IMG/VR virus record: IMGVR_UViG_3300025168_000380 | Span: 1-31,352 of that record | Strand: one strand, 5' to 3' | Source of the DNA: a virus | DNA length: 31,352 nucleotides | Shown: piece by piece, positions 1 through 31,352 of the stretch | Layout: each line of letters starts with the position of its first letter | How positions within the stretch are numbered: position 1 is the stretch's first letter | Notes under the pieces: model-generated | Database searches by the model: none | Seen by the model: only the letters and a program-made list of their open reading frames with translations | Told to the model about the DNA's origin: nothing | Position numbers and translations under genes: made by a program

Positions 1-1085
1 GAAAGATTATAGCGGAAGCTTATACTAAAGTAGGTAAAGATGGTGTGGTACTAATGGAAGAGTCTCCAACTGAAGAGACATACGTTGAGGTAGTTGACGG
101 TGTTCAAATCGACTCAGGACTCACATCCCCACATTTCGTTACTGATAAGGACAAGCAGTTAGCTGAGCTTGATAACCCATTAGTATTAATAGTATCTTCA
201 GAAATACCTAATATAAGAAAAATACAAACAGTATTAGAACATGTTATAAAGCATAAGAGATCGTTACTGATCGTTGCTCCAGTAGAACAACAGGTTAAAG
301 CTGCTCTTCTTATGAACAAGGTTAAAGGTAACATTAAAGTAAACATTGTTGATTTACCAGGCTTTGGTCCTACTAAAGATGATACTGTAGCTGATCTTGC
401 TTTTTTAGTTGGTGCTAAAGTAATTAACGAACAACTAGGTGATGATTTAGATCTTATAGATATAGATTGTCTAGGTGAAGCTTATACTGCAATTACAGAC
501 GATAAAAATACAGTTCTTACTATAGATACTCCAGAGGGTGAAATGGAGGAGAGAATTGCTAGTATTAACAAGACTATAGATAAATGGGAGAAAAACCCGT
601 TTATACAAAAGAAACACAGACAAAGACTAGCTATGCTATCAGGAAGCGTTGGTATGGTTAAAGTAGGTGCTGATTCAAAGGTAGAGCTTAAAGAAAAGAA
701 AGATAGAATAGAAGATGCTATTTATGCTACAAAAGCAGCATTAAAAGAAGGTATAGTTCCTGGTGGAGGTGTAGCCTTACTTAATGCCTCTCAAAAAATC
801 CCCGCTAAAGCGGTAGGTGAAGAGATACTACTAAAAGCTATTCAAGCTCCTTTCTACACTGTACTTGAAAATGCTGGCATAACTATGGCAGATGGATACG
901 AAGATCACGAAGGTTACGGTATTGATGTTATAACTGGTGAAAGAGCTACAATGATCTCAGCTGGTATCATAGATCCGGTACTTGTAACCAAGTCAGCACT
1001 TAAAAACGCAGTAAGTGTAGTATCAACAATTATATCTGCAGATTGTGTAATTTCAAATATGAGAATGAATGAAAGCAATCAATAG
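1..1085 (+). CDS. groEL: GroEL-like chaperonin, 5' partial
   Basis: Subunit of the ATP-driven chaperonin ring that folds proteins in a closed chamber. The frame is open from base 3 (KIIAEAYTKVGKDGV), matching bacterial GroEL from about residue 157, so the gene starts before the window; the ATG at 45 is internal. About 360 residues are visible: the apical domain with the PGFG turn (360-371), the second intermediate segment, and the second equatorial half. ATPase residues are kept: the catalytic Asp (E. coli D398) lies in RIEDAIYA at 714-716, the GGG nucleotide loop at 762-770 and the E. coli D495 equivalent in GIIDP at 972-974. The apical stretch normally DRGYLSPYF reads DSGLTSPHF, so two aromatic substrate/GroES contacts are changed. 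The equatorial insertion is shortened and the C-terminal GGM tail is absent. The next gene overlaps its end. Family assignment is firm; that it serves virion proteins is inference. Confidence 0.95.
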   Translation, partial: KIIAEAYTKVGKDGVVLMEESPTEETYVEVVDGVQIDSGLTSPHFVTDKDKQLAELDNPLVLIVSSEIPNIRKIQTVLEHVIKHKRSLLIVAPVEQQVKAALLMNKVKGNIKVNIVDLPGFGPTKDDTVADLAFLVGAKVINEQLGDDLDLIDIDCLGEAYTAITDDKNTVLTIDTPEGEMEERIASINKTIDKWEKNPFIQKKHRQRLAMLSGSVGMVKVGADSKVELKEKKDRIEDAIYATKAALKEGIVPGGGVALLNASQKIPAKAVGEEILLKAIQAPFYTVLENAGITMADGYEDHEGYGIDVITGERATMISAGIIDPVLVTKSALKNAVSVVSTIISADCVISNMRMNESNQ

Positions 1086-1326
1086 ATATATTATAGTAGA
1101 CAGAATAAAGACAGAGCCTAAAAAGGTTGCTGGTCTTATAATGACGGATAATACAGATGTAGACAACCGTTATATAAAAGCAAAAATAATATCGTGTGGG
1201 CATTTAGTCGAGGGATTAAAAAATAATGACACGATATATTACGACAAACATGCTGGACACGACATATCATGGAAAGATGTACTTTACCGGGTCATTCGTG
1301 ATGGTGACGTAGTTCTAGTAGATTAA
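1069..1326 (+). CDS. groES: GroES-like co-chaperonin
   Basis: 85-residue protein with the layout of GroES, the lid of the GroEL chamber. It opens with NRYIIVDRI (compare HDRVIVKR in E. coli). A GLIM segment follows at about residues 22-25, where GroES has its mobile-loop GIVL that docks on GroEL. Next come a basic strand ending in IISCG (compare VLAVG), a short roof region, and a last strand pair VLYRVIRDGDVVLVD (compare EEVLIMSESDILAIVE). It is slightly shorter than E. coli GroES (97) and T4 gp31 (111). The ATG lies 17 bases inside groEL, so the two are translationally linked, in the order groEL-groES, the reverse of the usual bacterial operon. Overall identity is low, but fold cues and position agree. 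Confidence 0.85.
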   Translation: MKAINRYIIVDRIKTEPKKVAGLIMTDNTDVDNRYIKAKIISCGHLVEGLKNNDTIYYDKHAGHDISWKDVLYRVIRDGDVVLVD

Positions 1327-1398
1327 CCTAAACCACAACCCACAAACCTTAAACTCAAAAAACAAACAAAATTAATTAATTAACAAAAAACAAAAAAA
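1327..1398 (+). promoter_or_regulatory. AT-rich leader of the following structural gene
   Basis: A 72-base gap, long for this compact genome. It holds the palindrome TTAATTAATTAA near 1371-1382 and an A-rich run directly before the ATG. There is no Shine-Dalgarno sequence and no clear Bacteroidota TAnnTTTG promoter box. Its length and the strong codon bias of the next gene suggest a late promoter or high-expression leader; this is inference. Confidence 0.3.
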
Positions 1399-2169
1399 AT
1401 GAGCAAATACGTTTTTATCAAAACCGCAGACAACTCTGCGTACATGAACACGGCTGCAAACTTTAGAGGTGCAATACACTCTGCTGACGCTGCTGTAGAA
1501 TTGTTTTTTACGGCCGCTGAAAGTACTTTAGCTGGCGCGTATGACAAAATTACACTAGTAACTGTATCTAACAAAGAACAAGAAGTTATGGATTTTATTG
1601 GTGGTGCTTTAACTGGAACACATTCAAAAGGAATGATTGTTATAGCTGACGATGTAGCATCTAAGTATGTTAATCCTAACATTACATCTGTTGATGCTTT
1701 TGAACTAGCTACTGGTGGATCTTACAAAACTCCAATTGTTACTGCTATTAACAGAACTATGTTGGCTGCTGAGTCTGGTTCTACAGTGATAGTTAACCAC
1801 GCTGCAAAAGTAATTACTTTACCTACTGTTGCTTTAGGGCTTCAAGCTGGTATGTGGTTTGACGTTGTTCCGGCAATTGATCCAGAAGCTGGATTTACAG
1901 TTGTTGCTGCTGAAGGTATGTACGGTCATTTAGAAGTACAGTCTCTTACTGAAGCTAACAATATAACTCAGCAAGTTCTTAGATCAGCTGCAATAGCTGC
2001 TCCTGGTGATACTGACAATTTTGACCTTGTACACGACACTAATTCATTAGGTGGTGTTGCTGGACAAAGATATCACTTTGAGTTTGATGGTACGGTTTGG
2101 AACGCTAGTAATCAAATTACTTGCGATCATGCTAACCCTGCTGCAACTGCAATTCTTAACGCTGGATAA
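1399..2169 (+). CDS. Probable virion structural protein
   Basis: 256 residues with no family I recognise. Composition is that of an abundant phage capsid or decoration protein: rich in Ala, Thr, Val and Gly, no membrane segment, few charged clusters, and heavy use of GCT, GTT, ACT and GGT codons, as in the major capsid gene at 12583. The N-terminal half contains alternating helix/strand segments, for example KITLVTVSNKEQEVMDFIGGA. The C-terminal third, ending in HFEFDGTVWNASNQI, looks beta-rich. It has its own 72-base A-rich leader and lies between the chaperonin pair and a run of small accessory genes. It could be a capsid decoration, head-fibre or tail protein, and it is a candidate chaperonin client because it is adjacent. 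The role is not shown by the sequence. Confidence 0.6.
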   Translation: MSKYVFIKTADNSAYMNTAANFRGAIHSADAAVELFFTAAESTLAGAYDKITLVTVSNKEQEVMDFIGGALTGTHSKGMIVIADDVASKYVNPNITSVDAFELATGGSYKTPIVTAINRTMLAAESGSTVIVNHAAKVITLPTVALGLQAGMWFDVVPAIDPEAGFTVVAAEGMYGHLEVQSLTEANNITQQVLRSAAIAAPGDTDNFDLVHDTNSLGGVAGQRYHFEFDGTVWNASNQITCDHANPAATAILNAG

Positions 2170-2172
2170 TAG

Positions 2173-2613
2173 TTGAGATTAACTGCGCAAGATTTGCGTG
2201 AAATGAATATCCTGAAGTATTACAGGCTCACTAGAAAGTGGGTCTGTAAAACTTACGGGTTAAAAGACGCAGACTTAGAATTATTAATTTATTTAGATTG
2301 TAAAGGAAGATTTACACGAAACGATTTTATCAACGGAGTTTATACATACTCGTGGGATAAAAACAGATGGGAGAGATTAAAACGAGAAGGTTGGATCGAA
2401 ACCTGGAGACACAGGAATAGAACCACTATTAAATACTCAGTATTTAAAACCTCATTCAAATGCTCTCAAATGATAAGTAGAATATATAGAATTCTACTAG
2501 GTGAGGAAGACTTACCCACTTCAGATAGAAGTGTATTCTATAACAATAAATCATATACAGATAAAGTTTATAATAAAGCTATAGATGATATGATTAAAGA
2601 TAAAGATAGATAA
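2173..2613 (+). CDS. MarR-like winged-helix protein, TTG start
   Basis: 146 residues, predicted winged helix-turn-helix. The pattern is a helical N-terminus (ILKYYRLTRKWVCKTYGL), then DADLELLIYLDCKGRFTRNDF, which reads like the first helices of a MarR domain. A recognition-helix-like WDKNRWERLKREGWIETWR and a beta wing RNRTTIKYSVFKTSF follow. This arrangement is common in marine Bacteroidota phages, usually annotated hypothetical or MarR-like. The start appears to be TTG at 2173, three bases after the previous stop, because similar proteins begin at this position (RLTAQDLREMNILKYY); the ATG at 2203 is the alternative. It may regulate late genes or bind DNA during packaging; neither is shown. 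Confidence 0.65.
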   Translation: MRLTAQDLREMNILKYYRLTRKWVCKTYGLKDADLELLIYLDCKGRFTRNDFINGVYTYSWDKNRWERLKREGWIETWRHRNRTTIKYSVFKTSFKCSQMISRIYRILLGEEDLPTSDRSVFYNNKSYTDKVYNKAIDDMIKDKDR

Positions 2614-2615
2614 TT

Positions 2616-2999
2616 ATGGAGGGACAATTTAAACTACCTAATCAAAATAGGTTTCGTAACAATCAAGGGGGTTTTACGCATTCTAACGAAGAAGCTGCGC
2701 CTGGAACTCCAATTATTAGAAAAGATTTAGCTAAAGGGATATTAGCCGAGGCTAATGACGATGGAAGTATATTTGTTAGTAACATGCTAGAGCCAGGTAG
2801 TGCACAAGAACGTGCAACTTTGGCGCATGAAATGCAACACATTACAGACATGAAGGTTGGAAAGTTGAAGTACACTGATGACATGATAATGTGGAATGGA
2901 AGAAATTACGCTAGATTACCTAAAGGAAAAATAATGTTCGAAGGTGAAAAACTTAATGAAGGTGACCCAAGCTTACCATGGGAATCTGCAGCAATGTAA
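2616..2999 (+). CDS. HExxH zincin-like metallopeptidase candidate
   Basis: 127 residues. The key motif is HEMQH (in LAHEMQHITDMKVG, about residues 70-83), the HExxH zinc site in which two His bind metal and Glu activates water. A conserved-looking PWESAA near the C-terminus (about residues 121-126) could supply the third, glutamate, ligand. The N-terminal third (N-R-F-R-N-N, then EEAAPGTPIIRKD) contains a typical small-phage-protein lead-in. There is no signal peptide or membrane segment. It lies just before a SET-domain gene and a holin-like gene, so a role in lysis is possible, but maturation proteolysis or host-protein cleavage fit equally well. Related proteins in marine phage contigs are usually left unannotated. 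The metal site is visible; the activity is not proven. Confidence 0.6.
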   Translation: MEGQFKLPNQNRFRNNQGGFTHSNEEAAPGTPIIRKDLAKGILAEANDDGSIFVSNMLEPGSAQERATLAHEMQHITDMKVGKLKYTDDMIMWNGRNYARLPKGKIMFEGEKLNEGDPSLPWESAAM

Positions 3000-3001
3000 T
3001 C

Positions 3002-3358
3002 ATGGGATATAAAATGAAAGGATTTTCCGGTTTTACAGATGGTAGTTTTAATGTCAGTAAGTCTAACATTGACGGTATTGGAGTTATGGCGTCTAAAGGT
3101 ATAAAAAAAGGTGAACTCATAGGAACAGCTATTGATGACGAAGTTGGAGTAAAATCGTCAACTCAACTTGACACAAGAACAATACTAGGTAGATCTCTCA
3201 ACCATCAAAACAGTGAAAATGCAATACAAAAAAGCGAAGATAACTCTTTAAACGTGTATGCTAAAAAATCTATTGAAAAAGGAGAGGAGATTACAATAAA
3301 TTATAATAACGCACCTTCTTATGTTAGTAAAAATACAGAAGGTTATAAAGAAATATAA
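3002..3358 (+). CDS. Small SET-domain protein
   Basis: 118 residues, nearly all one minimal SET domain, the fold of protein-lysine methyltransferases. The SET-start signature is GIGVMASKGIKKGELIG (usually G-x-G-V-F-A...I-x-x-G-E). The SAM-binding pseudoknot residues are in GRSLNHQNSENA (usually R-x-x-N-H-S-x-x-P-N). The C-terminal motif is VYAKKSIEKGEEITINYNN, with the expected EEIT-x-x-Y. There is no pre-SET or post-SET cysteine cluster. I chose the ATG at 3002, just after the upstream stop; an in-frame ATG at 2978 would overlap the HExxH gene. With this start the protein begins MGYKMKGFSGF, the same tag as the gene at 5623. It abuts the holin-like gene with no gap. Substrate unknown; a virion or host protein is possible. 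Confidence 0.72.
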   Translation: MGYKMKGFSGFTDGSFNVSKSNIDGIGVMASKGIKKGELIGTAIDDEVGVKSSTQLDTRTILGRSLNHQNSENAIQKSEDNSLNVYAKKSIEKGEEITINYNNAPSYVSKNTEGYKEI

Positions 3359-3751
3359 ATGAGCATACTGTCTAACATATTCTCATCTGGAGCAACCGAG
3401 CTTGTTAAAGGCGTAGGTGGTATTATAGATGACCTACATACATCTAAAGAAGAAAAACTTGCTGCTGAGCTTAAAATAAAGGAGCTTATAAGTAATTATG
3501 AAATAGAGATGGAAAAACAAATTACATCTCGATGGGAGGCTGATATGAAATCTGACTCGTGGTTAGCTAAAAACATAAGACCACTTGTTTTAGCTTTCTT
3601 GGTAGTATCAACGGTTTTAATGATATTCATTGACGCTGGAACAATAAAGTTTATAGTCGAACCTAAGTGGACAGACTTATTACAATTAGTATTAATAACC
3701 GTGATTGGCGCTTATTTTGGCGGTAGATCATTAGAAAAAGTAAAAAAATAA
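3359..3751 (+). CDS. Holin-like membrane protein (GTA/3TM holin type)
   Basis: 130 residues. The first 60 are a soluble, charged helical segment (HTSKEEKLAAELKIKELISNYEIEMEKQ). A motif WLAKNIRPLVLAFLVV begins the first membrane helix (about residues 75-92). A short outer loop with P-K-W-T-D leads into a second helix (about 104-121) ending IGAYFGGRSLEK. This layout, with N-I-R-P before the first helix and a glycine-rich GGRS at the end, is that of the 3-transmembrane holin family known from gene transfer agents and marine phages, which opens the inner membrane at lysis. Only two strong helices are visible. The start codon follows the SET stop directly. No endolysin is recognisable beside it. 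Confidence 0.7.
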   Translation: MSILSNIFSSGATELVKGVGGIIDDLHTSKEEKLAAELKIKELISNYEIEMEKQITSRWEADMKSDSWLAKNIRPLVLAFLVVSTVLMIFIDAGTIKFIVEPKWTDLLQLVLITVIGAYFGGRSLEKVKK

Positions 3752-3754
3752 ATT

Positions 3755-4399
3755 ATGGGACAAAATTCAACAGAAGTAGCTTACGGTTTTGGTCAATTTG
3801 GTAGTGCTTACACAGACTTAGCAAAACCAATAGTACCTCCAACTGGGTTGGTTATAACAGCTATTACATTTCTAGCAGATAACACTCCAACTGTTTTACA
3901 ATCTGAAAAATTACAAGGCACGGGGCCTAGTTACATTAGCATACAAGATACGAGTGGAGATATTCAGATAGCAAATAACTTTGCTAATTTTAATGGCGTT
4001 GTTGCTAGAGATGTTTCAAATGGAACTATAGCCGCTGGAGCTGATGTTACGATAGCCACTCCTAGTGATAAAATTAAAGTAGGGCAATACGTTTTGTTAG
4101 TAGCCGCTGGAGATACTGATACAACTGGTATTTCTATTGATTCAGAAACACGAATCCCAATCACCACAGGGCCTCTTCAACGAGGTGTTAAAGTAGTTTC
4201 TTACGATGGAGCAACTACACTTACTTTAGATGCTCAAATAACACCTTCTACTCAAGGATTAATTTTTCTTGATGAATTTCATGGCGCTGGTGGCTTAACA
4301 GCCTCTTCACAGGTATTTCCAGCAGGTATTACTATATACGGTAGATGGACAACCTTCACACCATCTGCGGCTGGTGTGGTATGTTACTTTGGTAAATAA
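3755..4399 (+). CDS. Virion surface protein with beta module
   Basis: 214 residues, probably a virion decoration or fibre-base protein. The N-terminus MGQNSTEVAYGFGQFGSAYT and the C-terminus with FPAGITIYGRWTTFTPSAAG resemble small structural proteins I know from marine tailed phages, in which the last strand ends near the stop. The middle (about residues 80-175) contains a beta module: an entry strand KIKVGQYVLLV, a loop rich in Asp/Thr, then GVKVVSYDGATTLTLDAQI. Similar modules occur in the capsid, adaptor and giant proteins of this window. Its stop overlaps the next start (TAATG at 4397-4401), which suggests coupled translation with the lectin-like protein that follows. Exact location on the virion is unknown. 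Confidence 0.55.
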   Translation: MGQNSTEVAYGFGQFGSAYTDLAKPIVPPTGLVITAITFLADNTPTVLQSEKLQGTGPSYISIQDTSGDIQIANNFANFNGVVARDVSNGTIAAGADVTIATPSDKIKVGQYVLLVAAGDTDTTGISIDSETRIPITTGPLQRGVKVVSYDGATTLTLDAQITPSTQGLIFLDEFHGAGGLTASSQVFPAGITIYGRWTTFTPSAAGVVCYFGK

Positions 4400-5085
4400 T
4401 GTTAGGATTACCGACAGGAATAACAAACACTAGCTATCAATGGCAACCAAACTTTGTGGGTGATAGTGTTCTAAAAATGTGGCTTAGAAACAATGTTGAT
4501 GTTTTTGCGCATAGATGGGGCGATTCATCCGGTAACGACCACAACGCCAATCAGTCGGATGGTAGCCTCCAAGCCGACATAAGTGGTGGTGGTTTAGAGT
4601 TTGATGGTAGTAGCCACCATTATGATATAGAACCTATAGTATGTTCAGCCGAAGAAGGATTTACAATAACCATGGTTATAGATCCAGATGCTGTAGATAA
4701 TAGAACACTATTAGGCATAGATAGCGCGAGTGAGTTTGTAGATATTATGAGTAGCAAAAAAATTAGAATTAAAATAGACGGTACAGCCCGCACTTTGGAG
4801 TACTCAGGAGCTCAGTTTGTTGTTGGTGAAAAATTCGTGTTAACTATAGTTAGAAAAAGTGGAGCTCATGGTGAATTATTTGTATATAAAAATGGAGTCA
4901 AGTTAACACCGACTTCTTCACAAGCTAATCCTGGTGCAATTAGTTTTAGCACCTTAGGATCAAGGGGTACTGATAGGTTTTTTGATGGGCACATTTACGA
5001 GGCTTTAGTATACGATCGTGAGGATGTAACAGATAATGATCTTGTTAGAATACATAATTATCTAATTAATAAACACAACATATAA
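4399..5085 (+). CDS. LamG/concanavalin-like lectin domain virion protein
   Basis: 228 residues, largely one jelly-roll of the LamG/concanavalin A-like superfamily. Typical cues are LEFDGSSHHYDI (strand after the entry loop, about residues 67-78), then GFTITMVIDPDAVDNRTLLG, a central VLTIVRKSGAHGELFVYKNGVKL, and the diagnostic end FDGHIYEALVYDRE followed by LVRIHNYLINKH. The N-terminal 50 residues (WQPNFVGDSVLKMWLRNNVD) likely attach it to the particle. Phages use such domains in head or tail fibres to bind glycans. It is translationally coupled to the gene at 3755, suggesting a two-part surface appendage. Sugar specificity cannot be read from the sequence. Confidence 0.75.
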   Translation: MLGLPTGITNTSYQWQPNFVGDSVLKMWLRNNVDVFAHRWGDSSGNDHNANQSDGSLQADISGGGLEFDGSSHHYDIEPIVCSAEEGFTITMVIDPDAVDNRTLLGIDSASEFVDIMSSKKIRIKIDGTARTLEYSGAQFVVGEKFVLTIVRKSGAHGELFVYKNGVKLTPTSSQANPGAISFSTLGSRGTDRFFDGHIYEALVYDREDVTDNDLVRIHNYLINKHNI

Positions 5086-5122
5086 ACAATAATTAAATTA
5101 ACTTAAATAAAAAAAAAGAAAA
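5086..5122 (+). promoter_or_regulatory. A/T-only leader
   Basis: 37 bases, nearly pure A and T, ending in an A-run with one G directly before the ATG at 5123. No hairpin and no Shine-Dalgarno sequence. It could be a translation-enhancing leader or a weak promoter. Confidence 0.25.
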
Positions 5123-5422
5123 ATGGCAACAAAAACAAAAAAGAAGACAGAAGTAATTGATTTTACAAAACCAGAAAAAATAACTAAAGAACATTTAGAA
5201 GAGGTTCAAAAGGTTGTTAATGGAATAAACAGAGCTCAACTAGATATTGGTCAAATGGAAGTTCGTAAGCACAGTGCTTTACATTTTATTGCGGAAAGAA
5301 ATGACGAACTGGTATTGATTAAAGATAAATTTGAAAAAGAATATGGTACTAGTGATATTAACTTGGAAACAGGCGCTATAACTTACGGAAAAGAAAATGG
5401 CGAAGTTAATAAGGAAGATTAG
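5123..5422 (+). CDS. Small conserved coiled-coil phage protein
   Basis: 99 residues. A lysine-rich start (MATKTKKKTEVIDFTKPEK) is followed by a long amphipathic helix (about residues 20-75) with the pattern EEVQKVVNGINRAQLDIGQME, then RKHSALHFIAERNDELVLIKDKFEKEYG. It ends in a short beta hairpin, DINLETGAITYG. This architecture, including the IGQ-x-E-x-R-K-H core and the EFEKEYG-like turn, is familiar from hypothetical proteins of marine Bacteroidota phages. No enzymatic motif is present. It may be a small structural or assembly protein. Its end overlaps the next gene by 26 bases. Confidence 0.6.
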   Translation: MATKTKKKTEVIDFTKPEKITKEHLEEVQKVVNGINRAQLDIGQMEVRKHSALHFIAERNDELVLIKDKFEKEYGTSDINLETGAITYGKENGEVNKED

Positions 5423-5618
5423 TATCGGAAAAGATTATAAGAATGACGCTATGCACTATGCCGTGGGGCAAGAAGTGTATGGTGGTCATACTATATGCGA
5501 TATCATAGAGGAAGACGATAAATTTTCTATATACATAAAAAAGAATAAAGATGTATTGCCCTGGAAAGATTTCAATAAGAACATGGCGGTATCTGTAGAA
5601 TATAACTTAGAATATTAA
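5397..5618 (+). CDS. Small conserved hypothetical protein
   Basis: 73 residues. The segment HYAVGQEVYGGHTICDIIEEDDKFSIYIKK looks like a compact beta-barrel of SH3/KOW type: a GQ-V-Y-G-G-H turn, then a strand ending in I-Y-I. It is followed by a VLPWKDFN motif and a last strand MAVSVEYNLEY. I know near-identical architectures from marine phage contigs, without a function. The ATG at 5397 lies inside the upstream gene, giving a 26-base overlap. The similarity of the N-terminus (MAKLIRKISIG) to relatives supports this start. Confidence 0.6.
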   Translation: MAKLIRKISIGKDYKNDAMHYAVGQEVYGGHTICDIIEEDDKFSIYIKKNKDVLPWKDFNKNMAVSVEYNLEY

Positions 5619-5622
5619 AATT

Positions 5623-5904
5623 ATGAGCACACCATTTAAAATGACAGGATTTTCTGGATTTGGGAATTCACCAGTAAAACAAAGCAAGAAGACTGATAAA
5701 GATTATGAAAAGATGTTAAATGAGATGGGTGGAAATTCAGTTAGTGATACCTTAGTCTCTGGTTCTAGCATATCTCAATCTACAGCTAATAAGAAAGCTA
5801 ATTTTAATTACCGACAAGCTTCTAATAAGCCTTATAAAAACGAAAAAACCATTCAAAACACAAAGACAGGCAAGTACACAACTTATAAAGTGGGTCCTAA
5901 ATAA
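5623..5904 (+). CDS. Small protein with KMxGFSGF N-terminal tag
   Basis: 93 residues, low complexity and probably disordered: rich in Ser, Lys, Asn and Thr, with no hydrophobic core. It starts MSTPFKMTGFSGFGNSPVKQ; the K-M-x-G-F-S-G-F element is also at the start of the SET-domain protein at 3002, and tags of this kind are common on small proteins of marine Bacteroidota phages. The remainder ends in a lysine/threonine-rich stretch (NTKTGKYTTYKVGPK). Its stop overlaps the next start (TAATG at 5902-5906). Function unknown; possibilities are a packaged virion peptide or a scaffold-like partner. Confidence 0.55.
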   Translation: MSTPFKMTGFSGFGNSPVKQSKKTDKDYEKMLNEMGGNSVSDTLVSGSSISQSTANKKANFNYRQASNKPYKNEKTIQNTKTGKYTTYKVGPK

Positions 5905-6494
5905 TGAAAAGCGTATACAACTTTGTTGTGACGCCAAAAGGAGAAAGATATAACAATACTAAAAAACTAGATGGTGGAGAGTTGATTCTCAACACTGAGA
6001 TTTATAATCATCAGTTTGTAAATAGAGAAGCTATAGTTATGTCAACCCCAATAGTTGGTGATACAGATATAAAACCTGGAGATATTGTACTAGTACATCA
6101 TAACGTTTTTAGAAGATGGAACAACCAGTATGGCATAGAGAAGAATAGTAAAGCTTATTTCAACGAGGATACTTATCTTATAAATGATGATCAAATATTT
6201 TTGTATAAAAGAGATAATAAGTGGACGGCTCCAAAAGGATATTGTTTTGTAATACCTTTAAAAGCTACAGACCAGTTTAACACTGAGTCTGAAAAACCTT
6301 TGCAAGGTATTGTCAAGTATTCTGACGGTACAGTTGAGGTTGACAATCTAGTTGGTTTTAGACCAAATAGTGAATATGAGTTTATCGTTGATGGCGAGAG
6401 ACTATTTCGAGTTTTATCTAATTTTATTACAATCAAATATGAACATCAAGGAAACGAAGAAACGTATAATCCAAGCTGGGCACAAGGCAGTTGA
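5904..6494 (+). CDS. Candidate tandem-GroES (Cpn20-like) co-chaperonin
   Basis: 196 residues, readable as two successive GroES-like barrels. Module 1 (about 1-105): YNFVVTPKGERY, then GGELILNTEI where GroES has GGIVL of the mobile loop. NREAIVMSTPI follows (compare RGEVLAVG), then DIKPGDIVLVHHNVF (compare DVKVGDIVIFNDGYG) and EDTYLINDDQIFLYK (compare NEEVLIMSESDILAIV). Module 2 (about 112-182): GYCFVIPLK, PLQGIVKYSDGTVE, DNLVGFRPNSEYEF, then DGERLFRVLSNFITIKYE, with no clear mobile loop. A conserved-looking tail NPSWAQGS follows. Double GroES proteins are known from chloroplasts (Cpn20). It lies just before the packaging genes and overlaps the next gene by 56 bases. The alignment is by eye, so the fold is inference. 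It could instead be a small structural beta protein, but the strand order fits GroES twice. Confidence 0.5.
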   Translation: MKSVYNFVVTPKGERYNNTKKLDGGELILNTEIYNHQFVNREAIVMSTPIVGDTDIKPGDIVLVHHNVFRRWNNQYGIEKNSKAYFNEDTYLINDDQIFLYKRDNKWTAPKGYCFVIPLKATDQFNTESEKPLQGIVKYSDGTVEVDNLVGFRPNSEYEFIVDGERLFRVLSNFITIKYEHQGNEETYNPSWAQGS

Positions 6495-6717
6495 AGAACT
6501 TATCAAAGTAGGTGAAGAAGCTATTGTCACTGACTCTGAAGATGATTTAACAGCTGACAAGCTAAAAAACGCCGCAGCATCTAAAAAACTAGCTATATTT
6601 GACGCATTTGAGATACTTAACAGAATTGAAGAAGAAGAAAACTTGCTTGAGGGTAAAACACCTGAAGAGACAAAGGAAAAAACTTTTAAGGGATTCGCAG
6701 AAAGTAGATCTAAGTAA
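6439..6717 (+). CDS. Candidate small terminase subunit
   Basis: 92 residues, all helical: MNIKETKKRIIQAGHKAVEELIKVGEEAI, then an acidic link DSEDDLTADK, a core LKNAAASKKLAIFDAFEILNRIEEEENLL, and a charged tail with GFAESRSK. I set the start at the ATG at 6439; an earlier in-frame ATG at 6352 would overlap the preceding gene by 143 bases and add a segment unlike the conserved protein. It overlaps the tandem-GroES gene by 56 bases, and its stop overlaps the large-terminase start. Small size, helical content and position directly before the large subunit suggest a DNA-recognition small terminase. No helix-turn-helix is obvious, so this is inference from context. Confidence 0.5.
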   Translation: MNIKETKKRIIQAGHKAVEELIKVGEEAIVTDSEDDLTADKLKNAAASKKLAIFDAFEILNRIEEEENLLEGKTPEETKEKTFKGFAESRSK

Positions 6718-8933
6718 TGTACAATCAAAGTTTAGTTGAAACAGTTGAGCCCGTTAAAAAGACTACTATTAGTAGACTTAATAAGGGTAAGAAATGGAAA
6801 TACGGTTACGACAAAGAACACGATATTATAGTATTGTCTCACAACGGGCAAATAGGTGAGATAATAGAAATACAAGGACTAGTTATTGCGCTACCAAAAG
6901 CTCCTAAAGAAGTATACAAAGATCCGAAGAACAAATGGGTGAAATTCGAGTACCCCAAGGAGTTGCAGAGAATTAAAAATATATTCGATTGGAGAAACTA
7001 TCCGGAAAGCAGTAAAGAAAAATGGTACGATTATATAGACGAAGAGTTTAGAAGACGAGAAGAAGGATTCTGGTTCACGAATAATGGTAAACCAACCTGG
7101 ATAACAGGTACGCAGTACATGTACTTGCAGTGGAGTAAAATTGATGTAGGTGCTCCAGATTTTAGAGAGGCAAACAGATTATTTTTTATATTCTGGGAAG
7201 CTTGTAAGGCAGACAAAAGATGTTATGGTATGTGTTACCTTAAAAACAGAAGATCTGGTTTTTCTTTTATGTCATCAGCTGAAACAGTTAATTTAGCCAC
7301 TCTTGCAGGTGATAGTAGATTTGGCATATTATCTAAAACTGGATCAGATGCAAAAAAAATGTTTACTGATAAAGTTGTACCTATATCAATTAACTATCCT
7401 TTCTTTTTTAAACCTATTCAAGATGGTATGGATAGACCAAAGTCAGAGTTAGCATATAGAGTTCCAGCTAGTAAGTTTACAAGAAAGAAAATTACAGAAA
7501 ACGAAAAGCTAGAGGATATTAAAGGACTAGACACAACGATTGACTGGAAAAACACTGGAGACAATAGTTATGATGGTGAAAAACTAGCATTACTAGTACA
7601 TGATGAAAGTGGTAAATGGGAGAGACCCGATAATATTTTAAATAACTGGAGAGTTACAAAAACTTGCTTAAGACTAGGTAGCAGAATAGTTGGTAAGTGT
7701 ATGATGGGCTCAACTTCAAATGCCTTAGATAAGGGTGGAGAAAACTTTAAAAAACTATACAATGCCTCAGACGTCACGAGAAGAAATAGAAATGGTCAGA
7801 CAAAGTCTGGCTTATACTCTCTTTTTATCCCAATGGAATGGAACTACGAAGGATTTATTGACGAGCACGGAGTTCCAGTCTTTACTACTCCTGACGTCGA
7901 CAGATTCGCACCAGACGGTGAACTAATAGATGTAGGTGTAATAGATAGTTGGCAAAATGAGGTAGATGGCTTAAAAGGAGATCACGATGCTTTAAACGAA
8001 TTTTACCGTCAGTTTCCAAGAACTACAGAACACGCGTTTAGAGATGAAAGCAAAAACAGTATATTTAATCTAGTTAAGATATACGAGCAGATAGATTACA
8101 ACGAAGAAATGTCTAGAACGCTAGGCGTTACTAGAGGTAATTTTCAATGGGTTAATGGCATTAAAGATTCTAAAGTAATATTTTATCCAGATGCAAAAGG
8201 TAGGTTTAAGGTTAGCTGGGTGCCACCTCAACATATGCAAAACAAAGTAATACTTAAAAACGGTGTTAAACATCCTGGTAACGAGCACATGGGGTCTTTT
8301 GGATGTGACAGTTATGATATATCAGGTACAGTAGATGGCAAGGGATCTAAAGGAGCTTTACACGGTTTAACTAAGTTTAGTATGGAAGACGCTCCAGCAA
8401 ACAGTTTCTTTTTAGAATACTTGTCTAGACCACCAACAGCTGAGATGTTCTTTGAGGACGTTCTAATGGCTTTAGTATTTTACGGGATGCCTATACTCGC
8501 AGAAAACAATAAACCTCGTCTCTTGTATTATCTAAGGCGTAGAGGTTACAGAGGGTTTAGCATGAACAGACCTGATAAAGTGTGGAACAAATTATCCGTT
8601 GCAGAAAAAGAGGTTGGTGGTATACCCAACTCTAGTGAAGACATAAAACAAGCTCACGCGGCTGCAGTTGAAATGTACATACAAGACCACGTTGGAATAC
8701 AGCAGGATGGTAGCGTTGGCAACTTATACTTTAACGATTTGTTAAATGATTGGAGTAGATTTGATATAAATAAAAGAACTAATTTTGATGCAACAATAAG
8801 TTCAGGTTTAGCCATAATGGCTTGTAATAGACACTTGTATACTCCAAACGCAAAAATTGAAAAACCAACAATAAACATAGTCTTACCTAAATACGATCAA
8901 AAAGGTAGCACAAGCAAAATAATTAAAAATTAA
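6717..8933 (+). CDS. terL: Terminase large subunit
   Basis: 738 residues: the ATPase-nuclease motor that cuts concatemeric DNA and pumps it into the prohead through the portal. The first 160 residues contain W-T-N-N-G-K-P-T-W-I-T-G and QYMYLQW, typical of large terminases of this marine group. The Walker A region is LKNRRSGFSFM (K176-M185): the Lys is before the loop and the usual GK[ST] lysine is replaced (GFSF). Walker B is LLVHDE (D296, E297). The coupling motif is GSTSN (331-335). The RNase H-like nuclease begins at GCDSYDISG (D531, D534), with a further acidic residue in ILAENN (E596) and probable last ligands in the DWSRFDINKRTNFD region. Portal, scaffold and capsid follow directly. Confidence 0.92.
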   Translation: MYNQSLVETVEPVKKTTISRLNKGKKWKYGYDKEHDIIVLSHNGQIGEIIEIQGLVIALPKAPKEVYKDPKNKWVKFEYPKELQRIKNIFDWRNYPESSKEKWYDYIDEEFRRREEGFWFTNNGKPTWITGTQYMYLQWSKIDVGAPDFREANRLFFIFWEACKADKRCYGMCYLKNRRSGFSFMSSAETVNLATLAGDSRFGILSKTGSDAKKMFTDKVVPISINYPFFFKPIQDGMDRPKSELAYRVPASKFTRKKITENEKLEDIKGLDTTIDWKNTGDNSYDGEKLALLVHDESGKWERPDNILNNWRVTKTCLRLGSRIVGKCMMGSTSNALDKGGENFKKLYNASDVTRRNRNGQTKSGLYSLFIPMEWNYEGFIDEHGVPVFTTPDVDRFAPDGELIDVGVIDSWQNEVDGLKGDHDALNEFYRQFPRTTEHAFRDESKNSIFNLVKIYEQIDYNEEMSRTLGVTRGNFQWVNGIKDSKVIFYPDAKGRFKVSWVPPQHMQNKVILKNGVKHPGNEHMGSFGCDSYDISGTVDGKGSKGALHGLTKFSMEDAPANSFFLEYLSRPPTAEMFFEDVLMALVFYGMPILAENNKPRLLYYLRRRGYRGFSMNRPDKVWNKLSVAEKEVGGIPNSSEDIKQAHAAAVEMYIQDHVGIQQDGSVGNLYFNDLLNDWSRFDINKRTNFDATISSGLAIMACNRHLYTPNAKIEKPTINIVLPKYDQKGSTSKIIKN

Positions 8934-8935
8934 AT

Positions 8936-11365
8936 ATGGCTGAATATAAAAGAAACCACTTTCCAAGTCAAGTCGTTAGCGATGTTGAAAAGATAAGCTA
9001 TGAGTATGGTTTGAAAATAGCCAAAGCTATAGAGAGTGAGTGGTTTTACAATGATGGGGGTGCTGGCAATAGATATCAAACTAGTTATGATAATTTTAGA
9101 AAATTAAGATTATACGCTAGGGGTGAGCAGTCTATACAAAAATACAAGGATGAGTTATCTATAAATGGTGATTTGTCCTATTTAAATTTAGACTGGAAAC
9201 CAGTTCCGATTATACCTAAATTTGTAGATATCGTTGTTAATGGTATGTCTGAAAAAGTATATGACATAAAAGCTTATTCTCAAGATCCGTTTAGCATGGT
9301 ACAAAGAACTCAGTACATGGAGGGAGTTTTGGCTGATATTAATAATAAACAATTTAATGATTTTGCAAAGCAAAATTTTGGTGTTAATCTTTACAACAAT
9401 AACCCTGCTACAATACCATCAACAGAAGAAGAGTTAGGATTACACATGCAGCTTACTTATAAGCAAAACGTAGAAATTGCTCAAGAAAAGGCTATAAATA
9501 CATTATTAGACGGTAGTAGATACAATTTAACAAGAAAAAGATTTTATAGAGATCTTTCTGTTATAGGTATTGGCGCTGTTAAAACAGAATTTAACGCATC
9601 TGAAGGTGTTGTTGTTAAATACGTAGATCCAGTAAATTTAGTTTACTCTCACACTGATTCTCCTTATTTTGAAGATATATACTATGTTGGAGAGGTTAAA
9701 ACAATACCTTTAAACGAGCTGGTAAAAGAATTTCCATTTTTACACAATGAAGATCTAGAGGAAATAATCAAAACCGGATCACGCAGTGGTACTACACGTA
9801 GCGGACGTCAACACAGAAACTTTAACAATAAAACTGACAACAACCAAATAGACGTTCTTTATTTTAACTATAAAACCTATATGAACGAGGTTTACAAAGT
9901 TAAAACAATGAGTACCGGAGCTTTAAAAAGCGTTCCTAAACCAGACACATTTCAAGCGCCACAGGATAAAAAAGACCTTTTTACTAGAGAAGAAAGACAA
10001 GTGGAGTGTTTGTTTGAGGGAGCTTTAATTTTAGGTACTAACAAACTTATTAAATGGGAGCGAGCTAGAAATATGATGCGCTCTAAAAGCAATTTCACTA
10101 AAGTGAAAATGAATTATAGTATTGTTGCCCCAAGAATGTACGAGGGTAGAATAGAATCTTTAGTTAGTAGAATAACTGGTTTTGCTGACATGATCCAATT
10201 GACTCATTTAAAACTACAACAGATATTAGCAAGAATGGTGCCCGATGGAGTTTATTTAGATGTTGATGGGTTGGCCGAAGTTGACTTAGGTAACGGAACT
10301 AATTACAACCCACAAGAAGCTTTAAACATGTTTTTTCAAACGGGATCTATAGTTGGTAGGTCGTTCACTCAAGACGGTGAGTTTAATAATGCTAAAATGC
10401 CTATTCAAGAATTAACTAGCGGTAGCGGTGGCACTAAGTTGCAGGCTCTTATTGGTAATTACAATTACTATATGCAGATGATAAGAGATGTGACAGGTCT
10501 TAATGAGGCTAGAGATGGTAGTAGTCCTGACTCAAATGCTTTGGTTGGTATACAAAAAATAGCCGCAGCTAACTCAAACACAGCAACAAGGCATATATTG
10601 CACGCGGGTATGTTTTTAACAACAGAAACATGTGAACAACTATCTCTTAGAATGGCTGATATCATAGAGTACTCTCCAACTAGAGACGCTTTTATTCAAA
10701 GTATAGGAGCCAACAGCGTGGCTTCATTAGATGAAATGAGTCAAATGCACTTATATGATTTTGGTATTTTCTTAGAATTACACCCAGATGAGGAAGAGAA
10801 AGCTATTTTAGAAAACAACATACAAGCTTCTATAGCTCAACAAACATTAGACTTAGAGGACGCTATAGATCTTAGAGAAATTAAGAACTTAAAATTAGCA
10901 AACCAATTGCTAAAGCTACGTAGAAAGAAAAAGATGGCGGCTGACCAACAACGACAACAACAAAACATGCAAATGCAAACGCAGTCAAACATGCAGTCTC
11001 AGCAGCAAGCAGCTCAACTAGAAGCTCAAAAGAAACAACAAGAAGCTCAAATGCAAGCTCAGTTGGAGCAGATGAAGTCTCAACTAGAATCTAAGAAAAT
11101 GCTTGAAGAAGTACAGTACAAAAAACAGTTGATGTACGAAGAATTTACATACAATATGCAGTTAAAAAACATGGAAGTTGAAGGACTGCGTTCTAGAGAA
11201 ACTCAGAAAGAAGATCGTAAAGACGAAAGAACAAAAATACAAGCAACACAACAATCAGAAATGATTGACCAAAGAAACAGGCAAAAACCACCTAAAAACT
11301 TTGAATCCTCAGGTAATGATATACTAGGTGGAGGATTTAATTTGGGTTCGTTTGACCCTAGTTAG
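8936..11365 (+). CDS. Portal protein with long Gln-rich C-terminal coiled coil
   Basis: 809 residues, forming the dodecameric vertex ring through which DNA enters and the tail attaches. The N-terminal body has the order of P22-type portals: a helical entry (EYGLKIAKAIESEWF), the clip-preceding core NLDWKPVPIIPKFVDIVVNGM, a wing with RFYRDLSVIGIGAVK, and the long central helix region MIRDVTGLNEARDGSSPDSNALVGIQ. From about residue 660 to 770 it becomes a Gln/Met/Lys-rich coiled coil with runs such as QQRQQQNMQMQTQ, as in the P22 portal barrel inside the head. The tail is polar and ends in a glycine-rich segment with two Phe. It follows the terminase by two bases and precedes the scaffold. No protease domain is fused. 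Confidence 0.88.
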   Translation: MAEYKRNHFPSQVVSDVEKISYEYGLKIAKAIESEWFYNDGGAGNRYQTSYDNFRKLRLYARGEQSIQKYKDELSINGDLSYLNLDWKPVPIIPKFVDIVVNGMSEKVYDIKAYSQDPFSMVQRTQYMEGVLADINNKQFNDFAKQNFGVNLYNNNPATIPSTEEELGLHMQLTYKQNVEIAQEKAINTLLDGSRYNLTRKRFYRDLSVIGIGAVKTEFNASEGVVVKYVDPVNLVYSHTDSPYFEDIYYVGEVKTIPLNELVKEFPFLHNEDLEEIIKTGSRSGTTRSGRQHRNFNNKTDNNQIDVLYFNYKTYMNEVYKVKTMSTGALKSVPKPDTFQAPQDKKDLFTREERQVECLFEGALILGTNKLIKWERARNMMRSKSNFTKVKMNYSIVAPRMYEGRIESLVSRITGFADMIQLTHLKLQQILARMVPDGVYLDVDGLAEVDLGNGTNYNPQEALNMFFQTGSIVGRSFTQDGEFNNAKMPIQELTSGSGGTKLQALIGNYNYYMQMIRDVTGLNEARDGSSPDSNALVGIQKIAAANSNTATRHILHAGMFLTTETCEQLSLRMADIIEYSPTRDAFIQSIGANSVASLDEMSQMHLYDFGIFLELHPDEEEKAILENNIQASIAQQTLDLEDAIDLREIKNLKLANQLLKLRRKKKMAADQQRQQQNMQMQTQSNMQSQQQAAQLEAQKKQQEAQMQAQLEQMKSQLESKKMLEEVQYKKQLMYEEFTYNMQLKNMEVEGLRSRETQKEDRKDERTKIQATQQSEMIDQRNRQKPPKNFESSGNDILGGGFNLGSFDPS

Positions 11366-11392
11366 AATTATTAATTATTATTATATTATATT
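11366..11392 (+). promoter_or_regulatory. A/T-only leader before scaffold gene
   Basis: 27 bases of only A and T, ending TTATATTATATT directly before the ATG. A nearly identical element precedes the gene at 14106. There is no Shine-Dalgarno sequence. A shared translation leader or promoter is inferred from the duplication. Confidence 0.35.
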
Positions 11393-12562
11393 ATGGAAGC
11401 AAAAGAAAAAAAAGTAGTCGAAGAGACTATCCAAGAAACGACTGAACAAGTTGATGAAAGTAAATTTGAAAGTGCTGGAGATGACAGTGTTGTTAAAATA
11501 GATTTAAGTAAACCACCACCAGAAAAAAATGAAGTTAAAGAAGATAACGCTGACAACAGCGGAGTGGTTGCAGAGTCTGAAGATGCCGAGCCCACACAAG
11601 AACAAGAAAAAGTACAACCGGAAACTGAAACACAAGAAGCTCCAGTATTAGAAGAGATTACTGAAGAGCAGGTTGAAGAAGTTGAAGAGCAGGTTGAAGA
11701 AGCTATAGCAGAAGCTGAGGCTACTGGAAAACCTTTACCAGAAGATATCCAAAAGTTATTGAACTTTATGGAAGAAACTGGAGGTGATTTAAATGATTAC
11801 GTTAAGCTTAATCAAGATTATTCAAAATTAGATGATCAAAATCTATTATACGAATACTATAAGCAAACAAAACCTCATTTAAACAACGAAGAAATTAACT
11901 TCCTTATGGAAGACACGTTCTCATTCGACGAAGATATGGACGACGAAAGAGATATACGTAGAAAGAAATTAGCGCTTAAAGAGCAAGTTGCCAGCGCTAA
12001 AAGCCACTTAGACGGGCAAAAGTCTAAATACTATGAAGAGATCAAAGCTGGAAGCAAACTTACGGGTGAGCAACAAAAAGCAATTGATTTTTTTAATAGG
12101 TACACTAAACAATCGAAAGAATCAGATAAGCATGCTACGTTACAAGCTAAAACTTTTTCTAAAAAAACTGACGAGGTTTTTAACGATAAATTCAAAGGTT
12201 TTGAATACAACATCGGGGACAAAAGATTTAGATTTAATATTAGTAATGTAGATAGTGTTAAAACAGACCAAAGTAGTATTAACAATTTTGTGGGAAAGTT
12301 TCTCGACAAAAACAGCGTAATACAAGATGCTAGGTCTTATCATAAATCATTATTTACAGCTAATAACGCAGACGCTGTAGCTTCTCATTTTTATGAGCAA
12401 GGTAGAACGGATGCACTAAAACACAGCATAGCTAGTTCGAAAAACATAGATATGTCACCAAGACAAGCCAACAAACAAGTGCAAGTCGGTGGTATAAAAG
12501 TTAGAGCGCTAGGTGAAGATTCTTCTGATTTTAAGTTTAAGATTAAAAACAAAAATAAATAA
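11393..12562 (+). CDS. Probable capsid scaffolding protein
   Basis: 389 residues with the hallmarks of an internal scaffold: a very acidic, Glu-rich and probably disordered first 115 residues (for example EEITEEQVEEVEEQVEEAI) and a helical middle (LNDYVKLNQDYSKLDDQNLLYEYY; DERDIRRKKLALKEQVASAKSHL). A basic C-terminus (KFKIKNKNK) follows, suited to binding the capsid protein inside the prohead. It lies between portal and major capsid genes, as expected. No maturation protease is visible in or beside it, so how it leaves the head is open. A Glu-Val-rich internal repeat (EEQVEEVEEQVEEA) spans about residues 92-106. No homology to a specific scaffold family can be claimed by eye. Confidence 0.75.
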   Translation: MEAKEKKVVEETIQETTEQVDESKFESAGDDSVVKIDLSKPPPEKNEVKEDNADNSGVVAESEDAEPTQEQEKVQPETETQEAPVLEEITEEQVEEVEEQVEEAIAEAEATGKPLPEDIQKLLNFMEETGGDLNDYVKLNQDYSKLDDQNLLYEYYKQTKPHLNNEEINFLMEDTFSFDEDMDDERDIRRKKLALKEQVASAKSHLDGQKSKYYEEIKAGSKLTGEQQKAIDFFNRYTKQSKESDKHATLQAKTFSKKTDEVFNDKFKGFEYNIGDKRFRFNISNVDSVKTDQSSINNFVGKFLDKNSVIQDARSYHKSLFTANNADAVASHFYEQGRTDALKHSIASSKNIDMSPRQANKQVQVGGIKVRALGEDSSDFKFKIKNKNK

Positions 12563-12582
12563 AAATTTAAAATTACAAAATT

Positions 12583-14034
12583 ATGGCAATAAATCCAGGA
12601 GCAAACTTGAACGACGCTGCGCTTCCACAGAAGCAAGCAGCCGCTTCAAATTACATTGATTTTGCTGACGCAACCAACGCAGGTTGGGGTCAGCAGTACT
12701 TGCCCGACTTAATGGAAAAAGAAGCTGAGGTTTTTGGAAACAGAACTATCTCAGGTTTTTTATCTCAAGTTGGAGCAGAAGAGGCTATGTCCTCAGACCA
12801 AGTTGTTTGGTCAGAACAAGGTAGATTACATTTATCTTATAACGCAACCACTCACGGTTCAAATGAAACTATTGAGATTGGTAATGATATTGACGGTAAT
12901 ACAGCTGGTGCAAACCACGGTATTAGAGTTAATGATGCGGTTTTAATATCTAGTGTTGGTGCTACTATAAAAGCTGTTGTTACAGCGGTATCTGGTGTTA
13001 CAGTTACTATAGCGGCTTATGACGCTGTTGATTTACAAACTTCTATTGGAGCTTCAAAAGCTGTAATAGTATTAGTTTATGGATCTGAATATGGAAAAGG
13101 TCAATCTTATAACACTGACACTTCTACAACTTCGGACACTAGAACTTCTAACGAACCACAATTCAAAACATATACTAACAAACCAATCATCTTAAAAGAT
13201 TACTACGAAATCAACGGATCTGATACTTCTCAAATCGGTTGGGTTGAAGTTTCTGGAGAAGATGGTACTGGAGGTTACTTATGGTATGTTAAAGCGGCTT
13301 CTGAAACTAGAATGCGTTTTGCTGATTACTTAGAAATGTCTATGTTAGAGTCAATTAGTGGTACTACTGGTGGTACAGCTTTAGATGACTTTATCAACGG
13401 TGCTGGTGAGGCTTACGGTACTCAAGGTCTATTTGATGCTATTGAAAAAAGAGGTAATATTACTACTGGTGTAACTGGTGTAACTCCTTCTATTGATTTA
13501 GCTGAGTTTGACGCTATTTTAGCTGAGTTTGACAAACAAGGTGCTATCGAGGAAAATATGTTGTTTTTAGACAGAAACACTTCGCTAGCAATGGATGACA
13601 TGTTAGCTTCTATGAATTCTTATGGGTCTGGTGGTACTTCTTATGGAGTATTTGGTAACGCTGAAGATATGGCGTTAAACTTAGGTTTTGCTGGATTCCG
13701 TAGAGGTTCTTATGATTTCTACAAAACAGACTTTAGATATCTAAACGATAGAGGTACTAGAGGAGGTCTTTTAGATACTGTTAACGCTATTAGAGGGCTT
13801 ATTATCCCAGCTGGTACGTCAACTGTATATGACGGTATGATGGGTAGAAACATGAAGAGACCATTTTTACACGTTCGTTATAGAGCTGGAGGTATGGACG
13901 ACAGAAGAATGAAGTCTTGGATCACTGGTTCAGTTGGTGCAGCAACAACAGCACTTGATGCGATGCAAATGCACTTATTATCAGAAAGATGTTTAGTTAC
14001 TCAAGGTGCTAACAACTTTATGATTATGAAGTAG
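12583..14034 (+). CDS. Major capsid protein
   Basis: 483 residues. It has strong codon bias for GGT, GCT, ACT and GTT, directly follows the scaffold and is closed by its own terminator, all typical of the capsid gene. The N-terminal stretch with GWGQQYLPDLMEKEAEVFGNRTISGFLSQVG and VVWSEQGRLH is of the kind found in capsid proteins of marine phages. The C-terminal FLHVRYRAGGMDDRRMKSWITG fits the final P-domain strands. Residues about 113-167 (GIRVNDAVLISSVGATIKAVV to LVYGSEYG) read as a small beta module inserted between the N-arm/E-loop region and the core, like those in three other virion proteins here. I expect the HK97 fold, which the phage class implies, but cannot show it from sequence alone. 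Confidence 0.88.
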   Translation: MAINPGANLNDAALPQKQAAASNYIDFADATNAGWGQQYLPDLMEKEAEVFGNRTISGFLSQVGAEEAMSSDQVVWSEQGRLHLSYNATTHGSNETIEIGNDIDGNTAGANHGIRVNDAVLISSVGATIKAVVTAVSGVTVTIAAYDAVDLQTSIGASKAVIVLVYGSEYGKGQSYNTDTSTTSDTRTSNEPQFKTYTNKPIILKDYYEINGSDTSQIGWVEVSGEDGTGGYLWYVKAASETRMRFADYLEMSMLESISGTTGGTALDDFINGAGEAYGTQGLFDAIEKRGNITTGVTGVTPSIDLAEFDAILAEFDKQGAIEENMLFLDRNTSLAMDDMLASMNSYGSGGTSYGVFGNAEDMALNLGFAGFRRGSYDFYKTDFRYLNDRGTRGGLLDTVNAIRGLIIPAGTSTVYDGMMGRNMKRPFLHVRYRAGGMDDRRMKSWITGSVGAATTALDAMQMHLLSERCLVTQGANNFMIMK

Positions 14035-14042
14035 CAATTTTT

Positions 14043-14080
14043 AAAAGAGAGTGGGGCTAGTCTCCACTCCCTTTTATTTT
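14043..14080 (+). terminator. Hairpin terminator after major capsid gene
   Basis: GAGTGGGG (14049-14056) pairs with CTCCACTC (14062-14069) around the loop CTAGT, with one G-U pair. After an A-C mismatch, AAAAG (14043-14047) pairs with CTTTT (14071-14075), followed by ATTTT. This stem with a T-run is a convincing intrinsic terminator. It ends the transcript carrying scaffold and capsid genes. Confidence 0.85.
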
Positions 14081-14105
14081 TATTAATTTTATTATATATT
14101 ATATT
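14081..14105 (+). promoter_or_regulatory. A/T-only leader before head-completion gene
   Basis: 25 bases of only A and T, ending ATATTATATT before ATGGC, nearly the same as the leader at 11366-11392. Lying just after a terminator, it or the terminator flank may include a promoter for the genes that follow. No standard box is visible. Confidence 0.35.
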
Positions 14106-14951
14106 ATGGCAAAAAAACAAAAAACGCAAAAGGTCGTAGAACCTTTAATAGAAAAAGACTTCGAAGAAGTTATGGTTAAAACACCAAAAGTTGAACAAAA
14201 AGAATTACCAATTGAAAAACCAAAAGACACTTGGGAAATAAAAGATAGATTGTATTTTTTAGCAGACAAGAGTTCTCCTGTTAGCAGATCTGTTAAAGCA
14301 GCTGGTATTTATTACTTTGACGAAAAAGCTGGTTATGAAAGAGAATTAAAATACTGCGAAAATCAAACAACTTGTTTCGTTGACGAAATGAAAGGAGAGC
14401 AAAGATTATCTCATATTATTTTTAGAAACGGCGTTTTAGACGTACCTAAAAACAAGCAGATATTACAGAAACTACTATCCATGTACCATCCTCATAGAGA
14501 TGTGATTTACACAGAGTATAAACCTATAAAAGAAGCTGAAGACCAGATGGAGGTTTTAGAAATGGAGACAGATGCGCTATTAGCGGCTAGAAACATGGAC
14601 ATTGATATGACTGAGGCTATACTACGTGTAGAACTAGGCTCTAAAGTGTCACAGATGAGTTCTAAGGAGCTTAGAAGAGATTTACTTATATTTGCTAAGA
14701 AAAACCCTAAGCTACTCTTAGAGTTAGCAGATGATGAAAACGTTACTCTTAGAAACTTTGGTATTAAAGCTACTGAAATGGGGATATTAAAATTATCTCA
14801 AGATCAAAGAACGTTTAGTTGGGGCTCTAACGACAGAAAGTTAGTTAACGTTCCATTTGATGAACATCCTTACTCAGCTTTAGCCTCTTGGTTTAAAACT
14901 GATGAAGGCATGGAAATTTACTCTAATATAGAGAAAAGATTAAATCAATAA
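14106..14951 (+). CDS. Conserved virion or head-completion protein, unknown role
   Basis: 281 residues, not assigned to a named family. A lysine/glutamate-rich first 45 residues are probably flexible. A beta-rich part follows: WEIKDRLYFLADKSSPVSRS, then GIYYFDEKAGYERELKYCEN and HIIFRNGVLDVPKNKQ. A helical half comes next, with KQILQKLLSMYHPHRD, a Glu-rich helix and LRRDLLIFAKKNPKLLLELADDENV. It ends in KATEMGILKLSQDQRTFSWGSNDRKL and an ALASWFKTDEGMEIYSNIEKRL helix. I recall this architecture directly after the capsid gene in marine Bacteroidota phages, which suggests a head or neck structural protein. It has its own A/T leader and hairpin terminator, so it may be a single-gene transcript. Confidence 0.6.
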   Translation: MAKKQKTQKVVEPLIEKDFEEVMVKTPKVEQKELPIEKPKDTWEIKDRLYFLADKSSPVSRSVKAAGIYYFDEKAGYERELKYCENQTTCFVDEMKGEQRLSHIIFRNGVLDVPKNKQILQKLLSMYHPHRDVIYTEYKPIKEAEDQMEVLEMETDALLAARNMDIDMTEAILRVELGSKVSQMSSKELRRDLLIFAKKNPKLLLELADDENVTLRNFGIKATEMGILKLSQDQRTFSWGSNDRKLVNVPFDEHPYSALASWFKTDEGMEIYSNIEKRLNQ

Positions 14952-14959
14952 CAAATAAT

Positions 14960-14991
14960 AGTGATCATCCTTTTGGGTGGTCACTTTATTT
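14960..14991 (+). terminator. Hairpin terminator after the 14106 gene
   Basis: AGTGATCATCC (14960-14970) pairs with GGGTGGTCACT (14975-14985) around a TTTT loop: 11 pairs, two of them G-U. It is followed by TTATTT. The T-run is interrupted, so strength may be moderate. Confidence 0.7.
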
Positions 14992-15011
14992 AAAAAATAT
15001 ATTACAATATT

Positions 15012-15236
15012 ATGAAATCAAGTGATAATATATATAAGGCGCAAGGAGAAGTTGGTGTAGGTAAAACTACGCTAGTAAAAAAATCAAAAGGACTAGGAGA
15101 TACAATAGAAAAATTTACAACAGCAACCGGTATAGGCACGTTAACTAACATGGCTGCCGCTTTTGTTGGTAAAGATGATTGTGGTTGCGCGGGTAGACGA
15201 GATAAGTTAAACGAGATGTTTCCTTATAAAAAATAA
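15012..15236 (+). CDS. Small protein with CGC...FPY motif
   Basis: 74 residues. The conserved-looking part is GLGDTIEKFTTATGIGTLTNM followed by DDCGCAGRRDKLNEMFPYKK. The C-G-C pair with R-R-x-x-L-N-x-x-F-P-Y is a pattern I know from small proteins in the structural regions of Bacteroidota phages; no function is attached to it. Two cysteines one residue apart could bind metal or form a disulfide with a partner. It also contains a string matching a P-loop, which I judge accidental in so short a protein. It follows the 14960 terminator, so it may start a new transcript. Probably a minor virion or assembly factor. Confidence 0.55.
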   Translation: MKSSDNIYKAQGEVGVGKTTLVKKSKGLGDTIEKFTTATGIGTLTNMAAAFVGKDDCGCAGRRDKLNEMFPYKK

Positions 15237-15240
15237 ATAA

Positions 15241-15981
15241 ATGGCAATAGAAATAGATACTATATATCAAAGAGTTTTAGCTGTAGCAAATAAAGAGCAG
15301 AGAGGTTATATAACTCCTCAAGAGTTTAACTTATATGCTAACCAAGCGCAAATGGATATATTTGAGCAATATTTTTATGACTTAGATATAATGGAAAAAA
15401 CCAATAGAGAGCACGGGGGATCTATATCAAACATGGTTCAATTAATAGATTATAAATTAGCTCCATTCACATCTATACACGACGTTTTTTATGGAACTGT
15501 TTTTCAAACTACTCACCCTGTGAGTTTATTACCTGTTTATAGAACTGGTAAAATTATAGCTGGAGGATTTGTAGCTAGAAAGGTCAAAGAAAATGAGGCT
15601 AACAGTATAATTGGTTCTACTTTCCACAAGTCTGCTTTAGCAAAAAACCCTATATATAGAGACAGTATGACAAGTGGTGAGGACGTTGAGGTTTTTGATA
15701 ATACCGGTCAATTAACGACTGGTGTCACTTGTGAATACATAGTTAAACCGTCTAAAATAGAGTGGGGTTACACTTTAATAGGTCAAAACGCTATGTACAA
15801 CGTCAATAGATCTGCTAACTCTAATTTACACGCCTCTGAAGAATCTGAACTTGTAAATAAAATATTAGTTTTAGCTGGTATATCTATGAAGCATCCAGAC
15901 GTAGTACAATCAGCAGCTCAATTAGAAGCGAGCGAGGTAGCACAAGAAAAACAATCTTTAACGCTAGGTAGAACAAGATAA
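15241..15981 (+). CDS. Probable neck/head-completion protein
   Basis: 246 residues. The N-terminus IDTIYQRVLAVANKEQRGYITPQEFNLYANQAQMDIFEQYF is strongly patterned and helical. It matches a family present in marine Bacteroidota phages and resembles the ring/head-completion proteins that sit under the portal. The middle is beta-rich, with a short HPVSLLPVYRTGKII. A C-terminal helix (SEESELVNKILVLAGISMKHPD, VVQSAAQLEASEVAQEKQSLTLG) is usual in connector proteins. It lies between the capsid block and the adaptor-like gene at 15992, supporting a neck role. Exact function is inferred from position. Confidence 0.6.
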   Translation: MAIEIDTIYQRVLAVANKEQRGYITPQEFNLYANQAQMDIFEQYFYDLDIMEKTNREHGGSISNMVQLIDYKLAPFTSIHDVFYGTVFQTTHPVSLLPVYRTGKIIAGGFVARKVKENEANSIIGSTFHKSALAKNPIYRDSMTSGEDVEVFDNTGQLTTGVTCEYIVKPSKIEWGYTLIGQNAMYNVNRSANSNLHASEESELVNKILVLAGISMKHPDVVQSAAQLEASEVAQEKQSLTLGRTR

Positions 15982-15991
15982 AAAATAAACT

Positions 15992-17128
15992 ATGGGATTA
16001 ATAAGTCAAACTGAACAAGCATATTACCAAGGTAGTAGTTTTGGTGGTTATCAATTTATATCTATACAAGATATAATAAATAATTTCGTAGCAACATACG
16101 TTGGAGAAGGAAAAATATTACAAAACGTTAATAGAGCAGATGTTTCTTTTCACGCACACAGAGCTTTAGCTGAATTGTCTTTTGACACCTTTAAATCTTG
16201 TAAATCACAAGAGATAACACTACCACCAAGTCTTCAAATGGTATTACCGCAAGACTATGTTAACTATACAAAAGTATCTTGGATAGATACAAAGGGTATT
16301 AAACACTTATTATATCCAACTAGTAAAACATCAAACCCAACATCAATACAACAACATACAGAGGATGATTACGCAAACGGCATAAAAGAAGGTGATTATA
16401 AAATTGATACAAGTGATATTGATGGCGATGGAGTGTCAACAGATCTTTTGCTAAAACACGAGTCTTCTGTAACACAGTCGACAATATTAGATTCAGATAC
16501 GACAGTAATTTTATCAACTGCTAACTCAAGCATAGTACCAGGTATGGTTGTATCTGGCTCAGGTATTACAGCTGGCACTACGGTGGTAGCTATAAATGGT
16601 ACAGCTGTAACTTTAAGTGTGGCTGCAACAGCTACCGCTACAAACGTACTTAGCTACACTTTAACAACTCCGACGTCAAACACGTGGAGCAACTACAATT
16701 CAGATTCTTTACATACCGATAATAATAGTGATTATCAAAATGATCGTCACTGGAGAGAAAAAGGCAATAGATATGGTATAGATCCACAACACGCTCAAAG
16801 TAACGGGTCTTTTTATATAGACTGCAATAATGGTAAAATACACTTTAGCTCTAACGTTGCTGGTAAAATTATTGTTTTGGATTATATAAGTGACGCTTTG
16901 GGTACAGACGGTGAAATGCAGGTTCATAAACTAGCAGAAGAAGCCATGTACAAATGGATAACATACGGCTGTTTAACAGCTAGAGCCGGAGTACCTGAGT
17001 ACGTTATTAATAGGTTTAAAAAAGAAAAAAGAGCGGAAACAAGAAAAGCAAAGATAAGATTGTCAAACATTAAGATCGAAGAGATAACACAAGTGTTAAG
17101 AGGTAGATCTAAGTGGATTAAACATTAA
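15992..17128 (+). CDS. Head-tail adaptor-like protein with inserted beta module
   Basis: 378 residues. The outer parts look like a tail-tube/adaptor protein of the T7 gp11 or P22 gp4 kind. The N-terminal part has ISIQDIINNFVATYVGEGKIL and FHAHRALAELSFDTFKSC, then the basic strand ITLPPSLQMVLPQDYVNYTKV. The C-terminal part has MQVHKLAEEAMYKWITYGCL, then ARAGVPEYVINRFKKEKRAETRKAKIRLSN. Between them, about residues 165-225, is a Thr/Ala/Val-rich beta module: DTTVILSTANSSIVPGMVVSGSGI, then AGTTVVAINGTAVTLSVAAT. A DIDGDGVSTD segment before it resembles a calcium-binding loop. It directly precedes the giant virion gene. Role by position and pattern, not by detectable identity. Confidence 0.6.
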   Translation: MGLISQTEQAYYQGSSFGGYQFISIQDIINNFVATYVGEGKILQNVNRADVSFHAHRALAELSFDTFKSCKSQEITLPPSLQMVLPQDYVNYTKVSWIDTKGIKHLLYPTSKTSNPTSIQQHTEDDYANGIKEGDYKIDTSDIDGDGVSTDLLLKHESSVTQSTILDSDTTVILSTANSSIVPGMVVSGSGITAGTTVVAINGTAVTLSVAATATATNVLSYTLTTPTSNTWSNYNSDSLHTDNNSDYQNDRHWREKGNRYGIDPQHAQSNGSFYIDCNNGKIHFSSNVAGKIIVLDYISDALGTDGEMQVHKLAEEAMYKWITYGCLTARAGVPEYVINRFKKEKRAETRKAKIRLSNIKIEEITQVLRGRSKWIKH

Positions 17129-17136
17129 AATATAAT

Positions 17137-20100
17137 ATGCCAGAAATCAAACGTAACTTCGTCAAAGGTAAAATGAATAAGGATCTAGACGAAAGGATAG
17201 TTCCAAATGGAGAGTACCGAGATGCTTTAAATATAGAAGTAGCTACATCTGATGGTTCTGATGTTGGTACCGCTCAAAACATAATGGGTAACACAAGGAG
17301 AAGTAGCACCAACAGCAGGTATCTTAATTCAGCTGTTAGTATAGGTGGTTCGAGTCTCAGTAGTATTAGTGAGAATGATTGTATTACTGTTGGTACGGTT
17401 CCCAACCCTATTAACAACACTATTGTTTGGTTACAACACGCTCACCTTAAAGTTATAGATGTAAATGGAGGTAGAAGGCAGTTTTTAGAGTTTGATAGAA
17501 TATTAGAGCACGATACAAAAACAAATTCTAACAGCGGTATTCTTGTAGACAACTATAGAACAGCTGTTAAAGTAAATAATGGTAAATCCTCAAACACAAC
17601 CAATGACATAAACATATCTTCCACTGGCATATCGGCAAATGGTGTTAGAGTTGGTATGACCGTGCAGTGTTTCGCCCCTAATGGCGACAACTACTGGACA
17701 AACCCAGTATATACAAGTCATTTTATTGACGCAGACGCTATTGTAACTGTAAAAAGTATTAGTGGATCTAATATAACCGTTGGTGTAACTAATCATTTTG
17801 TTAATAGTGCTTGGACTGAAGATGGAAAAGGTTCTGATATAACTTTTCCTAGTGGCGCTATATTGGTTTTTGAAGCAGAAAAAGTTTTAAACTTCAACGA
17901 AGATAGACTCATAACTGGTATAAATATAGTAGATAATGTTTTATTCTTTACTGATAACGAGAACGAGCCTAAAAGAGTAAGTATAGAAAGATCTAAAGCA
18001 GGTACTTTTGGTTTAGATTCTCATACTATACTATTTTCAAATGGTATACTACAAGATGGTTCGGCTGCTAATCCGTTGACGTATGTTAGTGAAGAGCACA
18101 TAACCGTTATAAAAAAATCACCATTATTTCCTCCAACATTACAATTATCAAACACCACGAGAGGTGATGGTAATAAGGTCATAAATACTATTTCCAATTA
18201 CCACCCTATATATAGTGCGGCCACTATAACTGCTAATGCTTCTTTTAGTGCTTGTAATACGTACACTGGTAGTTACGATACAGGATCATCTGATTTTGGT
18301 TTTTTATATAACCCAACAACAGGTACTTCTTATGTTATAGACGATGACCCTTTAATTCCAAATCCTGTTATAACAATACTAGTACCCTCTAATTCTTCGT
18401 ATGATTTTTTACAAAATGATAAACTAATACTTACAGCTACTTCTGTCAGTGGAGGATTAGCAAAAACACACGAGGTTAATACATTGGTATTAAATAGCCC
18501 TGCACTTAATACACCTTTATCGACGACGAGTAGTGCTCACGAGTGTTATGCTCATCAAAACGGCTTAGTAGAACTTGAACTTGAGTTAACTTCTATCGCT
18601 ACTAGTATCCCATTAGACAAAGACGAAATAATTAGTTGGGATGTTAAACTAGATCAAGAAAAAGAATCTATGTTTAAGTTTAAATTTCCAAGATTTGCTT
18701 ATAGGTGGAAATATGAAGATGGTGAATACTCTTGTTTTTCTCCTTTTACTGAAACAGCTTTTGTTCCTAGTAAATTTGATTACATGCCTAGAAAAGGGTT
18801 TAATTTAGGTATGACTAATGAAGTTAGGTTGTTGTACTTAAAAGATTTTATTAATTCTGAAACACCAGAAGATGTTGTAGAAGTTGACTTATTATACAAG
18901 GAATCAAACGCGCCGAATATATATACTGTAAAAACTCTAAAAAAAGAAATACACACAGGTGTTGCACTTACACCAGCTGATTTAGAATGGACAAATGATT
19001 TATTTAGTATTGAATCTGATTTAATATACGCCACTGTTGAGGGTAATCAAATATTAAGACCATGGGATAATGTTCCTAGAAAAGCTTTAGGACAAGAGAT
19101 TGTAGCGAACAGATTGGTGTTTGCTAATTATTTACAAAATTATGATTTAATAGACAACGCAGGGGAGGTTGTTACTCCTAATTTTGGATTATCAGTTGGT
19201 GATGTTACGTATACAAATTCTAATATACCAAAGTATAACGTTAGCACTCCTGTTGCTAGAATGCCAGAAAGATCTATAAAATCTTTAAGAACATACCAGA
19301 TTGGTATTGTTTACAAAGATAAGTATGGTAGAGAAACGCCTGTTATAACAAGCCACAGTGATAGCACTACGATGTCTTTATATCTTGAAAAGGAAAGAGC
19401 AACTAATTACAACCAATTACTAGTAAGTAATGTTTCTGGTCAAGATTTAAAACACCCAGAGTGGGCTGATTCTTTTAAGTTTTTTATAAAAGAAACGTCT
19501 AATGAATATTACAACTTAGCTATGGATCGTTGGTATCCAGCTGAGGATGGTAACGTATGGTTAAGTTTTCCTTCTTCGGACAGAAACAAAGTTGACTCAG
19601 AAACTTTTATAATCCTTAAAAAGGAACACGACAATGACACCGCTGTAGAGAGTAGAGCTAGATATAAATTATTAGCAGTTGAAAACATAGCACCTGAATT
19701 TATAACAAAGAAAAAACATAGTTATGGTAATGTAACAACATCATTTGCTGCAACAGGATTACCATCAACAGATGCTACCTTTGTAGACGTTGCTTTTTCT
19801 TCTTTTTCTTCTACTGGGTTAAACGGAACGATATTTCCAACAAAACAACCAAACTTATTACTTAGAGTATCATCAGCAGATGCCAAATCGTTTTGGTATA
19901 GAATAAATGATATAACAGAAATTGGTAGTAATGTTAGGATAACAACAGAAAAAGCTTTTGAAGTAGACATGAACTTTACTGGCGACGGAAGTGGAACTGG
20001 TGCTGGTAATCCAGCTTTATCACTAGAAATCGTACAGGAAAGAAAAGAACCTACTAAAGAATTTCAAGGAAGATTTTTTGTTAAAATACACAGGGATGTA

Positions 20101-23100
20101 GATTTAGAAACACATGTTTTACATCAAACAGATGATCAAGACTTTATTGTAACTGACACTCTTAGGTATACAGCTTTAAGTGTTAGTGAGTTAGATTATT
20201 TTTCACAAACTTCAGACAAAATATATGGTTATGACGCCGCTACGAGTGGTACTATTCAATCGTCTAAATATCCATACGAACTTCTTAAATCAGCTGGTAA
20301 TCCCGCAACTGATTTTGGTCACAAAAACTATTTAGATCCAATTGATTTACAATTAGCAAAACAGTTTTGGACAGGAGAGAGAGCTGGCGCTGGAGGTAAT
20401 GCTAACGCGTTACACTTTAATTTCCCAGCTGAATCAGCAGACGGGGTAACTGGAGAAGGGTACGTGCGGGAAGATGCTTGGAAAAGATTCTCTTGGTTTA
20501 TAGACTCTCAGTGGGGAGAAAATCCTATTAAAAACGGTATTTCTTATGTAGCTTCTAAAAGCTATAATTGGGGAGAAGAATATTTAGTTTCTGAAATTGG
20601 CGCCTTTGACGCGGGAATGAGTTTAGGTGTTTTGCCTAAAGCAGATCCTTCTGATCCAGTTATACAGGACGCTAGTCTTTTTCAAAGTATATTAAAAGGG
20701 GTTGGAGATACTGGTACTTTCCCACTTGCTGGAATGTTTAATCTAACAGTAGCCTCTGCTTTTAACTCTTACATAAATATATCTGAATACACTTTTGGAG
20801 ACCCAACAGGACACAGCAGTTTTAGTGACAACTCAATAGTAGAACTTGGAGAATCATTTGTTGTATCACCGAATACATCTCAAGTAGTAGAAGTATATAA
20901 AAATTTAGATAGAAATTTAAACGAAAACACTTGGAAGGGTTTTACAAACGTTGATTTATACCCATCGCCAGGTAATTATCCAAGATATGCGGAAGGATTA
21001 AATTCTGAACCTAATAATTATTTTCTTGATTATAGCGAAATGGACGCTAACAATGATCATTTAGATGGCAAGTACGTTACCGTTGAAAAAAATGATTATG
21101 TAAATTTTGCTGGAACCAATGCTTTTAAATTTACCGCTCAGCACGATGAAACAATAGTAAAAATAAATACACAGTTTCAAGTTAGACCATCTTTAGATTG
21201 TGATCCAGACCATCCAACAGAACCTTATGGAGACTTTATTGGTGGACAGGAGTATGACGGCGCACCAGATGCTAATGGTGATCCAAATCTCTATACTCAG
21301 GTCTTAGGGGGTTTCAACTCGCAGTTAAGAGAAATGATTGTAGATGGTGATGATTTTGAAGGTATGTTTAAGGATACTACAGTTGCTAATTCTTTAAATA
21401 CATCTTATGATTCTAATATTGACACGAGTACTTGTGATACTAATTTAATAGGTGCTAATGGAAGTATTACACAGCATATGTTTGGTGGTGGTGGGACAGA
21501 GTTTGGCAAGTGGTATAGATTTCGTAACAAAACAGCGAAAGATAATAACACTCCATTTCCAGAGGTTAATGACGATCCTATAAATCCAATTTTAAATAAT
21601 GAGATTAGTTGTAGACGTAAAAATGTAGTAATGAAATCTGTTGGTGCACCCGGTAGTAACAGAAATATTACTGGAATATCACAATTGGTAAGTGTACCTA
21701 TACCAACTCTAGTTAACGGTAACGGAGCTAGATACGCTAGAATTGATATTGACTACAACTACGTTACAACAGGTGGTAGTGCTAGTAAGATAGAAATGAG
21801 GGCCAATAAAGATGCGTTTGCAGCAAATATAGGTAGTCACAACTATACCTTGCCCTTGGTTAATGAAACAGGGACAAGAACTATGACACTTGACCTAACA
21901 GGGTTGGCCGGAGATTTGGTTGTAATATCTGTAGCTTTCTTAGGTAATCATGATGATTGTCAATTGGAGATTACTAAAGTTTCTTTTCAACACGAAAAGT
22001 TCAGTAAAACAGAACTACATATTGATGTTGACGCACCAGTTCCTGGACAAACATTCTTAGGTACTTACTTTGATCCAAACATTACTTCTACTAATTACGA
22101 TATTACACCTGTAGCCACACCTACAGTGCCAACTATCACCACGGGTGGGGAGTGTCCTGGGTGTAAGTTTACCGGTACTATTGATGGGTCTTCCCCTGCG
22201 GGTATGTCTTCTTTCGTGGGTGATTACCCTGTGGTTGGAGGTTTAACTGGTGTAAACGCAAGATTAACTCTTCACCACAATAATACGTCGTTTTCATCTA
22301 ACAAAGCAACTGGAACTGTCATAGCTGATGAATCTACTGGATTTGTTCCCGAGCATAATGGTAATGCTTTATGTTTTAATAAAATGGTAGCAAGTACGCC
22401 TCAAGAAAACACTGGTATTTTGGTTAGAGGTGATCACTTTTATGCTAAAAACGATTATCACTTACAGTTGATATTAGCAGCGGTTGAAGATGTTAAGTTA
22501 AACGCGGGTGAGTCTTGTTGGATTCAACTTGAGTCTTATGAAAAGGAGTTTGATTATAAACACTATATTAGCGAATGGTTTTTTGCAAAGATATATAATT
22601 CTCTAAACATGGTAACCGGGGTAACTCCAGCTTGGATCGAAAAATACATGCATTTGAATTGGGATTCAACTGATCACACGAAAACGTTAATAGAAGGTTC
22701 TACTTCTGGTGGTAATATTAATATCGCGGACGCTCGGGCAGCTGCAAATCCTTATTACAGAATACGCGGTAGCTATGGTGGGCCAATTGAAATTGTAGAG
22801 GGTAACGAAAACAGCTGTAATTTAGAGCAAGATTTTGTACACGACCTAATAACACCACAAATGGAGTTGCAAGACAATAGTACTGGTGATAATAATTTAG
22901 GTAAAATAACACACCCAGTTTGGGGAGATGCGCAACATCCTTCATCCACGTGGAACATGGCTAGTGTGGCTTCAAAAAATAGAGCTGATTATTTTGATCC
23001 AATGGGTATAGGTTTCACGCCAGGAACAGAGCCTTGGGGTAGTAATAAGTTGTGGAATGATACTTTTCAAACAAAAGATAGATCAAGTAGACTTTTTGGG

Positions 23101-26100
23101 GGTATAGCTCTTCCTGCTGGTTTCGGAACTACCGACGGAGATTTTGTCACAACCTCTGTTAGTGGTGTGCCAGAGTTTACTGAGGACATTGGTACCGTGG
23201 GATATTGGGGGTTAAATCCGTGGAAGTTAAGACATACCGCTGAGTGGCATATTGCATTTGGTAGTTCTCCTAGACCTGATATTTCATACGCTAGTGGTGG
23301 GACTTGGGAAATAGACATGTGGGATGTAAATGGAATGACAAGTTTTTATCCAGTTCTAGGTTTTGGATCTGGAATTATACCGCTATTACAGTATGCCGCT
23401 GGGTCACCTTACAATGAAATTAGTATAGATAGTCCTATTGATAGAATTCCGGAAAAGTTTTTAACTCAATTTGAGTTAGATCAATGGGATGAAGATTCCA
23501 CTACTTTCCGTAGTAAAGGCTATCTGTCTGGCAACAACACTTCTTCGAGTGGTGGTGTTAACGCGTATGATGTTGTAAGCTCTAGTATGTACAACCACAA
23601 GCACCCTGCTTTTAAAAATATTTTCGAATATTTATTTCACTTTTCCGCCGCGACAGCCGTAAATACACCAGACTCGGATAAGGTGTTTTTAGCTGGAGCA
23701 ACAGATAGAAGTGGTCCACCGCCAGTTTCTTTTAACTCTACTTACCAAACTAGTTTTTTATTATACGATAGGTTTACATGGAAAGCAATGTCTTCTGGTA
23801 ATTTCATAAACTTTTCGTTCCAATGGGATCCAGCAGACAAAAAGCATGATTATGGATATCCTTTGTTGTTTCCATTTCATAAACTCAACAATGGAGCTAA
23901 TTACAATTACGATCCTACTTCAATGCCTAATATTGGTAATTGGAACACTAGAGACACTGACCACGAAGATATCACTGGTTGGGTTGGTACTAGAATAGCT
24001 GTTGACGATGCTACAATTACGATTAACGCTAACCACACTTATACAGCACAAACATTTGATTCAAGTTTAGATATTAACAGTAATTTATTTTCGGATAAAA
24101 TGACTAGTTATAAAACTGATTTAATTAACTCTCCACTATTCCTTCCTCTTTCTCAAGAAGACTCTGTTATCACTATTAAGTCTTTAGTAAGTGGTGGTAT
24201 AACTAATAGTTACCTTGTTGGTTGGAAGATAATAGAATTTGATGATGATGGATTAAATCCTGTTGGTGGAATGTTTAAGGTTGACACTATTGTAACAGCT
24301 GTTAGTGCTGAGTATTCTTGCGCTGGGGATTTTTGTGTTGACATTAGTTTGAGTAAGATACCAAATATGACTGCTGCTTATACTTTTGGTGGTACTTTTG
24401 ATCCTAAAATAACGTTTGTAAACACTACAGCTGATGTTCTTTTACATCCAACGCCTTGGAAAGATGATTTAAGAGCAATTTATTTTCCACCCGAAGAAGA
24501 TGGAGTTATTGACAATAGTCAATCTTGGTATGATGATTGTTATCACCACATATCTAGTGCGATACCAAACATTACAGGGTCTAGAGATTTTTCCGGTTAC
24601 GGATTATATGATAGCGGTAAAAAACTACACTTGTCTTTTGGTGGTATAAACAATACTATAGAAAACTGGAAAAAATCTGCTTATAACCTTGGAGTTTTTC
24701 ACCCTGAGTTATCTTCTAATTTGTGGAACTTAAAATCTAACGGGACTCTATTTAGGTTTAAGGATGACCCTAACAAATGTATATTTAAAATAAAATCTTC
24801 GGTAAATAGTTTTGACCAAAACACAAACGGTATTGGTATTAGAAACTACATGCCTGCTTACACGAATACTTCAGAGGAAGACTGGGATCACCCTAGCTTT
24901 AATGCTACGCATTTAGAAGACGATGTTAAAGATCCATACAACAAACGTGTTAGGTTTTATTTAAGTATAGAGTACACTGGCTGGAATGTCACTTGGGATG
25001 GGACTACTACATCAGCCACGGGTGATTACGTGTTTAACCCAGAAGCTGAAGTAATAGCTATGGGTATAGGTCATAAAGATAATACATCTGCAAACGCTGC
25101 AGATTTTCCTGAATTAACACATAACCCTGTTCTTGGTACCGAATCAAACCCGGTTGCAACTAATTTGTTTGATTCTTCTGATACGGCTTATCAAGGTGAG
25201 ATGTATAGCACTATGGAGTTTGTTGCTCCTGATTGGGACGGGTCAGAAGATTTTACGTCAGCTAATCCAGCCATATGGGAAACTGAACCTAAAGAAGATT
25301 TAGATTTAGATATATATTATGAAGCAAGTCCTTCTTATCCTGTAAAGTTAAATGGCAAAAACGCTGAAAATTATTTTAGAGGAAACTACTTAACAGCCAT
25401 AGCTCCGGTTATAGTTGTTACAGATCCTAGTGGCAATGTAACTTCTCAGATCATATTAGATACTGTAACTGAAGAAGCTGGAGAAATTATATTAGAATTT
25501 ACAAGTGCTGCAATCACAGCGACCTCTATGTCATTAACTAACGTTCCGGTTTTAAGATTTACATCGCAAGACGGTAGTTATGTTGAAGCTAAAATTAAAA
25601 GACATTATTATAGCGCTACAAATTGGGCTAAAAAATCTAGTGTAGAAATAACTAGTCCTACAGACGAAGACACTAAATTTGGATTACCATATTTCAATTG
25701 TTTTTCTTTTGGAAACGGTGTAGAGTCTGATAGAATTAGAGATGATTTTAATGCTGTTACCATTGGTAAGGGTGTCAAAGTATCAACCACTCAGGGCGAC
25801 GTGCGTTATAAAGAAGAAAGAAGAAAAAATAGTTTTATTTTCTCTGGTATATACAATAGTAATAGCGGTATAAATAAATTAAATCAATTTATAACAATAG
25901 AAGATATAACTAAAGAGCTAAACCCTGTATATGGTAGCATTCAAAAACTACATACTAGAGACACTGATTTAACTGCTTTTTGTGAGGATAAAGTTTTAAG
26001 AGTATTAGCCAACAAGGATGCTTTGTTTAATGCTGACGGTAATTTTCAGTTAACCTCTAACAAAAACGTTTTAGGTCAAGCTGTTCCTTACTCTGGAGAA

Positions 26101-29100
26101 TATGGTATAGGTACTCATCCAGAATCATTTGCAAGCTATGGTTATAGAAGTTACTTTGTAGACAAAAACAGAGGCTGTGTTCTTAGGTTGTCTAGAGATG
26201 GTGTAGAGGTTGTTTCTAACTACGGAATGAAAGATTACTTTAGAGACAAACTAGACAATGATATAGATAGAATACTAGGATCTTACGACCCTCACGCGGG
26301 TAATTATGATGTTACTATTAGGTCTGGTTACACTTCTGATGCTACTATATCTTTTAATGAACAAACCAATGGGTGGGTTAGTTTTAAATCTTATCTACCT
26401 AACATGGGTGTTTATTTAGATAGTTCATACTATACTTTTAAGCATGGTGAAATATTCTCACACTACACAAATAACTTTAGAAATAATTTTTACACAAGCT
26501 TTAGTACTTTAAATGAGTTACATTATAACTCAACTATTAGTTTCTTGTTTAATGAATCTCCTAATGTTGTTAAAAGCTTTAATACTTTAAACTACGAGGG
26601 TAGCGTTGCTAGAATAACAGCGGATCCACCTTCAACCGCTCAAGAGTTATTAGATGGCGTTTCTTATCATAGTCACGATGGATCAAAGCCTCCTTCTGGT
26701 TATGGCGAATACTACAATAACACAGGTTTAGAGGGTTGGCATGTTCCTAATGTGGAAACGAACTTACAATCAGGCACGGCTATTGAGTTTAAAGACAAAG
26801 AAGGTAAATACTTTACAGCAATTAAAGGTGAAACTACAAACTGGGAAGCAGGTGATAGACCTGGTAATGTTGATACAAATGAATTTTCAGTACAAGGTAT
26901 AGGTAATGCAATGAAAATCGAAGCAGAAAACCCAACTGGTGCCCCTCAAGAATACTCATTAGCTGTAAACGCGGACTGTTGGACTGGTGCATTTGTTTAT
27001 GGTTGTACAGATCCGCTGGCAATCAATTACAATCCGCAAGCCAATGTTGATGATGGAAGTTGTTGCTTAGTAAGTGGTTGTATGGTTCCTGTTGCTAGTA
27101 ACTATGATCCTAGCGCTTGTTTTGACGATGGTTCTTGTTTAGGGGTTGTTTATGGTTGTACAGACCCTACAGCGTTTAACTACTCAAGTAATTACAACTG
27201 GCCATTAACAACGGTGGCATGTGATCCAGGTCCTGGTCTAACGCCAGCGAATTGCTGTTGTTATATTTCTGGATGTAACGATGCGAGCGCTTTAAACACG
27301 GATCCTAACGCTTGTCATAATGACGGTTCTTGTATTGCTATAGTTTATGGATGTACTGATAGTGGTTCTACATCATACTGGGACAAAACCCCATCAAATT
27401 GGGATGGATCATTTAGTTCTTATCCACCTCCGTATAGACCTAATGGATATTCAGGAGCTGCCCTAAATTACTATGCTGGAGCTAACTTAGACGACCCAAC
27501 TAACCTACTTAATGAATGCTGCTATGTTTCAGGATGTATGGAGAATGACCCAGGTTTTAGTCCGGACACTAATGGTTATGGCTATGATGCTGTTTATAAT
27601 TGCGACCTTACAACAGGTGGTTCTAGAACAGTACCAACAAACGTAGCTTCAATATCACCATGTCCTTTTCCGTGTAGTAGTGATGGTACTACTAATGGTA
27701 CTCCACACGGTTACGAGTCTGAAAACTACAACCCGTGCGCTTGTATAAGTGATGGAAATTGTATTAAAACTTATGGGTGTACAAATCCAAATGCCATAAA
27801 CTATAACTCTAACGCAACTATCGATGATGGTAACTGTTGTTTGATTCAAGGATGTATGGATAATACAGAGGGACCTTGGCCTAACTACGCGGGAGCTTGT
27901 AGAGATGGTTTTGTTCCAGCTACACCAACTATAGTAGGTCAAGACCCACAGGCTACACTTTTGCGTCAATGTGATTATGGGTGTACTGTTGATGGTTATG
28001 CTTATGCTAAATGTGGTTGGTCAACGTATAATACTTTTAATCCGGACGCCTGTAACAACGGGACTGGTGTTGTAAACAATCCGGGGAATATTAACTATTC
28101 AATCACTCAAGCACAATGGGATTATAATTCTGGTACTGCAACTGGTGGCAATCTAGTTGTAAACAATATAACAGATGATGCTGAAAGTGGATATGAAACT
28201 GAAGATTGGTGTTTTACACCAACCTATGGTTGTTTTGATTTAACTGCTGGTGACAACCCGGATGTATTTGGTAACTGCTCGCCTGGTAATGGCTCTTGTA
28301 GTGGTACTGGATGCTGTAGTAATGGCACTGGTTATTTAGCATCGAATACAAACGCTCCAGATTGGTGTCATGATGCGAATAATTTAGATTTCCCTTACAA
28401 CAGCGGTAGACCAAACAACGCTTTAACAAGTTATAAAAGTAGCACTGGTAACTGTATTGGGCATACACAAACCGCATGTGTTATATACGGATGCACAAAT
28501 CCTGTGGCTACAAATTACATACAAACAGCTACTATAGATGATGGTTCATGTATTATACCAGCTTATCAATGCCCGGCAACATCGCTGTACTGGCCTGCAG
28601 AAACTTTAAGTTCAAATGGGGAATTTTTAGAAACAGATTTTACTGATTTGTACGCACCAAACTCTGGAACGCCAGTTGCTAATTTCTACGCCGCAAGCGG
28701 TACGCTTGGAACAATATCAACGTGGATTGGTGTTACCGATCAGATATTTGAAAAATATATGGATGACATATGTTTGACTGACGGTGGTTTAGACCCTATT
28801 CTTTATGCTCAAGTAGGTCCAGATGGAACCACTTGTACTGATTGTGTTTACCGTGGGTGGAGTCAAGCTGGTACAACTTTAGAATACTGTATCGATTGGG
28901 ATTTTGCAAACTGGGACTTTAACACGCCGATAATTGACAATTGTGTTACATGGAGTAGTTATGATAACTTATTAGCTCCTGATGGAAGCACAATGAACAA
29001 TAAAGATAATGAGTTATCTGTGCCTTATGTAGATACTGGTTCTTCTATTAGTAATAATTATCAAGATCCAAAATGGTATACACACATTGGTTATGATAAA

Positions 29101-31352
29101 AACGCTTGGAACCCGAGTAGACAAGAAGGTTTGGGTGCTGTTGCTGGAGTAATGCATCACTTAGAGTATCTTAATATGGATTACCATCTAGTTAACGATG
29201 CTATTCCAACTAGAGACATGATAAGGTTAAAAGAAATCTCCTTGCATGACAACATTGTTGGTTATCACGGTATTAGAAATACATTTAAAGGGAGCTCAAC
29301 GTTACCAGGGATTTTTGACTTAGTGTATGCTACTGATTTAGAAAAAATCAACTTTGGTAATTATCAAAAACACATGTCTATGGCTTATGGACCGCAAAAT
29401 AATCCTGGGTATTCGTACGCCTCGCAAGGACACTTAAGGTTAAATATGGATGGCCAAGGTTCAGGTTGGACATATGGATCAGAGGCGATTTCTACCAAAA
29501 GATCTACTAAACTTAGCGGATACCAACATATTTTTAATAATGATAACGTCTGGTCTCAAGCTAGCAAGTTTGGAAACACTAGAGGTAATAGTGTTATACA
29601 TGGGTTAGATTGTGCCGGCAGTGGAAACTGTACGGATGCTTTTTTCCCAGGTCAACGTAATAATATGATAAATTACATATTAAACACAAGTGGTTCTAAT
29701 GACGGGTTAAAGTTTATAAATCTAAAATATTTAAATATAAATAATCAAGTACACGCTCAACAGTGGCTGCATTTTTATACAGGATCTCATATGAATGACC
29801 TTAACTGGTTAACAAGCACATCTCCTTGGGCCACTATAAATCCAGCGCATATTCAATTAGATTTATCAAAGCAAACTAAACTGGAGGAATTACATATGCA
29901 AGCATCTCCAGTGGCGTCTATATACTTTAACAATGGCTTTGAAAGTGGTTACTATCCAGAAACGTATGATAGCTACACGGTGGGTAGTGATAGTGTAGAC
30001 TTACTTCACACTGATTTTGCTGTTTTACCACAATTAAAAGTTGTTGACACTAGAAATAGCCAACTTTTTGCTCACGTTAACTTTTCTTACAATCGTCTTT
30101 TAGAAAAACTATATGTTGGTAGAGGGTATTTTCAAGAACAAGGTAGAGCACTATACAATAGTCACGTTTTCTTACCTTATATAGAGATGATAGACGCAAA
30201 ACTAGGGGACATTATATCTAACGAGTCTGTACCGCATTTTGATGATAATCAAACAATCATTAACCATAGCGATGGGAACATAATGGCTCCTACTTTTGAT
30301 TTTAAAGCAAATCCATCTAGCTTAAGAGAACTGTGGATTTTAGGGGAGAAAGTTGGAGGGAGTCAAACTATAACTTCTTTAGATAGAAAAGGTAGTGGAC
30401 TAGTTAGCGCAGAGTGTCACAGTTGTGACGACGCTGTTGGCAATATATTTGGCCCGCTAACTGGTAACAGCGGTGAACAATCTGTTAGAATGGATATAGG
30501 TAATCCATTGGAGCTTGTTAGTATGAGAGAGTTAAATGATATTAACTTAAGAATATGGACTAATGGAGCTATAGCTGTTGACGAAGTTGGTAGCACTGTG
30601 CCAATAATAAGCGGTAGCGGTAGCACAAGCAACCAAGCTAATGCTGGAAAATCTCACGTGTACTTCGGTAGAGCTGATGTTACTCTTGATAACTCTCATG
30701 GTAGTTTTATTGTCCACACAGATCATTTTAATAGAGCAAACAGCAGCAAGAACGTTGATATAAACACTCAGTCTGAAATTTATGGCCTTGACGAAACTGC
30801 TCTTGCTGCGACTCGAATAGTTCCAGGCGCGAGGTTGTCAGAAATTAGTCTTGATGCAGGAGGGGATTTCTTTTCTGTTTTAGATGTAGGTTGTTATGTT
30901 GTGTCTGTAAATAAAACTTCAATTAAACTTAGTCATAATATAGGTAGTTTTATAAACACAGTAAAAGGCGCTGGCTATGCAAATCTTACTAATGGTAGCG
31001 TTACACAGAGTCAAGCTAATATTACTTACGCTGTAAATCCATTAAATACAAACGAAATAACGATAACTGGTAATAATCTACGCGTGAAGTTTACTATGGA
31101 TACTCCTGATTGGGGTAGGCCAGACATGTACTTCAAGCTTAGAAGTGTCAACGACCATGTTTATAAAACTGAATTTGAGGGGTGGAATACAGCTTCTAAT
31201 GTAAACTACAAGTTTGGCGCTTTACATCCAGCGATAACTGGGCAGTTTCAAGTTAGTAGTGATATAGTATTACACTTTGGCTCTTCTAATAATGTAGACA
31301 ATTTTGTGCTTGAGTCTGGTGTTCAACTTGGTAGTGATGGTAAGGTTATCAG
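17137..31352 (+). CDS. Giant virion protein (>4,738 aa), 3' partial
   Basis: One frame, read through without any stop to the window edge: 4,738 full codons and still open. It starts MPEIKRNFVKGKMNKDLDER, then IVPNGEYRDALNIEV, the start of a conserved structural protein of marine Bacteroidota phages, often labelled stabilization protein. A beta module follows at residues 149-248, and IGIVYKDKYGRETPV near 725. A long insertion-rich region fills about 1000-2700, including a beta-sandwich near 1500-1620. A second conserved part at about 2709-3285 contains YFNCFSFGNGVESDRIRDDFN, TRDTDLTAFCEDKVLRVLANKD and SYFVDKNRGCVLRLSRDG. Alternating Cys repeats span 3288-3806, LRR-like units about 4009-4475, then more beta segments. 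The N-terminal and 2709-3285 parts likely anchor it to tail or neck; the C-terminal extension probably contacts the host. No enzyme motif seen. Confidence 0.9.
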   Translation, partial: MPEIKRNFVKGKMNKDLDERIVPNGEYRDALNIEVATSDGSDVGTAQNIMGNTRRSSTNSRYLNSAVSIGGSSLSSISENDCITVGTVPNPINNTIVWLQHAHLKVIDVNGGRRQFLEFDRILEHDTKTNSNSGILVDNYRTAVKVNNGKSSNTTNDINISSTGISANGVRVGMTVQCFAPNGDNYWTNPVYTSHFIDADAIVTVKSISGSNITVGVTNHFVNSAWTEDGKGSDITFPSGAILVFEAEKVLNFNEDRLITGINIVDNVLFFTDNENEPKRVSIERSKAGTFGLDSHTILFSNGILQDGSAANPLTYVSEEHITVIKKSPLFPPTLQLSNTTRGDGNKVINTISNYHPIYSAATITANASFSACNTYTGSYDTGSSDFGFLYNPTTGTSYVIDDDPLIPNPVITILVPSNSSYDFLQNDKLILTATSVSGGLAKTHEVNTLVLNSPALNTPLSTTSSAHECYAHQNGLVELELELTSIATSIPLDKDEIISWDVKLDQEKESMFKFKFPRFAYRWKYEDGEYSCFSPFTETAFVPSKFDYMPRKGFNLGMTNEVRLLYLKDFINSETPEDVVEVDLLYKESNAPNIYTVKTLKKEIHTGVALTPADLEWTNDLFSIESDLIYATVEGNQILRPWDNVPRKALGQEIVANRLVFANYLQNYDLIDNAGEVVTPNFGLSVGDVTYTNSNIPKYNVSTPVARMPERSIKSLRTYQIGIVYKDKYGRETPVITSHSDSTTMSLYLEKERATNYNQLLVSNVSGQDLKHPEWADSFKFFIKETSNEYYNLAMDRWYPAEDGNVWLSFPSSDRNKVDSETFIILKKEHDNDTAVESRARYKLLAVENIAPEFITKKKHSYGNVTTSFAATGLPSTDATFVDVAFSSFSSTGLNGTIFPTKQPNLLLRVSSADAKSFWYRINDITEIGSNVRITTEKAFEVDMNFTGDGSGTGAGNPALSLEIVQERKEPTKEFQGRFFVKIHRDVDLETHVLHQTDDQDFIVTDTLRYTALSVSELDYFSQTSDKIYGYDAATSGTIQSSKYPYELLKSAGNPATDFGHKNYLDPIDLQLAKQFWTGERAGAGGNANALHFNFPAESADGVTGEGYVREDAWKRFSWFIDSQWGENPIKNGISYVASKSYNWGEEYLVSEIGAFDAGMSLGVLPKADPSDPVIQDASLFQSILKGVGDTGTFPLAGMFNLTVASAFNSYINISEYTFGDPTGHSSFSDNSIVELGESFVVSPNTSQVVEVYKNLDRNLNENTWKGFTNVDLYPSPGNYPRYAEGLNSEPNNYFLDYSEMDANNDHLDGKYVTVEKNDYVNFAGTNAFKFTAQHDETIVKINTQFQVRPSLDCDPDHPTEPYGDFIGGQEYDGAPDANGDPNLYTQVLGGFNSQLREMIVDGDDFEGMFKDTTVANSLNTSYDSNIDTSTCDTNLIGANGSITQHMFGGGGTEFGKWYRFRNKTAKDNNTPFPEVNDDPINPILNNEISCRRKNVVMKSVGAPGSNRNITGISQLVSVPIPTLVNGNGARYARIDIDYNYVTTGGSASKIEMRANKDAFAANIGSHNYTLPLVNETGTRTMTLDLTGLAGDLVVISVAFLGNHDDCQLEITKVSFQHEKFSKTELHIDVDAPVPGQTFLGTYFDPNITSTNYDITPVATPTVPTITTGGECPGCKFTGTIDGSSPAGMSSFVGDYPVVGGLTGVNARLTLHHNNTSFSSNKATGTVIADESTGFVPEHNGNALCFNKMVASTPQENTGILVRGDHFYAKNDYHLQLILAAVEDVKLNAGESCWIQLESYEKEFDYKHYISEWFFAKIYNSLNMVTGVTPAWIEKYMHLNWDSTDHTKTLIEGSTSGGNINIADARAAANPYYRIRGSYGGPIEIVEGNENSCNLEQDFVHDLITPQMELQDNSTGDNNLGKITHPVWGDAQHPSSTWNMASVASKNRADYFDPMGIGFTPGTEPWGSNKLWNDTFQTKDRSSRLFGGIALPAGFGTTDGDFVTTSVSGVPEFTEDIGTVGYWGLNPWKLRHTAEWHIAFGSSPRPDISYASGGTWEIDMWDVNGMTSFYPVLGFGSGIIPLLQYAAGSPYNEISIDSPIDRIPEKFLTQFELDQWDEDSTTFRSKGYLSGNNTSSSGGVNAYDVVSSSMYNHKHPAFKNIFEYLFHFSAATAVNTPDSDKVFLAGATDRSGPPPVSFNSTYQTSFLLYDRFTWKAMSSGNFINFSFQWDPADKKHDYGYPLLFPFHKLNNGANYNYDPTSMPNIGNWNTRDTDHEDITGWVGTRIAVDDATITINANHTYTAQTFDSSLDINSNLFSDKMTSYKTDLINSPLFLPLSQEDSVITIKSLVSGGITNSYLVGWKIIEFDDDGLNPVGGMFKVDTIVTAVSAEYSCAGDFCVDISLSKIPNMTAAYTFGGTFDPKITFVNTTADVLLHPTPWKDDLRAIYFPPEEDGVIDNSQSWYDDCYHHISSAIPNITGSRDFSGYGLYDSGKKLHLSFGGINNTIENWKKSAYNLGVFHPELSSNLWNLKSNGTLFRFKDDPNKCIFKIKSSVNSFDQNTNGIGIRNYMPAYTNTSEEDWDHPSFNATHLEDDVKDPYNKRVRFYLSIEYTGWNVTWDGTTTSATGDYVFNPEAEVIAMGIGHKDNTSANAADFPELTHNPVLGTESNPVATNLFDSSDTAYQGEMYSTMEFVAPDWDGSEDFTSANPAIWETEPKEDLDLDIYYEASPSYPVKLNGKNAENYFRGNYLTAIAPVIVVTDPSGNVTSQIILDTVTEEAGEIILEFTSAAITATSMSLTNVPVLRFTSQDGSYVEAKIKRHYYSATNWAKKSSVEITSPTDEDTKFGLPYFNCFSFGNGVESDRIRDDFNAVTIGKGVKVSTTQGDVRYKEERRKNSFIFSGIYNSNSGINKLNQFITIEDITKELNPVYGSIQKLHTRDTDLTAFCEDKVLRVLANKDALFNADGNFQLTSNKNVLGQAVPYSGEYGIGTHPESFASYGYRSYFVDKNRGCVLRLSRDGVEVVSNYGMKDYFRDKLDNDIDRILGSYDPHAGNYDVTIRSGYTSDATISFNEQTNGWVSFKSYLPNMGVYLDSSYYTFKHGEIFSHYTNNFRNNFYTSFSTLNELHYNSTISFLFNESPNVVKSFNTLNYEGSVARITADPPSTAQELLDGVSYHSHDGSKPPSGYGEYYNNTGLEGWHVPNVETNLQSGTAIEFKDKEGKYFTAIKGETTNWEAGDRPGNVDTNEFSVQGIGNAMKIEAENPTGAPQEYSLAVNADCWTGAFVYGCTDPLAINYNPQANVDDGSCCLVSGCMVPVASNYDPSACFDDGSCLGVVYGCTDPTAFNYSSNYNWPLTTVACDPGPGLTPANCCCYISGCNDASALNTDPNACHNDGSCIAIVYGCTDSGSTSYWDKTPSNWDGSFSSYPPPYRPNGYSGAALNYYAGANLDDPTNLLNECCYVSGCMENDPGFSPDTNGYGYDAVYNCDLTTGGSRTVPTNVASISPCPFPCSSDGTTNGTPHGYESENYNPCACISDGNCIKTYGCTNPNAINYNSNATIDDGNCCLIQGCMDNTEGPWPNYAGACRDGFVPATPTIVGQDPQATLLRQCDYGCTVDGYAYAKCGWSTYNTFNPDACNNGTGVVNNPGNINYSITQAQWDYNSGTATGGNLVVNNITDDAESGYETEDWCFTPTYGCFDLTAGDNPDVFGNCSPGNGSCSGTGCCSNGTGYLASNTNAPDWCHDANNLDFPYNSGRPNNALTSYKSSTGNCIGHTQTACVIYGCTNPVATNYIQTATIDDGSCIIPAYQCPATSLYWPAETLSSNGEFLETDFTDLYAPNSGTPVANFYAASGTLGTISTWIGVTDQIFEKYMDDICLTDGGLDPILYAQVGPDGTTCTDCVYRGWSQAGTTLEYCIDWDFANWDFNTPIIDNCVTWSSYDNLLAPDGSTMNNKDNELSVPYVDTGSSISNNYQDPKWYTHIGYDKNAWNPSRQEGLGAVAGVMHHLEYLNMDYHLVNDAIPTRDMIRLKEISLHDNIVGYHGIRNTFKGSSTLPGIFDLVYATDLEKINFGNYQKHMSMAYGPQNNPGYSYASQGHLRLNMDGQGSGWTYGSEAISTKRSTKLSGYQHIFNNDNVWSQASKFGNTRGNSVIHGLDCAGSGNCTDAFFPGQRNNMINYILNTSGSNDGLKFINLKYLNINNQVHAQQWLHFYTGSHMNDLNWLTSTSPWATINPAHIQLDLSKQTKLEELHMQASPVASIYFNNGFESGYYPETYDSYTVGSDSVDLLHTDFAVLPQLKVVDTRNSQLFAHVNFSYNRLLEKLYVGRGYFQEQGRALYNSHVFLPYIEMIDAKLGDIISNESVPHFDDNQTIINHSDGNIMAPTFDFKANPSSLRELWILGEKVGGSQTITSLDRKGSGLVSAECHSCDDAVGNIFGPLTGNSGEQSVRMDIGNPLELVSMRELNDINLRIWTNGAIAVDEVGSTVPIISGSGSTSNQANAGKSHVYFGRADVTLDNSHGSFIVHTDHFNRANSSKNVDINTQSEIYGLDETALAATRIVPGARLSEISLDAGGDFFSVLDVGCYVVSVNKTSIKLSHNIGSFINTVKGAGYANLTNGSVTQSQANITYAVNPLNTNEITITGNNLRVKFTMDTPDWGRPDMYFKLRSVNDHVYKTEFEGWNTASNVNYKFGALHPAITGQFQVSSDIVLHFGSSNNVDNFVLESGVQLGSDGKVI
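26998..28554 (+). repeat. Alternating cysteine-rich repeat array inside the giant protein
   Basis: About 11-12 protein-level repeats of two alternating types. Type A runs YGCTDPxAxNYxPxAxxDDGSCC, type B runs SGC[MN]...DGSC, and the junction is always CC[YL][VI][SQ]GC[MN]. The clearest A units start at 26998, 27151, 27346, 27772 and 28483; the middle units are stretched or degenerate. A-type units are familiar from secreted marine Bacteroidota proteins. They probably form disulfide-stabilised, Asp-rich (possibly calcium-binding) small modules. Confidence 0.85.
29161..30570 (+). repeat. Degenerate leucine-rich-repeat stretch in the giant protein
   Basis: About ten irregular units start with the LRR signature L-x-x-[LIV]-x-[LFV]: LEYLNM, LKEISL, LEKINF, LKFINL, LEELHM, LKVVDT, LEKLYV, IEMIDA, LRELWI, MRELND. 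They are spaced 20-60 residues apart with loops that contain Tyr, Asn and Gly. The pattern resembles BspA-type bacterial surface LRRs. The fold is inferred; no repeat is perfect. Confidence 0.55.

Follow-up and report, generated by a model that had tools for sequence, protein, structure and literature searches.

What does a small SET-domain protein do for a virus of bacteria, and where does it go once it has been made? The question was raised by one gene in the window, by which we mean the whole stretch of 31,352 nucleotides analysed here (IMG/VR record IMGVR_UViG_3300025168_000380). The frame at 3002-3358 is open and complete and encodes 118 residues, with an HExxH gene (2616-2999) directly upstream and a holin-family gene (3359-3751) directly downstream. 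A sequence-only reading had described a SET protein of this length between these two neighbours in the late region. Reading frame, Pfam match and neighbours were all confirmed, and the gene was placed here in the late/lysis region. The window portal is 43.6% identical to those of Flavobacterium 'elemo' phages and 51% identical to that of an uncultured podovirus. On these identities the virus is likely a podophage of Bacteroidetes, and it probably infects marine bacteria of this group. An open frame of 4738 residues (17137-31350) runs off the end of the window. Several GCTDPxAxNYxxxAxxDDGSC-like units were seen by eye towards its end, and a tandem repeat finder reported none of them. The segment 5904-6494 is homologous to a gene that carries the annotation 'chaperonin cpn10' in Flavobacterium phage elemoA_13-1A, even though the phage already possesses a GroES-like gene of its own.

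Table 1. Positions of the features discussed, in coordinates of the window.
Feature	Position	Strand	Basis
Mini-SET protein, 118 aa	3002..3358	+	Pfam SET 8.2e-11; AF2 core; vSET first in Foldseek/PDB
N-terminal tag of SET, MGYKMKGFSGF; residues 1-10 predicted disordered (pLDDT <50)	3002..3034	+	Same start on unrelated proteins
GxG motif of SET-N, residues 25-27	3074..3082	+	G27 invariant, G25 >=90% in 39 phage mini-SETs
Asn67-His68, NH motif of SET	3200..3205	+	Invariant 39/39
Tyr101, catalytic-type Tyr of EEITINY	3302..3304	+	Invariant 39/39; aligned with EEITISY of vSET
Conserved gene g2173, left border of variable cassette	2173..2613	+	Homologs in 62 loci
Zincin-like HExxH protein; residues 5-7 are the tag variant FKL	2616..2999	+	HEMQH at residues 71-75
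Holin-family protein, right border of variable cassette	3359..3751	+	phrog_3427 holin, E 9.5e-33
Second tagged protein, starts MSTPFKMTGFSGFGNSPVKQ	5623..5904	+	16.1% Lys, pI 9.9
C-terminus FKFKIKNKNK of gene before MCP (putative scaffold, named by position)	12530..12559	+	Resembles tag FKxK

The protein matched the Pfam SET family (PF00856) with 42.7 bits, against a curated cut-off of 22.4 (E 8.2e-11), in an alignment that covers the C-terminal part of the profile only (positions 62-105). PHROG 34170 and 28741 matched weakly. When the single protein was compared with the PDB by sequence, PBCV-1 vSET was nearest (E 1.5e-3). With a 39-sequence profile the hits were KMT2D (1.7e-13), KMT2A (2e-13) and vSET (7.5e-12), and the KMT2/MLL group and vSET stood out. 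An AlphaFold2 model built on a 36-sequence alignment had a mean pLDDT of 80.5, with 66 residues at 90 or above and residues 1-10 below 50. Foldseek ranked vSET first in the PDB for this predicted model (E 5e-6, TMq 0.58). VIA gave a Z score of 12.8 with MLL1 (rmsd 3.1, 92 residues) and practically the same with vSET (Z 11.9, rmsd 3.3, 89 residues, 33% identity). In BFVD, the SET proteins that matched best came from giant viruses and uncultured Caudovirales. Relatives of a non-enzymatic kind only would have spoken against the sequence-only reading; the nearest solved relatives include the known methyltransferases vSET, MLL and SET8. The SET fold is shown here as a prediction.

Conserved active-site motifs were observed as well. 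GxG, NH and EExTxxY are all present, the last two having been read already from the letters alone, and the catalytic-type Asn-His and Tyr are invariant in the 39 aligned mini-SETs and also kept in an ortholog of 50% identity. Because the 39 sequences were chosen by profile (at least 45 bits; 83 thinned to 38, plus the window), their conservation is partly a result of that choice; S21 and I23 are invariant in the set too, yet they are not kept in the ortholog L237. The mini-SET reads NHQ where NHS is usual. GxG and NH are 40 residues apart in the window SET and 30-40 apart across the phage mini-SETs; in vSET the spacing is 52, and in four bacterial SETs, which come from four loci found by genome scan, it is 59. 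The insert of the bacterial SETs is missing from the phage mini-SETs, and by this spacing their SET-I is short. In known enzymes SET-I helps shape the substrate channel, and its aromatic residues line the lysine channel.

A short SET-I would also fit a catalytically inactive SET fold that serves as a binding module in the particle, and so would the phage proteins in which SET is fused to a tail-fibre-annotated part or heads a very large protein of 600-1300 aa. A pure binding module, however, would have no obvious need for the invariant Asn-His and Tyr, and we consider an inactive fold quite improbable. From fold and motifs we infer that the mini-SET is, with good probability, a compact SET-type SAM-dependent protein lysine methyltransferase. 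In the tail-fibre case (L008, 292 aa) two PHROG families match the N-terminal part, phrog_12032 ('short tail fiber protein') and the 'tail fiber adhesin' family phrog_24280. The large proteins (L105, L125, L140 and L171) carry the mini-SET at the N-terminus and show recurring xxGG motifs by eye. In two further loci (L164, 4198-7428, and L166), endonuclease, GNAT acetyltransferase and SET matches are joined in one protein.

No relative was returned when IMG/VR was scanned with the window protein by itself, the exact peptides being too specific, and orthologs were later found by profile. The SET scans kept 80 of 102 and 80 of 201 relatives. Scanning with the 39-sequence profile revealed two full-length orthologs (L237 and L238) with 50% identity to the window SET, in records whose TerL is 72% identical to that of the window. 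The SET genes of these two differ from each other at 18 synonymous codons and one non-synonymous codon. Between the window SET and L237, pN was 0.31 and pS, which is saturated, 0.77. The mini-SET gene is under purifying selection, and this selection together with the 50%-identity orthologs makes the reading frame more than chance. The Met at 3002, and not that at 2978, is likely the start of the protein, since both orthologs begin at the equivalent place and the L237 frame is closed two residues upstream.

The start of the protein recurs elsewhere. This N-terminal tag, which the sequence-only reading had missed, is the strongest clue to the destination of the SET protein. In a relative with a TerL 86% identical to that of the window (L053), three proteins open with MGYKM[NK]GFSG. 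A degenerate DNA pattern for the tag start was then searched in IMG/VR and gave 53 stretches, 52 of them new. In 39 of the new loci, core genes of the window phage lie near the tag. Of the remaining 13 records, 12 have the same TerL, at 61-93% for each aligned piece; a single record of 22.9 kb does not. Within the reach of the DNA pattern, the tag is all but limited to this phage lineage. The 104 distinct tagged sequences fell into 53 BLAST clusters by what stands behind the tag, the largest with 28 members; three clusters (8 sequences) look like chance matches. As references 96 of 103 were kept and seven were dropped as chance, one each from L091, L097, L106, L110, L111, L115 and L214. The 96 are small proteins of many unrelated families that carry the tag start in exact or looser form. 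Since the search fixed the peptide, the tag is bound to be invariant in the pattern-found set, but nothing in the search forces it to recur on unrelated bodies.

The 57 exact 11-residue starts are encoded by 48 distinct DNA sequences; each of the four Gly codons is used, and Ser is drawn from both of its codon boxes. It is therefore the peptide, and not the DNA, that these genes have in common, and a recent DNA copy was rejected as the origin of the tag. The tag was also rejected as a part of the SET fold, because the other phage SETs compared do without it and it is predicted to be disordered. The HExxH protein, whose residues 1-24 have a pLDDT below 50, is likewise predicted to be disordered at its start, and with disorder predicted in both proteins the tag looks like a conserved linear motif. 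In 39 aligned HExxH homologs, K6 is invariant and F5 and L7 are conserved to at least 90%. A separate scan gave 11 HExxH relatives. Some HExxH homologs gave weak Peptidase_M90/M91 and eCIS_core matches in Pfam, and the protein is possibly a packaged protease. Neither an HExxH protein nor a tagged protein of 225 aa had a significant tblastn match in 50,697 phage records. The string 'FKMKG' was not found in the open-access library searched, which is a weak negative, as subscription literature is mostly outside that search.

The bodies behind the tag were then compared. Tagged proteins of at least 50 aa (94 of 96) have a median length of 109.5, 18.4% Lys and a pI of 9.9. Unlike most of them, the window SET is not basic (pI 6.6). 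SPx[KR] occurs within the first 40 residues of 34 of the 96, most commonly starting at residue 14; motifs of this type recall DNA minor-groove binders. Among Pfam matches of the 96, SET was the only one accepted as an enzyme. ArgoMid (0.003), SHOCT and PhaP_Bmeg, with one tagged protein each, were taken as noise, and DUF6321, of unknown function, matched three. PHROG matches linked one tagged protein to a virion structural protein family (1.2e-6) and one to a tape measure family (0.0019). L171 and L178 have a 45-residue module in common (56% identity, E 3e-13), placed behind SET in the former and behind the tag in the latter, as though either of the two might stand at the head of one type of protein.

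As a control, the tag was counted in other genes. A tag-like start [FY]K[MLI] was found in 64 of 69 HExxH homologs, while none of the 1038 proteins from 18 other families of these phages had one, a count that includes tag-chosen loci and some ORFs cut at the 5' end. One of the two SETs found by homology in loci of the phage lineage had it too, as did all 13 matches of the 5623 family (partly owing to the tag itself); it was present in none of 62 holins. The strict tag was absent from 1819 ORFs in 155 loci of other SET-bearing phages, of which 24 had the loose form. The window and the 80 TerL-fetched loci, which were kept out of at least 600 relatives, gave the strict form in 13 of 1210 ORFs and the loose form in 48. 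These counts take the first Met of a frame only and therefore miss the window's own SET, and some contigs enter the background twice. Of the 98 unique SET ORFs compared, none but those of the window and L237/L238 have the FK[ML] start, and two other matches to the tag expression lie beyond residue 70. On the 19.5-kb coding strand of the L237 record (L316/G021), the loose start was seen, among the listed ORFs, only on SET (MSFKLKRP) and HExxH (MGFKLNG); from the background rate of 24/1819, about 0.4 would be expected in its ~31 ORFs. No other single argument for the importance of the start to SET is as strong as this co-tagging of SET and HExxH in a diverged genome.

The tagged genes also favour one place. 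Across 49 loci that have both g2173 and holin, the interval between the two makes up 8.2% of the bases and holds 40 of the 56 tagged ORFs on the same strand; the loci fetched through the tag bias this figure towards tagged genes. For the 24 loci picked without the tag, the interval holds 5 of 9 tagged ORFs in 6.5% of the bases, and only 3 of these loci have a tagged ORF there. The HExxH-to-holin interval, which is the place of SET in the window, contains a tagged ORF in 23 of 56 loci, and the SET gene thus occupies a slot often used by tagged genes. Common start and gene slot are, like purifying selection, direct observations. SET itself is rare in the phage lineage: among 28 loci of the TerL set with HExxH and holin (window included; 80 of at least 600 relatives), it stands in the slot in the window only. 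A close relative (L020, TerL 88%) has an untagged SET gene elsewhere (3352-3759, between g5397 and g5904), which is a separate acquisition or a displaced copy.

Since the slot lies between g2173 and the holin gene and the cassette adjoins lysis genes, the SET protein might be an active methyltransferase that works late in the infected cell and is never packaged. The tag would then serve a membrane or lysis complex, stability or delivery to a chaperonin. An amidase-like ORF in L316, named by eye, GroEL- and GroES-like genes upstream and the cationic character of tagged proteins fit such a role. However, there is no evident reason why a metalloprotease-like protein, SET and many small basic proteins should have a lysis signal in common, and the holins are without the tag. 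On balance we regard this alternative as unlikely.

A short N-terminal signal of this kind has a precedent in phage T4. As two sources describe, T4 packs small basic internal proteins with divergent bodies and a common N-terminal capsid-targeting sequence (CTS) of ~10 residues, and ejects many of them along with the ADP-ribosyltransferase Alt, which modifies host RNA polymerase (PMC9026906, PMC3012670). The likeness to the CTS with IPI-III and Alt lies in a short N-terminal signal on small, basic, variable proteins plus an enzyme, and it is a functional analogy only. The tag matches the CTS in being a common short N-terminal peptide on otherwise unrelated proteins. It is a different peptide from a different phage lineage, its enzyme would be a methyltransferase where Alt is an ADP-ribosyltransferase, and for the window phage packaging is a prediction. 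We infer that the SET protein is sorted into the head, which we hold to be slightly favoured.

How the tag might lead there is suggested by the putative scaffold. The tag contains FKxK or YKxK, and 44 of 49 homologs of the putative scaffold have FKxK within their final 15 residues (shuffled mean 5.9, maximum 13), a count that gives no probability because the homologs are related. That the tag imitates this tail is a suggestion only. The scaffold contains 11.8% Lys and the MCP 3.1%, with a pI of 4.6. The lysine-rich capsid that the sequence-only reading had offered as a methylation target was not borne out by this composition, and the capsid was rejected as a lysine-rich substrate. Within the phage, the co-tagged proteins are better candidate substrates by virtue of their median Lys content and pI. 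The enzyme could accordingly methylate the phage's own lysine-rich tagged proteins, or the scaffold, during head assembly, tuning the binding of DNA or shell or shielding them from a protease such as the HExxH protein. Co-tagging would unite enzyme and substrates, and the SPx[KR] motifs agree with a role of this kind. Many relatives, though, have tagged proteins with no SET seen in the fetched stretch, and the coding strand of 19.5 kb of the SET-bearing L316 shows no tagged ORF besides SET and HExxH, which makes modification of the phage's own proteins an improbable main role.

The second precedent is PBCV-1 vSET (A612L), a viral H3K27 methyltransferase that acts on histone H3 of a eukaryotic alga. 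Like the window protein, whose model it matches best in Foldseek, it is a small stand-alone viral SET; it differs in the GxG-NH spacing given above. To our knowledge, vSET has no comparable N-terminal tag family. According to two papers, PBCV-1 virions package vSET (PMC7019647, PMC3946773). SET matches were also found in other tailed phages, namely Kolga gp27, the ct1fd225 and zth2-2 fusions and PHROG 34170/28741. To these are added 'SET domain containing protein [uncultured Caudovirales phage]' in BFVD and ORF62 of S. maltophilia phage Ps15. Kolga gp27, ct1fd225 and zth2-2 have the compact core and the invariant residues in common with the window SET, but among the 98 unique SET ORFs compared the other phage SETs differ in lacking the FK[ML] start.

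Taken together, we propose that the gene encodes a compact SET-type SAM-dependent protein lysine methyltransferase, and that its first ~11 residues, of the FK[ML] type, may be a lineage-specific sorting signal for the prohead, which it would enter alongside the other tagged proteins, perhaps through mimicry of the FKxK tail of the scaffold. The enzyme would travel in the capsid and, in the manner of T4 Alt or PBCV-1 vSET, reach the host cell together with the DNA, where it could methylate lysines of host proteins; the lysine-rich co-tagged proteins would be a second possible substrate. Methyltransferase activity and head sorting support each other. Against the proposal stand the pI of the SET protein, the contact of the slot with lysis genes, the rarity of SET and the untagged, displaced SET of L020. 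The whole reading, a lysine methyltransferase sorted into the prohead and perhaps injected, seems to us to fall a little short of an even chance. Still more tentative is the wider picture of an FK[ML] packaging code that loads variable cargo, including a lysine methyltransferase delivered with the genome, as a counterpart of T4 Alt and PBCV-1 vSET.

Among the listings of an open-access library, no study of phage SET function or of this tag was found, the closest being one line on phage Ps15 ORF62, and this is a weak negative. Phage SET genes are already annotated in databases; what is new here is the N-terminal tag. It predicts where the SET enzyme goes and names its likely companions. If this is true, the tag would be a cargo signal for a marine phage group, and the phage would offer a system for testing the lysine methylation of bacterial proteins by an incoming virus.
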